DNA of 64,000 bases, from contig NZ_JAIQXX010000015.1 in the NCBI RefSeq assembly GCF_021887715.1, positions 1 to 64,000 of the forward strand, in the 5' to 3' direction. Source of the stretch: Winogradskyella immobilis. Lineage in GTDB: Bacteria; Bacteroidota; Bacteroidia; Flavobacteriales; Flavobacteriaceae. Each line of letters opens with the position of its first letter. The first letter of the stretch is position 1. Position numbers and translations under genes: made by a program. Positions 1-64,000 of this stretch are shown here, in pieces. A model generated the notes under the pieces. That model was not told the DNA's origin. It was given only the letters and a program-made list of their open reading frames with translations, and did not search any database.

Positions 1-126
1 CAAACTATTTTTTTGCCTTCTAAACGGCTGAAAAAAATCTTTTGAACGTCGAAATAATAATCAAAAAAGAGTCAACCTATTTCAGTATAATACAACTATA
101 GAACTCACCAAGTTTTAATTATATAT

Positions 127-163
127 CTTTTGTCTTGAAACAAAAGAAACAAAAATTCAAGAC
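127..163. repeat. Alternating-hairpin palindromic repeat
   Basis: Two mutually exclusive stems share sequence. CTTTTGT (127-133) pairs with ACAAAAG (140-146) around a 6-nt loop, and GTCTTGAA (132-139) pairs perfectly with TTCAAGAC (156-163). I believe similar 'TTTTGTCTTGA...ACAAAAG' elements recur in flavobacterial genomes, but that is memory, not something this window shows. It lies just beyond the decayed 3' end of a broken esterase gene. Confidence 0.5.
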
Positions 164-199
164 TGCATATAATTTTGGAAACAATTACGGCTCATTACG

Positions 200-666
200 C
201 TACATTTTACGAATGAAATTCAAGTGATTGCTGGCTTGCCCTAATTGATATCTTGCCTGAGCTTCTGGGTTGGTAAAGGCTGTATGGAATAATCTCTAAA
301 CCTACTTGCATGTGCTCCTAATGTTGCTAAATCTCCTTTTAGATCTTTTTCCCAAGAAATGCCCACTAGGATTGCATCTTTCGCTAGAAAGTCGGCAGAA
401 CCAGATAAAATTTCAACATGCCATAAAGCATCCGTATAATAAATCACTGGATAATTGACATAAACATTTTCTGAATATCCTTCTGGCAGTTTAATATAAA
501 GCTCATATTGCCTATCATTCTTTATATCCTTTATCGGAACTACCTGTATCTTGGATAATTCCAAATTAACGATTGTTTCTGTTTTGTTGTTTGCTCTATT
601 TTCTTGAGCATAGACAACACTAAGCGATATAACACATATAAATATGAATAGCTTCGTTATTTTCAT
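200..666 (-). pseudogene. Frameshifted IroE/Fes-type esterase remnant
   Basis: The intact open frame (666 down to 241, 141 residues) starts with a signal peptide ending VYAQ and carries the N-terminal half of a putative esterase (alpha/beta hydrolase of the siderophore-esterase type): a strand ending in KLPEGY, a PVIYYTDALWH segment, and a strand reading AILVGISW. Full proteins of the family run to about 270-400 residues, and this frame stops right after RFRDYSIQP. In the next frame the DNA continues with TNPEAQARYQLG and QASNHLNFIR before a stop at 200-202. That reads like the expected continuation, so a frameshift near 270-285 followed by loss of the 3' half, including the catalytic Asp/His region, is the simplest explanation. 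It is almost certainly inactive. Confidence 0.75.
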
Positions 667-705
667 GATTTGTTTCTTTTTGATCTTGTATTTGTTTGAT
701 ATAGA

Positions 706-1560
706 TTATGGTTTCGGCCTAAGTTTTTCAATAAAACTAGTATCTACCCACATGGTATTGTTTTCGCCATTACTGAGCGTACTTCTAAAGAAGAAGTATT
801 TTCCATCTGGTGTTACACTGCCATAAACATCTGAGAATTCTGTATTTATGGTATCACCTAAATTAATTGCATTGCCCCATGAACCATCTTTCTGACGAAA
901 ACTAATATAGATATCATTATCACCGCCTTCAGGTCTACTGTCAAATATAAGATAGGATTCATCTGGAGCTATGAATGGATGGAACTGCAATGTTGTTCCC
1001 ATATCAAAATTCAATGTTTTTGGTTTTTCGTGTATGCCGTCTATTAATCGTGAATAACCAATATTTACTAGTGACTTATCATTAAATTGTGACACATCAT
1101 CAAAATAGTAAGTTCCATCAAATGAAGCCGTAAGGCGCATAATGGGAATAGAGTCAAAAGGTGCTCCAATAGATCTTAGCTCTGACCAACCAGAAGGGGT
1201 TCGCTCTCTATATTCGTTTCCTTTATACAGAATGGTACCGTCAGGGGAAATCTCGCCTCTGGGCACCACAAATGTCTCGGTCCATAGATTATCTTTATAT
1301 TGAATAGCAACCAAGGCTGAATCTTTTAACCCTTCATCAAATCTGCGGAAGTAGATTTCTTCTACGTCAGGCGAAAAGGCGGTTGCTGTAGAAACAACAC
1401 GGGGATCAAAAACTTCAGGAATTGAACCCGGTGGTTTTTGTGCAAAAAAGGGACTCTCTAAGTCTGGAAAATCAAGAGCGCTTACTTCTTGTTTTTTAGT
1501 ATTGCATGCATGTACCATTACTATAAGTAAGAGCATGAAAATGGAATTTAGTTTTTTCAT
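706..1560 (-). CDS. PD40 (TolB-like propeller) lipoprotein
   Basis: A 284-residue exported protein. The N-terminus has a lipobox (MVHAC, lipid Cys19), so it should be anchored in a membrane on the periplasmic or outer side. The body shows WD40-like/PD40 propeller signatures: a SPDVEEIYF strand, APDESYLIFDSR followed by GGDNDIYIS, and TPDGKYFFFRS. PD40 repeats usually mediate binding; no catalytic domain is visible, so no enzymatic role is assigned. The downstream neighbour on the same strand is the broken esterase, 39 bp away, suggesting a former two-gene unit. Upstream it is divergent from the LytS-type kinase. Confidence 0.8.
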   Translation of the reverse strand: MKKLNSIFMLLLIVMVHACNTKKQEVSALDFPDLESPFFAQKPPGSIPEVFDPRVVSTATAFSPDVEEIYFRRFDEGLKDSALVAIQYKDNLWTETFVVPRGEISPDGTILYKGNEYRERTPSGWSELRSIGAPFDSIPIMRLTASFDGTYYFDDVSQFNDKSLVNIGYSRLIDGIHEKPKTLNFDMGTTLQFHPFIAPDESYLIFDSRPEGGDNDIYISFRQKDGSWGNAINLGDTINTEFSDVYGSVTPDGKYFFFRSTLSNGENNTMWVDTSFIEKLRPKP

Positions 1561-1719
1561 AATTTTTAATTATCCATAACATGAATGTTGAATAAATGTA
1601 TAGTATATTCAACGTGTAAATTCATTAATAGGATAAACACAAGAATTAAATGATAACATCATTTCATCATTGATTAAAGGCTTTTGTAAAGAAATTGTGC
1701 TGTTAGCATACATAGATGT

Positions 1720-1727
1720 TATATTTG
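1720..1727 (+). promoter_or_regulatory. Bacteroidota -7 element (TATATTTG)
   Basis: An exact TAnnTTTG match sits 16 nt before the LytS-type kinase start, with a TTG at 1695-1697 (spacer 22 nt, slightly longer than the usual 19-21). It is a plausible promoter for the two-component operon. Confidence 0.4.
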
Positions 1728-1743
1728 ATAGGTTTTAATACGT

Positions 1744-2748
1744 ATGTTTATGATTAAAAAGTCGCTTCGAAATACTATAAGTATTAATATAGGCGCCTTT
1801 GTATTGGTGTATATTCTTGAACTATTGAGTGGATGGACGTTCAAACATCGATATGATACTGTTTTCTCTTATTACTTATGGGGACTTAGTTTTACTATTC
1901 CTATTATGGTTGTTATCTGGATAAATCATTTTATTTTAATTCCATATCTTCTTGATAAGAAAAGGTACTTTTTTTATGTATTTCTACTCATTGGGAGTTT
2001 GTTTTTTGGAGCGTATTTAAAAAACTATGCGAACGTCAATTGGCCTGATATTGCTAAAATGTTTTCTTATCTCATTTATAGCACAGGAACTGGAATGGCT
2101 GCTTTTTTTCTAAGACGAAATATGATTACTCAAAGAGAAAACGCTGAGAAAGAAAAATTACAAAAAGAGATGGAATTGAACTATTTAAAAGAACAAGTGA
2201 ATCCGCATTTTTTATTTAATTCCTTAAACAGTATTTATTCCCTTTCTAGACAACAATCACAGGAAACCCCAGATCTTGTGATGCAGCTTTCAGAATTAAT
2301 GAGATACCAATTAGAGAGTTCTAAAAAAGAGACAGTTTTATTAAAAGAAGAACTTGAGTTTATAGAAAATTACGTATTACTTGAAGAAAAAAGACTAAGC
2401 AAACGCTGTACTGTTGAATTTTTAATTGAAGGAGATTTTTCAGGATTAAGAATCTCACCAATGTTATTAATTCCATTTGTTGAAAATGCTATTAAGCACG
2501 GAGCACAAAGTACCAATGAGCAAAGTAGAATTGATATTTCTGCTACAATAAAAAAAGCAATACTCAATTTTGATGTAGTAAATTCTAAACCATCGATGGT
2601 TGTTGATACGATAAGAAAAGGATTAGGGCTTGAAAATGTAAAAAGACGTTTGAAGTTATTATACCCTAATTCTCATAAATTAGAAATTAATGATACAGAA
2701 AACGTATATTATGTAAATTTATCTGTTGATTTAAACGTACAACAATAA
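1744..2748 (+). CDS. LytS/YehU-type membrane sensor histidine kinase
   Basis: A 334-residue sensor kinase. Four hydrophobic segments fill residues about 12-125, followed by a short coiled coil and the His_kinase domain, with phosphoacceptor His155 in QVNPHFLFNSL. The N box (IPFVENAIKHG, Asn248) and G box (KGLGLENVKRRL, 293-303) are present. It autophosphorylates and passes phosphate to the response regulator that starts 7 bp after its stop, so the two are co-transcribed. The sensory part is membrane helices only, with no periplasmic domain, as is usual for Bacteroidota LytS-like kinases. The ligand is unknown. A second ATG two codons in would give almost the same protein. Confidence 0.92.
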   Translation: MFMIKKSLRNTISINIGAFVLVYILELLSGWTFKHRYDTVFSYYLWGLSFTIPIMVVIWINHFILIPYLLDKKRYFFYVFLLIGSLFFGAYLKNYANVNWPDIAKMFSYLIYSTGTGMAAFFLRRNMITQRENAEKEKLQKEMELNYLKEQVNPHFLFNSLNSIYSLSRQQSQETPDLVMQLSELMRYQLESSKKETVLLKEELEFIENYVLLEEKRLSKRCTVEFLIEGDFSGLRISPMLLIPFVENAIKHGAQSTNEQSRIDISATIKKAILNFDVVNSKPSMVVDTIRKGLGLENVKRRLKLLYPNSHKLEINDTENVYYVNLSVDLNVQQ

Positions 2749-2755
2749 ACAGTTA

Positions 2756-3451
2756 ATGATTAAAATTGGTATCATAGACGATGAAATGCTGGCGCGTAAA
2801 GTGCTAGAAGAGTATTGTTCTAAAATTGATAACTTCGAATTAGTATTAAGCACTGGTAATCCGCTTGAGTTTGTAAACTTCATCCAACAAAACGAAGTAG
2901 ATCTTATTTTTCTTGATATAGAAATGCCCGAACTTAATGGTATGGAAATTTTGCGTTCTATGATAAGACCGCCTAAAGTGATTTTAACTACAGCGTATTC
3001 TGAATATGCACTAGAAAGTTATGACTATGGTGTGGTAGATTATTTGGTAAAACCCATAAAAATTGAACGTTTTCTAAAAGCAATACATAAGGTTTCAGCT
3101 TCAAAAGTAATAGAGCCTAAAAAGAATATAGGAAATGAAGAACTTCAAATAAAGCATGATGGAATGCTTGTGAATATTTCATTTAAATCAATTTTGTACA
3201 TTCAGAGTTTTGGTAATTATTTAAAAATCTTTACCGACTCAAGAATGTACTTGATCTCTGAAACACTTATTAATATTACTACATTATTACCGGATAATTT
3301 TCAACGTACACATAAATCATACATTGCCAATTTGAATAGAGTGACCAAAGCCACTAGAACAGATTTGTTAATTGATAATAATACCATTCCTGTGAGTTCT
3401 ATGTATAAGGTTATTGTATTTGAAAAATTAGAAGGTTTATCAAAAATATAA
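2756..3451 (+). CDS. LytTR-family response regulator
   Basis: A 231-residue response regulator. The receiver domain (1-120) has the acidic pocket IIDDE, phosphoacceptor Asp54 (FLDIEMPELNG) and conserved Lys99 (DYLVKPIKI). A LytTR DNA-binding domain follows (about 127-228), with the typical 'ILYIQSFGNYLKIF' strand and 'RTHKSYIANL' segment. LytTR proteins bind paired direct repeats about 21 bp apart with a GTT-containing core. It is the partner of the kinase immediately upstream. Its targets are unknown; the phased GTTAA repeats at 23206-23241 are the best candidate operator in this window, but nothing links the two directly. Confidence 0.93.
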   Translation: MIKIGIIDDEMLARKVLEEYCSKIDNFELVLSTGNPLEFVNFIQQNEVDLIFLDIEMPELNGMEILRSMIRPPKVILTTAYSEYALESYDYGVVDYLVKPIKIERFLKAIHKVSASKVIEPKKNIGNEELQIKHDGMLVNISFKSILYIQSFGNYLKIFTDSRMYLISETLINITTLLPDNFQRTHKSYIANLNRVTKATRTDLLIDNNTIPVSSMYKVIVFEKLEGLSKI

Positions 3452-3469
3452 AAGAGCTCTTATAAAAAT

Positions 3470-4198
3470 CTACTTGATATCACAATCAAACCAAAGACTA
3501 AATGCGGTGAGTTGTGGTCTTTGATTTTGGTTGCCGCCTTGTCCACGGTTTGGTCGTCCTCCTTGACCTCCTCCTTGCCTAGCACCACTTCTACCTTGAC
3601 CTCCACCTTGTCGTGCACCATTTCTATTTTGATTGTTTATTCCATTCCTATTTGTTGGCGCAGTATTAGATACAATACCAATAGATAGCTTGTTAAGTTT
3701 TTCTCCATTTGGCGCAATTTTACTTACAGGAATTTTAAGGGTGTACAATAGTTTATCATTAGTGCCATTAGAAGATTCTTTATAATTATAATCTAATGAA
3801 ATATCTAAACTATTAGGGCTTAATTGAAATTCTACTTTGTCATTATAATAAGTAAACAACGCCTTATTTGGCATTAAGCTTAACATTTGATTAATAGGTA
3901 AGTCTTGATTTTGTCTACCACCTTGAGGTCTTTGTCCTCTTTGATTAGGTTGCTCTGGAGGAATAACATAGGTTACAGCTATTTTCTTTTTTTTCTTTCC
4001 TTTTAAGTCAAAATAGACAGAAAAACCCCTTCGTATCATAGATAACATACTGTTTCTATCCGAAGTACTAAGGTTTACATAGACATAATCTCCTTCTACT
4101 CTTGCGCTATATTCTAGATTATCTTCTAAAAGACTGTTATTAGAAAAAGCATTAAGTGTAGAAAAAGTGATTAGAAACAACAAAAATTTCAATTTCAT
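3470..4198 (-). CDS. Secreted protein with Gly/Arg/Gln/Asn-rich tail
   Basis: A 242-residue protein of unrecognised family. A signal peptide (about 1-19, ending TLNAFS) precedes a beta-rich domain (20-185) interrupted by a Pro/Gln/Arg/Gly insert near residues 80-98. Residues about 187-228 are a low-complexity run built from GARQGGGQG-type units, two of them nearly identical direct repeats, followed by a hydrophobic end (LTAFSLWFDCDIK). The basic disordered tail could bind acidic polymers or be a spacer; that is inference. It converges on the LytTR regulator, 18 bp apart, and a near-palindrome around AAGAGCTCTT sits in that gap. Confidence 0.75.
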   Translation of the reverse strand: MKLKFLLFLITFSTLNAFSNNSLLEDNLEYSARVEGDYVYVNLSTSDRNSMLSMIRRGFSVYFDLKGKKKKKIAVTYVIPPEQPNQRGQRPQGGRQNQDLPINQMLSLMPNKALFTYYNDKVEFQLSPNSLDISLDYNYKESSNGTNDKLLYTLKIPVSKIAPNGEKLNKLSIGIVSNTAPTNRNGINNQNRNGARQGGGQGRSGARQGGGQGGRPNRGQGGNQNQRPQLTAFSLWFDCDIK

Positions 4199-4334
4199 AA
4201 CATTTGTGTATTAGTATAATATAGTTTAGACTAAGAAAACCATTAATGGTTTAATACAAACTAAACTTTATAATAGAATATAGACATATTGTTAATATAT
4301 GTCTAAATATAATTATCTAAAAAAAATGCGTAGA

Positions 4335-4811
4335 TTATTGAAAAGATGCAGAACTAAAATCGACATCAAATTCATAACACCAAATGCTAATACTATTAAA
4401 CTCATTAAAACTAGCACCATCTGGTAAAAACAGATTTAAAGTAGCGCTTTCAAAAACTTGTCCGTTAATAGGTTCACTCATGTTAACTCCATTTACAAAG
4501 TCATTATCTATACCTGCATACACACTAATATTTGGACCAGCTCCATTATAAAAGAAATTAGAAATTTCTATTTCACAATCAGAAACAATAGTAACCAAGC
4601 CACTAATACCATATAAATTACTTATTCTAAGAGGTCTTGTAACACCAACTAATGGGCTACTAGAATCACAATCTCTAGGCAGTGGTGCAGGATTTGCTTG
4701 TAATGGATTAAAAACAACTCCATCTTCAGTTTCCGTAACTTGGTCATCGCTGTCACTACAGCCAACAATTACAAATGATAAGACAAATAAGTATTTCAGT
4801 AAATTTTTCAT
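4335..4811 (-). CDS. DM13-domain lipoprotein
   Basis: A 158-residue lipoprotein: lipobox FVIVGC (lipid Cys18) followed by an acidic SDSDD patch resembling the flavobacterial surface-export signal. Residues about 62-155 match the DM13 fold pattern: SGLVTIVSDCEIEISNF, then FYNGAGPNISVYAG, a 'NGQVF' turn and the C-terminal SISIWCYEFDVDF with the conserved cysteine. DM13 domains are proposed to act in electron transfer or redox at the cell surface, based on domain context rather than direct proof. It stands alone between a secreted protein and a D-threonine aldolase-like gene. Confidence 0.85.
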   Translation of the reverse strand: MKNLLKYLFVLSFVIVGCSDSDDQVTETEDGVVFNPLQANPAPLPRDCDSSSPLVGVTRPLRISNLYGISGLVTIVSDCEIEISNFFYNGAGPNISVYAGIDNDFVNGVNMSEPINGQVFESATLNLFLPDGASFNEFNSISIWCYEFDVDFSSASFQ

Positions 4812-4930
4812 AATAGCGCTTTTTTTGCTTTTAGTCGTTTTGCTTTGCTGTTTATTACAGAAACGACGATACTTTAACTAAAAAAAGTTGAGCCTACCTT
4901 ACTTGAATGAAGCATCTTATATAAATACAA

Positions 4931-6043
4931 CTAAAACATTAATCGTCTTTTTCGTGCTGTAATTTCCCAGTAATCAACTAGTTTTTCATTTGATATTACT
5001 GAAACATTATCATGTAGGTTTATTGTTGGACAAATATGATATGGAACTCCATAAAAGACATCACCAATATTTATTTCTTTCCAATTTTTAACTGATAAAA
5101 CTCCATGTTCTTCACTTTGCGAAATTAATTGGTAATCTTTTAAATTTAAAAATTTAATGCGTTGATGAATTGGGTTTTCTGAAGCTACAGACTTATGACC
5201 TAAATCAATAGTTATAATTCCGTTAGTTGGTTTAGATATTACACGCGTTATTAATAGCGCAGCATATTTAAAATTTTGTTCTTTTAATTTTTTAGCATAT
5301 CCCCAATCCCAAAGCACACAGGTACCAGGACTTGTAATTCTATTTTCTTCTTTTATATGTGTGGTAAATGAAGGTGTGCCACCACATATTAATTTAATAT
5401 CTGGATGTGTTTCTTTTAATTTATGAAATAAAGTTTTCACGGGATTAAACTCGTTTTCAATATGATGTTTTCGATCCTCAAAATCGATATTACGCAAATG
5501 CCCATCATACACATGAAACCCTTTAAACACAAGTGAATGATAATTAGGGAATGCTTTAATTAATAATTCTAATTCCTTGCCAAGTTTAATTCCTGAACGA
5601 TTCATTCCACTATTGATATCAATAAAAAAATCTATTTTTAAATGATTAGTAGCAGCATAATTATTCAATTGTTTAATAGTATAAGGGTTGTCTATTATTG
5701 TTGCAAATTTCACATTCTGAAAATGTTTCAAAAGTTCACAAAAACGCTGAAATTTTGGACCAACTAACTGGTGTGCTAATAAGATGTATTCCGCTCCTGC
5801 TCCAGCAGCGATTTCAGCTTCGGCGATTGTAGAGGTTTTAAAATTTTTAATACCGAGTGTTACCATAAGTTCTATTACTTTAGGCATTTTATTGGTCTTA
5901 ACATGCGGCATAAGTCTTGATAAGCCTCTACGTGTCATAGAAGTCATATGTTGAAGATTATGTAATAAACGCTCTTTATACAGAACTATTGATGGAGAAT
6001 CTATCTTATTAATGTCTTCAATCTTATACCATGCTTTTGTCAT
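4931..6043 (-). CDS. D-threonine aldolase / D-serine dehydratase-like PLP enzyme
   Basis: A 370-residue cytoplasmic enzyme of the alanine-racemase-fold family. The N-terminal barrel has the PLP-binding lysine in MPHVKTNK (Lys49), and later FFIDINSGMNRSG and HVYDGHLR. The C-terminal D-serine-dehydratase-like domain ends with the metal-binding pair His336/Cys338 (YHICPTINL). These features fit cleavage of D-threonine to glycine and acetaldehyde, or dehydration of D-serine; sequence alone does not separate the two. It is transcribed alone, divergent from the M23 peptidase gene. D-amino acids from peptidoglycan are a plausible substrate source. Confidence 0.9.
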   Translation of the reverse strand: MTKAWYKIEDINKIDSPSIVLYKERLLHNLQHMTSMTRRGLSRLMPHVKTNKMPKVIELMVTLGIKNFKTSTIAEAEIAAGAGAEYILLAHQLVGPKFQRFCELLKHFQNVKFATIIDNPYTIKQLNNYAATNHLKIDFFIDINSGMNRSGIKLGKELELLIKAFPNYHSLVFKGFHVYDGHLRNIDFEDRKHHIENEFNPVKTLFHKLKETHPDIKLICGGTPSFTTHIKEENRITSPGTCVLWDWGYAKKLKEQNFKYAALLITRVISKPTNGIITIDLGHKSVASENPIHQRIKFLNLKDYQLISQSEEHGVLSVKNWKEINIGDVFYGVPYHICPTINLHDNVSVISNEKLVDYWEITARKRRLMF

Positions 6044-6153
6044 CAGAATACAGTTTTATTTTTACAAGTTATTAAAAACAATTAGACAAGACTAAATCGT
6101 TTTTTTAAATAAAATTTTAACAAAACATAAAATAAAAGCATTTCTATATCGTT

Positions 6154-6161
6154 TAAATTTG
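6154..6161 (+). promoter_or_regulatory. Bacteroidota -7 element (TAAATTTG)
   Basis: An exact TAnnTTTG match 23 nt before the M23 peptidase start. No clear TTTG -33 element is seen at the usual distance, so this is a weak prediction. Confidence 0.35.
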
Positions 6162-6184
6162 CCGATCATCTATCAAAATGAAAA

Positions 6185-7105
6185 ATGAAATCTGTTTTTA
6201 GCTTTATATTCCTACTTATTGCTTCTAGCATCTTATTAAGCCAAAATACCTCTAATGACTCCTTAGTCCTTAAAATACCTGTTGATTTAGAAAAAGGAAA
6301 TTATGTTAATAAAATCATTATTCCTTTCATAAAAGGTTCAACAGATAAACAAGTAGATATTAAATCTGAATATTGGAACAATACTATAATCAATCCATAT
6401 AAAAGTATTGAAACCAAATTTCCGTTGAAAATTACGTTTAATGATACTACTTTTATATCACCTGTAAAAAAAGAAAAAGTAATTACATCTCGCTTTGGCT
6501 GGAGACGTGGGAGACCACACACAGGGATTGATATAGATTTAATTACGGGAGATAGCGTTGTTGCTGTTTTAGATGGTATTGTTAGAATTGCTAAGTATGA
6601 TTCTGGATTAGGTCGATGTGTAATTATTAGACACTTTAATGGTTTAGAGACTATATATGGGCATTTATCCAAATATGTTGTAAAAGCTAACGATACCATA
6701 AAAAGAGGCCAATTAATTGGTAAAGGAGGAAATACAGGGAATTCAAGAGGAAGCCATTTACATTTAATTACCAGTTATCAAGGTAATTATATTCATCCAG
6801 AGTATTTATTTGATTTTTCTGATGCTAATAAAATTAGAGCCAAAGAGCTTTGGGTAACTCGCAAATGGACACGTGCAGGTTTACATAGCGCACATAGAAA
6901 AAGTAAACTAAGCCTATTAACTTCTCGAGAGCAAGCTATTGCAAGCACAAAAAAACAGACAAAAATATATTTGGTGAAGTCTGGTGACACCTTATCTCGC
7001 ATAGCACGTCGTAATAATACGTCTATAGCATCGATCTGTAAAACCAATTATATAAGACGGTCATCAGTACTTAAGGTTGGTCAAAAGTTAGTTTTAGAAT
7101 TTTAA
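6185..7105 (+). CDS. M23 metallopeptidase with C-terminal LysM
   Basis: A 306-residue exported cell-wall hydrolase. Signal peptide 1-19; LytM/M23 domain about 95-215 with zinc ligands His112 and Asp116 (RPHTGIDID) and the HLH motif (His191/His193); LysM peptidoglycan-binding domain 261-306 (VKSGDTLSRIARRNN). It should cut peptide crosslinks in peptidoglycan in the periplasm. All expected zinc-site residues are present, so it is likely an active endopeptidase rather than an EnvC/NlpD-like activator. The ATG at 6185 is chosen because it begins the signal peptide. Confidence 0.93.
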   Translation: MKSVFSFIFLLIASSILLSQNTSNDSLVLKIPVDLEKGNYVNKIIIPFIKGSTDKQVDIKSEYWNNTIINPYKSIETKFPLKITFNDTTFISPVKKEKVITSRFGWRRGRPHTGIDIDLITGDSVVAVLDGIVRIAKYDSGLGRCVIIRHFNGLETIYGHLSKYVVKANDTIKRGQLIGKGGNTGNSRGSHLHLITSYQGNYIHPEYLFDFSDANKIRAKELWVTRKWTRAGLHSAHRKSKLSLLTSREQAIASTKKQTKIYLVKSGDTLSRIARRNNTSIASICKTNYIRRSSVLKVGQKLVLEF

Positions 7106-7234
7106 AAATTCATTTCTTTAATCTTTATCTGTTGTTTTAACATTTGTTTCCCAAAGTCAATAAAATTTAGGCTTCACATTTTTTTGATTTCATGGTAAAG
7201 ACCATTAATTTCACAGTTCTAAAATTACACACTC

Positions 7235-9427
7235 ATGAAACGTATTCTTCCTTTTTTAATCATTTTATTACTAACGGCGTGTAAGTCTGACACCAACACA
7301 AATCCAGATTTAGAACGCTGGCAAGCACATGCAGATAACACAACAATCATACGAGATAAATTTGGTGTACCACATATATACGGAAAAACAGACGCAGATG
7401 CTGTATTTGGTTTATTATATGCACAATGTGAAGATGATTTTAATCGTGTAGAACAAAATTACATATGGGCTACAGGACGTTTAGCAGAAGTTGAAGGTGA
7501 AGAGGCTATTTATAGTGATTTACGTGCTAAGCTATTTATGACTAAAGAAGAAGCTATAGCTAATTATGAAAAAAGCCCAGAATGGTTAAAAGAACTGTGT
7601 AATGCTTTTGCAGATGGCATCAATTACTACCTACATTCTAATCCTGATGTAAAACCACGATTATTAACAAAGTTTGAACCTTGGATGCCAATGTATTTTT
7701 CGGAAGGTTCTATAGGTGGAGATATTGAGCGCGTACGTACGGCTAAAATTAAAGCCTTTTACGAAGGCAATATGGATATTGAAGAAAGTAAAGCTGTAGC
7801 TCTGCAAGAACAACGTCGTTTAGAAGAAGAACCTGCGGGTTCTAATGGTATTTCTATCTCAGGAAAACTAACTGCGTCTGGTAAGCCAATATTATTAATT
7901 AATCCACATACGTCTTTTTTCTTTAGAGGCGAAGTCCATGCGGTTAGTGAAGAAGGTCTTAATGCATATGGTGCTGTAACTTGGGGTCAATTTTTTATCT
8001 ATCAAGGATTTAATGAAAAAACAGGTTGGATGCATACATCTACATATACCGATGTTATTGACGAGTTTGAAGAAGATATGATAAAAGTTGATGGAAAATT
8101 AATGTATCGTTATGGTGAAGAATTACGACCTGTTGAAACCTCTGAAGTGACTTTAAAATATAAAGAAGGTGAAGCAATAAAAGAAAAGACTTTTCCAATT
8201 CATAGAACACATCATGGCCCTGTAACACATAGTAATGATGGTCGTTGGGTAGCTACTGCAATGATGTGGGAGCCAGTAAAAGCATTAGAGCAATCCTATA
8301 CCCGATCTAAACAAAGTGGTTATGATGGATTTAGAAAAATGATGGATATTAAAACCAATTCGTCTAATAATACAGTCTATGCAGATGCAGAAGGAAATAT
8401 AGCATACTTCCATGGTAATTTTATTCCAAAACGAGATGCGTCGTTCAATTATAAAGAACCTGTGGACGGAAGCAACCCCAAAACAGATTGGCAAGGATTA
8501 CACGACGTTAGCGAGCATATTACGCTTTTAAATCCTGAAAACGGTTGGCTTCAAAATTGTAATTCTACACCATTTACTGCAGCTGCAGAATATAGTCCTA
8601 AGCGCGAAGATTACCCAAATTATATGTCTTTAGATCGTGAAAACTTTAGAGGTGTACATGCAATAGATTTATTGAGGCAAAAAAGAGATAATGGTTACAC
8701 ATTAGATGATGTTATAGAACTTGCTCACGATCCGTATTTACCTGCTTTTAAAGAGTTAATACCAGGTTTAGTTAAAGCATATGATAATTCTGTCTCTAAG
8801 AATCCTAAATTAAAAGATCCGATAGATATGCTTAGACATTGGGATTATAAAACATCTAAACGTTCTCAAGGAATGACTTTAGCACATTATTACGGTACAA
8901 TATATAATAGAAATGGAAAACGTCCTAGACCAATGTCAGGTATGGAAACCATGTCTTATTTCGGGAATGAATCACCAGAATCTGAACGTCTCGAAATTTT
9001 CGAATCAGCAATCGATTACTTAAATTCTACTTTTGGAAAATGGAATTTACCTTGGGGAGATGTTAACCGATACCAACGTTTAAATGGAGATATTCGTCAA
9101 GAGTTTGATGATAATGCACCGAGTATTCCTGTAGGCTTAGCTTCTGGACGTTGGGGAGCATTAGCTGCTTATGGCGTAAGCTATGTTGCCAAAGACGCTA
9201 AAAAAATATATGGTACGCGTGGTAACAGTTTTGTAGCTGTAGTAGAATTTGGAGATAAAGTAAAGGCAAAGACTATGCTTGCTGGAGGCCAAAGTAGTGA
9301 TCCTAACTCACCGCATTTTGAAGATCAAGCTCAACGTTATGCAGATATGAAGTTTAAAGATGTACCTTATTATAAAGAAGATGTTTTAAAAGTTGCTGAA
9401 AAAACATATCATCCTGGAGAAAACTAA
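7235..9427 (+). CDS. Penicillin-acylase-family lipoprotein (Ntn hydrolase)
   Basis: A 730-residue protein with lipobox LLLTAC (lipid Cys16). It has the layout of the penicillin/acyl-homoserine-lactone acylase family: an alpha chain (about 25-200), a cleavage site and a beta chain starting at the nucleophile Ser203 in PAGSNGISISG. Further family marks are GVPHIYGKTDADA near the start, NPHTSFFF after the nucleophile, and HHGPV. Self-cleavage gives an enzyme hydrolysing side-chain amide bonds; the natural substrate could be N-acyl amino acids, acyl-homoserine lactones or peptides and cannot be told here. It precedes a very large amidohydrolase by about 100 bp. Confidence 0.92.
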   Translation: MKRILPFLIILLLTACKSDTNTNPDLERWQAHADNTTIIRDKFGVPHIYGKTDADAVFGLLYAQCEDDFNRVEQNYIWATGRLAEVEGEEAIYSDLRAKLFMTKEEAIANYEKSPEWLKELCNAFADGINYYLHSNPDVKPRLLTKFEPWMPMYFSEGSIGGDIERVRTAKIKAFYEGNMDIEESKAVALQEQRRLEEEPAGSNGISISGKLTASGKPILLINPHTSFFFRGEVHAVSEEGLNAYGAVTWGQFFIYQGFNEKTGWMHTSTYTDVIDEFEEDMIKVDGKLMYRYGEELRPVETSEVTLKYKEGEAIKEKTFPIHRTHHGPVTHSNDGRWVATAMMWEPVKALEQSYTRSKQSGYDGFRKMMDIKTNSSNNTVYADAEGNIAYFHGNFIPKRDASFNYKEPVDGSNPKTDWQGLHDVSEHITLLNPENGWLQNCNSTPFTAAAEYSPKREDYPNYMSLDRENFRGVHAIDLLRQKRDNGYTLDDVIELAHDPYLPAFKELIPGLVKAYDNSVSKNPKLKDPIDMLRHWDYKTSKRSQGMTLAHYYGTIYNRNGKRPRPMSGMETMSYFGNESPESERLEIFESAIDYLNSTFGKWNLPWGDVNRYQRLNGDIRQEFDDNAPSIPVGLASGRWGALAAYGVSYVAKDAKKIYGTRGNSFVAVVEFGDKVKAKTMLAGGQSSDPNSPHFEDQAQRYADMKFKDVPYYKEDVLKVAEKTYHPGEN

Positions 9428-9530
9428 GACATTAGAATTATATGAAAACTTTGTTAATACAAAACTTTATATAAGATATATAGAATACCTTTAAACTTTC
9501 AAGTTTAACTAACTTATAATACCAACTATT

Positions 9531-12500
9531 ATGATTAGAATTCCTAAGCTAATAAAGCCTTTAGGGTTTTTGACCTTTTTATGCTTTTTAACATTCAGTG
9601 TTACAAGTAACGCTCAAGAAAAAGATTCCTTATCCAATCAAACAAAATTTAAAGATTTACCATTAAAAAGTGGTCGTATTGTTAAATTCAATACTAATGA
9701 AGGCACATGGTTATCTCTAGATATTTCTCCAGACGGAAAAACTATTGTTTTTGATATGTTAGGTGATTTATACACTATTCCTGTTTCAGGAGGAACAGCC
9801 ACACGCATTACAGATGGTATGGCGTTAGATACCAATCCGAGATATAGTCCAGATGGTAAGAGTATTGTTTTTACTTCAGATCGAAGTGGAAATGATAATG
9901 CTTGGACTATGAATTTAGAATCTAAAGAAACGCATCAAGTTACTAAGGATAAAAAAGGGGAAGTACAATCTGCAGAATGGTCACCGGATGGTAATTATAT
10001 TGTTGTAGCAAAAGGAAAACGTACACTACGCCTTCACCTCTATCATAAAGATGGTGGCGGTGGTGCTAGATTAATCACGCAACCTGGAGGATTAAAAACT
10101 ATTGAGCCAGCATTTAGTTATGATGGCAAACTCATTTACTATTCTAGACGAAATGGTGCTTGGAATTATAATGCTCAATTACCACAATATCAAATTAGCA
10201 CATACGATTTAGATACAGGAGATATAGGAACAGTAACTTCTAGATATGGTTCTGCGTTTACTCCAACATTATCTAGTGATGGAAAATGGTTGGTTTATGG
10301 TTCTCGTTATGAGGAGAATACAGGATTAGTTATTAGAGATCTGTCAAATGGTGACGAACGTTGGTTGGCATATCCTGTTCAACGTGATGAGCAAGAATCT
10401 GTTGCTCCTTTAGGTGTTTTACCTGCAATGACTTTTACACCAGATAACCAATCTGTATTAGCGTCATATGGTGGTAAAATTTATAGAATTCCTGTTACTG
10501 GTGGAAATGCTACTGAAATTCCTTTTAATGTTAATGTAGAATTGGCTATAGGTCCAGCATTAGAATTTAAATATCCAATCTCTGATAATAAAGACTTAAT
10601 CGCTAATCAAATTAGAGACGCTAAGCCATCACCAGATGGAAAAGAATTAGTATTCAATGCATTAAATAAAATATATGTAATGAAACTCCCTGATGGAAAA
10701 CCAAAGCGTTTAACATCTATGGATATTATAGAAACACAACCTCGTTGGTCACCAGATGGAAAATCTATCGTATATACTACATGGTCAGAAACTGATGGCG
10801 GACATATTTATAAAGTTGAAAATTCTAATAGAGCAACACCTATTAAATTAACTACTGAATCTGCATTATATGGCACACCAGTTTGGGATGCAGTATCAAA
10901 TAGAATTGTAGCAACTAAAGGAAGCGCACAAAATTTCAGAAATGCTTATTTACGTGGTGCATTTTCAGGTGCTGAAGATTTGGTATGGATTCCTTCTTCA
11001 GGTGGAAACACAACATTTATTGCAAAAACTAATGGTAGAAGAAACCCTCATTTTGTAGATAATGGGGATCGTATTTATTTAAGTAGTCGTCGTGGATTAA
11101 GTTCTATACGATGGGATGGTACAGATGAAAAGCAAATTGTTAGTATTTCTGGTATTGTTACTTTTGGTAGTGCAAATGATGATCATGATCATTCTTATTT
11201 AGAGGATAAAGTTGAAGACCCAGAAGAAAATGCTCAAGGTGCTCGTCCAGTAGAAATCTATATGGCACCGAAAGGTAATAGAGCTATGGCATTAATTAAT
11301 AATGATGTTTATGTAGTAACTATTCCTAAAATAGGAAAAACACCTAATATTTCTGTAGCAAATCCTAAATCATCACAATTCCCATCGTGGAAATTAACAC
11401 AATATGGAGGTGAATTTCCTGCATGGTCTAAAGATGCTAAAAAAGTGCATTGGTCAATAGGTAATGCGCATTTTATATACGATTTAGAAGCAGCAAAACT
11501 TGAAGAAGAGCGTTTAGAAGCAGAGAAAAAAGCGAGAAAAGAAGAATTGTCTAAATTAACTGATGATGAGCGCAAAGCTGAAGAGAAAAAAGATAAAGAA
11601 AAAGCAAAGGATTACGAACCGTATAAGGCAGAAGAGTTAAAATTAAAGGTTGAGATTACTAGAGACATTCCTAAGGGTACAGCATTAATTAAGGGAGCTC
11701 GTATTATTACTATGAATAACGATGAAGTTATTGAAAATGGAGATATTCTCATCGTAGATAATAGAATTAAAGAAGTTGGACCTTCTGGTAGCTTAACTGT
11801 TCCTAATAATGCTGAAATTATAGACGCATCAGGTAAAACAATTATGCCTGGTATGGTTGATACACATTCACATTTGCGTGTCTATGCAGGAATACATAAA
11901 AAACAAGTTTGGTCTTATGCTGCTAATTTAGCTTATGGAGTCACTGCAACAAGAGATCCGCAAACTGGGACTACAGATGTATTAACTTATTTTGATTTGG
12001 TTAAAACAGGTGAAATGTTAGGACCTAGAGCTTACTCTACAGGACCAGGATTAGGATCTTGGGCATATCATCTCAAAAGTTTAGATCATACCAGAGATGC
12101 ATTAAAAAAGTATAGTGAGTATTATAACACCAATACTATTAAAATGTATAATGTTGGTAATCGTCAACACCGTCAATGGGTTATAGAAGCATCTAAGGAA
12201 CAAAAGTTAATGCCAACTACAGAAGGTAGTTTAGATTTTAAACGCAACATGACAGAGTTTTTAGATGGCTATCCAGGACACGAACATTCTTATCCTATTA
12301 CTCCATTGTATAAAGATATTTTAGAAGCTGCCGTACAATCTAAAATTGCTTATACTCCTACTCTATTAGTATCGTATGGTGGTCCTTGGGCTGAGAATTA
12401 TTTCTATTCTAGAGAAAACCCTTATCACGATAAAAAGTTGCAGTACTTTACACCATATACAGATTTGGCAGGTAAATCTCGTCGTCGTCCAGGTTGGTTT

Positions 12501-12929
12501 ATGGATGAAGAACATGTGTTTACAAAACATGCCGAATTTGTAGACGATTTAATAAATGCTGGTGGTCTTGCAGGAGTTGGTAGCCATGGGCAATTACAAG
12601 GTTTAGGATACCACTGGGAATTATGGGCTACAGCATCTGGAACATCAACAGTTAATGCTTTAAAGGCGGCTACCATTTTAGGAGCTCAATCTATAGGATT
12701 AGACGGAGATATTGGCTCTATTGAGGTTGGTAAACTTGCAGATATAGTAATTTTAGACAAGAATCCATTAGATAATATTAGACATACAAACACTGTTTTT
12801 CAAGTGATGAAGAATGGACGTTTATACGATGGAAATACTTTAGATGAAGTGTATCCTAGACAAAAGAAAGCTTCAGGTTTTTGGTGGCAAGAAAAGAAAC
12901 CAGAAGGATTACCAGGTATTAAAAATTAA
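9531..12929 (+). CDS. PD40 propeller-amidohydrolase fusion, exported
   Basis: A 1132-residue exported protein. The signal peptide ends near SNAQ (about residue 29). Residues about 50-640 hold many TolB-like PD40 repeats (SPDGKTIVF, SPDGKSIVFTSD, SPDGNYIVVAK, SPDGKSIVYTT). A charged Glu/Lys coiled segment (about 650-695) links to an amidohydrolase domain (about 710-1110) with the metal motif PGMVDTHSH (His779/His781) and, later, GSHGQLQGLGYHWE and the 'IGSIEVGKLADIVILD' tail. The family probably hydrolyses peptide- or amide-like compounds, with the propeller shaping access. It is followed by two small genes with 12-bp and 2-bp gaps, making a three-gene unit. Confidence 0.92.
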   Translation: MIRIPKLIKPLGFLTFLCFLTFSVTSNAQEKDSLSNQTKFKDLPLKSGRIVKFNTNEGTWLSLDISPDGKTIVFDMLGDLYTIPVSGGTATRITDGMALDTNPRYSPDGKSIVFTSDRSGNDNAWTMNLESKETHQVTKDKKGEVQSAEWSPDGNYIVVAKGKRTLRLHLYHKDGGGGARLITQPGGLKTIEPAFSYDGKLIYYSRRNGAWNYNAQLPQYQISTYDLDTGDIGTVTSRYGSAFTPTLSSDGKWLVYGSRYEENTGLVIRDLSNGDERWLAYPVQRDEQESVAPLGVLPAMTFTPDNQSVLASYGGKIYRIPVTGGNATEIPFNVNVELAIGPALEFKYPISDNKDLIANQIRDAKPSPDGKELVFNALNKIYVMKLPDGKPKRLTSMDIIETQPRWSPDGKSIVYTTWSETDGGHIYKVENSNRATPIKLTTESALYGTPVWDAVSNRIVATKGSAQNFRNAYLRGAFSGAEDLVWIPSSGGNTTFIAKTNGRRNPHFVDNGDRIYLSSRRGLSSIRWDGTDEKQIVSISGIVTFGSANDDHDHSYLEDKVEDPEENAQGARPVEIYMAPKGNRAMALINNDVYVVTIPKIGKTPNISVANPKSSQFPSWKLTQYGGEFPAWSKDAKKVHWSIGNAHFIYDLEAAKLEEERLEAEKKARKEELSKLTDDERKAEEKKDKEKAKDYEPYKAEELKLKVEITRDIPKGTALIKGARIITMNNDEVIENGDILIVDNRIKEVGPSGSLTVPNNAEIIDASGKTIMPGMVDTHSHLRVYAGIHKKQVWSYAANLAYGVTATRDPQTGTTDVLTYFDLVKTGEMLGPRAYSTGPGLGSWAYHLKSLDHTRDALKKYSEYYNTNTIKMYNVGNRQHRQWVIEASKEQKLMPTTEGSLDFKRNMTEFLDGYPGHEHSYPITPLYKDILEAAVQSKIAYTPTLLVSYGGPWAENYFYSRENPYHDKKLQYFTPYTDLAGKSRRRPGWFMDEEHVFTKHAEFVDDLINAGGLAGVGSHGQLQGLGYHWELWATASGTSTVNALKAATILGAQSIGLDGDIGSIEVGKLADIVILDKNPLDNIRHTNTVFQVMKNGRLYDGNTLDEVYPRQKKASGFWWQEKKPEGLPGIKN

Positions 12930-12941
12930 AAAAGATAACTA

Positions 12942-13844
12942 ATGAAACATTATATTTTATGTGTGCTGGTGTTAAGTTTAGCATTCACATCTTGTAAAGA
13001 AAAGACAAAAGAAATCGAAACTACAGTTGAAGATAAACAACTAAGTGCCATAGATTCAAGTTTAAAATCTGCACTAACGCTTTATGCTTCTTTTGATAAT
13101 GGAGTCAATGCTGATTTTGCTTTAGGTGATTCTAAATTATATACGGTATCCAATAGAAAAGCATTAGATTCTGCTGTTGTTGGCCTTCATAAAGAAGGCG
13201 TAAGTTTAGTTGAAGGAAAAGGACGTTATGGTAATGGACTTCAATACGCAGATAAAACCAAAGGTTATATCTATTACCCAAGCTTAAATAATATAGCTTA
13301 TTCTAAAACAGATTGGAGCAGTTCAATCTCATTTTGGTTAAGTTTAGACCCAAATACAGATTTAAAGCCTGGTTTTTGCGATCCGATACAAATTACAGAT
13401 TCTGGTTATAATGATGCTGGTATTTGGGTAGATTTCACAAAAGATAACCCTAGAGACTTTAGGTTAGGTGTTATTGAAGATCGAGTAGCATGGAATCCTA
13501 ATCCTGAAGGATCAGATAATGAAAATGAAAATTTTTATAAAATGTTATACGCTGTTAAAAGTCCACCTTTTGCTAAAGATAAATGGACACATGTAGTTAT
13601 TAACCTATCAGGATTGAACAGTGAACATGGAAAAGCAGAATTATATATGAATGGTGAACTTAAAGGTTCACGTGAAAATATTTCTAACCCGTTTACATGG
13701 GAAATTGAAAAGTCTAATATCTTCTTAGGATTAAGTTATATAGGACTAATGGATGATTTATCTATATACAATAAAGCGTTATCTGCAGACGAAATTACCG
13801 CATTATATAGTTTAGAAAATGGCGTACAAACCTTATTAAATTAA
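12942..13844 (+). CDS. LamG/concanavalin-fold lipoprotein
   Basis: A 300-residue lipoprotein (LAFTSC, lipid Cys18). After a short linker it has one jelly-roll domain of the LamG (laminin G-like) type (about 75-295): SSSISFWLSLDPNTD, KWTHVVINLSG, AELYMNGEL and the closing LMDDLSIYNKALSADEI, which is the usual end of such domains. It should bind carbohydrate or protein ligands outside the cell. It lies 12 bp after the amidohydrolase and 2 bp before the next gene, so it likely works with them. No catalytic residues are apparent. Confidence 0.88.
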   Translation: MKHYILCVLVLSLAFTSCKEKTKEIETTVEDKQLSAIDSSLKSALTLYASFDNGVNADFALGDSKLYTVSNRKALDSAVVGLHKEGVSLVEGKGRYGNGLQYADKTKGYIYYPSLNNIAYSKTDWSSSISFWLSLDPNTDLKPGFCDPIQITDSGYNDAGIWVDFTKDNPRDFRLGVIEDRVAWNPNPEGSDNENENFYKMLYAVKSPPFAKDKWTHVVINLSGLNSEHGKAELYMNGELKGSRENISNPFTWEIEKSNIFLGLSYIGLMDDLSIYNKALSADEITALYSLENGVQTLLN

Positions 13845-13846
13845 TT

Positions 13847-14425
13847 ATGAAAGTATATATATTAACAATTATAGTTTGTTTTTCTTTTTGCACAACAGTT
13901 AATGCTCAAAAAGAGGCGTCATTACTGAACAGTCCTAATGATTGGAGAGCTGAAACTCTTAATTTACCTTTAAGCTTTGCACCAGAATTAGATTACGAAG
14001 GTATTGAATATGTTAGGTTTGCTAAAGGCTGGGGAAATGCAGCTAGTGAAGAGTTTTGGACTTATAAATTTGCTTGGTATTTAGATGTAGATCCTAAGTT
14101 GACTACAGAACGTTTAAATAAAGAGTTAAAGCTTTATTTTGATGGGTTACTAAATGCTGTTGGTAAAGGAAAGGGATTGTCAAAAGAAACAATTATACCT
14201 GCTAAAGCGACTATTGCATATAATAAAGAAAGCGCTTCTTATTTAGGTAATGTAACCATCTTTGATGTGTTTTTTAAAGAAGCATTGCAGACATTAAATG
14301 TGAAAATTACATCGTCGTATTGTGATATTACAAAAAAACACATTGTATATTTTGAATTTTCACCACAACCTTACCAACATAAATTATGGGAAACAATGAA
14401 TAATATTACCATTTTATGTAAATAA
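13847..14425 (+). CDS. Small exported protein, unrecognised
   Basis: A 192-residue protein with a signal peptide (cut near TTVNAQ, about residue 20). I do not recognise the family. It looks like a single alpha/beta domain with an aromatic-rich stretch (WGNAASEEFWTYKFAWYLD) and a conserved-looking FEFSP near the end. The start lies 2 bp after the LamG gene stop, so it is co-translated with the amidohydrolase unit, and a strong terminator follows 16 bp after its stop. Confidence 0.75.
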   Translation: MKVYILTIIVCFSFCTTVNAQKEASLLNSPNDWRAETLNLPLSFAPELDYEGIEYVRFAKGWGNAASEEFWTYKFAWYLDVDPKLTTERLNKELKLYFDGLLNAVGKGKGLSKETIIPAKATIAYNKESASYLGNVTIFDVFFKEALQTLNVKITSSYCDITKKHIVYFEFSPQPYQHKLWETMNNITILCK

Positions 14426-14440
14426 AGAAAAATATACTCT

Positions 14441-14488
14441 ATAAATAAAAGCTCGTGTTTCTTTTAAGAAACTCGAGCTTTTATTTAT
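14441..14488. terminator. Bidirectional rho-independent terminator
   Basis: A 21-bp stem (14441-14461 with 14468-14488) with one mismatch and the 6-nt loop TTTTAA. The base is A-rich on the left and T-rich on the right, so it can end transcription both of the plus-strand amidohydrolase unit and of the minus-strand DUF4251 gene converging on it. Confidence 0.85.
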
Positions 14489-14503
14489 GATATGCAATTA
14501 TGG

Positions 14504-15082
14504 TTACGATTTTATTTTCTCCTCTAAAGGCCTAATCTTGCCTTCATATCTAATTGCTTGACGATTATTACTATTTACATTTAATGTTGCTCTTCCACTA
14601 GCAGTAATAACAAAATGGTATCGAAGTTGATCTTCTTTATCTTTACTTGTAAACTTAATTTCTACTCTATGTTTAGCGTCATTGTATTCGACTTTATATT
14701 TCTCTATAGTGCCTTCAAATTCAAGCCCTCTACTGGTTCTACTATTGGCTGTAACTCTAAATACACGCCCAAAATATGGCAAAAAGACCTTAGCATCTTT
14801 TACATTTAACTTTACGAAATTAGAATTTCCACTTAAGTCTACCCTATTTCCTGTAAAGGGTGTGCTTCCACTAGAAAGATTTAAACGTGTAATATCACCG
14901 CTAAGAGGAAATGCCCAATTGGCTTCAAATTCAAATTTATTAGATTCTACAAGCTGTTTAGTTTTATTGTAATTAGCTTTTAAAGTCTCCTTTTTTAATG
15001 CTTTTTTTTCTGCTCTTGTTTGTGATACTACTAAATTTAAACTGAACATTATCCCTACTAAAACTAAAATATATTTTTTCAT
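14504..15082 (-). CDS. DUF4251 exported protein
   Basis: A 192-residue protein with a signal peptide (ending LVVSQ, about residue 21), then a Lys/Glu-rich helix (EKKALKKETLKANYNK) and a beta-barrel-like domain. It matches DUF4251: NKFEFEANWAFPLSG, VDLSGNSNFVKLNVKDAKVFLPYFGR and a VEIKFTSKDKEDQL strand. The family is common in Bacteroidota and has no established function. It is convergent with the amidohydrolase unit and followed by the shared terminator. Confidence 0.88.
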   Translation of the reverse strand: MKKYILVLVGIMFSLNLVVSQTRAEKKALKKETLKANYNKTKQLVESNKFEFEANWAFPLSGDITRLNLSSGSTPFTGNRVDLSGNSNFVKLNVKDAKVFLPYFGRVFRVTANSRTSRGLEFEGTIEKYKVEYNDAKHRVEIKFTSKDKEDQLRYHFVITASGRATLNVNSNNRQAIRYEGKIRPLEEKIKS

Positions 15083-15176
15083 AACTCAACGATATTATTT
15101 TAAAGATAATTAAACATTTTTGTACTTCTTAATTATTTAGCATTTTTAACGTTCTACTATATTAGTTGTCAACTAT

Positions 15177-16568
15177 TTATTTAATAAGTATTGTGTTAGG
15201 ATATGCGGCTTTCCACCCAAACCAAAAGGCATTAAAAGAATGTAATCGTTTTAAAATTTTGCCTTTACTATTTTCTAAGTGATTTTCATGAATGTTCCAT
15301 TTTACCCCATTATTGTCTGTAGCAATAGTAGATCCATCATAATCTACAATGTCAATATTTTCAGTAAAGAAAACACGATTTGCACCAGACTTATCAGTAA
15401 GTACAACAAACTTTCGTCCCTCAATTTCACTTTTATAGATCGGATGCTTTTTTAAATATTTTGTTGAAATTGCTATAGAATTATCAGATATTTCTGGTAA
15501 ACGAATAGCTAATATGGATTGTTTATATTTTACTGAACGATCTGGTGATGGTACATTAAACATTAAATCGTCGGTTGAAAAATAATTTTTGTAAGCTACA
15601 CCTTCGCCATAATCCCTAGAAAAACCTGTATTTAAATCTAACACTGTTGTTTCTGGATGTCTTGCTTTCCATTCACCCCAAGTGGTTGTTACAACGCTCA
15701 AATATTCAAGCTGAATGTCTTTACCTACTAGTGGTCCAACAACTGGTTTTCCCCAAATTGTATTCCATAGGGATTGTGTCTTTTTATCATACATCAATTT
15801 ATTAGATCTGTATAAAAAACCACTTGTGCCTAATTGATATTGCGTGCCATTAAGTTCTGTTTTGTATAGTATAACTGTGCCGCATAATGTGCAATAAACA
15901 CCTGCAACAGGAATACCTCCAACAGTATCCGTAAACATTTCGTGCCATGCCAATATGCGTTTGGGGTAAGCTCTAAAATCACCATTAACTTCAATTCCAA
16001 AAACAACATTATCATCGTCTAAATAATCAGCATCTTTAGCAGAAATCATTGTTGGGTTTCGTAACGGCGGTATTCCATCTTGCCTAACTCCTCCCCATCT
16101 TATTTCATCTAATCTAATAGTTCGTTTGTCTTGCCTATCGGAAAAATATCTTGGGAAATGTCTATCTATTCTACTATGTATTTGCGCTTTAAATTTATGA
16201 TAGTAAGGTGCTAATTTTTCGTCTTTAGACCAAATCCACTCATACCAACGGTTAAAATCTAAACCATAGTTTTTACCTGTTTTTTTGTGCAATAGGTCAA
16301 GTAATTTAAAATCACTTTTAGTAGAACGCGAAAAATAAAGCAACTCCAAAACCATAATTTCAAATTCTGGTTTCCAGTTGCTTTCTATATATTTAATAGC
16401 TTTTAGTGACTCAGATTCATTATCTGATGTCATTACTTTTAAAAAATTTGCGTACTCTATAACTTCATTTTTACCTGAATTGTCTGACTGCTGTGAAAAT
16501 AGCATAACAGTCCAAAAAGTAATAATTATAAAGCACACAAGTTTTATTCTGGATATGCTATATTTCAT
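15177..16568 (-). CDS. DUF3179 domain protein, exported
   Basis: A 463-residue protein with an N-terminal signal or anchor segment (about 8-27). Residues about 150-460 match DUF3179: GIEVNGDFRAYPKRILAWHE, PVAGVYCTLCGTVILY, LGTSGFLYRSNKLMYDK, SLWNTIWGKPVVG and TTWGEWKARHPETTVL. The CxxC in CTLCGT (in a highly conserved block) suggests a redox or metal role, but the function of the family is not established. It is monocistronic by spacing (62 bp to the upstream peroxiredoxin gene, same strand). Confidence 0.88.
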   Translation of the reverse strand: MKYSISRIKLVCFIIITFWTVMLFSQQSDNSGKNEVIEYANFLKVMTSDNESESLKAIKYIESNWKPEFEIMVLELLYFSRSTKSDFKLLDLLHKKTGKNYGLDFNRWYEWIWSKDEKLAPYYHKFKAQIHSRIDRHFPRYFSDRQDKRTIRLDEIRWGGVRQDGIPPLRNPTMISAKDADYLDDDNVVFGIEVNGDFRAYPKRILAWHEMFTDTVGGIPVAGVYCTLCGTVILYKTELNGTQYQLGTSGFLYRSNKLMYDKKTQSLWNTIWGKPVVGPLVGKDIQLEYLSVVTTTWGEWKARHPETTVLDLNTGFSRDYGEGVAYKNYFSTDDLMFNVPSPDRSVKYKQSILAIRLPEISDNSIAISTKYLKKHPIYKSEIEGRKFVVLTDKSGANRVFFTENIDIVDYDGSTIATDNNGVKWNIHENHLENSKGKILKRLHSFNAFWFGWKAAYPNTILIK

Positions 16569-16630
16569 AACGTTTTTTTATTCAGTCGTTTTTGTAAAAA
16601 TGAGCTAACAATAAAAACACTAAAAGTATG

Positions 16631-17266
16631 CTAAAGTGCCGTTAAAACTTCAGAAGGATCAGCACGCAACTTATAATCTTCTTGTAAATAATCGTAAGAA
16701 ATTGTACCGTCTTGTTCTATAATATATGTGGCCGCTATAGGCAACTCTTGATTTGTATTGTTTTGATTGGTATCTAAATCAATTCCAAATTTTTTATATA
16801 AATTCTGAAGCGTTTCTGGCAATTGAAATACTAAACCCAAATCTTTTGCTGTTTTATTATTAGTGTCTGAAAGCACTTCAAATGATAATTCATTTTTCTC
16901 TGCGGTAGACAATGAATTATCTGGGGTTTCTGGACTAATAGCGATTAACTTTGCCCCTTTAGCTTCTATTTCTGGTAAAGCATTTTGAAATGCTTTTAAT
17001 TCTAAATTGCAATATGGACACCAACCACCTCTATAGAATGTAAGGACTACTCTATTGTCTTTTAGTACTTCGCTTAAATTTACCGTTTTGCCTGTTGCGT
17101 TTGGCAAACTAATTTCTGGAATTTTCGCTCCTTTCTTTGTTGCTTTATCTAAAATTGAAGATTGTACTAATTCGTCAATGGCTGATTGCATAGTTTCTTG
17201 TGCTATTCCTGGATGACGCAGTTTGCTGCCTTCTGCTAAATCTTTTAATTGTTGTGTAAGTGTCAT
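16631..17266 (-). CDS. Peroxiredoxin-like AhpC/TSA family protein
   Basis: A 211-residue thioredoxin-fold protein. I start it at the ATG at 17266 (MTLTQQLKDL), not at the upstream non-ATG codon of the same frame, because homologues begin this way and the upstream residues are not protein-like. The active site is GGWCPYCNLEL (Cys83/Cys86), which resembles thioredoxin CxxC more than classic AhpC. It probably reduces peroxides or acts as a thiol oxidoreductase in the cytoplasm; no signal peptide is seen. Confidence 0.88.
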   Translation of the reverse strand: MTLTQQLKDLAEGSKLRHPGIAQETMQSAIDELVQSSILDKATKKGAKIPEISLPNATGKTVNLSEVLKDNRVVLTFYRGGWCPYCNLELKAFQNALPEIEAKGAKLIAISPETPDNSLSTAEKNELSFEVLSDTNNKTAKDLGLVFQLPETLQNLYKKFGIDLDTNQNNTNQELPIAATYIIEQDGTISYDYLQEDYKLRADPSEVLTAL

Positions 17267-17370
17267 TTTATATGTAAAAGTTAAAACAATTAGGTCTTGA
17301 AAATGCACAAAAGCTTACAATACTAACTCTAGAGATGATTTGTTTCGTAATCATTTTACATTTTAATCAT

Positions 17371-17378
17371 TACGTTTG
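17371..17378 (+). promoter_or_regulatory. Bacteroidota -7 element (TACGTTTG)
   Basis: An exact TAnnTTTG match ending 10 nt before the DUF1853 start, which would give a leader of only a few bases. The nearest TTTG upstream (17339-17342) is farther than the usual spacing. Confidence 0.38.
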
Positions 17379-17388
17379 TATTTAATAC

Positions 17389-18204
17389 ATGAATAATCAA
17401 ATAGAATTACAATATCACGGGTTTATTAACACTCCTTCGCTTTGGGCGAATAATGATATATATGGTTTAAATCAATTTAAATTTGAGAACTATTATAGAA
17501 AAATAAATAATCTAAAACAGTTTAATGCCAATAGATTAGGTAAACGTGTCGAGCAGTTTGTGGTTTTTCACCTTAATCTTTTAGAAGATATAAATATTAT
17601 AGACAAGAATATTCAAATCAAAAAGGATAAGCGAACTATCGGAGAACTAGATTTACTACTTTTAAATAAAAACCAAGCCACTCATATAGAAATTATTTAT
17701 AAATTCTATTTATATGATACTTCTATAGATTCAAGGAATCAATTAGACAAATGGATTGGTCCAAATAAAAAGGACACTTTAATTTATAAACTCAAAAAAT
17801 TAAAAGAGAAACAACTTCCATTAATTAATCATCCTAACAGTAAACGATTATTAGAAAACTACTTTGTTTCAGCTAAAAATATTGAACAACATGTATGCTT
17901 TAAGGCACAATTATTCATTCCTTATAAAACAAATCAAATTGATATATCACCACTGAATACTTCCTGTATTAAAGGGTTTTATATTCCTTATAGTCAATTA
18001 GATCGATTAAAGAATTGCATGTTTTATATTCCTAAGAAATTAGATTGGTTAATAGAGCCGCATCTTAAAGTTGATTGGATGAGTTTTGATGCATCAAAAA
18101 TTGAAATGAATATGTATATAGGACAATTGCGTTCTCCGCTATGTTGGTTAAGGTCTAAAAACAATACATTGCAAAAATGTTTTGTTACATTTTGGGAAAA
18201 TTGA
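17389..18204 (+). CDS. DUF1853 family protein (PD-(D/E)XK-like)
   Basis: A 271-residue cytoplasmic protein matching DUF1853: RLGKRVEQFVVFHLN, then RTIGELDLLLL, a THIEIIYKFYLYD strand and WIGPNKKDTL. The E...ELD...ExxYK arrangement is the nuclease-fold signature of PD-(D/E)XK proteins, so a DNA-related role is possible, but none is proven. It begins a plus-strand run with a GH113-like gene 30 bp later and an RluE-like gene. Confidence 0.85.
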   Translation: MNNQIELQYHGFINTPSLWANNDIYGLNQFKFENYYRKINNLKQFNANRLGKRVEQFVVFHLNLLEDINIIDKNIQIKKDKRTIGELDLLLLNKNQATHIEIIYKFYLYDTSIDSRNQLDKWIGPNKKDTLIYKLKKLKEKQLPLINHPNSKRLLENYFVSAKNIEQHVCFKAQLFIPYKTNQIDISPLNTSCIKGFYIPYSQLDRLKNCMFYIPKKLDWLIEPHLKVDWMSFDASKIEMNMYIGQLRSPLCWLRSKNNTLQKCFVTFWEN

Positions 18205-18234
18205 CACTAATAGTTAAAATATGTTATAAGATCA

Positions 18235-19599
18235 ATGATTAAAAAATACATATCCCCATTTATTAAAAGCTATATTTTAGCTTGGTTAATTGCATTTCTA
18301 TTAGTAATAAGCAGTGTGTTTTTAAGCTCAATATCATTTACTGAAGCTTTTAAAAATTTTGTTGAATTATTATCTTATTCGCAATTTATAATAGGTGTTC
18401 ATATATTAAGTGTTGTTTTATTTATACTGTTTTTAATTATTCTGTATTTCAAAGGAGTTTTTAAAACAAAAGGAGTCAAAACTATGGGTAAGCAAATTTT
18501 TGTAAAGGTTATGCTACCTATTCTACTTATACTTTTAATTTATAATGCTACAGTATATGTAAACACCAATGAAAACTATAAATTTAAATGGGATTATACG
18601 GTTGAAAACAAATCGGGCAATTCTAAAGATTTGTATGTAAAAGACGGGAAGCATCGTGGAATGAGTGTGTTTGGTTGGGGACGTAATTCTAACAAAGGAA
18701 TAGATACACTTGTAAAAAACAATGTAGAATGGGTTGCTGTAGTTCCTTTTACGTATCAAAAAAACGAAACTACCATAGCTATGACAACTCCTGATGTTAT
18801 AGGTCAATGGTCTAGAAGAGATTCTATATTTATTAATAGTATAAAAACAATTCATAGTAAAAAAATGCATGTTATGCTTAAACCCCATTTATGGATGAGT
18901 GAAGGTTGGCGTTCAAATATTACTTTAAATTCAGATAGTGAATGGGATACTTGGTTTGCTTCCTATAGGTCAAATATGCTTCATTATGCACAAATGGGAG
19001 AAAAATATAATGTAGAGTTATTATGTATTGGTACAGAACTAAAAACATCTCTAAAAAAGCAACCAAAGAAATGGTTACAATTAATTAAAGAGATAAAAAC
19101 CATTTACCACGGAAAATTAACTTACGCATCTAATTGGGATGGAGAATACAAAAATGTTGAATTTTGGAATCAAATGGATTACATAGGAATACAGGCCTAT
19201 TTTCCACTAACGGAAAATGAAAATCCAAATTTAGAGACTATTATTTCAGGGTGGAATAAACATATTAAAACGTTAGAAAGTTTATCAATAACATATGATA
19301 AGCCTATTTTATTTACAGAGGTTGGATATAGAAGTGATGCATCTAGCACTATTAAACCCTGGGAATGGTCTGAGTTTACGAGTGTGTTAACTAAAAAAAA
19401 GTCTGATGAAACTCAATTATTGGCCTTTGAAGCTATGTTTAAAACATTATGGGATAAAGAATGGTTTAAAGGCGCTTATATTTGGGAATGGGATAATCGT
19501 ACGCAACCAGATTCTAAATATATGAGTCTAAATTTTTCACCACGTTATAAACCTGCTCAAAATGTAATAGCAAAATGGTATGGTAAATCTATAAAATGA
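18235..19599 (+). CDS. Membrane-anchored GH113-like glycoside hydrolase
   Basis: A 454-residue protein with three N-terminal transmembrane helices (about 11-30, 46-72, 88-107) and a TIM-barrel catalytic domain (about 135-450), placing the barrel in the periplasm if the N-terminus is inside. The barrel resembles the GH113 / GTA-like family (beta-mannanase type): HVMLKPHLWM, LLCIGTEL with probable acid/base Glu268, DYIGIQAYFPL, and LFTEVGYRS with probable nucleophile Glu362, then GAYIWEWDN. Substrate is inferred to be a beta-linked mannose-type glycan, unproven. Its stop codon overlaps the next start by 4 bp (ATGA), so the two are translationally coupled. Confidence 0.85.
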   Translation: MIKKYISPFIKSYILAWLIAFLLVISSVFLSSISFTEAFKNFVELLSYSQFIIGVHILSVVLFILFLIILYFKGVFKTKGVKTMGKQIFVKVMLPILLILLIYNATVYVNTNENYKFKWDYTVENKSGNSKDLYVKDGKHRGMSVFGWGRNSNKGIDTLVKNNVEWVAVVPFTYQKNETTIAMTTPDVIGQWSRRDSIFINSIKTIHSKKMHVMLKPHLWMSEGWRSNITLNSDSEWDTWFASYRSNMLHYAQMGEKYNVELLCIGTELKTSLKKQPKKWLQLIKEIKTIYHGKLTYASNWDGEYKNVEFWNQMDYIGIQAYFPLTENENPNLETIISGWNKHIKTLESLSITYDKPILFTEVGYRSDASSTIKPWEWSEFTSVLTKKKSDETQLLAFEAMFKTLWDKEWFKGAYIWEWDNRTQPDSKYMSLNFSPRYKPAQNVIAKWYGKSIK

Positions 19600-20171
19600 A
19601 GCATCAACATTATGGTATATACAAACCTTATGGGTATTTAAGTCAATTTGTTAATCATCAAAGTAAAAGAAAAAACAAAAAGCTTTTGGGCGAATTAATT
19701 GATGGTTCAAATGATTTAATGGCAATTGGACGCTTAGATGAAAAATCTGAAGGGTTACTTTTACTAACTACCGATGGTAAGTTTAGTGCCCATATTCGAA
19801 GTGCACAAATAGAAAAAGAATACCATGTTATGGTTGATGGCATACCGACTGATAATGATATAGAAAAACTAAAAAAAGGTGTTGAAATCTCAATAAATGG
19901 AAAGCTCTATCAAACTAAACCATGCAAAGTGAAACGCTTGTTAGATACATCACATATTATTAAACGTTTTGTAAGAGACGATAAGCATGGTAATACTTCA
20001 TGGTTATCTATTACATTAACAGAAGGTAAATTTAGACAAGTACGTAAAATGACGTCTAAAATGGGGTTTCCTACATTACGTTTAGTTAGGGTAAGAGTAG
20101 GTAATTATAAATTGGATGACTTAAAACCTGGAGAATATAAAGGTATTAATTCTCAGCTGTCTTACGAGTAA
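19596..20171 (+). CDS. rluE: RluE-like 23S rRNA pseudouridine synthase
   Basis: A 191-residue pseudouridine synthase of the RsuA/RluB/E/F branch, without an S4 domain (starting KPYGYLSQF), as in RluE, which modifies U2457 of 23S rRNA in E. coli. The catalytic Asp48 lies in GRLDEKSEGLLLLTTDG, and the C-terminal motif LTEGKFRQVRKMTSKMGFPT is intact. It overlaps the GH113-like gene by 4 bp and the convergent secreted-protein gene by 26 bp. Confidence 0.9.
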   Translation: MKHQHYGIYKPYGYLSQFVNHQSKRKNKKLLGELIDGSNDLMAIGRLDEKSEGLLLLTTDGKFSAHIRSAQIEKEYHVMVDGIPTDNDIEKLKKGVEISINGKLYQTKPCKVKRLLDTSHIIKRFVRDDKHGNTSWLSITLTEGKFRQVRKMTSKMGFPTLRLVRVRVGNYKLDDLKPGEYKGINSQLSYE

Positions 20172-20862
20172 TAGTTACTTTTTCGTTTATAAAAACTATA
20201 GTTGCTTTAACACCTGTTAATAAATTCCATTCTTTAGAAGATACTGTGCTTCCTTTATCATCAAAAACAATAAACTCAGCAGTATTTGGTCCATGAGTAC
20301 CTTGGTTAAGGGCTTTTATATCTATTTGGTTTCTGCCGTCTTTTAAATCAATCCTTAAGCGTCTGTAAGAACCTGTAAGTAAAACATTTTCATAAATAAG
20401 TTCATCATTTACCGTAACACTTACACGATCACCATCAGGCACCTCATGATCTCTCGCAACTATATTTACAAATTTAGAATCTATTTTATGCTCACCAAGA
20501 AATTGATCGCTCATTACACGTCTAATACCTAACCTCTGAGCTTGTTTATTCCAACGTTCTTCAAAGATTTCTCCAGCACTTCGCAACCCATCATTATATG
20601 TCATGGAAAATGGACGCTCAGATTCTTTAATAACGTATTTTTTTTTCTCCTTAACTTCTCCAGCGTTTTTTGCTTTGTCTTTATTATCTGCTTTAGGATT
20701 TTTCTTAGGTGCTACTTTTATACGATTTGGTGTAGAGTCTTTTTCTTTTTTAGATTTTACAGCAGGAATACGAATTGATTTTTTTTCCTTATCAGGACCT
20801 TGAGCATTAAGAGTAAATCCAAATGCTAATGCACAAAAAAGAAATAAAATTCGTTTTAACAT
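20146..20862 (-). CDS. Exported basic-linker protein, unrecognised
   Basis: A 238-residue protein. A signal peptide (ending TLNAQ, about residue 21) is followed by a strongly charged Lys-rich disordered stretch (about 24-78) and a C-terminal beta-rich domain (about 85-235) with segments such as DRVSVTVNDELIYENVLLTG and GRNQIDIKALNQGTHGPNTAEF that look like an immunoglobulin- or jelly-roll-type fold. The family is unknown to me beyond being flavobacterial in style. The Lys-rich linker suggests binding to an acidic surface; this is inference. Its 3' end overlaps the RluE-like gene by 26 bp. Confidence 0.75.
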   Translation of the reverse strand: MLKRILFLFCALAFGFTLNAQGPDKEKKSIRIPAVKSKKEKDSTPNRIKVAPKKNPKADNKDKAKNAGEVKEKKKYVIKESERPFSMTYNDGLRSAGEIFEERWNKQAQRLGIRRVMSDQFLGEHKIDSKFVNIVARDHEVPDGDRVSVTVNDELIYENVLLTGSYRRLRIDLKDGRNQIDIKALNQGTHGPNTAEFIVFDDKGSTVSSKEWNLLTGVKATIVFINEKVTITRKTAEN

Positions 20863-20962
20863 ACGAGTTAATTTAAATATTTGGTATTGTACTAAAAATG
20901 TAACAAAAACTATACCTCATTCAAATTAAACGTATAAAAATTAAAATCCTTTCAAAAAAAAG

Positions 20963-22477
20963 TTAAAACTTTCCGTTAAAACTTATTCTTAAGCGTCTAT
21001 TATACTCTTCAAAAAGCCAATCTTTATAATTCTGAGTACTATTCATAATACAATAACAATACTGTTTTATTCGATACGCAATTTCATCTTGTAGTTCTTT
21101 TATATGCGCTCTGGCTTCAAAAACGTCTTCAGAATTCTCAACACATAACACCGAATGTTGCTCTATAGAACGTTCTATAACAGTAAATGATTTCTTTCCT
21201 GAATTAAGAACATCTTTATATTCTGCTTTTACATCAAAATCTATAGATTTTGATCGTTTAAAACGTTTTTTTAAAGCATCTGGCATTACGTAAACAAAAT
21301 CACGTTCTAGAGTTTCGTCATCGATTATATTTTCTAAATAATAATCTGGATACCTAAAAATATGTTGCCAATCTACAGGTTGGTCCCATGGTCCAAAACG
21401 AGAAATATTATTGCCTAAATCAATAACCTGAAATGTATTTCTATTATTAAAAATACGAGATCCACGTCCTATCATTTGAAAATATAAAGTTAAAGAACGG
21501 GTTGCTCTGTTGAGAATTATAGTTTCTACCGAAGGTTCATCAAACCCAGTAGTTAATATACTTACAGATGTTAGTATGGCTCCGGGAGTGGTTTTAAACC
21601 ATTTTAAGGTGTCTTTACGTTCTTCTTTATTAGCAGTATTGTCAAGATGTTTAACTGCATATCCTGCTCGTCTAAATGTATGATAAACCTCTCTAGACGT
21701 ATGAATACCATTATTGAAAATTAAAGTTTTCTTTCCTTTAGAAGCATCTTCATAGGCAGTTAACAACTTAGATTGCATTAGACTGTTTGTATATAATGCC
21801 TCTGATGATTTTACAGTGTAATCTCCATTAATACCAATCTTTAGTGTTGTTAATCCTACATCATAACTAGAAAGTTCTGCTTTAGCCAAAAACCCGTTTT
21901 TAATTAAAGTAGAAATATCATCACCAACAATTAAATGCTTATAATTATCCTTCATTGGTAGTTTTATATTACTACTTAGAGGTGTAGCAGTAACGCCTAG
22001 GATAAAACAAGTTTCAAAAAATTTAAATAATTTTCGGAATGAATTATAATGCGCTTCATCAATAATCACTAAACCTATATTATTTAACTCAAAGTCATTT
22101 TCTGTTAGCCTGTTATTTAAAGTCTCAACCATAGCCACAAAACATTGGTATTCGTCTTGATCTGGTAAATCTTTTACCTTACTATTAATAACTTTGTTGT
22201 TAACATCAAAACCAGAGAGCACATTAGAAGTTTGTTTACACAATTCTATTCTATGTGTTAAAATAACAACCTTTTTATTATGGTCTTGAATATAACGTCT
22301 AACGATTTCAGAAAAAATAACGGTTTTTCCACCACCAGTAGGCAATTGATATAACAAGTTGTAATCGTCAGCACTTTCACTCATTACGTCAAAAATTCGA
22401 TTAAGATCGTTAATCTGATAATCGTATAATCGTTTTTTATTGGCGGAATCCTTTATTATAGAAGTGTCTGAAGACAT
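20963..22477 (-). CDS. SF2 DEAD/DEAH-box helicase
   Basis: A 504-residue helicase of the type I/III restriction-subunit-like SF2 group. Walker A is QLPTGGGKT (Lys51), motif II is DEAH (about 140), motif III is LGVTATP, and in the second RecA domain there are TGFDEPSVET and QMIGRGSR. The C-terminal part (about 380-504) has no nuclease motif that I recognise. No methylase or specificity subunit is nearby, so it is not part of a visible restriction system; a housekeeping DNA or RNA repair role is possible. Divergent from the ExbD-like gene. Confidence 0.9.
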   Translation of the reverse strand: MSSDTSIIKDSANKKRLYDYQINDLNRIFDVMSESADDYNLLYQLPTGGGKTVIFSEIVRRYIQDHNKKVVILTHRIELCKQTSNVLSGFDVNNKVINSKVKDLPDQDEYQCFVAMVETLNNRLTENDFELNNIGLVIIDEAHYNSFRKLFKFFETCFILGVTATPLSSNIKLPMKDNYKHLIVGDDISTLIKNGFLAKAELSSYDVGLTTLKIGINGDYTVKSSEALYTNSLMQSKLLTAYEDASKGKKTLIFNNGIHTSREVYHTFRRAGYAVKHLDNTANKEERKDTLKWFKTTPGAILTSVSILTTGFDEPSVETIILNRATRSLTLYFQMIGRGSRIFNNRNTFQVIDLGNNISRFGPWDQPVDWQHIFRYPDYYLENIIDDETLERDFVYVMPDALKKRFKRSKSIDFDVKAEYKDVLNSGKKSFTVIERSIEQHSVLCVENSEDVFEARAHIKELQDEIAYRIKQYCYCIMNSTQNYKDWLFEEYNRRLRISFNGKF

Positions 22478-22530
22478 GTATTTTTATAAATAATTAGAGT
22501 TATAATAGACCTCTAAGAAGGCTAATTTCG

Positions 22531-22538
22531 CAAAAATA
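22531..22538 (-). promoter_or_regulatory. Bacteroidota -7 element for the helicase
   Basis: CAAAAATA on the plus strand is TATTTTTG on the minus strand, an exact TAnnTTTG match about 54 nt before the helicase start. No clear -33 partner is seen. Confidence 0.33.
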
Positions 22539-22634
22539 GCACATAATAACGGTTTCACTAGCCTCTTGTTAACAACATTTAAAAACTGGTATTGTTTTTG
22601 TGATTCTCTTAACATTATTTTAAAAACATCAATT

Positions 22635-23204
22635 ATGAAAACATTCAGACGTAACTCCCCAAGTGTAAATGCAGGCTCTATGGCAGACATTGCTTTTCTA
22701 TTATTAATCTTCTTTTTAGTAACCACTACAATTTCAGCTGATAAAGGTATTTTAAGGCAATTACCTGAACCTTGTCCTGTTAACGAAAACTGTATTAAAC
22801 CTGTTAGTGAGCGAAATATTTTAAGGATAATGATGAACGCCAATAATGACATTTTAGTTAATGAAGATCGTATTGAATTATTGCAGTTAAAAGATGTCAT
22901 TAAAAAATTCATAGATAATAATGGAGATGCGTCTTGCAAATATTGTTCTGGTGAAGGTTTGTTTACAGCATCAGATCGACCAACAAAAGCTGTTATTTCA
23001 TTATCACATCATGCAGAAACAACTTATGGAGATTATGTTAAGGTTCAAGATGAATTAACTAAAGCGTATTACGAATTGCGTGAAAGATATGCCAAGGATA
23101 AGTTTAACAAGTCTCCTTCAGAATTAACAGATGATGAAATAAGAATATTACGTAAAGTCTATCCTTTTAACCTTTCTGAAGCAAACATAAGAGGAAACAA
23201 CTAG
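22635..23204 (+). CDS. Orphan ExbD/TolR-family protein
   Basis: A 189-residue inner-membrane protein. The start is set at the ATG at 22635 (MKTFRRNSPS), because the frame upstream opens only with a TTG and the cytoplasmic NTD-TM pattern of ExbD begins here. One helix (about 18-36) contains the conserved proton-pathway aspartate, Asp18 in SMADIAFLLLIFFLV. The periplasmic part is longer than in standard ExbD and carries two cysteine pairs (CPVNENC and CKYC) that could form disulfides. No exbB or tonB is adjacent, so it must work with proteins encoded elsewhere. Confidence 0.87.
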   Translation: MKTFRRNSPSVNAGSMADIAFLLLIFFLVTTTISADKGILRQLPEPCPVNENCIKPVSERNILRIMMNANNDILVNEDRIELLQLKDVIKKFIDNNGDASCKYCSGEGLFTASDRPTKAVISLSHHAETTYGDYVKVQDELTKAYYELRERYAKDKFNKSPSELTDDEIRILRKVYPFNLSEANIRGNN

Positions 23205-23205
23205 T

Positions 23206-23241
23206 GTTAACCAGCGTTAATACGGCGTTAAAGTCTGTTAA
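23206..23241 (+). promoter_or_regulatory. Phased GTTAA repeats: candidate LytTR operator
   Basis: GTTAA occurs at 23206, 23216, 23227 and 23237, i.e. spaced 10, 11 and 10 bp, all on one face of the helix. Copies 1 and 3, and copies 2 and 4, are each exactly 21 bp apart, which is the spacing known for LytTR direct-repeat operators, and GTTAA is the core of the AgrA site. A near-match to the -7 element (TATGTTTT, 23265-23272) follows, placing the repeats next to the expected -33. The regulator that uses it is unknown. Confidence 0.5.
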
Positions 23242-23315
23242 ACCATACTATTTTTCGTAACACTTATGTTTTTCTGTCGTCTCTATAGTATAAATCAATT
23301 AAAAATCGAACAATC

Positions 23316-23402
23316 ATGAGAACTTTAAACAACAATCAATTAACGAACAAATTAGAAACGACAAAAGGATTTGCTTGGAACAGCAAAAGACGATGCCGAT
23401 AA
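23316..23402 (+). CDS. 28-residue small ORF 1
   Basis: ATG at 23316, stop at 23400-23402. The peptide runs MRTLNNNQLT, NKLETTKG, then FAWNSKRRCR. The first part resembles the leader of Bacteroidota ribosomally made peptides (MKxL... LxxxLxxxKGG style) and the last ten residues are basic with one cysteine. It is preceded by the phased GTTAA repeats and followed 26 nt later by a second tiny ORF. No modification or export gene is adjacent. Coding status is inferred from context; no homologue is known to me. Confidence 0.45.
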   Translation: MRTLNNNQLTNKLETTKGFAWNSKRRCR

Positions 23403-23428
23403 GTATCATAATTTTAAAACAAAGAACT

Positions 23429-23503
23429 ATGAAAGCTTTATCAAAAATCGTCAACACATCTAACAGTTTAGATGATGACCTAGAAACAATTAAAGTATGC
23501 TAA
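23429..23503 (+). CDS. 24-residue small ORF 2
   Basis: ATG at 23429, stop at 23501-23503. The peptide is MKALSKIVNT followed by SNSLDDDLETIKVC. It shares with ORF 1 the MxxL start and an LETxK block, and the DNA around that block is also similar, so the two may be diverged copies. The acidic LDDDLETIK stretch resembles the helix before a double-glycine cleavage site, but here it ends in VC rather than GG. A terminator follows 25 nt after the stop, so the two ORFs form a compact transcript. Confidence 0.45.
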   Translation: MKALSKIVNTSNSLDDDLETIKVC

Positions 23504-23527
23504 GAGACTTTAAATTTTTAAGTTAAT

Positions 23528-23560
23528 AAAAGCCAATACGTAAAACCGTATTGGTTTTTT
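23528..23560 (+). terminator. Rho-independent terminator of the small-ORF locus
   Basis: CCAATACG (23533-23540) pairs with CGTATTGG (23547-23554), extended by A/T pairs at the base, and is followed by a run of T to 23560. It lies 48 nt before the M19 dipeptidase start, so it could alternatively act as an attenuator for that gene. Confidence 0.75.
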
Positions 23561-23607
23561 GTTTATCAAAGGGTTTCTATCTATTTTTATTGCAAATAAA
23601 ACTGACA

Positions 23608-24915
23608 ATGAAACTCAATACACTTTTACTTCCAGTAGTAATTATTATGTTAACTACAAGTTGCAAACCCGAAGGCCCAAAAACTGAAGAAGAAATTATA
23701 GCTATAGCTAAAGATATTCATAAACGTGTTATTACATTAGATACACACTGCGATATTAATGTAGCTAATTTTACAGATTCTATTAATTACACACAACGAT
23801 TAGAAAACCAAGTCAATCTACCTAAAATGAATGATGGCGGATTAGACGTCGCATGGTTTATTGTATATACAGGACAAGACTCATTAAATGTTGAAGGCTA
23901 TGCTAATGCTTATGATAATGCCATTTCAAAATTTAATGCTATCCATAAGTTAGTAGAATACATTGCACCAAATGAGATAGAATTGGCAACAAGTTCTGAC
24001 GATGTAAGACGTATTAATGATGCGGGTAAAAAAATAGCAATGATTGGTATTGAAAATGGTTATCCTGTTGGATTAGACATTAACAATGTTAAAAAATTCT
24101 ATGATATGGGCGGACGCTATATGTCATTAGCTCATAATGGTCATAGTCAACTAAGTGATAGCAATACTGGTGAAGGAGATGATGTATGGTTACATAATGG
24201 GTTAAGTGACTTCGGAAAATTAGTAGTCGCAGAAATGAACCGTGTTGGTATGATGATCGATGTTTCTCATCCTTCTAAAGAAGCTATTAAACAAATGGTA
24301 GAATTATCTAAAGCTCCGATTATTGCTTCACATTCATCAGCTAGAGCTTTATGTAATCATAGTAGAAACTTAGATGATGAACAATTAAGTTGGATTAAAG
24401 AAAATGGTGGCGTCGTGCAAACTGTTGCGTTTAGAACGTATTTAAATACTGAAAAATCTGAAGCAAGAAATAAGGCTGCAAATGCAATTAGAAATCAAAT
24501 TGCAGACTCAATGGGTGTTACTTATTATGGACGCCGCGAATTTAGATCTTTAGATAAACAGATTAGAGATTCTATTATTGAAAACGGATATTTATCCAAA
24601 ATTGAAGATATCGCAGAAGCAAAAGTTGCAACTATGACTGATTTTCCTGCCGATGTTAATGTACAAGATTTTGTAAATCATATTGATTATTTAGTAGAAA
24701 AAATGGGTGTTGACCATGTAGGCATTAGTAGTGATTTTGATGGCGGTGGCGGTATTGAAGGCTGGGATGATGCCTCAGAAACCTTAAACGTGACTATAGA
24801 ATTAGTGCGTCGAGGATATTCTGAAGCAGAAATTGAGCAGCTTTGGTCTGGGAATTTATTACGTGTTTTAGATGAAGTACAGGCTGTGGCTAAACAATTG
24901 CAAACGCAATCCTAA
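23608..24915 (+). CDS. M19 membrane dipeptidase lipoprotein
   Basis: A 435-residue lipoprotein. I start it at the ATG at 23608 because it begins a proper lipoprotein signal (MLTTSC, lipid Cys19); the upstream TTG lies inside the terminator. It is a renal-dipeptidase-type (M19) zinc enzyme: TLDTHCDIN with zinc ligands His47/Asp49, GIENGYPVG with the bridging Glu, MIDVSHPS and IIASHSSARALCNHSRNL for the two histidines, and DHVGISSDFDG near the end. It should cleave dipeptides, including D-containing ones, outside the inner membrane. Confidence 0.93.
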   Translation: MKLNTLLLPVVIIMLTTSCKPEGPKTEEEIIAIAKDIHKRVITLDTHCDINVANFTDSINYTQRLENQVNLPKMNDGGLDVAWFIVYTGQDSLNVEGYANAYDNAISKFNAIHKLVEYIAPNEIELATSSDDVRRINDAGKKIAMIGIENGYPVGLDINNVKKFYDMGGRYMSLAHNGHSQLSDSNTGEGDDVWLHNGLSDFGKLVVAEMNRVGMMIDVSHPSKEAIKQMVELSKAPIIASHSSARALCNHSRNLDDEQLSWIKENGGVVQTVAFRTYLNTEKSEARNKAANAIRNQIADSMGVTYYGRREFRSLDKQIRDSIIENGYLSKIEDIAEAKVATMTDFPADVNVQDFVNHIDYLVEKMGVDHVGISSDFDGGGGIEGWDDASETLNVTIELVRRGYSEAEIEQLWSGNLLRVLDEVQAVAKQLQTQS

Positions 24916-24939
24916 GATTCTAATTTATTAAATCATACT

Positions 24940-24975
24940 AAGCAACAATTATAAAAACAATTGTTGCTTTTTTTT
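24940..24975 (+). terminator. Rho-independent terminator after M19 gene
   Basis: A perfect 11-bp stem (AAGCAACAATT, 24940-24950, with AATTGTTGCTT, 24959-24969), an 8-nt loop, and a T-run to 24975, located 25 bp after the dipeptidase stop. Confidence 0.88.
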
Positions 24976-25082
24976 GGTTTAAAACGAATAATGATCAATA
25001 AACACATATAATACAACTCATTTACACCCTTTATCAACCCTTTTTCAACCTTAAAACAGTTCTTCTTTTAATAAGCACATGA

Positions 25083-25090
25083 TACATTTG
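25083..25090 (+). promoter_or_regulatory. Bacteroidota -7 element (TACATTTG)
   Basis: An exact TAnnTTTG match 27 nt before the start of the secreted protein at 25118 and downstream of the M19 terminator, so it is the natural promoter of the two-gene unit that follows. No strong -33 TTTG is seen. Confidence 0.42.
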
Positions 25091-25117
25091 TCTCATAACT
25101 TTTAAAAATCAAAAATC

Positions 25118-25612
25118 ATGAAACGAACAGTTCAATTATTTATTCTTTTAATCACTTTAAATACTAGCTTATCTTTTTCCCAAACGAACACTAAAGAAAA
25201 GATTATAGATCTTAAAGGAAACTCCACAGAGGAAATTATAACCATTAATGTAGGTGAAAATGTAAAATCATTAGATTTAAATATTAAATGTGAAATTGAG
25301 AAAGGGCTTATTTTTATAAAACTTTTAGATCCAAATAGAAAGAAAAAAGATCATTTGTTAGTTATATATCACAATTCTAAACAAAAAAACATCGTTTTTG
25401 AATTAGCTAACTCAAAGCTAAAAATATCTGATAATAAGAGACTTGAAATCGATAAAGGTAATTTTTATGATTATATTCCTATAAGTAAAACAAAATTTGC
25501 AAATGGAGAAATCAATAAGAAATTTAACTTGCCTACTGAGGGTGATTGGATTATTAAAGTAAAATCAGAAAAAGGAAAAGGAAAAGTTTCTGTGAAAAGC
25601 AAAACTAATTAA
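25118..25612 (+). CDS. Small exported beta-rich protein, unrecognised
   Basis: A 164-residue protein with a signal peptide ending LSFSQ (about residue 22). The mature part is lysine-rich with alternating strands such as KSLDLNIKCEIEKGLIFIKLLD, and a C-terminal GDWIIKVKSEKGKGKVSVK that resembles a jelly-roll or pre-peptidase C-terminal-like end, as in proteins sensing or protecting extracellular parts. The family is not recognised. It lies 37 bp before the membrane LuxR-type regulator, which may sense or control it. Confidence 0.72.
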   Translation: MKRTVQLFILLITLNTSLSFSQTNTKEKIIDLKGNSTEEIITINVGENVKSLDLNIKCEIEKGLIFIKLLDPNRKKKDHLLVIYHNSKQKNIVFELANSKLKISDNKRLEIDKGNFYDYIPISKTKFANGEINKKFNLPTEGDWIIKVKSEKGKGKVSVKSKTN

Positions 25613-25649
25613 TAGTCTAGATAGCTTTAATCAATTGTTTATATTAAAT

Positions 25650-26666
25650 ATGTTTAAAAACATTTATTTATATACTGTATTTGTGTTTTGCTTTAGCTTT
25701 TATAGCTCTGCACAATTAGATAAAAATAAAGGCTCTATTATTCAAGGAGAGATTGAATTAGATACCACTATATGGGAATCTAAAGCATACCTCTCCTATA
25801 TTCCAACATTTGATTATATGTCGGCCATATCCTATGATATGATTGTTTCTGCGACTGAAATAGATAGTTCAGGGCATTTTAGTTTTAATATTAGCTTTTT
25901 ACCAGAAAGCAATCAGCTATATAGAATACATATTCCTAAGAAGAACACATCTCCAATATCTTTAATTATTGGTGGTAAGGATGAGAATCACATGTTTCTT
26001 ATTGCAAGCAAAACGTCTAGTATTACAATTAACAATAAAGTTTCAACCTCTTTATTTAATTATATTTCTTTTGTTGATGATGCTACTAACACAGATTTAC
26101 AACACGTTATACGCATTACTAAAAGTGAAGACGACATCGATTTTAATGCTACGTTGATGCAACGTCAATTAATTAAGGATACTATGATTGCTGAATTAAA
26201 AAGTATTGCTGAACAAAATCAAAATCCATTAGTATCACTTTATGCCCTTTATGAAAGTAATTTAGATATTAATAATAAAAATGATAATCAGTTTATAGGT
26301 GAATTTTACAAAAAATGGAATTCAGAAGATAGTCCTTATTTCAATACATTTAGAAATACCTACCCTATAAAACAAACAAATAATTATTATTTTATTCTTA
26401 TAGGCCTTGGACTTGTCTTATTAATTGCAGGCTATGCTTACCAGTTATTCCATAGAAAGAAAAAAGGTTCAATTCATAAAAAACAATTGCAATCGCTTAG
26501 TATTCAAGAACGAAAAATACTAGGTTTAATTCAACAAGGTTTATCTAATAAACAAATTTCTGAAGAATGCCACATTGAGTTAAGTACTGTAAAGTCTCAT
26601 GTTAATAATATCTATTCTAAGCTCAATATTAAATCTCGAAAAGAAGCAATTACAATATCAGTTTAA
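25650..26666 (+). CDS. Membrane LuxR-type transcriptional regulator
   Basis: A 338-residue regulator, started at the ATG at 25650 (MFKNIYLYTV) since the upstream codon is TTG. A signal peptide (to about SSAQ) leads an extracytoplasmic domain (about 22-245), one transmembrane helix (about 251-270, YYFILIGLGLVLLIAGYAY), a basic juxtamembrane stretch, and a C-terminal LuxR helix-turn-helix (about 285-338; GLSNKQISEECHIELSTVKSHVNNIYSKL). A periplasmic signal would therefore be passed straight to a DNA-binding domain at the membrane, without a kinase. The target may be its own operon with the 25118 gene. Confidence 0.9.
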   Translation: MFKNIYLYTVFVFCFSFYSSAQLDKNKGSIIQGEIELDTTIWESKAYLSYIPTFDYMSAISYDMIVSATEIDSSGHFSFNISFLPESNQLYRIHIPKKNTSPISLIIGGKDENHMFLIASKTSSITINNKVSTSLFNYISFVDDATNTDLQHVIRITKSEDDIDFNATLMQRQLIKDTMIAELKSIAEQNQNPLVSLYALYESNLDINNKNDNQFIGEFYKKWNSEDSPYFNTFRNTYPIKQTNNYYFILIGLGLVLLIAGYAYQLFHRKKKGSIHKKQLQSLSIQERKILGLIQQGLSNKQISEECHIELSTVKSHVNNIYSKLNIKSRKEAITISV

Positions 26667-26669
26667 TAA

Positions 26670-26694
26670 AAAAGCCAGCTAACTGCTGGCTTTT
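26670..26694. terminator. Bidirectional rho-independent terminator
   Basis: A perfect 10-bp stem (AAAAGCCAGC, 26670-26679, with GCTGGCTTTT, 26685-26694) around loop TAACT lies between the convergent LuxR-type regulator and M28 peptidase genes and can end both transcripts. Confidence 0.87.
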
Positions 26695-26700
26695 AAGTTC

Positions 26701-28329
26701 TTATTTATCTCTTGCTGCTTTAAACTCACTGGTGTCATACCATTTCGGGAAGTAATCTTCGTTAGACAATCTTAGACCAACATTATAAAACAACTGTGCA
26801 TCTAATTGAATACCATCTAATTTTGTAGTTTCAGGATCATACTCATCCAAAGGTTGATGATATCTATTTATTCGATATGTATCGTTTAATTGTTTTATTT
26901 CTTCAATGCTATAATCAAACCCTTCGTAAGAACCACTGGCGTATAATGCAGGAATTCCAATCTTAGCAAAGTTAAAATGATCCGACCTATAGAAGTAACC
27001 TTTCTCTGCTTCAGGGTCAGGAATGATATAACGACCCTGAGCTTCAGCTTCCGTTTTAGCGTATTCGTCCATTTCAGAATGTCCGAAACCTGTAATGGTT
27101 AAATCTTTCATTTTTCCTGGACTAGATAGCGCATCCATATTAATATTAGCAACCGTTTTTTTAGGATCGTATATCGGGTGTTCTGAATAATAACCAGATC
27201 CCAATAAACCTTGCTCTTCTGCCGTAACCGCTATGAATACAATAGAACGCTTTGGCTGTTCACCATTTTTAAAGGCTTCTGCAATCCCTAATAAACACGC
27301 TGTCCCTGATGCATTATCAACTGCTCCGTTATAGATAGAATCGTTTTGTACGGGTTTTCCAACACCTAAATGATCCCAGTGCCCAGAATAGATAATGTAT
27401 TCATCTTTACGCTCAGTCCCTGGTAATAATGCCACTACATTTTTAGAAACATCTCTCTTAATTGTATTTGTAATACTTACAGACACTTTCAATCCTAGAG
27501 AAAAAGGTTTGAAATTTTTATTACGAGCTAAACCTACATAATCTTTGTTTTCAATAACTGTATTAGAAGCTTCAAACAGTTTTGCAGCACTTTCATTAGA
27601 AATCCAACCTTGTACATCTGCAACTGGCGCATCACTTTCTAAATTGAGTTTAGATCCACTCCAACTCGACTCCACTACATTCCAGCCATAAGAAGCGGCT
27701 TCTGTTTCGTGAATGATTATCACTCCTGCTGCACCTTGTCTACCTGCTTCTTCATATTTATAAGTCCAACGTCCATAATACGTCATCTCATTGCCTTTAA
27801 ATAATGTAGAATCGTTAGATTTAAATCCTGGGTCATTAACCAGAACCACAGCCGTTTTTCCTTCCCAGTCGATACCTTCATAATCGTTCCAACCATATTC
27901 TGGGGCTACAATGCCATAACCTGCAAATACCAATTCGGAATCTTCAAGACTCACTTGTTCTTCTCTCTTTAATGTGAGTGCGACAAAATCTTTTCCATAA
28001 TTTAAATCGATAGTCTCAGAAGCTCCAGTAATAGACATCGTTTCAGAAGGTGTTCCGGTAATTTCTACTAACGGGACGTCTTGAAAAAAGCTATCGCCAT
28101 TACCGGGCTGTAAGCCTAACTTCGAAAATTCTTTTTTAAGATACTCTGTCGTTTTCACTTCCCCTTCAGTAAATGGTTTTCGACCTAAAAAATCATCAGA
28201 AGACAATGCTTCTATATGTTTTTGTATCGTTGCTTCACTAACTTCTATAGCTGTATCTTCTACATTCTCATCACATCCTAAAAGGCAAAATCCTAGCAGA
28301 GCAATTGCATATACTTTTATATCTTTCAT
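26701..28329 (-). CDS. M28 aminopeptidase-type lipoprotein with PA domain
   Basis: A 542-residue lipoprotein (LGFCLLGC, lipid Cys about 19). It has a protease-associated insert (about 120-270) and an M28 zinc peptidase core: YSGHWDHLG (zinc His), GAVDNASGTA (bridging Asp), VTAEEQGLLGS (catalytic Glu-Glu), NMDAL (zinc Asp) and YRSDHFNF (zinc His). All zinc ligands are present, so it is likely an active aminopeptidase acting on peptides outside the cell or in the periplasm. The gap to the upstream large BNR gene is only 4 bp, so the two share a transcript. Confidence 0.93.
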   Translation of the reverse strand: MKDIKVYAIALLGFCLLGCDENVEDTAIEVSEATIQKHIEALSSDDFLGRKPFTEGEVKTTEYLKKEFSKLGLQPGNGDSFFQDVPLVEITGTPSETMSITGASETIDLNYGKDFVALTLKREEQVSLEDSELVFAGYGIVAPEYGWNDYEGIDWEGKTAVVLVNDPGFKSNDSTLFKGNEMTYYGRWTYKYEEAGRQGAAGVIIIHETEAASYGWNVVESSWSGSKLNLESDAPVADVQGWISNESAAKLFEASNTVIENKDYVGLARNKNFKPFSLGLKVSVSITNTIKRDVSKNVVALLPGTERKDEYIIYSGHWDHLGVGKPVQNDSIYNGAVDNASGTACLLGIAEAFKNGEQPKRSIVFIAVTAEEQGLLGSGYYSEHPIYDPKKTVANINMDALSSPGKMKDLTITGFGHSEMDEYAKTEAEAQGRYIIPDPEAEKGYFYRSDHFNFAKIGIPALYASGSYEGFDYSIEEIKQLNDTYRINRYHQPLDEYDPETTKLDGIQLDAQLFYNVGLRLSNEDYFPKWYDTSEFKAARDK

Positions 28330-28333
28330 TGTA

Positions 28334-31300
28334 TTAATTTTTTATTAACCCTTGCCCTTCAATCCACGGTGCACCTGCTGCTTTTAAACTGCGCTCAATA
28401 GCTGGTAAGGTGTTTACAATATCTTGAAGTTTAGCTTTTACGCCTTGTAATTGTTTTTTAGCACGATTAAAGGATGCTTTTTGATTTCCTGTTGGCCCAT
28501 AAGTATTGGATAACCCATTAAATACCATACGGTTTCCGTCATTTGGTGTTGGATCAGACCGCTCCCCTATTTCACCCTTAACAGGATGTCCACGTAATTC
28601 CTTTTGAACAGCTAATAAACTTAAACGCACATCATTAATTTGTTTTAATAGCGCATCGTTTGGTGCAGTCGTTTTATTCGCAGCACGCTTCATTGCAGCA
28701 ATACGCTGAATGCTATTAGCCATCATTGAATTAGTAGCCGTTAAATCTTGCTGGAAACTAAATGCATCTTTTCTAAACTGATTAAATTCATCATAAGATT
28801 TACGAGGTAAAGCACCATCATACATAGGCTTAACATTAAACTCTTTAGGCCCTTGCAATGTTGATGTTACGCCATCTACACGTTTTACTAAAGTTACGCT
28901 ATACGTTCCTGGTGTTGCCATAATAAAACCGCCACCAATACCATCACCGCGTCCGTTTAAACGTTCGCCATTTTTATTAGGGTGATTTAAACCCCAACTT
29001 ACACGGTTAAACCCTTTTCGGTTTGTACCTCTAACCGTGTTAACCACATTACCAGAAGCATCTTTTACAATTAACAAAATATGTGGCCCATCTTGATTAT
29101 TTTCAGTTTCAAGGGCATCCCAACCTGGGAAATCAGTATTGGTTTTTTCACGTGTTTTACGCTCTCCCTTTAACGATTTAACACTGCTAGCCATAAAATA
29201 AGTAAACGTTGCTCCAAACGCTGGATTAGGCGCTATATATTCAGCATCACCTTGACTACCAACACGAGTCGAAGGGCGATACCATAAAGCATCTTTAATG
29301 TCAAATAGAGTGGCTTCTGCTTTTAACATAGAAGCATCAAAATTTCTCAAAGGCGAAATGTCATCTAAAATAAAGAAGCCTCTACCAAATGATGCACCTA
29401 CCAAATCGTTTTCTCTTCGCTGAATGGTAATATCTCTAAATGCAATGGTTGGTACTCCGCCTGTTAATTTCACCCAATTAGTTCCGCTATTATATGTAAA
29501 ATAAATACCATATTCTGTAGCTGCAAACATCAAATCTTTATTGATATGATCTTGTACTAAACGCCAAACTAATAAACGTTCTGGTAAATCACCATTGATA
29601 AGTTTCCAGCTTTTCCCTTTATCTGTACTTTTAATAACATACGGTTTATAATCCCCATATTTATGATTATCAACAGCAGCATATACCACATTAGCATCAA
29701 ATAAATCGGCACGAACATCATTTACAAAAGGAACATCTCCTAACCCTTTTATAGTTGCTAGATTAAATTTTCTCCAAGTTTGCCCACCATTTTCAGTGAC
29801 CTGTATTTGTCCATCATCTGTTCCTGCATAGACTAAACCTTCTTGTTTAGGGGATTCTGCTAAAGAAGTAATGGTATTATAATTAGACATTGCGCCGATG
29901 TCCCAAGCATTATCCCAACTCTGTTGTTTACCAAACATTGGCAAAGTAATACGATCTTGATTCAACGTTAAATCCTTAGATATAGGTGTCCAATCATCAC
30001 CACGGTTTTCAGATCTCCACACACGTTGTGAAGCAAAATATAAGCGCTTTGGATTATGAGGACTTACCAAAATAGGTGCATCCCAATTAAAACGCTCAAA
30101 AGGCTCTCCTTCTCTAGCTTGTGGCTGAATAAATACCGTTTCTTTGGTTGTTTGATCAATACGCCATAATGCTCCTTGTTGGAATTCGCCGTATGTAATG
30201 TCTGGGTTTCCAGGTTCTACAGCAGATTGATGACCATCTGCACCAAGTGTTTTCCACCAATCAGAACTCGCAATACCGTCTGAACTTGTTGTTCTCGATG
30301 GCCCACCGTGAGAACCATTATCTTGTGTCCCCGCATAAATTTTATAGAATGGCTCAGAATCATCAACTCCTAATTTAAAGTATTGCGTGATCGGTAAATT
30401 TCTAATGAATTTCCAACTCTTTGTCAAATCAAAACTTTCGTATAAACCACCATCTGTTCCAAATAACACATAATTAGGGTCTGAAGATTTAAATGCCATG
30501 GCATGACTGTCAACGTGTTTATTACGCTCATTCATTGTATAAAATGTTTTTCCGTGGTCATCAGAAATTAATACGCGATTATTCATTAAGAATAACTTTC
30601 CTTCGTGATGTGGTGACGCATATAGTTCTTGGTAATAATGTGGTCCTGTACCACCAGAAACTGCATCCGATTGCTTCGTCCACGATTCTCCACGGTTAGA
30701 AGACATAAAAACACCACCTGTTTTACGATCTAATTCAATAGCTGCATAAATCACATCAGGATTAAATGGCGACATTGCCAATCCTATTTTACCTTTATTA
30801 GATCCAGGTATTCCTTTTTTAAGTTCTATCCATGTTTCTCCGCCATCGTTACTTTTATGTATTCCAGTTCCTGGGCCACCTCCTAAATAAGCAGCTACAG
30901 TACGTTGACGTTGCCAAGTTGCAGCGTATAATACATCTGGGTTACGAGGATCTATCAATAAATCGGTAGCACCAACCCATTCGGCATCACCAAGCGTTCT
31001 ATTCCAAGTTTTACCACCGTCGACTGTTTTATAAACACCGCGTTCTCCTCCACTCGTCCATAACGGTCCTTGAGAAACTGCCCAAACAATATCTGAATTT
31101 TCTGGGTGCACAATAATCTTAGATAAATGCTCAGAATTCTTCAATCCCATATTTTTCCATGAAGCACCATCATCGTGACTTACATAAATACCATCACCAA
31201 AAGCAACGTGACGTCCACCAACATTTTCTCCTGTTCCTACCCAAATAGTATGTGTGTTATTAGGATCGATGGTAATACAACCTATGGAATACGATTTTTG

Positions 31301-31558
31301 ATTATCGAAAATAGGCTTCCAAGTCGTTCCTGAATTGACTGTCTTCCAGACACCACCAGAACCTACAGCGACATACCATACATTTTCGTTTTCAGGATGA
31401 ATGGCAATGTCTGCAATTCTACCTGAAGTAAACGCTGGCCCGATATTACGTAGTTTAAGACCGCTAAAAGTACCTGCATCAACATTTTGAGCATAAGATG
31501 TTAGTGTCATTCCTAAGATACATAGCCATAGAAATGTCATTTTGAAGATTGATTTCAT
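28334..31558 (-). CDS. Large BNR/VPS10-like repeat exported protein
   Basis: A 1074-residue protein, started at the ATG at 31558 (MKSIFKMTF) because it heads a signal peptide ending TSYAQ. It holds many sialidase-type Asp-box/BNR repeats (for example SHDDGASWKNMG, VDGGKTWNR, SNDGGETWIEL, SSNRGESWTKQ, STDKGKSWKLI) forming one or two beta propellers as in the VPS10/sortilin-like 'YVTN/BNR' proteins, then a C-terminal jelly-roll and helical tail. Members of this family, often annotated as glycosyl hydrolases, have no proven activity; no sialidase catalytic set is evident. It is co-transcribed with the M28 peptidase, suggesting joint work on extracellular proteins. Confidence 0.88.
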   Translation of the reverse strand: MKSIFKMTFLWLCILGMTLTSYAQNVDAGTFSGLKLRNIGPAFTSGRIADIAIHPENENVWYVAVGSGGVWKTVNSGTTWKPIFDNQKSYSIGCITIDPNNTHTIWVGTGENVGGRHVAFGDGIYVSHDDGASWKNMGLKNSEHLSKIIVHPENSDIVWAVSQGPLWTSGGERGVYKTVDGGKTWNRTLGDAEWVGATDLLIDPRNPDVLYAATWQRQRTVAAYLGGGPGTGIHKSNDGGETWIELKKGIPGSNKGKIGLAMSPFNPDVIYAAIELDRKTGGVFMSSNRGESWTKQSDAVSGGTGPHYYQELYASPHHEGKLFLMNNRVLISDDHGKTFYTMNERNKHVDSHAMAFKSSDPNYVLFGTDGGLYESFDLTKSWKFIRNLPITQYFKLGVDDSEPFYKIYAGTQDNGSHGGPSRTTSSDGIASSDWWKTLGADGHQSAVEPGNPDITYGEFQQGALWRIDQTTKETVFIQPQAREGEPFERFNWDAPILVSPHNPKRLYFASQRVWRSENRGDDWTPISKDLTLNQDRITLPMFGKQQSWDNAWDIGAMSNYNTITSLAESPKQEGLVYAGTDDGQIQVTENGGQTWRKFNLATIKGLGDVPFVNDVRADLFDANVVYAAVDNHKYGDYKPYVIKSTDKGKSWKLINGDLPERLLVWRLVQDHINKDLMFAATEYGIYFTYNSGTNWVKLTGGVPTIAFRDITIQRRENDLVGASFGRGFFILDDISPLRNFDASMLKAEATLFDIKDALWYRPSTRVGSQGDAEYIAPNPAFGATFTYFMASSVKSLKGERKTREKTNTDFPGWDALETENNQDGPHILLIVKDASGNVVNTVRGTNRKGFNRVSWGLNHPNKNGERLNGRGDGIGGGFIMATPGTYSVTLVKRVDGVTSTLQGPKEFNVKPMYDGALPRKSYDEFNQFRKDAFSFQQDLTATNSMMANSIQRIAAMKRAANKTTAPNDALLKQINDVRLSLLAVQKELRGHPVKGEIGERSDPTPNDGNRMVFNGLSNTYGPTGNQKASFNRAKKQLQGVKAKLQDIVNTLPAIERSLKAAGAPWIEGQGLIKN

Positions 31559-31743
31559 TGTAAAAATTATATTAATTGGTAATTGAAAAGTTAGAAGAAG
31601 CAAGGTAATGAATATAGTGTAAAACTTATGTTAAAAGAGATTAACAGTTAAGATTGCATATTAAGCAAGAGAAAGTTTAAAAATGGTATTTCTACTTCTA
31701 TTAATTGCCTATATTTATTCTCAAAAAGTAGAGATTAATACAT

Positions 31744-32448
31744 ATGAAAACTTTAGGTTTAATTGGTGGTACATCTTGGCATTCTACCATTGAATATTAC
31801 AAATACATCAATCAAGAGGTCAATGATTTCTTTGGTGACAATACCAATCCACCACTATTGCTTTACACATTAAATCAGTCAGCAATTCATAAATATCAAA
31901 CCGAAAATAATTGGGAAGCCATTGCTGAACTTATACTAAAGGCTGCAAATAGTTTAATTGCTGCTGGTGCTGAACAATTAATGCTTTGTGCAAATACACC
32001 ACACAAAGTCTACCCTATAGTATTGCAAGAAATTAATATCCCTATACTTCATATTGCAGATGCGACTGCTGAAGCGATTAATAATATGAATATTAATAAA
32101 GTTTGTTTTTTAGGCACTAAATATACGATGACAGAACCTTTTGTAAGCAATCGTATAGCAGATCATAATATAGATGTGCTTCTACCAGAAACAGAAAAAC
32201 AAATCAATGAATTACACCGTATTATACAACAAGAACTAACTTACGGAAAAATAATAGAGAAATCTAAAACTTATGTATTAGATGTAATTCAATCTTTAGT
32301 TGAATTAGGTGCCGAAGGTGTTGTACTTGGTTGTACTGAATTTCCGTTAATGATTAATGCAAGTGATTTGAAAATTCCAATTTTCAATACAACATTAATC
32401 CATGCAAAAGCGGGAACAAATTTTATTTTGAGAAATTATAAAAAATAA
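31744..32448 (+). CDS. Aspartate/glutamate racemase family protein
   Basis: A 234-residue cytoplasmic enzyme with the two-cysteine active site of PLP-independent racemases: LMLCANTPHK (Cys82) and VLGCTEFPL (Cys197), plus the GLIGGTSWHST start. It interconverts L- and D-aspartate or a related amino acid. It heads a plus-strand run with 3-bp spacing to the next gene. D-Asp could feed peptidoglycan or be an end product of peptide breakdown; this is inference. Confidence 0.92.
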   Translation: MKTLGLIGGTSWHSTIEYYKYINQEVNDFFGDNTNPPLLLYTLNQSAIHKYQTENNWEAIAELILKAANSLIAAGAEQLMLCANTPHKVYPIVLQEINIPILHIADATAEAINNMNINKVCFLGTKYTMTEPFVSNRIADHNIDVLLPETEKQINELHRIIQQELTYGKIIEKSKTYVLDVIQSLVELGAEGVVLGCTEFPLMINASDLKIPIFNTTLIHAKAGTNFILRNYKK

Positions 32449-32451
32449 TAA

Positions 32452-33339
32452 ATGAATAAAATAATATACATAGTATTAGTAGTAGTTGTTTTAAACAGTT
32501 CATCTTATCAAGCTTTTTCACAAAGTGATGAACTGATTGAATTAAAAATTAAACCTTCTATTACAGATGCTACAATAAAAAATACGGATGTAGCACATTT
32601 CATAATGTATGATAATTCTAATCCACAAGGAAAATTACTATTGTTTTTACCAGGAACTAACGGCATTCCTGAAAAAGGCCCAAAAGCTTTTTTTAAAACT
32701 GCTATTAAACAAGGATATCGGGTTATTAATTTATCATATATTAATAAACAGGCTGTTGCTCGTATTTGCAAAGGCGAAAATTTAGCTAATGATTCAGATT
32801 GTACTAAAAAATTTAGGGAACGTAGAATTTTTGGTAATGTTTCTATGCCATTAATCCCTGATGAACCACAAGATGCAATAGTTAATCGACTTGCTAAATT
32901 ATTAATTCATCTTAATGAAACTGATAAAAAAAGCAATTGGGATATTTATCTTAATAATGATAAACCAAACTGGAATATGATTACTGTTGCTGGTCAATCT
33001 CAAGGTGGTGGCATGGCTGCTTTTATAGCAAAGCAAGAACTTGTAAACAGAATCATTACTTTTTCTGGAGGTTGGGATTATTCTGAAGTTAAAAAAATAG
33101 CAAAATGGTATTACAATAAAAGTATTACGCCTGCTGAAAAATGGTTTGGTTTTTATCACACATTAGAACCAAATGCTAAGCCTATAGCCGAGTCATATGA
33201 AGCGATGGGTATTCCAAATACGCAAACCTATTCTTTAAGTCTTAAAGTGCGTGAAGGAAGACGAGCACATGGAGAAGGAATTAGAAACACTATTTATATT
33301 GATAAATGGATTGAAGCTCTAGGAGATGGGAATTTATAA
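32452..33339 (+). CDS. Exported alpha/beta-hydrolase-like protein
   Basis: A 295-residue protein with a signal peptide (ending QAFSQ, about residue 24). The alpha/beta hydrolase pattern is visible: LLFLPGTNG (oxyanion region), YRVINLSYIN, and the nucleophile elbow AGQSQGGGMAAF with Ser183; HGEGIRNT near the end provides the candidate catalytic histidine. The substrate is unknown. It lies 3 bp after the racemase and 27 bp before the sulfatase, so all three are probably co-transcribed. Confidence 0.82.
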   Translation: MNKIIYIVLVVVVLNSSSYQAFSQSDELIELKIKPSITDATIKNTDVAHFIMYDNSNPQGKLLLFLPGTNGIPEKGPKAFFKTAIKQGYRVINLSYINKQAVARICKGENLANDSDCTKKFRERRIFGNVSMPLIPDEPQDAIVNRLAKLLIHLNETDKKSNWDIYLNNDKPNWNMITVAGQSQGGGMAAFIAKQELVNRIITFSGGWDYSEVKKIAKWYYNKSITPAEKWFGFYHTLEPNAKPIAESYEAMGIPNTQTYSLSLKVREGRRAHGEGIRNTIYIDKWIEALGDGNL

Positions 33340-33366
33340 TATTAAGCAAATTAAAACATCGAAATA

Positions 33367-34929
33367 ATGATTAAAAAACATTGTATATATCTGTTATTGG
33401 TATTTCTGATTTTAAGTTGTGCAAAACAAAAAACTGAACCTAAGAAAAAACCTAATGTCTTATTTGTTTCTATTGATGATTTACGTCCTAGTTTAGGTGT
33501 ATATGGAGATACAATAGTTCATAGTCCTAACATCGATCAATTAGCATCAGAAGGCATCACTTTTAGACAAACTTTTGCACAATCTGCGGTTTGCGCACCT
33601 TCAAGAGCAAGTTTAATGACAGGCTTAAGACCAGATTCTACACGTGTGTGGCATTTAGGTGATAAGTTTAGAGAGATTAACCCTAATACTGTAACCATGC
33701 CGCAGTATTTTTCAAAGCATGGCTACTATACAGTTAATTTGGGGAAAATATTCCATAATTATATGCCTGATTCCATTTCTTGGGATGAGCCTGATTTAAG
33801 ACCGTCAAGATATCTAAAACCAGATTGGATTGGTCGTGATGGTGAAACCTTTTACATTAGTGAAGAGGTTGCTAAATCACAAGAAATAAAACGCGATTCT
33901 TTACTAAAATTACGTCCTATACGTTATGCAGACGGTTGGAATACAGGACCTGCTTGGGAAGCTGCCGATGTACATGACACTATGTATTACGACGGAGCTC
34001 AGAACAAACTTACAAAAAATGTATTGACGCGTTTGGCTAAAATGGATCAGCCTTTTTATATGGGTTTAGGTTTCTTTAGGCCACATTTACCATTTACTGC
34101 GCCTAAAAAATATTGGGATCTTTATGATAAAAACAAAATCCCTTTAGCTAGCAATCCTAAAATTCCTAAAGATGCACCTATTCATTCTATGAATTCGATG
34201 TATGAGTTAAGGCATTATGATGGTTTTAATCATATTGGTCATCCTACATCAGCATTTGTAATGCCAGAAGATACAGCACGCACTTTAAGGCAAGGATATT
34301 ACGCAAGTGTAAGTTATGTAGATAAATTGCTTGGTGATCTTGTGAATCACATGAAAGATATTGGTATTTATGACAATACAATCATTATCGTTTGGGGAGA
34401 TCATGGTTGGAAACTAGGTGATCATAACAGTTGGGGTAAAATGACTAATTACAATATTGATTTAAAAGTGCCTTTGATTATAAGATATCCTGATCAAATT
34501 AATAGAGGTACACAAACTCATGCATTTACAGAACTGGTTGATATATTTCCTTCATTATGCGAATTGGCAAATATTCCTGTGCCCGACTATATGCAAGGTA
34601 CTAGTTTTGTTCCGCTTATTGAAAACCCTAAGCGCAAATGGAAAAAAGCTGCTTTTAGTCAGTTTCATAGGCGCCCAAGAGTATCTGCTGATGGAAAACG
34701 TTATATGGGATATTCTATCAATACTCAAGAGTATCATTATATTGAATGGTATGGTTGGGATCCTAAAAAAGGTGAACGTGGTGAATATAAAACAGCCGAA
34801 CTTTATGATGCCATTAACGACCCTACTGAAACGGTAAATATTGTTCAGGATGAAAAATATAAAGTAGCTATAGAAACGCTTTCAAAACAACTAAATGAAG
34901 GTTGGCGTAATGCTAAACCTAGCTTATAA
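33367..34929 (+). CDS. Iduronate-2-sulfatase-like sulfatase lipoprotein
   Basis: A 520-residue lipoprotein (LILSC, lipid Cys18). The sulfatase active site is [10 protein letters not shown] with Cys76, which must be converted to formylglycine; metal-site parts [11 protein letters not shown] and [16 protein letters not shown] fit the iduronate-sulfatase branch. It would remove sulfate esters from polysaccharides, such as those of marine algae or animal glycosaminoglycans. It ends 6 bp inside the convergent gene for a formylglycine-generating enzyme, its likely activator. Confidence 0.93.
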
Positions 34930-35802
34930 TTCTGTTGGTATTGATTTTACACATCTAAACCCCGTATGACTTAAACCTGTATCTGGTGTTGAGCTCATGC
35001 GATTATAAGTCTGATAACCTGAGCAATAATCATCATTACATAAAAAAGAGCCACCTTTCATAACTCTTTCAGAAGTGTTATTGTAATTATCTTGACACCA
35101 TTCCCAAACGTTTCCTGCCATATCATACAATCCATAGTTATTTGGAGGAAATGATTTTACAGGTGCCGAAGTCAAATACCCATCATTCATATTATTTATA
35201 TGAGGAAACAAACCCTGCCAAAAATTGGCTTTAGGTTTTCCTTTGTTAATGTCTTCATTTCCCCAAGGATAAAGTGCATTATCAATACCACCGCGCGCAG
35301 CCCATTCCCACTCTTGTTCTGTAGGCAAACGTTTTCCAACCCATTTTGCATAAGCAGTAGCATCTTCCCAAGCAATATGTATTACAGGATGATTGTCTTT
35401 ACCCTTTAAATTATCTTCAGGTCCGTTAGGGTGTTTCCAATTAGCACCTAAGGTAAACTTCCACCATATCGTTGGGTCATTCAAGGGCACTAAGGTTTTA
35501 GTTTGCTGAAAAACTAGCGACCCTGGTTGTAATAAACTATCTGCTGGTTTTGGGGTGCCTTTAGGTAAATCTTTAGAAAGTTCTTCCCAAATAATTGGTC
35601 GTTCAGCTATGGTTATATACCCTGTTGCTTCAACAAAACGAGAGAATTGCGCATTAGTAACTTCAGTTTCATCCATAAAAAATGCATTAATGGAAGATGG
35701 TTTATTCGGAATATAAATCATCCCTTCTGAAATAGTCTCTTTGGAATCAGAAACACATCCTAAATATAAAACGGATATGAATACTACTAATTTAACACGC
35801 AT
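34924..35802 (-). CDS. Formylglycine-generating enzyme lipoprotein
   Basis: A 292-residue lipoprotein (VLYLGC, lipid Cys16) of the FGE/SUMF1 fold: [59 protein letters not shown] and HTGFRCV. Unlike many structural FGE-fold proteins (gliding proteins, EgtB), it keeps the aerobic FGE active-site pair, Cys255 and Cys260, in [14 protein letters not shown]. It therefore probably converts the sulfatase cysteine to formylglycine, and it does so outside the cytoplasm. It overlaps the convergent sulfatase gene by 6 bp. Confidence 0.9.
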
Positions 35803-35814
35803 TGAATACTAAAA

Positions 35815-37815
35815 TTAATACGCTAACAAATCCATTAAAGCATCTTCAAAGCGGCTTTTAGCTAAATATTGATCTTCTAATTGATTAATAAATGGAATAG
35901 GTGTTTCTAAACTAGCAACACGCTTTACAGGCGCGTCTAAATATTCAAAACAGTCTTCCATTAGCATTGCAGAAATATCTGATGCAATACCACCAAACAT
36001 AGAATCTTCTTGTAAGATAATAGCTTTTCCAGTTTTTTTAACAGACGTAAGAATAGCATCTTTATCTAAAGGTTGAAGTGAACGTAAATCTATAAGATCT
36101 GCTTGTATACTTGGATTATTATCTAGAGTTTCTAAAGCCCAATGCACTGCGGCACCATAAGTAATAATAGAAATTGCATTTCCCTCTTTTAAAATCGAAG
36201 CTTTACCAAAAGGCAAAGTATAATAATCTGTTGGTACTTCTTGACGAATACTACGATATAAAGCTTTGTGTTCAAAAAAGAGCACAGGATTAGGATCTTC
36301 AATTGCAGTAGCCAATAAGCCTTTAGCGTCGTAAGGAAATGCAGGATATATCACTTTTAAACCAGGCGTTTTAGTAAACCATGCTTCGTTAGTTTGTGAG
36401 TGAAACGGACCTGCTGCAACTCCTGCGCCACATGGCATACGAACGACAACATCAGCATTCTGACTCCACCTATAATGTGATTTTGCTAAATAATTTACAA
36501 TAGGATTAAATCCAGAACTCACAAAATCAGCAAATTGCATTTCTACAATGGCTTTCATTCCGGCAATAGACAAACCCATTCCTGCCTCAATGATGGCAGA
36601 TTCGCAAATAGGTGTATTACGAACACGCTCTTTTCCAAAAGCTTCTACAAACCCTTCAGTAATTTTAAATACACCGCCATATTCTGCAATATCTTGCCCC
36701 ATAATCACTAAATTATCATGGCGCTCCATCGCTTGTTTTAAGCCTTCAGAAATAGCATCTATTAAACGGATTTCTTTTGTTTTATTATTACCTTTAACTT
36801 CTTGATAGTTAAAGTTTTTATATACGTCACCTAATTCAATGGTTTTATCAGGAACAATAGTGCTTTCTGCATAAGCAGAGGTTAATCCATCTTCAATATC
36901 TGCTTTAATAGCATTTATATAATTAGTATTTGTAGCGTCATCTAAAATACCATTGTCAAAAAGGTAAGTTTTAAAATTATCGATAGGGTCTTTAGCTTCC
37001 CATGCCGACATTAAATCTTTTGGAACATACTTGGTGCCACTAGCCTCTTCATGACCACGACGTCTAAAGGTTTTAAACTCTAGCAATACAGGGCGCGGTT
37101 TCTTTCTTATGCTTTCTGCTAGTTTACTAACTTTATTGTAGACTTCAACACTATTATTACCATCTATAATATGAGATTCCATACCATAGCCTTTACCTCT
37201 ATCTGCTAAATGCTTGCAGAAATATTGTTCTGACGTAGGTGTAGACAACCCATAGCCATTATTTTCAATACAAAAAATTACAGGCAATTGCCAAACAGAA
37301 GCCACATTTAAGGCTTCGTGGAAATCTCCTTCACTCGTACCGCCTTCTCCAGTGAATACAGCGGTTACTTTATTATTTTTCTTTAATAGATTCGCTAAAG
37401 CTATACCGTCAGCAACACCTAATTGTGGCCCTAAATGCGAGATCATTCCAACAATATTATACTCTTGAGTACCAAAATGAAATGAGCGATCTCTACCTTT
37501 AGTGAATCCACTAGCTTTACCTTGCCATTGCGCAAATAAACGAGACAAAGGAATCGCTCTCGTTGTAAACACGCCTAAATTACGATGCATCGGTAAAATA
37601 TATTCATCATCATGCAAAGCCATAGTAACTCCTACTGAAATAGCTTCTTGTCCAATACCAGAAAACCACTTGGATATTTTTCCTTGACGTAAGAGAATAA
37701 GCATCTTCTCCTCTATCAACCTTGGTCTAAGCATATTGTAATACAATTGCAATAGAAGTTCATCGTTAAGATTTGCTCTGTTATACGTAATGCTTAACTC
37801 TTTTTTTGCCGCCAT
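35815..37815 (-). CDS. Fused E1 alpha/beta 2-oxoacid dehydrogenase
   Basis: A 666-residue protein joining both subunits of the thiamine-diphosphate-dependent E1. The alpha part (1-330) has GIGQEAISVG, the ThDP motif GEGGTSEGDFHEALN ending in NNGYG, and FRRRGHEEASGT; the beta part (340-666) has IMGQDIAEYGGVF, TPICESAIIEAGMG, PCGAGVAAGPFHSQTNEAWF and the C-terminal transketolase-like domain. It decarboxylates a branched-chain or similar 2-oxoacid in the cytoplasm. The matching E2 and E3 genes are not in the window. Fusion of both subunits is common in Bacteroidota. Confidence 0.94.
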   Translation of the reverse strand: MAAKKELSITYNRANLNDELLLQLYYNMLRPRLIEEKMLILLRQGKISKWFSGIGQEAISVGVTMALHDDEYILPMHRNLGVFTTRAIPLSRLFAQWQGKASGFTKGRDRSFHFGTQEYNIVGMISHLGPQLGVADGIALANLLKKNNKVTAVFTGEGGTSEGDFHEALNVASVWQLPVIFCIENNGYGLSTPTSEQYFCKHLADRGKGYGMESHIIDGNNSVEVYNKVSKLAESIRKKPRPVLLEFKTFRRRGHEEASGTKYVPKDLMSAWEAKDPIDNFKTYLFDNGILDDATNTNYINAIKADIEDGLTSAYAESTIVPDKTIELGDVYKNFNYQEVKGNNKTKEIRLIDAISEGLKQAMERHDNLVIMGQDIAEYGGVFKITEGFVEAFGKERVRNTPICESAIIEAGMGLSIAGMKAIVEMQFADFVSSGFNPIVNYLAKSHYRWSQNADVVVRMPCGAGVAAGPFHSQTNEAWFTKTPGLKVIYPAFPYDAKGLLATAIEDPNPVLFFEHKALYRSIRQEVPTDYYTLPFGKASILKEGNAISIITYGAAVHWALETLDNNPSIQADLIDLRSLQPLDKDAILTSVKKTGKAIILQEDSMFGGIASDISAMLMEDCFEYLDAPVKRVASLETPIPFINQLEDQYLAKSRFEDALMDLLAY

Positions 37816-37838
37816 GAAACATAATTTCTTTAATATTT

Positions 37839-37846
37839 CAAATGTA
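37839..37846 (-). promoter_or_regulatory. Bacteroidota -7 element for the fused E1
   Basis: CAAATGTA on the plus strand is TACATTTG on the minus strand, an exact TAnnTTTG match 24 nt before the E1 start. The nearest -33-like CAAA is closer than usual. Confidence 0.35.
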
Positions 37847-37926
37847 AATAAATTTGGAACAAATATGCGGTATAAGCCTTCTATTTTAAGTCGATTAATA
37901 GCACTTTAGTTTGTGTCTATTTTTGT

Positions 37927-37934
37927 TACATTTG
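37927..37934 (+). promoter_or_regulatory. Bacteroidota -7 element (TACATTTG)
   Basis: An exact TAnnTTTG match 31 nt before the 2OG-Fe(II) oxygenase start; it supports starting that gene at 37965, since upstream codons of the frame would be inside the promoter. Confidence 0.4.
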
Positions 37935-37964
37935 TATAATAACGCATATTTTAAATTATATATC

Positions 37965-38912
37965 ATGGAAAGAATTCCTAGTGTAGATCTTAAAGATTTT
38001 TTATCTGATGACCCAGATAGAAAGCAAAAATTTATAAATGATATAGGCAAAGCCTATGAAGACATTGGTTTTGTTGCTCTTAAAGGCCATTTTTTAGACG
38101 ATGAATTGGTAGATAATTTATACAGTGAAGTCAAAAATTTCTTCGATCTTCCGATTGATGTTAAAGAAAGTTATGAAATTCCTGGTATAGGTGGACAACG
38201 TGGTTATGTTTCTTTTGGTAAAGAGAGTGCTAAAGGAAAAAAAGAAGGTGATTTAAAAGAATTTTGGCATTTTGGGCAATATGTAGAAGATGATGAAGAA
38301 CGAAAAAAAGAATATCCAGATAATATTGAAGTAAAAGAGCTGAAACACTTTAATGCTATAGGGAAACAAACCTATAAAATGCTTGAAAAAACAGCTAAAT
38401 ATGTTTTAAGAGCGTTAGCGTTACATCTCAATATTGAAGAAACCTATTTCGATAATTACATCCATAACGGTAATTCTATATTAAGACCTATACATTATCC
38501 TCCAATAATACAAGAGCCTAAAAATGCCGTTAGAGCTGCTGCTCACGGCGACATAAACCTTATTACCTTATTAATGGGCGCTCAAGGACGCGGATTACAA
38601 GTACAAAACCACGATGGAGAATGGCTTGATGCCATTGCTGAACCCGATGAATTAATGATTAACGTTGGCGATATGTTATCTCGCCACACCAATAATAAAT
38701 TAAAGTCTACGATTCATCGCGTGGTAAATCCACCAAGAGAATTATGGGGAACATCTCGGTATTCCATTCCGTTCTTTATGCACCCTATAAGTGAAATGAA
38801 ACTTAATGTATTAGACAACTGTATCGATGAGAATCATCCAAAGCAGTATGAAGACATTACTGCTGGGGAGTTTTTAAATCAACGTTTAATTGAATTAGGA
38901 TTGAAAAAATAG
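37965..38912 (+). CDS. Isopenicillin-N-synthase-like 2OG-Fe(II) oxygenase
   Basis: A 315-residue cytoplasmic oxygenase, started at the ATG at 37965 (MERIPSVDLKDF), the usual start of this family. It has the N-terminal DIOX_N domain and the jelly-roll core with the iron triad His194/Asp196 (AAHGDINL) and His251 (STIHRVVN), and the 2-oxoglutarate-binding RxS (Arg265, Ser267). The substrate is unknown; bacterial relatives are seldom characterised. It is the first gene of a plus-strand run to 42004. Confidence 0.92.
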   Translation: MERIPSVDLKDFLSDDPDRKQKFINDIGKAYEDIGFVALKGHFLDDELVDNLYSEVKNFFDLPIDVKESYEIPGIGGQRGYVSFGKESAKGKKEGDLKEFWHFGQYVEDDEERKKEYPDNIEVKELKHFNAIGKQTYKMLEKTAKYVLRALALHLNIEETYFDNYIHNGNSILRPIHYPPIIQEPKNAVRAAAHGDINLITLLMGAQGRGLQVQNHDGEWLDAIAEPDELMINVGDMLSRHTNNKLKSTIHRVVNPPRELWGTSRYSIPFFMHPISEMKLNVLDNCIDENHPKQYEDITAGEFLNQRLIELGLKK

Positions 38913-38995
38913 TGTACAGTATGCAGTCTCAGTAAACAAATAGATTGTTTATCTGTCTTCTGAAAACTGCTACTGAAAACTGTAAGCTAGAAACA

Positions 38996-39328
38996 ATGGA
39001 TTTACAAGATCAATTAAAAAATTTATTTCCAGATCATACACCTGAAGAATCAACTGAAACATCAGAATCTAATTCTAAAAAGCTTTGGTTGCAAGACGAT
39101 CCTATTATCTGTAAGTACGAAAAACGAAAAGGGAAGCCTATTACTATTTTAGAAGGCTATACTGGTGCTACTGAAGATTTTAAGGCATTAGCCAAAACAC
39201 TAAAAACAAAGCTTAGTGTTGGTGGTAGCTTTAAAGACGATAAGATTATTATTCAAGGAGATTATAGAAATCAGATCATGGAAATGTTAAAAGTTATGGG
39301 ATTTAATGTAAAGCGAGTTGGAGGTTAA
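38996..39328 (+). CDS. SUI1/YciH-type translation initiation factor
   Basis: A 110-residue protein, started at the ATG at 38996 (MDLQDQLKNLF). After an acidic N-terminus it has the SUI1 (eIF1-like) domain: ICKYEKRKGKPITILEGYTGATEDFKALAKTL... with GGSFKDDKIIIQGDYR and the final IMEMLKVMGFNVKRVGG. Bacterial YciH proteins help discriminate initiation complexes on the 30S ribosome. The next gene starts 5 bp later. Confidence 0.92.
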   Translation: MDLQDQLKNLFPDHTPEESTETSESNSKKLWLQDDPIICKYEKRKGKPITILEGYTGATEDFKALAKTLKTKLSVGGSFKDDKIIIQGDYRNQIMEMLKVMGFNVKRVGG

Positions 39329-39333
39329 TTACT

Positions 39334-40272
39334 ATGACTAAAAGGATTTTGCATATTACAAATGGTGATGCTTTAACAGATTATTTAAGAGAATTAAACT
39401 ATACACACGATATTTTAACGTGGCGAGAAATGTTGTGTGAAGGTCCAACAATTCCTGCCATTAATGAAGAGTTTTTCTCTATCCGACGTCAATTTTTAAC
39501 AAATCAATACAATATTAAAACCGATCGGTATAATTTAGATAAAGATTTAAAAATCTTAGAACAAGCCGATCAATACACTGAGATTATTTTATGGTTTGAA
39601 TATGATTTGTTCTGCCATATAAACATGATTGGTGTTATTAACCTATTACATCAAAAAGAAATCAACAAACCATTATATTTAGTGTGTAGCGGTCGTGTTA
39701 AAGGTGAAAAAAGTTTGAAAGGTTTGGGAGAACTTAATCCAGATCAACTCGATCAGCATTATAAAAACAAGGTGCAAATAACAGAAAAAGATAAAGCCTT
39801 AGCTATTGCCCTATGGAGAACTTACTGTGGCAAAGATCACAATATATTAAAACCATATATTACTAAAAATTCATCTTTTAAGTATTTAAGCAATTGCTTA
39901 AAAGCCCACTTAAAACGTTTCCCTAATCAAAAAACAGGACTTAGTATTATAGAAGAAAACATCTTAAAGATTATAAAAGATCAAGACATAAAATCTAAAC
40001 ATCATTTGTTAGGATATTGCTTAAGCCATCAAGGGTTTTATGGTTTTGGAGATACACAGTTTAAAAGAATTATAGATAAACTTAACCCGTTTTTCACTAT
40101 TGAAAATACAAGTTTAAAACTTAATAGAAAAGGACATGAAGCGCTTTTAGGACATCATAATTTTGCTTTAGAAGTTAATAATGATATGGCTTTTGGTGGG
40201 CTTTCTCGTTTAGATTATCAATTTAGTGATGCCGAAAACAAACTTATAAAAACAGTTTTCAATGCCAATTAA
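39334..40272 (+). CDS. DUF1835 domain protein
   Basis: A 312-residue cytoplasmic protein matching DUF1835: RILHITNGDALTDYLRE, ILTWREMLCEGPT and IILWFEYDLFCHINMIG. The family is widespread in Firmicutes and Bacteroidota and has no established function. It lies 5 bp after the SUI1 gene and overlaps the nucleoside phosphorylase start by 11 bp, so it is translated with both. Confidence 0.88.
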   Translation: MTKRILHITNGDALTDYLRELNYTHDILTWREMLCEGPTIPAINEEFFSIRRQFLTNQYNIKTDRYNLDKDLKILEQADQYTEIILWFEYDLFCHINMIGVINLLHQKEINKPLYLVCSGRVKGEKSLKGLGELNPDQLDQHYKNKVQITEKDKALAIALWRTYCGKDHNILKPYITKNSSFKYLSNCLKAHLKRFPNQKTGLSIIEENILKIIKDQDIKSKHHLLGYCLSHQGFYGFGDTQFKRIIDKLNPFFTIENTSLKLNRKGHEALLGHHNFALEVNNDMAFGGLSRLDYQFSDAENKLIKTVFNAN

Positions 40273-41131
40273 AGATTCAGAATTAATACTAAACTCCGAT
40301 GGCAGTATTTATCATTTAAATTTAAGGCCAAAAGATATCGCAGACACCATTATTACTGTTGGTGATCCAGATCGTGTAGATAGTGTTACTAAATATTTTG
40401 ATTCTATACGTTTTAGGACTAAAAAACGCGAATTCCATACACAAACAGGTACATATAAAAATAAACCCATTACTGTTATTTCCACAGGTATTGGAACCGA
40501 TAATATAGACATTGTTTTTAATGAACTTGATGCCTTAGTGAACATTGATTTAAAAACACGTACAATTAAACCTCAATTAAAATCACTAGATATTATTAGA
40601 ATCGGTACTTCAGGCTCTATACAAAAAGCTGTTCCTATTGATTCTTTTTTAATTAGTGAGTATGCGGTAGGTTTTGATAGTTTATTACATTTTTATAATA
40701 GCGGAGCAATTCAACAAAAGGATATTGCACAAGCAATTATAGAACAAACGGAATGGTATACAGATAAGTCTAGTCCGTATGTTGTAGCTTGCGATGCACA
40801 ATTGTATTCAAAATTAAGCTCAGATAAAACTTATAAAGGATTTACAGCTACAAATGCCGGGTTTTATGGTCCTCAAGGTCGTGTTCTTCGCTTATCTGTT
40901 CAAGATAATAAGCTAAACGATAAATTGACACGTTTCAATTATAATGGAATTTCCATCACTAATTTAGAGATGGAAACAGCTGGCATTTATGGTTTATCAA
41001 AATTACTAGGTCATCGTGCTTTATCTATGAATGCTATTATTGCCAATAGAGCTACAGGTCAATTTAGTACTCGACCTCTTGATGTTGTAGATCATTTAAT
41101 ACGCTATACATTAAATAAATTAGTAGAATAA
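40262..41131 (+). CDS. Uridine-phosphorylase-like nucleoside phosphorylase
   Basis: A 289-residue cytoplasmic enzyme of the PNP/UDP family: TIITVGDPDRVD, VISTGIGTDNIDI (phosphate site), IIRIGTSGSIQ, and ITNLEMETAGIYGLSKLLGHRA with the conserved Glu for ribose binding. It phosphorolyses a nucleoside, probably uridine, to ribose-1-phosphate and base. Start overlaps the previous gene by 11 bp. Confidence 0.9.
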   Translation: MPIKDSELILNSDGSIYHLNLRPKDIADTIITVGDPDRVDSVTKYFDSIRFRTKKREFHTQTGTYKNKPITVISTGIGTDNIDIVFNELDALVNIDLKTRTIKPQLKSLDIIRIGTSGSIQKAVPIDSFLISEYAVGFDSLLHFYNSGAIQQKDIAQAIIEQTEWYTDKSSPYVVACDAQLYSKLSSDKTYKGFTATNAGFYGPQGRVLRLSVQDNKLNDKLTRFNYNGISITNLEMETAGIYGLSKLLGHRALSMNAIIANRATGQFSTRPLDVVDHLIRYTLNKLVE

Positions 41132-41149
41132 CCCAAATTTAAAATAAAT

Positions 41150-42004
41150 ATGCAACAAATTAATATTGGTGGTGTACCAGAACATTTTAACTTAGCTTGG
41201 TATCTAGGTCTTAAAAATGGTGAATATAAAGCTGAAGGCATCAATCTACGCTGGAAAGATTATTTTGGTGGCACCGGAGCCATGTGCAAAGGTTTACGAA
41301 ACGGTGATATTGATTTAGCAGTTATATTAACCGAAGGTATTGTAAAAGATATTATTGAAGGTAATCCGTCTACAATTATACAAACGTATGTCGCTTCTCC
41401 TTTAATTTGGGGCATCCATGTCGCTAATGCTTCAACATTTCAAACTATAGAAGATATAAAAGGTACCCGAGCAGCTATAAGCCGTTATGGTTCTGGCTCG
41501 CATCTTATGGCATATGTAAATGCTAAAAACAATAACTGGAATTTAAAAAAAGATCTCAATTTTGAAGTTATTAAAAATCTAGATGGTGCTGTTAAAGGCT
41601 TAACAGATAATAAAGCGGATTATTTTATGTGGGAAAAATTTACTACTAAACCTCTAGTAGATAATGGTACATTTAGGCGTATAGGCAATTGTCCTTCTCC
41701 ATGGCCTTGTTTTGTTATTGCTGTACGCAATGACTTTTTAGAGACACACAAAGATGAAGTAAAAACAATTTTAGATATCGTTAATGATACTACTATAGAC
41801 TTTAAAAACATTCCTAGTATAGATAAAACAATTTCTAATCGTTATGATCAAGAATTAGAAGATGTACAAGAATGGTTATCATTGACCGAGTGGTCTCAAG
41901 AACTTATTGATGAACAAACGCTTCAAAATGTTCAAGATCAATTATTTGATTTAAATATCATTTCAGAAAAATGGGATTACAGTGCTTTAGCCACTAAGTT
42001 ATAG
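41150..42004 (+). CDS. Cytoplasmic NMT1/ThiY-like binding-fold protein
   Basis: A 284-residue protein of the type II periplasmic-binding fold (NMT1/THI5-like): INIGGVPEHFNLAWYLGLKNGEYKAEGI, WKDYFGGTGAMCKGLRNGDIDLAVILTEG and a SRYGSGSHLMAYVNA loop. It has no signal peptide, no lipobox and no permease or ATPase beside it, so it is probably a cytoplasmic enzyme or ligand-binding protein like the Candida Ca3427 group rather than an ABC-transporter receptor. The pyrimidine/thiamine link of the family fits the neighbouring nucleoside phosphorylase. It overlaps the convergent ung gene by 11 bp. Confidence 0.82.
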   Translation: MQQINIGGVPEHFNLAWYLGLKNGEYKAEGINLRWKDYFGGTGAMCKGLRNGDIDLAVILTEGIVKDIIEGNPSTIIQTYVASPLIWGIHVANASTFQTIEDIKGTRAAISRYGSGSHLMAYVNAKNNNWNLKKDLNFEVIKNLDGAVKGLTDNKADYFMWEKFTTKPLVDNGTFRRIGNCPSPWPCFVIAVRNDFLETHKDEVKTILDIVNDTTIDFKNIPSIDKTISNRYDQELEDVQEWLSLTEWSQELIDEQTLQNVQDQLFDLNIISEKWDYSALATKL

Positions 42005-42671
42005 ACCAATTTATCTCTTTTTCTTCCAATTGTTTTAAAATAACATTCGTTTTACTAAAGTGATTGTTTCCAAACCAATATCCTCTATTGGCACTTAAAG
42101 GTGATGGATGTCCAGAGGTTAAAACATAATGTTTTTCCGTATTTATAAGCTTTACCTTCTTTTTTGCAAAACCTCCCCAAAGTAAAAACACAACATTTTG
42201 TTTTTCACGGCTAATAAGTTGTATCACAGCATCAGTAAATTGTTCCCATCCCTTTTTTTGGTGGCTACCAGCTTGATGAGCTCTAACTGTTAGTGTTGCA
42301 TTTAGTAATAAGATACCTTGATCTGCCCAAGGCTCTAAATTGCCATTCTTTGGATAAGGTATTTTTAAATCTTTTTCTATTCCTTTAAAAATATTGATGA
42401 GTGACGGTGGATGAGGAATACCATCATTAACTGAAAAACACAATCCATTAGCTTGATTTATTCCGTGGTATGGATCTTGACCAATAATAACTACTTTTGT
42501 GTCCGCAAAACTACACCTATCAAAGGCATTAAAAATGGTATTCTCCTTAGGAAAACATTGATGCGATTTATATTCTGATTTTACAAAATCGATTAGTTTT
42601 TCAAAATAAGGTTTTTTAAATTCTTCCTGAAGGCATCTTTTCCAACCGGGATGTATGTTTACGTTTATCAT
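41994..42671 (-). CDS. ung: Uracil-DNA glycosylase (family 1)
   Basis: A 225-residue cytoplasmic DNA-repair enzyme that removes uracil from DNA. I use the ATG at 42671 (MINVNIHPGW); the codon before it is TTG. The water-activating motif GQDPYHG (Asp66, His69) and the loop HPSPLSANRG (His188) are intact, as is the uracil-binding CFSV. It lies 3 bp after the S9 peptidase and overlaps the convergent binding-fold gene by 11 bp. Confidence 0.96.
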   Translation of the reverse strand: MINVNIHPGWKRCLQEEFKKPYFEKLIDFVKSEYKSHQCFPKENTIFNAFDRCSFADTKVVIIGQDPYHGINQANGLCFSVNDGIPHPPSLINIFKGIEKDLKIPYPKNGNLEPWADQGILLLNATLTVRAHQAGSHQKKGWEQFTDAVIQLISREKQNVVFLLWGGFAKKKVKLINTEKHYVLTSGHPSPLSANRGYWFGNNHFSKTNVILKQLEEKEINWSIT

Positions 42672-42674
42672 CAA

Positions 42675-44531
42675 TTATTTCAACCACTTTGCAAACCAAT
42701 TTTCTAATCGAGTATACATATCTACACGATTTTGAGGGTTTCTGAATCCATGAGGTTCGTTGGGATACGATTTGCTTTCAAACACTTTATTTTTATCTTT
42801 TAAGATCTTAACAGCCAGTTCGTATTGTCTGAATGGTGCACGCACATCAGCTTCTCCATGCATAATCAACAATGGTGTTTTTACTTGATCTACACGAGAT
42901 AATGCATTACTCACTGCATAAATTTCTGGTTTTTCATCAGGTGAACCACTATGACCTGTTTTGGTAAATATTTTACCTATACGATCGGCATTTGTATACG
43001 CATCTCCAAAATCGTAAATCCCAGCCATAGGAACCGCAGCATCAAAGGCATCAGGTACTCTTGTTATTGCTGCCATAGAAGTAATACCTCCGTAACTATA
43101 CCCATATATCCCTACTTTACCATTAGACCATGATTGTGCTCTAATAAAATCTGAAGCAGAGGCTGCATCTTTGGCTTGACCATTACCCCAATCGTTAATA
43201 CTTAAATTCTGAAATGGGCGACCAAAACCAGAACCTCCACGATAGTTTACAGCGATAACCACATAACCTTGTTGCGCCATATATTGCTCGGTTAAGCTTA
43301 AACTTTTATAATAGGTGTTTGTTCCGCCACCGTGGACGTGTACTAAAGATGGATATGTTTTTGAAGGGTCAAAATTTGGTGGATAATACACAAAACCCTG
43401 TATATATAACCCATCCCAACTGCGATAACTTATTTCTTCTACTGGCTTTACGCCTTCCCATTCTGTTGCAAAATGCGACATACGCTTTGACGATCCGCCA
43501 ACAGCAGACATATAATCTACATCATTACCTCGTGTAGAGGTGCTACGTACAAATGTAAAAGCAGTAGCATCTGCGTTAGCGCTATAATTACGAAATACGC
43601 CTCGCATATTGGTAACACGAGTAGCTACTCCTCCATTTGAAGGCACTCTCCATAATTCAACTTCTGAACGTTCTTGATATGGGAAGAATAACTCGCCTCC
43701 ATCGCCAGACCAAGTTACAGTATGATTAAATAGTAAATCTGTGGCGTGAACTTGCATTTCCAATTTTCTATCCTTTCCTTTTACAGGGTCTATTAAATAG
43801 ATATACTGTAAATCTTCATACCAATATTCTTTCTTATCATTAGCAAATAATGCAATTGTTTTTCCATCTGGTGACCATACTGGTGTAGACATTGCCATTA
43901 AATTTTTAGAGACTTGTCTTTCTTTACCAGACTCAATATCTACTACCCAAATATCGTCTTCCCAATAATTACTTTTAAAGGAATAGTAAGCAATTTGTTT
44001 GCTGTCTGGTGACCACGATGGAAAAAACCTAAAATCATCAAGTTCCATAGCATCAATTGTTACTCGTTTTGCTTCTGACGAACCATCTGATGGCACAACC
44101 CAAATATCTTGAAACCCTGAACGACCACTATAAAACGCAATATTTTTTCCATCTGGTGATACACGAGCAGAGCGCTCATCATACCTGTCATTGGTAATGC
44201 GTTTAGCTTCTGTTTCATCAACATTAATCGACCATAAATCGCCACCTCTAGAAAATACAATTTTACTACCATCTGCAAACCAAGACGGTGATCCACCAGC
44301 TGCCCAAAATCGTGGTTGTTCATCACTATCAATTTTCTTTAAAAATATACCTGATTGTGTTGCTGTACGTGCTACAATAGCAATCATACTTCCATCTGGG
44401 GATAATACAGCTTGTCTAGCACCATAATTTTTAGTGAATATATTCTCCCAAGTTAAGGGCATTTTGTTTTGTGCAGTTACTGTAGCTACAAAAATGAGCA
44501 TACATGAAATTAATTTAATGAATTTTAGCAT
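42675..44531 (-). CDS. S9 prolyl-oligopeptidase-family peptidase
   Basis: A 618-residue exported serine peptidase. The signal peptide ends TVTAQ (about residue 20). A beta propeller (about 40-350) with PD40 repeats (SPDGSMIAIVA, SPDGKNIAFYSG, SPDSKQIAYYSF, SPDGKTIALFAND) caps the alpha/beta-hydrolase domain with nucleophile Ser479 (IYGYSYGGI), Asp562 (HGEADVRAP) and His594 (NEPHGFR). It should cleave short peptides, often after proline or with DPP-like specificity, in the periplasm. It ends the symporter run: its start lies 7 bp after the gene above. Confidence 0.93.
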   Translation of the reverse strand: MLKFIKLISCMLIFVATVTAQNKMPLTWENIFTKNYGARQAVLSPDGSMIAIVARTATQSGIFLKKIDSDEQPRFWAAGGSPSWFADGSKIVFSRGGDLWSINVDETEAKRITNDRYDERSARVSPDGKNIAFYSGRSGFQDIWVVPSDGSSEAKRVTIDAMELDDFRFFPSWSPDSKQIAYYSFKSNYWEDDIWVVDIESGKERQVSKNLMAMSTPVWSPDGKTIALFANDKKEYWYEDLQYIYLIDPVKGKDRKLEMQVHATDLLFNHTVTWSGDGGELFFPYQERSEVELWRVPSNGGVATRVTNMRGVFRNYSANADATAFTFVRSTSTRGNDVDYMSAVGGSSKRMSHFATEWEGVKPVEEISYRSWDGLYIQGFVYYPPNFDPSKTYPSLVHVHGGGTNTYYKSLSLTEQYMAQQGYVVIAVNYRGGSGFGRPFQNLSINDWGNGQAKDAASASDFIRAQSWSNGKVGIYGYSYGGITSMAAITRVPDAFDAAVPMAGIYDFGDAYTNADRIGKIFTKTGHSGSPDEKPEIYAVSNALSRVDQVKTPLLIMHGEADVRAPFRQYELAVKILKDKNKVFESKSYPNEPHGFRNPQNRVDMYTRLENWFAKWLK

Positions 44532-44538
44532 AGCGTTT

Positions 44539-45240
44539 TTATTGTTGATAAATTCCTGTTTTAAATTCTAACACTTGAATTTTATTTGATTTATCCGTTA
44601 TTCTTTGATTTTCTTCGTTAGATTTCATTTTTATAATTGAATCAACTATTCTTAAATTATAGAAACCAATTTCAGATTTTTTATCAGTATAAATAGTCTT
44701 TTTGTGTGTTTCAAAAACCTCATTATCCAAACCGTTTGTTTCACCGGTAATTCTATAGATAGAGAAATCTTTTAAAACCGGTATCAATTCGTCATTTTTT
44801 CTATAAAATAGCGAAAGCTCAATTGATTCATAAGGATTAATTCTACTACTACCATAATAAGTATTTAAAATTCCTATGGTCTCATATCTATCAGATATTT
44901 TATAAGGTTGGTATTTGATTTCTATTTTATAAAGTTTTACAGCATCACTAACCCATAATTTCTTTTCATAAAATCTTGATACAATAGCACCTGATTTTTT
45001 ATCAACAATCAAGATATATCCATTCAAAAATTGATATTCTTCTCCTTTCTCTTCTATTTCAGGTATAATAAAAACAATTTCTGATTCTGAAATAGGCTTA
45101 GTAGTAATAAGATCGACTCGACAACTATCTTTATTAATTGATAAATCAACTAACAATTTATCCAATATGTTAATTGAATTTTCTTGTGAAAATGAAATTA
45201 AACTAACAAAAGAAAATAATAAATAGGCAATTTCTTTCAT
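44539..45240 (-). CDS. Small exported protein, unrecognised
   Basis: A 233-residue protein with a signal peptide (ending ISFSQ, about residue 19). The mature part is rich in beta strands and charged residues; I do not recognise the family. Its start overlaps the symporter stop by 4 bp, so it is coupled to it, and the S9 gene follows 7 bp later. Its role is probably linked to peptide or amino-acid handling by position only. Confidence 0.7.
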   Translation of the reverse strand: MKEIAYLLFSFVSLISFSQENSINILDKLLVDLSINKDSCRVDLITTKPISESEIVFIIPEIEEKGEEYQFLNGYILIVDKKSGAIVSRFYEKKLWVSDAVKLYKIEIKYQPYKISDRYETIGILNTYYGSSRINPYESIELSLFYRKNDELIPVLKDFSIYRITGETNGLDNEVFETHKKTIYTDKKSEIGFYNLRIVDSIIKMKSNEENQRITDKSNKIQVLEFKTGIYQQ

Positions 45241-46676
45241 TTAGTTTTTAAATTTTTCTTTTCAAAATAGGGTTTCCAAGCGCTTTCTGGTGGTGCTTTG
45301 GTAGCTAAACTAAATAATATATAACACAATACACTTACTATAAATCCTGGTAAAACAGGATAAACTAATGGATCTCCAAAAGCTTTCCATAATCCAGTAG
45401 TTACAACTCCTCCAACCATTGATGCTATTGCTCCTTGTTTAGTAGCTCGTTTCCATAAAACGCCACCAACAACTGGCGTAAAGAAACCAGCAGCCATAAT
45501 TGCTGTAAATAATATGACTATAAATTGAATAAGCTCTCCTTCAGCAAAACCACTAATAATAGAGATTAAGGGTACAATACCAACAATTAAAATACCGATA
45601 CGTGCCACTTGTAATCGTTTTTTTTGTGATGCTTTTTTGTTAATCATATTTTGGTAAATATCTTCAGACAACGCTGAGCCCGCAACTAATAATAAAGAAT
45701 CTACAGTAGACATCATCGCTGATGTAATTGCTGCTAACATAATAGTACCTACAAATGTTGGCAATACAGCTTTAGCAATAATTGGCATTGCTAAATCTCC
45801 AGTAGGTAAATTAGGAAATAAAACCATTGCTGCTAAGGCTAGAATAAATACTAAAAGATTAATTCCTGTAACAACAACGACAGCTAATAAAATACCACGT
45901 CTTATGGTTTTCATATTTTTCATAGCATACAGGCGAATGACTTTTTCTGGTGTGGCTACAGAGCCTAAAAAAAATGCTAAACTTAATGTGATTAATAGTA
46001 CTGTTGGAAAACCATCCCAACTAAACGTCAATGGTTTTATAAATTCTACTTTTTGTATTAAATCGGATAAGCCTTCAAAATGAATTAAAGCTAATGGTAC
46101 CGAAACTACTGTACCAACCACCATAATAATCATCTGTAAAAAATCTGTATACACTACAGCTAACATACCACCAACTAAAGTATATATTAATAAAATGATG
46201 GTGAAAATTATCATACCTGTTAATGGTTCAATACCAAAGACAACGTTAGCTACTAATCCGCCGGCAACAATTTGTGCCTGAATGTATACTACCGTTGCAA
46301 TAAGTATAATAACACCTCCGACTCCTCTTGCTGATTTACTTTGATAACGTCGTTGTAAAAATGCAGGCAAGGTTAATTCTTTAACTGCTGTAAATCGTGG
46401 CGCTAATACGGCAACCATAAACCAATAGGCTAAAGGTATGGTTATTAGAACCCAGCCAAAAGACCAACCTACGGAATAAATGACTCCTATGGTACCTATA
46501 AAAGTTCCTGCACTAGTATGTGTTGCCGCCATTGTGGCACCACCTATGCCCCAACCTAATTTACTACCTGCAATCCAATAATCTTCTTCAGATTTGGTCC
46601 ATTTCATACTGAGGTAACCAATAAGGAATACCAATAAAAAATAACCTATAAAAATAATATATTGAAGATCTATCAT
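45237..46676 (-). CDS. Sodium:solute symporter
   Basis: A 479-residue membrane protein with about 13 helices of the SSS family: GTIGVIYSVGWSFGWVLI, ATVVYIQAQIVAGGLVANVVF and LAAITSAMMSTVDSLLLVAGSALSEDIYQ carry the Na-binding helix pattern. Substrates of the family include amino acids, sugars and organic acids. The operon setting, with an M19-like peptidase upstream and an S9 peptidase downstream, suggests an amino acid or dipeptide. A 32-residue membrane peptide precedes it by 3 bp. Confidence 0.92.
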   Translation of the reverse strand: MIDLQYIIFIGYFLLVFLIGYLSMKWTKSEEDYWIAGSKLGWGIGGATMAATHTSAGTFIGTIGVIYSVGWSFGWVLITIPLAYWFMVAVLAPRFTAVKELTLPAFLQRRYQSKSARGVGGVIILIATVVYIQAQIVAGGLVANVVFGIEPLTGMIIFTIILLIYTLVGGMLAVVYTDFLQMIIMVVGTVVSVPLALIHFEGLSDLIQKVEFIKPLTFSWDGFPTVLLITLSLAFFLGSVATPEKVIRLYAMKNMKTIRRGILLAVVVVTGINLLVFILALAAMVLFPNLPTGDLAMPIIAKAVLPTFVGTIMLAAITSAMMSTVDSLLLVAGSALSEDIYQNMINKKASQKKRLQVARIGILIVGIVPLISIISGFAEGELIQFIVILFTAIMAAGFFTPVVGGVLWKRATKQGAIASMVGGVVTTGLWKAFGDPLVYPVLPGFIVSVLCYILFSLATKAPPESAWKPYFEKKNLKTK

Positions 46677-46679
46677 TAC

Positions 46680-46778
46680 CTACTTATGTTTTCGTTCTAC
46701 CCAATACATCCATAAAACATATCCTATTACAATAGCTCCAAGTACAGCAAATAAGCCCCAAAAAATAAATCTATCCAT
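46680..46778 (-). CDS. 32-residue symporter-associated membrane peptide
   Basis: ATG at 46776-46778, stop at 46680-46682. The peptide is MDRFIFWGLF followed by AVLGAIVIGYVLWMYW and VERKHK: one transmembrane helix with a positive tail, so the C-terminus is inside. It overlaps the end of the upstream membrane-protein gene by 8 bp and ends 3 bp before the symporter start, exactly where small accessory subunits of SSS transporters sit in other bacteria. Function inferred from position and shape. Confidence 0.8.
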   Translation of the reverse strand: MDRFIFWGLFAVLGAIVIGYVLWMYWVERKHK

Positions 46779-47430
46779 AGATTAAACGTTTTCTATTCCT
46801 CCAAATTAAAATTCCTATCACAACAAAAATGAGTGCTACAAGTCCATCAATTATACTTAAGAATGTGAATCCTTTTTCTTTTGTTGATAATCGTTCTAAG
46901 CGTAACACTGATGGTAATGCTGGTATTTCTAAACGTAGTATTTTCAATTCATTCTCCATACTCTCATTTAAGTCTACATTAGGAAACAATACATTTAAAT
47001 AATCATTACTATTCGTTTTTATTTCAGCTATAAAAAAATCGTTTTCAGAAGTTGCCGCAGATAAATCTGTGAAAAATAGCGGTATTTGAATATTATTATT
47101 CTTTACATCTACTTTGTAATTAAGGTTTATACTCTTTATCTGTTCTTTAGATGTAATTCTTATTTGATGTAATCCTTTATCTGGAATGATTTGAAAATCT
47201 AAATTTTTATCTTCGGAAATAACTTCTATAATCTCTATTGCTATTTTTTGAAACTTTAAAGCCTTAAGCGTAATATTATGAATAGAATCTGGCAGCTTAA
47301 AGTTTAATGTCTCAGTTACACTAATAACCTCAGTAGACATATCTACTTTAGCAGAAGCACTAGTCAATTGACTTTGAGCTATAATACTACTCGTTAGAAA
47401 AAAGAGGAAATAAAATAGAGCACTTCTCAT
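46771..47430 (-). CDS. Single-pass exported membrane protein
   Basis: A 219-residue protein with a signal peptide (ending IIAQS, about residue 18), a beta-rich periplasmic domain, and a C-terminal helix (about 188-210; GLVALIFVVIGILIW) ending in basic residues (RNRKRL). I do not recognise the family. It starts directly after the M19-like gene stop and its end overlaps the 32-residue peptide gene by 8 bp, so it is part of the same coupled unit; it may be a partner of the symporter. Confidence 0.75.
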   Translation of the reverse strand: MRSALFYFLFFLTSSIIAQSQLTSASAKVDMSTEVISVTETLNFKLPDSIHNITLKALKFQKIAIEIIEVISEDKNLDFQIIPDKGLHQIRITSKEQIKSINLNYKVDVKNNNIQIPLFFTDLSAATSENDFFIAEIKTNSNDYLNVLFPNVDLNESMENELKILRLEIPALPSVLRLERLSTKEKGFTFLSIIDGLVALIFVVIGILIWRNRKRLIYG

Positions 47431-48645
47431 TTATACCCAAACGTCTTTTAAAAGTCTCAATGTGTTTTTCCCCATTATTTTCGCAATTTGTTCATCGGTA
47501 TAATCGTGCTTAACTAGCCAACGTACAATATTATAAGAACCTTCTGTTGGGTTTTCTAAACCATCAACAAACTCTACAGGTTCGTATTCCATACCTGGTT
47601 TTCCAATACTCTTAGATGCCTTTAAAGATAATGCTGCTGTATAAGCTCTATGCAAACCTACGTGGTCGCCATACAATGTGTCTGGACCTAATGTAACATG
47701 ATCGATACCGACTAGGTCTTTTACATACTCAAAATGTTCCATTACAGCATCTAAATTATGTATCCTATTGTTTGGTGTTAATGTAGTATGTGGTGCTGCT
47801 TCAATACCTATCACTCCACCTTTATCCGCACAGGCTTTAAAAACATCATCTGGCGCCATACGATTAGTATTCCAAAGTGCTTTTGCTCCAATATGACTTA
47901 CTATAATTGGTTTTTTACTATGTGCAATCGTATCTAAAGCGGTTTGATCTCCACAATGAGACACATCAATCAATAAGCCTACTTTATTCATTCGTTCAAC
48001 AGCACGTTTACCAAATTGAGTTAATCCGCCATCTCTAATTTCTTTTAAACCAGAACCTAATGCGTTAGATTCGCTATATGTGATTCCTATAGACCGTAAA
48101 CCAAAGCCATATAATAAATCTAAACGATCGAGCTCGTTCTCAATCATCATAGAGCCTTCCATAACAGCTACCCAAGCTACTTTTCCTTCTTTATGTGCTC
48201 TATAAATATCATCTACTGTTTTACAGTGAATTACAAAATCTTGATGCGCAATATCACAAAGTCGCATACCTAAATCGTGAGTGACTTCGCTCCACTTCCA
48301 ACCACCTTTAGAATGAATTTGACACACGCCATTCATTAAGTTATCGAATACACAATCCCAATGACCTGCTGCCAAGCCTTCAAACCCTGTAAACATTCTG
48401 CCTTCTTTTATATACGCTGGTGTCTGCATAATATCTTTAGGAAAAGTACCTAAATGTTCATGAACGCTAATAATTATCTCTTCTTTTAAAATTTTAGCAA
48501 CTCGTTGTTCTTGCGCTTCATTTAAAGGCACTTTAGTAGAAGACACTCTGTTTACTTGTTTTGCTTGTTCAAAATGTTTGTAATCGATATCTTTTTCTAG
48601 GTACTGAAATGACTTATACCCCTTGTAATTTTTATTAGAACCCAT
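47431..48645 (-). CDS. M19-like dipeptidase with altered zinc motif
   Basis: A 404-residue, probably cytoplasmic protein (no signal peptide) of the renal-dipeptidase fold: WVAVMEGSMM, LIDVSHCGDQTALD, IIVSHIGAKALWNTNRM and DHVTLGPDTLYGDH. At the first zinc site, where the family has HxD, it reads VHEHLG (His62-Glu-His64), so the aspartate ligand is replaced. It may use another metal geometry or substrate. It heads the run of membrane protein, 32-residue peptide, symporter, unknown exported protein and S9 peptidase. Confidence 0.87.
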   Translation of the reverse strand: MGSNKNYKGYKSFQYLEKDIDYKHFEQAKQVNRVSSTKVPLNEAQEQRVAKILKEEIIISVHEHLGTFPKDIMQTPAYIKEGRMFTGFEGLAAGHWDCVFDNLMNGVCQIHSKGGWKWSEVTHDLGMRLCDIAHQDFVIHCKTVDDIYRAHKEGKVAWVAVMEGSMMIENELDRLDLLYGFGLRSIGITYSESNALGSGLKEIRDGGLTQFGKRAVERMNKVGLLIDVSHCGDQTALDTIAHSKKPIIVSHIGAKALWNTNRMAPDDVFKACADKGGVIGIEAAPHTTLTPNNRIHNLDAVMEHFEYVKDLVGIDHVTLGPDTLYGDHVGLHRAYTAALSLKASKSIGKPGMEYEPVEFVDGLENPTEGSYNIVRWLVKHDYTDEQIAKIMGKNTLRLLKDVWV

Positions 48646-48727
48646 TGTGTTAGTTTAGAAATTCAGCTTCTAAATTAGCAAATTATGTAATACAAAAAAT
48701 GCATTTTAAGTTAAAGTCTAATTAGTT

Positions 48728-48735
48728 TAAATTTG
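48728..48735 (+). promoter_or_regulatory. Bacteroidota -7 element (TAAATTTG)
   Basis: An exact TAnnTTTG match 136 nt before the mutS2 start, which would give a long leader ending in the palindrome at 48848-48867. Weak, as no -33 element is clear. Confidence 0.3.
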
Positions 48736-48847
48736 CGTGAATTAAAATTGATTTAAAATAAAATATATAACGATATCATTAATTTGCTTTAGCCACTTTT
48801 GGGTAGCAAAAAATAGCTTGCTATTACCTTGATAGATTTAACAGTAG

Positions 48848-48867
48848 ATTCTCGCCTGTGCGAGAAT
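48848..48867 (+). repeat. Palindromic REP-like unit before mutS2
   Basis: ATTCTCGC (48848-48855) pairs perfectly with GCGAGAAT (48860-48867) around CTGT, ending 4 nt before the mutS2 start codon. A related unit with a compensatory base-pair change lies at 61668-61687. In RNA the hairpin would cover the ribosome-binding region. Confidence 0.65.
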
Positions 48868-48871
48868 AGTT

Positions 48872-51037
48872 ATGATAAATATTCATAAAAAAACATTACA
48901 AGATTTAGAATTCTCTACAGTTTTAGAACAAGTTAGTGCGTATTGCATTACTAATCTTGGTAAAACTGCAACCTTATCTATTTTACCTTATTCTGAAATT
49001 GAAACCCTTAAAATTGAACTTCAATATACTAACGAGTATTTATCATCTTTTGATAATGAAAACCGTATTCCTAATCATGGGTTTGATGCCATTACAAAAG
49101 AACTTCAACTCTTAAACATTGAGAATACGTATATAGAAGTTAGTGGGCTTCAAAAAATTGTAAGTTTATCTTTAACTGTAAATGCATTACTAAAATTTTT
49201 AGAGAAGTTTAAAATTTACTACAACAATCTTAATGAATTGGCTCAACCTATAGAACTTAACACTTCTATTATCGCTGAAGTAGATAAAGTTGTCGATCGA
49301 TTTGGCGACATAAAAGATAATGCATCTCCCCAATTATTAGAACTGCGTAAATCTATAAACAATTTAAAAGGAAAGATTAATAGCAGTTTTAGTTCTGCTT
49401 TAAACCGATATCATGCTTTAGAGTATTTAGATGATATTAGAGAGTCTGTTGTTGAAAATAAGCGTGTATTAGCTGTAAAATCTATGTATCGCCGTAAAGT
49501 TAAAGGTGCTATTATGGGGAGCAGTAAAACAGGCAGTATTGTTTATATAGAACCCGAAACGACATTACAGCATTCAAGAGAATTAAATAATTTAGAATAC
49601 GAGGAAAAGGAAGAAGTCATTAAAATTTTAAAAGAACTGACAGATTATATACGTTTGTTTATTCCTTTACTTCTGCAATATCAAGAGTTTTTAACTAAGC
49701 TTGATGTTATTTCGGCAAAAGCAAAATACGCAAATAGCATGCATGCTATTTTGCCTGAGATTTCTTCAGATCGTAAAATGGAATTACGAGATGCCTATCA
49801 CCCACTTCTCTATTTAAACAATCTTGAAAGCGGAGAAACGACATTTCCGCAAACCATTCGTTTAGGAGAAAACAATAGAATTATTGTTATTTCTGGACCT
49901 AATGCAGGCGGAAAAAGTATTACATTAAAAACAGTAGGTTTACTTCAAATTATGATTCAGAGTGGTTTGCTAATTCCTGTTCATGAGCGTAGTACGGTTT
50001 GTGTCTTCAATCGTATATTAAGTGATATTGGTGACAATCAATCTATAGAAAATCATTTAAGCACTTATAGTTACCGATTAAAACAGATGAATTACTTCTT
50101 AAAGAAGTGTAATAAACAGACTTTGTTTTTAATTGACGAATTTGGTACTGGTAGTGATCCTGAACTTGGTGGTGCATTAGCAGAAACCTTTTTAGAAGTG
50201 TTTTATGAACGAGAAGCCTTTGGTATTATTACTACGCATTATTCTAACTTAAAGTTATTAGCCAATGAGCTTCCGCATATGCAAAATGCAAATATGCTAT
50301 TTAACGAACGCAGTTTAGAGCCTATGTACAAGCTTGTTTTAGGGCAAGCTGGTAGCTCATTTACTTTTGAAGTTGCACAGAAAAATGGTATTCCGTATCG
50401 GCTGATTAACAAATCGAAAAAGAAGATTGAGCGTGGTAAAGTACGGTTTGATGCCACAATTGCTAAACTTCAAAAAGAACGTAGCAAATTAGAACGTACC
50501 GAACGTTCTTTAAAAGAAAATGAAAAGAAAAAACTTACTGAAGCAGAACGCTTAGAAGATATTAATTCTAAAGTGCAAAAAAAATTAGAAAACTATCAAG
50601 AGTTGTATGATAGTAATCAGCGTTTAATTTATTTAGGGCAAAAAGTTAATGATCTGGCTGAAAAGTTTCAGAACAATAACAAAAAGCGAGAGTTAATGGC
50701 TGAGTTATTTCGTTTGGTACAAATAGAAAACTCTAAACGTAAAAAAGTATCTTTAAAACAACGTAAATCAGAAAAAGCCAAAGAACGCCAAGTTAAACAG
50801 GAAGCTGAGAAAAAAGTCGATGTTATTCGAAAAAAGAAAAAAGCAGCGAAACAAAAAGCTAAACCTGTAGAGAAACCTAAACCAGTTTTAAAAGTTGGAG
50901 ATCGTGTACGCATGCATGATGGCAGAGCTGTTGGCAGTATAGATTCTATAGAAAAAGGAAAGGCTATTGTAAATTATGGCATTTTTACGACTAATGTCAA
51001 TGTAGATTTACTAGAATTGGTTGATGCTAAAAAATAA
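48872..51037 (+). CDS. mutS2: MutS2 ATPase without Smr domain
   Basis: A 721-residue cytoplasmic protein of the MutS2 group: starts INIHKKTLQDLEFSTVLEQV as expected, has the core/clamp region, and the ABC-type ATPase with Walker A SGPNAGGKS (342-349), Walker B FLIDEFGTGSDPELG and the following THYSNLK. A long charged coiled coil (about 515-660) leads to a C-terminal KOW-like end (about 670-721, KVGDRVRMHDGRAVGSI). The Smr nuclease domain found at the end of Bacillus-type MutS2 is absent. MutS2 acts on recombination or on collided ribosomes rather than mismatch repair. Confidence 0.93.
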   Translation: MINIHKKTLQDLEFSTVLEQVSAYCITNLGKTATLSILPYSEIETLKIELQYTNEYLSSFDNENRIPNHGFDAITKELQLLNIENTYIEVSGLQKIVSLSLTVNALLKFLEKFKIYYNNLNELAQPIELNTSIIAEVDKVVDRFGDIKDNASPQLLELRKSINNLKGKINSSFSSALNRYHALEYLDDIRESVVENKRVLAVKSMYRRKVKGAIMGSSKTGSIVYIEPETTLQHSRELNNLEYEEKEEVIKILKELTDYIRLFIPLLLQYQEFLTKLDVISAKAKYANSMHAILPEISSDRKMELRDAYHPLLYLNNLESGETTFPQTIRLGENNRIIVISGPNAGGKSITLKTVGLLQIMIQSGLLIPVHERSTVCVFNRILSDIGDNQSIENHLSTYSYRLKQMNYFLKKCNKQTLFLIDEFGTGSDPELGGALAETFLEVFYEREAFGIITTHYSNLKLLANELPHMQNANMLFNERSLEPMYKLVLGQAGSSFTFEVAQKNGIPYRLINKSKKKIERGKVRFDATIAKLQKERSKLERTERSLKENEKKKLTEAERLEDINSKVQKKLENYQELYDSNQRLIYLGQKVNDLAEKFQNNNKKRELMAELFRLVQIENSKRKKVSLKQRKSEKAKERQVKQEAEKKVDVIRKKKKAAKQKAKPVEKPKPVLKVGDRVRMHDGRAVGSIDSIEKGKAIVNYGIFTTNVNVDLLELVDAKK

Positions 51038-51052
51038 GAATGTACTGCCTGT

Positions 51053-51083
51053 TAGTGTTTTCAATAGCCAGCTATTAACACTA
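51053..51083 (+). terminator. Hairpin after mutS2
   Basis: TAGTGTT (51053-51059) pairs with AACACTA (51077-51083), and inside it AATAG with CTATT around CCAG, with a 3-nt bulge. A weak T-tract follows. It lies 16 bp after the mutS2 stop. Confidence 0.55.
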
Positions 51084-51274
51084 TTTCCATTTGTATGGCG
51101 TAAGTTTTATTTAGCATCTTCATACTATTATGTTTGTTATTATTTTTAAAATCATTAATTCCATCGTTGCATGCCAGAACACAGCTTCTAATACATTAGC
51201 CGCTTCCTATGAGGTGATGATTTGAATCTCTTTAGGATATTAGAAGACTTAAATTGATAATTAATAGTATATAA

Positions 51275-51308
51275 AAAGCGACAGTCAAGACTAAGACTAT
51301 CGCTTTTA
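51275..51308. terminator. Bidirectional terminator
   Basis: AAAAGCGA and AGTC (51275-51287) pair with GACT and TCGCTTTT (51296-51308) with one mismatch, loop of 8 nt. It can end the minus-strand lipoprotein gene and any read-through from mutS2. Confidence 0.75.
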
Positions 51309-51330
51309 GAAAATTGTTAACAATAATTAT

Positions 51331-52950
51331 TTAGTTACAATTCGCTTCAACATCTTGAACTTCGGTAAGTGTATCTACTATATTATCTAAAAACATATTA
51401 CCTCGTATATTAATTTCAACAAAATCTGATCCAATACTAGTAATTACCCCAGAGAAATTAGTAACTCTAAGTTGGGTAGCTATTTCCTGACCAGATAGAG
51501 ACCCACTGCCATTATTATTTTGTTCTCCTTTAAGTCTTAAGCGTTTCACATAAGGAATTCTTACATTCGAATACGTTTGATACGCATCATAAATTAAAGA
51601 TGCACTTCCTGCAGGAACAGTAACCGTTCTATTAGAGAAAAACGTGTTTGTTTCACTATTAGATTGCTCAAGACCAACAGTACTAGTAGAACTTGCTTCC
51701 ACAGAAACTTCTAACCCCGCCGAGACTTCTCCTGTAACAGAACCGCCGTTACCAAAAAAACTAGCTTCCGCAGTAGCACTGACTGAAACATCAACACTAG
51801 TAGTAACACGACCACTTAATCCTATAGTTTCAGATTGAGATGTTGTATAGGTTGTTGTTACTTCTCGCTGTATCCCTACTTCTTGTTCTAAAGACCCCGA
51901 ACCACAGTTTCGTAAGGTACTATTAAATCCAAAAGATGTATCGACAGATGGAAAGATAGGCTCTAAGTGTTCTGTGTCTAATACTTGTGTTTCCCATTCT
52001 ACATCTAAAGCAATGATTCTAAAATATTCAATGGGACCTGTACCATTAGTTCTCCAGTTTGATCCAGCGCGTCTCATTGGGTTATCGTCCATATCACTTA
52101 TAGTGAATAAACCATTAGCTGCTCTTTTTATTTTGAATTTATATATTGGATTTAAACTTCTATCACTAATTCCAGTAGGATAAGATATGAAGCCAGACTG
52201 TCTAAAGGTTTTATCAAATAAATCTGTAGCTAAATAACGGTTTGTAATAGCAGACCAAATAGTAAAGGTGTTTTCTTCATCAGGAAATTTATAAATAAAG
52301 TATTGTTCACTAGTAGTTCCTGGATTAAATGAAGATTGCTTTATGTTTAAAAGTGTATTTGCTGTTGAACCGCTCCCAGGTTTATTTACTATGGCACTAC
52401 CATAAGATCCATCAGAATTTACAATTTGTAAATAATGACGCATTCCTTCTTTAAAATTAAGATCTTCTGTTACAAAATCTAAGGGCGTAGCATTTATATC
52501 TACTTGGTTTCCATTTTCTTCAAACGATACTACTGTAAACGATTCGGTACTAATAACTGAGTTTGTATCATCGAGAATTTCAATATTTAAATCTACACCA
52601 TTTCGTAATTCTTCTTCTGCAGCTTCTGTTAAATCTTCTACAGCTATTGATAACTGAGCTATATTTGTATACTCATTAATATCAATTTGTTGATCGTAAT
52701 CCCCTTGAGAAGCAGAGGTTGTTACATTTACTTTTGTAGGATTGTATCCTTTTTTCTTTAAATCTCTAGCATTTATTAGAACACCTAAATCTCCCAAATA
52801 ATTATCGAGATCTTCAGCTGAGATTCCATTTATTTGTTGTATTTCTCCATCACCAGGTCCTGGATCACTATCGTCATTGCTACATCTTAAAAAAGGTATT
52901 AATAAAATGCACATTATAACATACTGTGAAGTTTTAATTGTAGTTTTCAT
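51331..52950 (-). CDS. Lipoprotein with aerolysin-like pore-forming region
   Basis: A 539-residue exported protein with probable lipid Cys23 (PFLRC) followed by SNDDSD, similar to the flavobacterial surface-export signal. After an N-terminal domain (about 45-165), residues about 170-325 look beta-trefoil- or lectin-like (SDGSYGSAIVNKPGSG, FTIWSAITNRYLATD). Residues about 345-470 form a Ser/Thr-alternating segment (TTTYTTSQSETIGLSGRV, TSVDVSVSATAEASF, SVEASSTSTVGLEQS, VTVPAGSASLIYDAY) typical of aerolysin/ETX-type beta-pore proteins. I infer a membrane-binding pore-former or stress-sensing relative; activity is unproven. It is divergent from a TPR regulator. Confidence 0.72.
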   Translation of the reverse strand: MKTTIKTSQYVIMCILLIPFLRCSNDDSDPGPGDGEIQQINGISAEDLDNYLGDLGVLINARDLKKKGYNPTKVNVTTSASQGDYDQQIDINEYTNIAQLSIAVEDLTEAAEEELRNGVDLNIEILDDTNSVISTESFTVVSFEENGNQVDINATPLDFVTEDLNFKEGMRHYLQIVNSDGSYGSAIVNKPGSGSTANTLLNIKQSSFNPGTTSEQYFIYKFPDEENTFTIWSAITNRYLATDLFDKTFRQSGFISYPTGISDRSLNPIYKFKIKRAANGLFTISDMDDNPMRRAGSNWRTNGTGPIEYFRIIALDVEWETQVLDTEHLEPIFPSVDTSFGFNSTLRNCGSGSLEQEVGIQREVTTTYTTSQSETIGLSGRVTTSVDVSVSATAEASFFGNGGSVTGEVSAGLEVSVEASSTSTVGLEQSNSETNTFFSNRTVTVPAGSASLIYDAYQTYSNVRIPYVKRLRLKGEQNNNGSGSLSGQEIATQLRVTNFSGVITSIGSDFVEINIRGNMFLDNIVDTLTEVQDVEANCN

Positions 52951-53333
52951 AATAATAAAATTTTGTGGTTTTAATTTTTGTAGCGATCTTATATTGGTAA
53001 GTCTGCAGCCTTATCCAAAATAAGACACCACAAAATTGTTTTTGCCTTTATTAGACATGCCAAAATTAGCTATGAATACGCTTGAAATCTAATTTTTTAT
53101 ATGGACAAAGTATGGACAGAATCTTCAATAGCCTTATGGACACCCCATAATTTCAATAATAACAAATTAATTTAAGTGGCTGATTAATAGATTTTTAAAT
53201 TGCGTTTTCAATCTAAAATCTTAAAGATTCTATAGACATAGCATGGACAAAGCCATTTGTATAGTTGCATAAGTCTCGAAATACTACTAATTAATTAATT
53301 ATATTAGCATAAACCTAATAATCATACATTGCT
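52951..53333. promoter_or_regulatory. Divergent regulatory region with TATGGACA boxes
   Basis: This 383-bp gap has no ORF. It holds TATGGACA at 53100-53107, 53111-53118 and 53135-53142, and the near copies TATAGACA (53231-53238) and CATGGACA (53242-53249). Two pairs are spaced exactly 11 bp, one helical turn. A near-match to the -7 element, TATAGTTG, is at 53260-53267, upstream of the TPR regulator. The boxes are good candidates for an operator controlling one or both divergent genes. Confidence 0.6.
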
Positions 53334-55229
53334 ATGAAAAAAACAGTTTTCTTTTTTTTTATTTTAGTACTCATTGCTAATATAAATTCTGCTCAAAACA
53401 CCAAACTTATTGATAGTTTAAAACATGAACTTTCTAAGAGAAAACTAAATGACTCCATAAAAATTTTTATACTAACTAAGCTTCATGAAGAACTTATGTT
53501 TTCTAAACCTGAAGAAGCAAGACAATATGCCCTACAAGAGTTAGATATTTCTAAAAAAATAGATTACAAAGAAGGACTCGCTAGAGGAAACTTCCATCTT
53601 GGTAATTATTATAGTAATAGAAGTGAAAATGATTCTGCTCTATACTATTATAATATAGCTAAAAATTATTATCTAGAAACAAAAAGTACTAGAGGTTTAA
53701 TATTTGTAAACCACTCTTTATCTACAATAGAACATATTAATGGTAATTTCGATAAAGCTATTTCAACAACCAAGGAAAATATAAAACTCATTAATATTAG
53801 TGAAAACGAAGTAAACTACAAGAAAAGATTTATTGGTGCTCAATATGTTTTATTATCAAATATTTATATAGAAAAAGGTAATTATAATATAGCTTTAAAA
53901 CATTCGTTGGAAGCTATTTCCTTATTTAGTGAGATAAATGATTTACCCCGTAAAGCAGATGCTTTAAAACAAATTGGGGATATAGAATATGTTTTAGGAA
54001 ATTACGAATCTTCTATTAACTACTATAATAAATCTATAAAAATTTATCAAGATTTTGATGATAAAATATATTTAGCATCAGCGCATAATTCCATAGGTCT
54101 GTCATACCAAAAGTTAAATCAATATGAAAATGCTTTAGAGAGTCAAAAAAATGCTATTTCCCTAGCTAAAGAAGTTAATGACAAATCTTCAATATCTTCT
54201 GCATTATACAATTTAGGAGAACTATATATAGAAAAAAAAGCATTTTCAAAGGCTAAAGAAGTATTAATAGAGTCTAAAACAATTTCTGAAGCAGAAAACC
54301 TTAAAATTAATATTGTAAATGCTCATGAAAGTTTAGCTAAAGTTTATTATCATGAAAATAGTCCTAATCAGGCTTTAAACTTATTAGATAAAGCTATTAC
54401 AATAGCAAAAGCAATTGAAGCTATTCCACACTTAAAAAGGCTATATAAATACCGTTCAAAAGTTTTAGAAAATCAAAATAAAAACAAAGAAGCTATCTTT
54501 TATTTAAAAGCATCACAAAAGCTTGAAGACAGCCTCTTTTCCATAAAAAAATCTCAACAAATAGAAGAGCTAAAAACCATTTATGAAACTGAAAAAAAAG
54601 AAGCTGAGATTGCATTACAAGAAGAAGAAATAAAAACTTTAAATACTCAAGCAAAAAACGATAAGCTTACAAAAACACTATATGGAATAGGCATGTTTTC
54701 CTTTATCACCATTGCTGGTCTTCTGTATTTTGGCTTTAAACAACGTATTAAAAAGAATAAAATAAAAAACGAAAAGCAAGAGGCCATATACAAACAAGAA
54801 ATTGCCTTTAAAAAGAAGGAACTTGCATCTCAAACCCTACACTTAGTCCAAAAAAACACCTTCATACAGGAACTTAAGGAAAATCTAGAAAGAATTAAGA
54901 AGTCCCCAGAACTATTTAAGGTAGAGTTCAGGCGATTGGTTTTACTACTTAAAAAACAAAGTGCTGAAGATAAGGATTGGGAAGTTTTTAAATCGTATTT
55001 CTCACAAGTGCATAATGACTTTGATCAAAAAATAAAATCGATAACTACTGATATTTCAGAAAAAGAAATACGATTGGCATCTTTTCTTCGAATGAATTTA
55101 TCGACCAAAGAAATAGCTTCAATGCTTAATGTATTGCCAGATAGTGTTCTTAAATCAAAGTACCGCTTAAAACAAAAGTTACAACTAACTAAAGCGCAGG
55201 ATTTAACTCAATTTTTAAATTCATTATAA
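53334..55229 (+). CDS. TPR-transmembrane-LuxR-type regulator
   Basis: A 631-residue protein. Signal peptide to about SAQN; tetratricopeptide repeats (about 60-400; for example ADALKQIGDIEYVLGNYESSINYYNKSI and ASAHNSIGLSYQKLNQYENALESQ); a coiled coil (about 400-445); one membrane helix (about 449-470); a second coiled coil; and a C-terminal winged LuxR/GerE-like DNA-binding domain (about 570-631; EIRLASFLRMNLSTKEIASMLNVLPDSVLKSKYRLKQKL). This one-component architecture senses a periplasmic partner through the TPRs and binds DNA from the membrane. It is divergent from the aerolysin-like lipoprotein, its likely target. Confidence 0.9.
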   Translation: MKKTVFFFFILVLIANINSAQNTKLIDSLKHELSKRKLNDSIKIFILTKLHEELMFSKPEEARQYALQELDISKKIDYKEGLARGNFHLGNYYSNRSENDSALYYYNIAKNYYLETKSTRGLIFVNHSLSTIEHINGNFDKAISTTKENIKLINISENEVNYKKRFIGAQYVLLSNIYIEKGNYNIALKHSLEAISLFSEINDLPRKADALKQIGDIEYVLGNYESSINYYNKSIKIYQDFDDKIYLASAHNSIGLSYQKLNQYENALESQKNAISLAKEVNDKSSISSALYNLGELYIEKKAFSKAKEVLIESKTISEAENLKINIVNAHESLAKVYYHENSPNQALNLLDKAITIAKAIEAIPHLKRLYKYRSKVLENQNKNKEAIFYLKASQKLEDSLFSIKKSQQIEELKTIYETEKKEAEIALQEEEIKTLNTQAKNDKLTKTLYGIGMFSFITIAGLLYFGFKQRIKKNKIKNEKQEAIYKQEIAFKKKELASQTLHLVQKNTFIQELKENLERIKKSPELFKVEFRRLVLLLKKQSAEDKDWEVFKSYFSQVHNDFDQKIKSITTDISEKEIRLASFLRMNLSTKEIASMLNVLPDSVLKSKYRLKQKLQLTKAQDLTQFLNSL

Positions 55230-55240
55230 AGCTTTAAGCT

Positions 55241-55248
55241 TACCTTTG
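55241..55248 (+). promoter_or_regulatory. Bacteroidota -7 element (TACCTTTG)
   Basis: An exact TAnnTTTG match ending 5 nt before the start of the DCC-family gene; transcription from it would begin at or next to the ATG, giving a leaderless mRNA. The -33 region is inside the TPR gene. Confidence 0.38.
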
Positions 55249-55253
55249 CTATT

Positions 55254-55673
55254 ATGATTGATAAAATACCCAAAGGCAAGCAAGTAATATTATTTGATGG
55301 GGTTTGCAACCTTTGTAATAGTAGTGTGCTTTTTGTTATTAAACGCGATAAAAAAAATCGTTTTTTATTTGCACCGTTACAATCTGAAATTGGTAAATCC
55401 ATTATTAAAGCATATAATATAGATACAAAAGCTGTAGATTCTATTTTGCTTTACTCAAAGGCTAATGGAATTAAAATAAAATCTTCAGCAGCATTACATA
55501 TTGCTAAACATTTAGGATTTCCTCAGAATTTATTGGCTATCTTCTTTATAATTCCTACTCCAATTCGTAATTGGGTTTATAATTATATTGCTAAAAACCG
55601 TTACAAATGGTATGGTAAAAAAGATGCTTGTATGATTCCCACTCCAGAATTGAAAGCTAAGTTTTTGGATTAA
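55254..55673 (+). CDS. DCC-family thiol-disulfide oxidoreductase-like protein
   Basis: A 139-residue protein of the DUF393/DCC family: VILFDGVCNLCNSSVLFVIKRDKKN with the DGVCNLC motif, then FAPLQSEIG and the C-terminal NRYKWYGKKDACMIPTPEL. The family has a thioredoxin-like fold and is assumed to act in thiol-disulfide exchange. It lies 24 bp after the TPR regulator and may be made from its own promoter. Confidence 0.9.
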   Translation: MIDKIPKGKQVILFDGVCNLCNSSVLFVIKRDKKNRFLFAPLQSEIGKSIIKAYNIDTKAVDSILLYSKANGIKIKSSAALHIAKHLGFPQNLLAIFFIIPTPIRNWVYNYIAKNRYKWYGKKDACMIPTPELKAKFLD

Positions 55674-56004
55674 TGTTAAATAATACGTTTTACTCACTAA
55701 AACATATATTTTACTCGTTACTATATAGCATTCACTCATTATCGTTTTTATAAGTATACTACTTGTAGTATCTTGGGTATTAAGTTTATGTTGATGGTTT
55801 TAAACTTGAGTTCTAAACCTCAAAGCAAGATTATGTTAGTTTGAGCCTGGCTTCTGTTAGTTAGGAACGACTCAAATTCTTATAAAGTGCAATAGTCTAT
55901 CACTTTATAAGTGTCAGTGATAATGATAGACAGAGAAATTTGGCTTTGAGGTTTTTACTCGATTATCAAAATTCAAATACCTGATGAGCTAAATGAGAAG
56001 TGCT
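55674..56004. other. Intergenic region with nested inverted repeats
   Basis: No ORF or known element is seen in these 331 bp, but they are highly structured. AAACCTCAAAGC (55815-55826) is perfectly inverted to GCTTTGAGGTTT (55943-55954), and inside it CTTATAAAGTG (about 55879-55889) pairs perfectly with CACTTTATAAG (about 55901-55911) around an 11-nt loop; AGTTTGAG and CTCAAAT lie between them in pairing position. It could be a structured RNA or a small non-autonomous mobile element. Confidence 0.6.
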
Positions 56005-57165
56005 CTATTTCAAACTCTTTAAAATAAATTCGAGATTAGTATCTTTATTATCATTACTCATGTACGAATCTGTATAATGCATAGGTGGAATTGCCAAGCC
56101 TAAATCTTGTAATTTTTCAATAGCAGGCAGATATTCCATTGTTACTTTACCTGTTAATAGAGCACCTAAATCTTTACCTTTATTTGCATGTTGGTATACA
56201 TTTCGTAATCCTGATAAATATAAATGGTCTTTTGTAAAACCGCCACCTCGATGAATACGTAAAGTAATACCAAAAGCCTTATCTCTGTCGAGCTTATATT
56301 GATTATGCAATAAATCGAACGTGTCAGAGAAACAATGTCCTTTGCTTAAACTGTCTGCAGCAATAACTCTAAAAGCTAATTCGTGTAGGCGTTGCATGGT
56401 TAATGATCCACTCATAAACTCAGAATACACAGCCAAGCCTTCTTGTGTTTCAACATTATTAGGCAAACCATTTGAAAATATTTTTAAAGGTTGAGACAAA
56501 CCATTAAATGTAGTTACCAGATGCACTCCTATTTCGTGATTAGCTAAAACAACCAATTGATTTTTACTAAATGTATGATTCTTTTTTAATACCAAGGTTT
56601 GTGTATTATTAAGCACCATAGCAGCCGCAGCAATATTTTTACTAATCTTAATATTGTAATTAAAATTGTAACGTTTAGAAAAATCCTCGAAATACGCTTT
56701 GGCTTCATCTACTGAATACAATGGCACTAAATCTTCATTAAACTCAGAATCTTCAAATCGTAAGATAAATTTAGCATTTTCAATATCTTTTTCTGTTGGA
56801 GTTCCAAAACTCTTTAAACTGTTATAATAAAACTTTCTACCTTGACCTATGGTTTGTATACATTCTATAAGCCCAGAATATTCATAAATAACATCTTCGT
56901 ATAGTTGACGTATATCGTCGTCTTCAATACGTTCTAAACGTTGCGAAAAAAATAAACGATGCAATTTATAACCATTAAATTTTAGCTTAGGGTATTTAAA
57001 CTGTGGTTCGTAATTACATTTTGAAGAAAAAAATTGTTTCTTTTCAGCTGCACTATTTAATGGGTTGATGTAGTTGAGTAATTCTATATTATATACCAAT
57101 CGGTTTAAGTTAGCATCAATATCAAATAACCCTTTATATTCTTTTGTTGTTTTTATTGTAGACAT
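56005..57165 (-). CDS. QEGLA-motif zincin (DUF1704/MATCAP-like)
   Basis: A 386-residue cytoplasmic protein of the flavohemoglobin-expression-modulating QEGLA family: ANHEIGVHLVTTFNG has the zinc-peptidase HExxxH (His210, Glu211, His215) and ETQEGLAVYSEF has the third ligand Glu242 of the QEGLA motif. The fold is shared with the eukaryotic MATCAP tubulin carboxypeptidases, so it may remove C-terminal residues from a protein or small peptide. Its start overlaps the stop of the preceding gene by 1 bp, the last gene of a five-gene operon. Confidence 0.92.
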   Translation of the reverse strand: MSTIKTTKEYKGLFDIDANLNRLVYNIELLNYINPLNSAAEKKQFFSSKCNYEPQFKYPKLKFNGYKLHRLFFSQRLERIEDDDIRQLYEDVIYEYSGLIECIQTIGQGRKFYYNSLKSFGTPTEKDIENAKFILRFEDSEFNEDLVPLYSVDEAKAYFEDFSKRYNFNYNIKISKNIAAAAMVLNNTQTLVLKKNHTFSKNQLVVLANHEIGVHLVTTFNGLSQPLKIFSNGLPNNVETQEGLAVYSEFMSGSLTMQRLHELAFRVIAADSLSKGHCFSDTFDLLHNQYKLDRDKAFGITLRIHRGGGFTKDHLYLSGLRNVYQHANKGKDLGALLTGKVTMEYLPAIEKLQDLGLAIPPMHYTDSYMSNDNKDTNLEFILKSLK

Positions 57166-57995
57166 TAGCTATTAAATGTTTTATAAAATGTGTCTGCGTG
57201 TTGCGGTAAAAGTATTTGTAATTGCGATTCTACTGCTGCTACAACTTCTGGATAAATAACGTATTCGTATTCTTCGCAATACACTTTAGCGATCTCTGTC
57301 GCTAAAACCAGAGTATCATTAAAATTATTAGTGATATATTTTAGAAAATAGCCATTGCCTTTAAATGTATTGTTAATCCTAGCCGTAGGTTTTATATTGT
57401 GAGGAAGCTGTATCGATGCTAAAGCCGTTCGCCAAGTTTCGACAATTTTACCAAAACGTTGGTTGTCTATATTTGAAGTTCCTAAATTCCAAGTCGGCAC
57501 TTCCCTATCCCAACGCTGCCAATTGTAACTATGCATATCGTAAACGATGCATGTATTAAACTTTTCTTCTAACTTAGAAATTAATGCATAAACTACTTTG
57601 TAAAAATTAGAATGTTTTTGAAGACTCATTGTTTTCTCAGAATCTGATAATCGATTTTTCCACAATTCTTTACCCCAAGCGGTTTCAAAAACTGCATTTT
57701 CAGGATCTCTGTTAAGATCGTATTCAAAACGCGAATCACAACCTGCTATAACAATAGGATGTAAATTAATCATATTTTTAGTTTCCGGATCTTCTTCATA
57801 CCAACGTTCGTATTCGGTATGCAAACAATTATCCCAAAGCGATTTTCTAAATTGATGGCCATCATGTATTGCAGCACACGCATAAGGCACATATCTGTCT
57901 ATCTTTAAAGTAAAACTATAATCGTCAGTAACCGCATGAAATGTTTCTTCAGCTTTTATTTTTGAAATTATCTGAGCTATAGATAAACGTTCCAT
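57165..57995 (-). CDS. N-formylglutamate amidohydrolase-family protein
   Basis: A 276-residue cytoplasmic protein of the HutG/NFGA family: ACAAIHDGHQFRK with the metal-binding histidines, ERWYEEDPETK, and CIVYDMHSYNWQRW. HutG cleaves N-formylglutamate in histidine breakdown, but no other hut gene is nearby, so here it more likely hydrolyses an amide bond made by the ATP-grasp enzyme of this operon. Overlaps by 1 bp with both neighbours. Confidence 0.88.
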   Translation of the reverse strand: MERLSIAQIISKIKAEETFHAVTDDYSFTLKIDRYVPYACAAIHDGHQFRKSLWDNCLHTEYERWYEEDPETKNMINLHPIVIAGCDSRFEYDLNRDPENAVFETAWGKELWKNRLSDSEKTMSLQKHSNFYKVVYALISKLEEKFNTCIVYDMHSYNWQRWDREVPTWNLGTSNIDNQRFGKIVETWRTALASIQLPHNIKPTARINNTFKGNGYFLKYITNNFNDTLVLATEIAKVYCEEYEYVIYPEVVAAVESQLQILLPQHADTFYKTFNS

Positions 57996-58324
57996 TATTT
58001 AAATAATTTTTTTAGACATAAAAACACATTCTGTTCAGCAATATTATAATCACCATCAGAAAAAAACAAAGTTTTAATATCAATAAATAACAAGTCTATA
58101 TCCTCTTTAGAATAGTTGTGAACTTCTAAAGCTGTCATTATTTTTTGAATGCTTTGGTAATCATTATCTAAATCAAATTCATCATGAATATCTTGAAAAG
58201 TTTGCATATCTACTTTAGATATAATGACATTACGCTCATGATTATCTTCTTTAAAATCAGAGTGTGCAGCATATAACAATATATAGGCTACAAGCTCGTC
58301 TTTAGTCCAATCTGTTTGTTTCAT
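57995..58324 (-). CDS. Small acidic TerB-like protein
   Basis: A 109-residue cytoplasmic protein, started at the ATG at 58324 (MKQTDWTKDEL); the longer frame would run into the rhodanese gene. It is helical and acidic, with a C-terminal pattern (LEVHNYSKEDIDLLFIDIKTLFFSDGDYN) of the tellurite-resistance TerB-like helical domain. Function unknown. It starts 2 bp after the rhodanese stop and its own stop overlaps the next start by 1 bp. Confidence 0.75.
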   Translation of the reverse strand: MKQTDWTKDELVAYILLYAAHSDFKEDNHERNVIISKVDMQTFQDIHDEFDLDNDYQSIQKIMTALEVHNYSKEDIDLLFIDIKTLFFSDGDYNIAEQNVFLCLKKLFK

Positions 58325-58326
58325 AA

Positions 58327-59151
58327 TTATGTGGTTAAACTGCCGTATTCTGTCCAAGAACCATCGTAAACTACTAGATTTTTATAGCCACATAATGTAG
58401 CTCCTAATGCAAGATTACACGCTGTAATTCCAGAACCACAACTAAAGACTAAAGTTTCATCTTTTTGTGCTATCGCGCTAAATATGTATTGTAATGATTC
58501 TGTAGATTTAAATTTATTATCTATTAATAAATCTTTATATGGTACATTTATAGATTTCGGAATTGTACCACTACGCAAACCTTTACGAGGTTCAGAAACT
58601 TCTCCTGTAAAACGTTTATGAGGACGTGCGTCTAATATAACAGCTTCATTCGATTTTAAATATGTATTTAAACCCTTAAAATCAGTCATCGTTTTTAACG
58701 GCATATTAGCCTCAAAATTTCCTAATTTATAAGACTCCGTTGAAAATACATCTACAGTATTTTTCTGGTTTTGCCATTCGGGTAAACCACCATCTAAAAC
58801 TGCAACATTGTTAAATCCAAACGTTTTAAATAACCACCAAGCTCTAGCGCTAGAATAGATACCATGTGCGTCATAAACAATAATAGCGCTATCATTATTA
58901 ATACCTAGTTGCTGTATTTCTTTCTGAAATTGATTTTGAGACGGTAATGTATTAGGAAAAGTAGCTGATGTATCACTAAACTTGTTTTTGATATCAAAAA
59001 AACGAGCTTTTGGAATTTTAAATCGGTCTTTATTTTCTGAAATAATAGAACCAGCTTTTGGCAATGTAGCGTCTAAAATAATAAGATTAGGTGCTTCTAT
59101 ATGTGTTTGAAGCCAAGTTACAGAGACTAGCGGTTTTTCTATTTTAAGCAT
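58327..59151 (-). CDS. Two-domain rhodanese/mercaptopyruvate sulfurtransferase
   Basis: A 274-residue protein with two rhodanese domains, the second with the active cysteine Cys238 in VFSCGSGITAC, the CGSGxT/CGSGVTA-type loop of 3-mercaptopyruvate sulfurtransferases. It transfers sulfur from thiosulfate or mercaptopyruvate to cyanide or thiol acceptors. Within this operon it could supply or remove sulfur from the ATP-grasp product. The gap to the ATP-grasp gene is 15 bp. Confidence 0.93.
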   Translation of the reverse strand: MLKIEKPLVSVTWLQTHIEAPNLIILDATLPKAGSIISENKDRFKIPKARFFDIKNKFSDTSATFPNTLPSQNQFQKEIQQLGINNDSAIIVYDAHGIYSSARAWWLFKTFGFNNVAVLDGGLPEWQNQKNTVDVFSTESYKLGNFEANMPLKTMTDFKGLNTYLKSNEAVILDARPHKRFTGEVSEPRKGLRSGTIPKSINVPYKDLLIDNKFKSTESLQYIFSAIAQKDETLVFSCGSGITACNLALGATLCGYKNLVVYDGSWTEYGSLTT

Positions 59152-59166
59152 AGCATATGTGTCTTA

Positions 59167-60204
59167 TTATGCATCTTGAACCGTTTTTCGTAATCTGGTT
59201 CTACGGTCAAAGGCTTGCAATTGATCTATAACTTTACTCTCTAGAAAATCGATTACCTTTTCTTCAACTTTATACTTGTTTTTATAGACTTTATTAATAT
59301 AAGTAATTCCACCTGGAGACATGACATTGACTTCCACTAATTTTCCGCCAATAACATCAATACCTACAAAATAAAGACCATCTTTAACTAGCTTTGGTCC
59401 TATTTGTTTACATAATGCTTTTTCTGCTTTTGTTAAATTATGTTTCTGTACAGAACCACCTGCAGAAACATTAGAACGATGATCATCTGTTCCTGGTACA
59501 CGTTTCATGGCACCAACAGGTTCTCCGTTTAATAATAAAATACGTACATCTCCTTGGTCAGCACCTTCTATATAATCTTGAAGAATGACATAATTAGATT
59601 CTCCATCTCCAGTAGAAATATAAAAATCTAATAATGAGTTGATATTACTCATTGCAGATTTTTCAATAAGTATAACACCAGAGCCACCAAAACCATTCAA
59701 AGGTTTTAGAATCATTTTATCTGCTTTAGACTCTTTTATTTGCTGAACTAAATATTTTTTGTTTTTAGACACATGTGTATTTGGTATGATATTGCTATGT
59801 GCATCACCAAAAGCAGCTGTATATAACTTATTGTTAGCTTCTCGCATACCTTCTAAAGAATTAACAATAAAAACATCATCCTTTACCGAATCTAAGAAAT
59901 TAAGCATTATAGGATCTAAAGGTGGATTGGCTCTAAAAAAGATGGCGTCAAAACCTGCTAGAGGTAACATTTCTTCTCTTAGCTTTGTTTTATTATAAAA
60001 TGCTTTTAATGTTGATGGTACTTTTTCCATCCTTCCAATTACAGCACAAAATGCATTAGTCACACTATCTCGTATAGTCAAGTTAGCTGGAGTACACATT
60101 GCTACTCCATGACCACGTTTTACACATTCTTTTATTAATGCTAAGCTAGTATCGTTATCTGGATCAATCTCTTCCCAAGGATACATTATAAAACAAACAT
60201 TCAT
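59167..60204 (-). CDS. Glutathione-synthetase-like ATP-grasp ligase
   Basis: A 345-residue ATP-grasp enzyme resembling GshB: MNVCFIMYPWEEIDPDNDT at the start (as in glutathione synthetases), DAIFFRANPPLDP, MILKPLNGFGGSGVILIE (ATP-grasp loop), YIEGADQGDVRILLLNGEP and LVEVNVMSPGGITYIN with the metal-binding residues. It ligates a glycine-like amine or amino acid to a carboxylate. No gamma-glutamylcysteine ligase is in the window, so glutathione itself as product is not assured. It is the first gene of the five-gene operon. Confidence 0.9.
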   Translation of the reverse strand: MNVCFIMYPWEEIDPDNDTSLALIKECVKRGHGVAMCTPANLTIRDSVTNAFCAVIGRMEKVPSTLKAFYNKTKLREEMLPLAGFDAIFFRANPPLDPIMLNFLDSVKDDVFIVNSLEGMREANNKLYTAAFGDAHSNIIPNTHVSKNKKYLVQQIKESKADKMILKPLNGFGGSGVILIEKSAMSNINSLLDFYISTGDGESNYVILQDYIEGADQGDVRILLLNGEPVGAMKRVPGTDDHRSNVSAGGSVQKHNLTKAEKALCKQIGPKLVKDGLYFVGIDVIGGKLVEVNVMSPGGITYINKVYKNKYKVEEKVIDFLESKVIDQLQAFDRRTRLRKTVQDA

Positions 60205-60269
60205 ATGCTCAAGGTTTGGTTGGTGTTATACGATACTAAATGTAATAACTTTTAACGAGTATCTAAAAC

Positions 60270-61592
60270 TTATTTTACAGCATCATAATTATCGTCCCAT
60301 TCTTTAGGTTGTGGATCGTGTAGTTTACCTAATGACTTAGCTACGACCATAGATACAGTAGCATCTCCAGTAACATTAACTGTAGTTCTGCACATATCTA
60401 AAGGACGATCGACTGCAAATATTAAAGCAAGACCTATTGGCAATAACTCTGCTGGAAAACCAACAGCTTCTAATACAATAACAAGCATTACCATACCTGC
60501 ACTTGGCACAGCAGCGCTACCAATTGAAGCTAATAAAGCTGTAGCTACAATCAATAATTGGTTAGTAAATGTTAAGCCTTCTGGCCAAACCACTTGCATA
60601 ATAAATACTGCCGCGATAGCTTGGTAGAGACTTGTACCATCCATATTTATGGTAGCCCCTATAGGTAATACAAATCCAGAAACTTCTTTGTCTACACCTA
60701 TATGTTCTTCAACACGTTCCATAGTTACAGGTAACGTAGCTGCGCTACTACTAGTAGAAAACGCTAATAGTTGTGCTGGGCTTATTTGTTTTAAAAACCA
60801 AAATGGAGACTTTTTGGTATATACACTTACTATAATCAAATACACGACAATCATTAATAGTAAACCAGCTACCACACATACTGCATAAAGGAGTAATTTT
60901 AATAATATTTCTGTATCATCAAATGCAATAATAACATTAGCTAATAAAGCAAATACTGCATAAGGCGCAAACATCATGATAAGGTCTACCATTTTCATAA
61001 CGACCTCATTTAAAGAATCAAAGAACTTAATGAGTGGTTCGGCCTTTTTCTGAGGAATAAGTAATAAACATATCCCTACAAATAGCGCAAAGAATATTAC
61101 CTGAAGCATACTAGCATCACCTAACGCTTTAAAAATATTGCTCGGAAAAATATCTACCAATGCTTGTAATGGACCAGCTTCGGTTTGCATTTCTGCTTTC
61201 ATTAATTTGTCTTTTACACCATCTGAATTAGCATACTGCATCTTAATCTTTTCAATAGTATCTTCAGACATTCCTGTACCAGGTTTTACTACATTGACAA
61301 TACTTAAGCCTATAATAATTGCTACAACTGTAGTACCGATATATATACCAATAGTACGTAAGCCCATAGTTTTAATCTTTGAAATATGTCCTAATTCTGA
61401 AACTCCTTTTATTAAAGAGGCTAAGATTAATGGTACAGCAATTAGCTTTAGAAGATTTATAAAAATAGTTCCGAAAGGACTAATCCAATCCGTCACAAAG
61501 TCTTTTCCTCCTACTGAATTCATTATAAAACCAAAAATGATTCCAAGAGCCATTCCTATTAATATTTTCCAATGTAATGCGAGTTTTTTCAT
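60270..61592 (-). CDS. Dicarboxylate/amino acid:cation symporter
   Basis: A 440-residue membrane protein of the DAACS (SDF/GltP) family with eight helices and two hairpins: LLAFSTSSSAATLPVTMERVEEHIG (serine-rich hairpin), LPIGATINMDGTSLYQAIAAVFI (Na and substrate site) and FAVDRPLDMCRTTVNVTGD in the last helix. It imports glutamate, aspartate or a dicarboxylate with sodium or protons. Monocistronic, between the ATP-grasp operon and aroC. Confidence 0.95.
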   Translation of the reverse strand: MKKLALHWKILIGMALGIIFGFIMNSVGGKDFVTDWISPFGTIFINLLKLIAVPLILASLIKGVSELGHISKIKTMGLRTIGIYIGTTVVAIIIGLSIVNVVKPGTGMSEDTIEKIKMQYANSDGVKDKLMKAEMQTEAGPLQALVDIFPSNIFKALGDASMLQVIFFALFVGICLLLIPQKKAEPLIKFFDSLNEVVMKMVDLIMMFAPYAVFALLANVIIAFDDTEILLKLLLYAVCVVAGLLLMIVVYLIIVSVYTKKSPFWFLKQISPAQLLAFSTSSSAATLPVTMERVEEHIGVDKEVSGFVLPIGATINMDGTSLYQAIAAVFIMQVVWPEGLTFTNQLLIVATALLASIGSAAVPSAGMVMLVIVLEAVGFPAELLPIGLALIFAVDRPLDMCRTTVNVTGDATVSMVVAKSLGKLHDPQPKEWDDNYDAVK

Positions 61593-61653
61593 ATTATGCT
61601 GAACTTGTTTCAGTATCTATATATTCTATAGATAATTATTAAATTTAATTTTT

Positions 61654-62724
61654 CTACCAATCACGAGATTCTTGCCTACGCAAGAGTAAATAATCTGCCA
61701 TCACTAATGCTGCCATAGCTTCAACAATAGGCACGGCTCTAGGAACAACACAAGGATCGTGCCTCCCTTTTCCTTGCATTTCTACTGTTTTACCTGAGTT
61801 ATTAATTGTACTTTGTTTTTGTAATACGGTTGCTACAGGTTTAAAAGCTACTCTAAAGTAAATGTCCATGCCATTACTAATACCACCTTGTACTCCACCT
61901 GAAAGATTTGTCTTAGTAGAACCGTCGGTATTAAATAAATCGTTATGATCACTACCTTTCATCTTTGCTCCACAAAAACCGCTTCCATACTCAAAACCTT
62001 TAACAGCATTAATAGAAAGCATAGCTTTGCCAAGTTCTGCATGTAATTTATCAAAAACGGGTTCACCTAATCCTGCTGGTACATTTTGTATAACACATGT
62101 AATGGTACCACCAATGGTATCACCTTCTTTTTTTATAGCTTGAACTTTAGCTATCATCTCTTCTGCTTTTGTTTCATCGGGGCAACGAATGGCATTAGAT
62201 TCTATTTTATTAAAATCTAATTCTTGATAGGGTTTGTCTATAAAAATATCACCGACAGAAGAAGTAAATGCATTAATTTTTAGACCTTTTAAGAGCTGTT
62301 TTGCTATAGCTCCTGCTACAACTCGGCATGCTGTTTCGCGAGCAGAACTTCTTCCTCCACCTCTATAATCTCGTACTCCGTACTTTTTATCATAAGTGTA
62401 ATCTGCATGACTAGGTCGATACACGTCTTTAATGTGTGAGTAATCTTTAGATTTTTGATTGGTATTATGAATTACAAACCCAATTGGTGTTCCTGTTGTT
62501 TCTCCTTCAAAAATACCAGAGTAAAATTCTACTGCATCTGCTTCCTTACGTTGTGTAACAATTTTTGATTGTCCAGGCTTACGGCGTTCCATCTCGTTTT
62601 GTATGGCTTCAAAATTAAGTTTTAATCCAGCCGGACAGCCATCAATTATACCACCAATAGCTTTGCCATGAGATTCTCCAAATGTTGTAAGCTTAAATAA
62701 TTTTCCGAAGGAATTTCCTGCCAT
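61654..62724 (-). CDS. aroC: Chorismate synthase with repeat-derived C-terminus
   Basis: A 356-residue cytoplasmic enzyme that makes chorismate from EPSP in the shikimate pathway, needing reduced FMN. Family marks are [43 protein letters not shown] and [13 protein letters not shown]. The last residues ([11 protein letters not shown]) are not the usual end; they are encoded by a palindromic repeat at 61668-61687 on the opposite reading, related to the one before mutS2. The repeat seems to have replaced the original 3' end, leaving the core intact. Confidence 0.96.
61668..61687. repeat. Palindromic REP-like unit inside aroC 3' end
   Basis: ATTCTTGC (61668-61675) and GCAAGAGT (61680-61687) form a stem with one mismatch around CTAC. 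Aligned with 48848-48867 it keeps the palindrome through a paired C:G to T:A exchange, the mark of a structure-conserved repeat family. Confidence 0.6.
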
Positions 62725-63036
62725 GCAATGCTATTTTTATGCTAATGTAATTTTAATCTTAGAGAAACAAAAACAGAAATCTGATTTTATGAATTTGTAT
62801 AGATAAATTACAACTAAAAATGCATGATGTTTTCTGATATTGGTATATAAATAAGTTAAAACCTTTATTAATAAATGTAACATCATCAGAGGCTTCTTTA
62901 CTACTATAATTAATGTTGACTAACCAAATTCTGATAATGATATATAATAATTGTTAATTTTTATTGTTTTAATATCTGTTAATTCGTTATGCTAATTATC
63001 AGAAATACTTAATTTTACAGCAAAAATCAAATCAAT
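62725..63036. promoter_or_regulatory. Divergent intergenic region with inverted repeat
   Basis: 312 bp between divergent genes, no ORF. A perfect 10-bp inverted repeat, TTCTGATAAT (62929-62938) and ATTATCAGAA (62995-63004), flanks an AT-rich 56 bp, 32 nt before the lipoprotein start. It may be an operator or a long stem. No exact TAnnTTTG element is present. Confidence 0.45.
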
Positions 63037-63888
63037 ATGAAAACCAATGCCCTTTATTTTATTTTAAGTCTATTTATAATTGTTTCCTGCTCAAGCAGTG
63101 ATGATGATGGAAACACACCAAATGAGCCGATTATAGGAAATTATTATCCTTCTGTAGCAAACAATACATGGATTTACAATGTAGAAAACTTAAGTATAGA
63201 TGACGCCACTTTAAATTCTACTGGTGTAGATTTAGTAGAAATAAATACTAGTGGCAACCCTTTTACTATTGAAGTTAATAGTGGTAACTCTTCTGCTAAT
63301 GGGTTAATGAATGCTATATTAAATTCTGGAACACTAAATCGTAGTGGTAGCACATTAGGAATTAATGGTACTATTAATTTACCAGAACAATTAGAGATTA
63401 TTTCTAACTCTAGTTTAAATCTTTCTAATTTTGTTTTATATGATCTTAATGCTAATATAAATCAACAATTATCAGAAATTAACGATGTACTTACCGATGA
63501 AATAAATATAAATGGTTCTATTATTCCAATCAATGCTATATACTCTATTACAAGTACTAGACGTAATAATTTAAATTCCTTAGATGTAGATGGTGAAACT
63601 TTTAATGATATTATCTCAACTGAAATTAATGTAAACATAACGATTACAGCAACTATAGATATTGCTGGTTCTTCTACTACTGTTACAGTTGTTAATGCTC
63701 AAGATGTATTGAATATTACTAGTTTCTTTGCTGAAGATATTGGGTTGATACAATCTGAAGCTACACAATCTTATACTTTAGACCCAGCATTTTTAAATTT
63801 ATTACAAGTTGTAAATATTACTTTAGATTTCCCTACAAGTTTAAGCGTTGATAATACACAAGAATTAGATAGTTTTCAAGTGAACTAA
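63037..63888 (+). CDS. Surface lipoprotein, unrecognised
   Basis: A 283-residue lipoprotein: lipobox FIIVSC (lipid Cys18) followed by SSSDDDG, the acidic patch of flavobacterial surface-exposed lipoproteins. The mature part is rich in Asn, Ser, Thr and Ile and beta-stranded, with a NYYPSVANNTWIYNV start that is common in Bacteroidota surface lipoproteins. No enzyme motif is seen. Family not recognised. Confidence 0.8.
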   Translation: MKTNALYFILSLFIIVSCSSSDDDGNTPNEPIIGNYYPSVANNTWIYNVENLSIDDATLNSTGVDLVEINTSGNPFTIEVNSGNSSANGLMNAILNSGTLNRSGSTLGINGTINLPEQLEIISNSSLNLSNFVLYDLNANINQQLSEINDVLTDEININGSIIPINAIYSITSTRRNNLNSLDVDGETFNDIISTEINVNITITATIDIAGSSTTVTVVNAQDVLNITSFFAEDIGLIQSEATQSYTLDPAFLNLLQVVNITLDFPTSLSVDNTQELDSFQVN

Positions 63889-63910
63889 TCTGATTAAATC
63901 TTAGATATTT

Positions 63911-63940
63911 AAAAGCATCAGTATTCATTCTGATGCTTTT
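63911..63940. terminator. Bidirectional rho-independent terminator
   Basis: A perfect 11-bp stem (AAAAGCATCAG, 63911-63921, with CTGATGCTTTT, 63930-63940), loop TATTCATT, then T-rich. It ends the lipoprotein gene and the convergent gene that enters from the right edge. Confidence 0.87.
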
Positions 63941-64000
63941 TTATTTAAGTCCTTGCTTTAAAACGGTTATAGGGTGCAATGCATCTTTGTGTGTACCATC
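63941..64000 (-). CDS. 3' end of a gene cut by the window edge
   Basis: On the minus strand the last 60 bases read DGTHKDALHPITVLKQGLK and a stop at 63941-63943, directly before the shared terminator. The reading frame is continuous with the edge and protein-like. Too short to identify. Confidence 0.5.
   Translation of the reverse strand, partial: DGTHKDALHPITVLKQGLK

Follow-up and report, generated by a model that had tools for sequence, protein, structure and literature searches.

A putative ECF-type micropeptide operon in Winogradskyella immobilis and its relatives among the Flavobacteriaceae

What lies between the exbD gene and the M19-type dipeptidase gene of Winogradskyella immobilis (flank names assigned partly by eye)? 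The window analyzed here is a stretch of 64,000 nucleotides (contig NZ_JAIQXX010000015.1), in which an earlier note, made from the letters alone, had proposed a regulated small-peptide transcript between these two genes. Four GTTAA boxes spaced 10/11/10 bp, two ORFs of 28 and 24 codons and a clear terminator had been described, and all were found at the following positions.

23206-23241, forward strand: four GTTAA boxes (starts 23206, 23216, 23227 and 23237; spacing 10/11/10), a direct-repeat putative operator with OmpR-type spacing
23257-23262, forward strand: GTAACA, predicted ECF-type -35 element
23278-23282, forward strand: CGTCT, predicted ECF-type -10 element, the pattern conserved across upstream regions
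23316-23402, forward strand: pepA, cationic micropeptide of 28 aa, MRTLNNNQLTNKLETTKGFAWNSKRRCR
23429-23503, forward strand: pepB, micropeptide of 24 aa, short form, MKALSKIVNTSNSLDDDLETIKVC
23528-23559, forward strand: intrinsic terminator of 13 pairs

The window contains the four-box array a single time, whereas none of 100 dinucleotide shuffles contains it, and a three-box form gave 2 matches against 0 expected. With its boxes, promoter, two ORFs and terminator, the unit at 23206-23560 is, as judged by comparison, a real transcription unit. A near -7 element and a start near 23275 had also been proposed; by eye there is no TAnnTTTG box, and the conserved element is instead GTAACA-N15-CGTCT (23257-23282), so that transcription would start at about 23288-23292.

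A DNA search with the region (E < 1e-10) returned matches in 31 of the 37 genomes of the genus, the window's own included, and in none of 23 genomes from other families of the order. The six genus genomes without a strong match suggest that the operon is dispensable. Frame-breaking variation in close relatives, which the earlier note had named as evidence against its reading, was sought and not found in the 29 relatives' loci read (same genus), yet six genomes lack a strong match; in all 29 loci both ORFs were open and the same promoter lay upstream. Across 101 distinct first-copy sequences the pN/pS of pepA was 0.35 (0.22-0.49, bootstrap over codons), with 0.15 in codons 21-28, compared with 1.64 and 1.05 in the alternative frames, and that of pepB was 0.28 (54 distinct short sequences). 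The selection and frame scripts retained only peptides starting MRTL and ORFs starting ATG; together with the peptide patterns, these filters partly build in the invariance of those residues and leave the codon and frame statistics unaffected. Purifying selection confined to the pepA frame argues that pepA is translated, and we conclude from these comparisons that pepA and pepB are most probably translated genes, in support of a small-peptide transcript. A degenerate pepA copy whose frame is interrupted by stops lies at around 435-520 of locus L062.

A small regulatory RNA with incidental ORFs would account for one feature of pepA, codons 2-9 of which hardly vary in their nucleotides (codon sharing 0.86, compared with 0.51 in an exbD motif composed of different amino acids); some of this constraint could therefore be on the mRNA. 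Leaders resembling the start of pepA also precede other Winogradskyella genes, and we therefore tentatively read this constraint as a translation-start effect. In favor of an RNA are also the fold of the whole window transcript (z -3.81) and one SM6 promoter of Flavobacterium psychrophilum, which drives a putative sRNA named Rfp11 (PMC9723704). However, the z-score was only -1.86 once the terminator was removed, the mean for the pepA unit across 60 loci was near zero (-0.02, sd 1.69, with 10 percent of the loci below -2), pN/pS was below 1 in the coding frame only, and the tail, with its variable codons, was under strong amino-acid constraint. We strongly doubt the small-RNA reading. A structured small RNA was rejected, given the lack of an Rfam match in the window and of a fold on average over the 60 loci.

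To gauge how widely pepA occurs, we used a pepA profile, which detected it in 95 of 299 Flavobacteriaceae genomes at E <= 2e-6 (counted by hand from the listing), in 213 of 299 at E <= 1, many of these matches being weak, and in 3 of 395 genomes of the class at 1e-5, all Flavobacteriaceae and one of them the window's own. Gene neighborhoods were compared in the best 80 of 314 loci, found by peptide patterns on MRTL(N/D)(N/S)NQ or on the tail; a helicase was a near neighbor in 70 and exbD in 66. Retention of these neighbors across most of the 80 loci suggests that the pepA locus is old and mostly vertically inherited. Among 100 distinct loci, 56 carry one pepA copy, 38 two and 6 three. Extra copies precede HlyD-MacB-like genes (L264, L152), ABC transporter genes (L045, L180) and hydrolase genes (L265, L266). 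In other Winogradskyella (L043, L044, L047, L048, L049, L050 and L052) tandem GTTAA-type boxes are followed by a pepA copy and then by a histidine kinase gene, behind which L047 and L052 also have an OmpR-type regulator gene. Two of these loci, L043 and L052, were folded, and in both a long terminator-like hairpin separates the pepA copy from the kinase gene.

That hairpin before a kinase gene would favor a leader-peptide attenuator for the downstream gene. The downstream gene differs from locus to locus, however, and none is constant; pepA copies occur in tandem, the pepA unit has no fold on average, and in L252-L254 pepA stands alone between promoter and terminator, with no same-strand ORF of at least 70 aa beyond it in the stretch read. 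For the dipeptidase, the target suggested earlier, attenuation is very unlikely, given such stand-alone units and a dipeptidase family among the four nearest ORFs (at least 70 aa) in only 29 of the best 80 of 314 loci. As a general reading, attenuation is highly improbable.

The conserved tail of pepA reads WN-x-KRR-(Y/F), and pepB outside the genus is often about 44 aa long with the C-terminal end WxGxKRYAH. An LETxK block, earlier thought to be shared by the two ORFs, was present in 1 of 158 distinct pepA sequences, namely the window's own, and is thus peculiar to this genome. Pfam and NCBIfam held no family for the peptides tested; a long pepB gave one weak, unrelated Pfam match (E 0.073, below the cut-off), the best match among solved structures had E 1.5, phages and plasmids gave no match, and searches of one open library found no description of these peptides. 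By eye, the alignments show no hydrophobic membrane segment, and no signal peptide is apparent.

These observations bear on the signal peptide, RiPP precursor or toxin named in the earlier note. If the peptides were RiPP precursors or exported signal peptides, the W/K/R/Y C-terminal tail would be the core, modified by a distant enzyme and exported by a transporter. The tandem copies (two or three pepA in 44 of 100 distinct loci), the conserved aromatic and basic C-terminus, and the copies upstream of HlyD-MacB-like (L264, L152) and ABC transporter genes (L045, L180) fit such a role. Against it, no precursor family in Pfam or NCBIfam matched, no modification enzyme was recognized by eye in the 25 largest neighbor clusters of the best 80 of 314 loci, no signal peptide is apparent by eye, and the N-terminal part is conserved like the tail (pN/pS 0.16 and 0.15, to which the MRTL filter contributes). 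We consider this reading unlikely.

ECF promoters combine a -35 element containing AAC with a -10 element containing CGTC at a fixed spacing. GTAAC-N16-CGTC was present in 97 of 100 distinct upstream regions, always at one spacing, and 30 of the 31 Winogradskyella genomes contained a composite pattern of GTTAA pair and ECF promoter that gave 0 control matches, suggesting that the promoter is of ECF type. One of the three exceptions narrowly misses the pattern (L085); the others are a pepA triplet upstream of HlyD-MacB-like genes (L152) and a pepA copy upstream of ABC transporter genes (L180). In place of the ECF promoter L152 has TGGCAC-N5-TTGC, which we take to be sigma-54-like; the pepA copy at L264, also without an ECF promoter, has what is presumably a similar TGGCAC site, the full TTGC match occurring in L152 only. 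Besides pepA, the composite pattern preceded an outer-membrane receptor-like gene in the six other loci read (L035, L218, L220, L222, L226 and L229). A promoter scan of the window's own genome was noisy (11 matches compared with 4 in the control), and, by eye, two of its matches (L032 and L040) overlap what look like terminators. That genome encodes 19 genes with a sigma-70 region 2; upstream of candidate sigma genes we found GTAAC-N16-CGTC at L105, a form one base longer at L093, and GCAAC at L100.

Upstream of the promoter, a GTTAA pair 10 or 11 bp apart was present in 87 of the 97 distinct promoters. The last box starts 31 bp before GTAAC in 77 promoters, 30 bp in 7, 20 bp in 6 and 42 bp in 2; four other distances occur once each, and one promoter has no box. 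The direct repeat is thus in helical phase with the promoter, mostly in 11-bp steps, like the site of an activator that must face the polymerase. A loose palindrome, TACTWTG-N5-CAWAGTA, lies between the boxes and the -35 element in 67 of the 97 promoters and is absent from the window. In its strict form the palindrome was found beside an HTH_34-like winged-helix gene in all 8 non-pepA loci of the genus that were read (1 control match in the search), the HTH_34 identity having been Pfam-tested for one sequence, and we regard this link as a lead. In L192, L194, L196-L198, L201, L212 and L216, palindromes of the form TACTTTG-N5-CAAAGTA surround an HTH_34-like regulator gene and resemble that of many pepA promoters. 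A link of the palindrome to creD was dropped, CreD being present in only 7 of 31 genomes.

To follow the promoter beyond pepA, we used its commonest extended form, AWAGTACTGTAAC-N16-CGTC, as a probe. This extended core was present in 114 of 299 Flavobacteriaceae genomes with 0 control matches, and in 4 of 395 genomes of the class, all four Flavobacteriaceae, with 1 control match. The window's genome had 0 matches; its promoter retains GTAACA and CGTCT and has lost AGTACT. We read 71 of the 130 sites listed, a non-random selection comprising 30 loci from the search output and 40 chosen by us, most of them for having shown no pepA. By motif rules, 62 of the 71 sites drive cationic micropeptides of several sequence classes, and 39 of these 62 have at least two copies of a pepA-type or SKR-W-type motif. 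Seven of the 71 sites match no motif rule and 2 run off contig ends. By eye, L297 (a 29-aa peptide in four copies) and L313 are two more micropeptide sites, the core promoter drives a larger protein at four sites (two in L291, and L307 and L322), and the product at L340 is ambiguous. The product at L291, L307 and L322 is an acidic protein of 134-188 aa with a signal-like start, the two L291 copies lying about 1 kb apart.

Where canonical pepA is lacking, the genomes mostly carry peptides of 36-38 aa with the core SKRVxW, frequently preceded by a GFGW peptide; a comparison of this class with pepA gave no firm evidence of homology (hhalign P 0.0049, probability 7 percent). Arrays are often led by a separate small GFGW or GSGW peptide (L303, L309, L314, L318, L319, L320, L325, L328, L330 and L332), and L305, L317 and L323 carry related variants of it. 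The arrays lie at varied places, with no neighbor family common to more than 7 of 20 loci.

Small, cationic, often tandem peptides behind a conserved regulated promoter could also be stress-induced toxins or self-limiting growth inhibitors. Type I toxins, however, have a hydrophobic membrane segment, and none was seen here by eye; no partner gene was seen to be constant across the peptide classes, synteny is common to most of the best 80 of 314 loci, and no phage or plasmid copy was found. We judge a toxin to be quite unlikely.

We consider it likely that the locus is a translated, ECF-driven peptide operon acting in trans. Selection acts on frame and tail, and on average the RNA has no fold, which argues that the peptides are the product; the downstream gene varies and stand-alone units exist, so the peptides probably act in trans. 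Under this trans-acting operon reading, an ECF sigma factor would recognize GTAACA/CGTCT and start transcription, an OmpR-type response regulator would activate from the GTTAA repeat, and pepA and pepB would be stress effectors working in trans in the cytoplasm, with the conserved tail binding an acidic partner, either RNA or the ribosome, or a regulator. Since the peptides are short, basic and Trp-containing, with no apparent signal or membrane segment, we infer that a cytoplasmic acidic partner is the most plausible one, although the proposal of RNA or ribosome, or a regulator, as the binding partner is a tentative one that we would not expect to hold.

The comparison points to a composite promoter (GTTAA direct repeat and GTAACA-N15-CGTCT), two peptides selected in frame and a terminator; elsewhere, close variants of the promoter appear to drive cationic micropeptides in tandem arrays, some similar to these and some different. 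The operon would be one copy of an ECF-sigma-type micropeptide module spread through part of the Flavobacteriaceae. As far as sequence can tell, the micropeptide module is new, and its promoter is unusually constant. We also propose, as an idea that may equally turn out right or wrong, that the Flavobacteriaceae share a dedicated stress output in which a near-constant promoter is combined with swapped cationic micropeptides (pepA/pepB, the 36-38-aa SKRVxW class and GFGW), diversified by genus, recruitable into two-component, efflux and hydrolase operons, and forming a new class of cytoplasmic effectors with action in trans. For the conserved output of an apparent envelope-type stress response, neither Pfam nor NCBIfam has a family, probably because the genes are only 24-44 codons long. 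With the promoter pattern, in which 17 bases are specified, arrays can be located even when their peptides are unrecognizable by sequence. Should the peptides indeed work in trans, they would represent a new class of bacterial stress effector.

Among known systems, F. psychrophilum has an ECF-type promoter class, SM6, with a CGT -10 box, whose listed targets include an ECF sigma/anti-sigma pair, an ABC ATPase, a rhodanese, a TPR protein and a putative sRNA; low-nutrient conditions induce the ECF-type class, to which T9SS and membrane-protein genes belong (PMC9723704). Unlike the pepA promoter as described here, SM6 appears in the available passages of that paper with no mention of a micropeptide target, a GTTAA repeat or a palindrome (PMC9723704). 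The GTTAA boxes, direct repeats 10-11 bp apart and mostly in 11-bp steps from the promoter, resemble the sites of OmpR/PhoB-type response regulators. Such regulators bind direct repeats, and the 10/11-bp period seen in 87 of 97 promoters and the helical phase are consistent with an OmpR-type site. Relatives have an OmpR-type system (L052, L047) behind GGTTAA-N5-GGTTAACC sites and a pepA copy, and the one regulator tested has Response_reg and Trans_reg_C domains; the box spacing is mostly 10 here and 11 there. We liken this two-component system to RprX/RprY, which is our assumption. The earlier note had likened the boxes to a LytTR operator. LytTR operators consist of two 9-bp boxes 21 bp apart, and boxes 1 and 3 and boxes 2 and 4 of the window are indeed 21 bp apart. 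However, this spacing occurs in only 8 of the 97 distinct pepA promoters, of which seven belong to the window and to relatives whose boxes number three or four, compared with 10/11-bp repeats in 87, and on this basis a LytTR operator was rejected. Stress regulons include very small proteins made from alternative-sigma promoters, and the peptides described here are likewise very small products of an alternative-sigma-type promoter; the difference is that the tandem arrays switch sequence class between genera while the promoter is strongly conserved.
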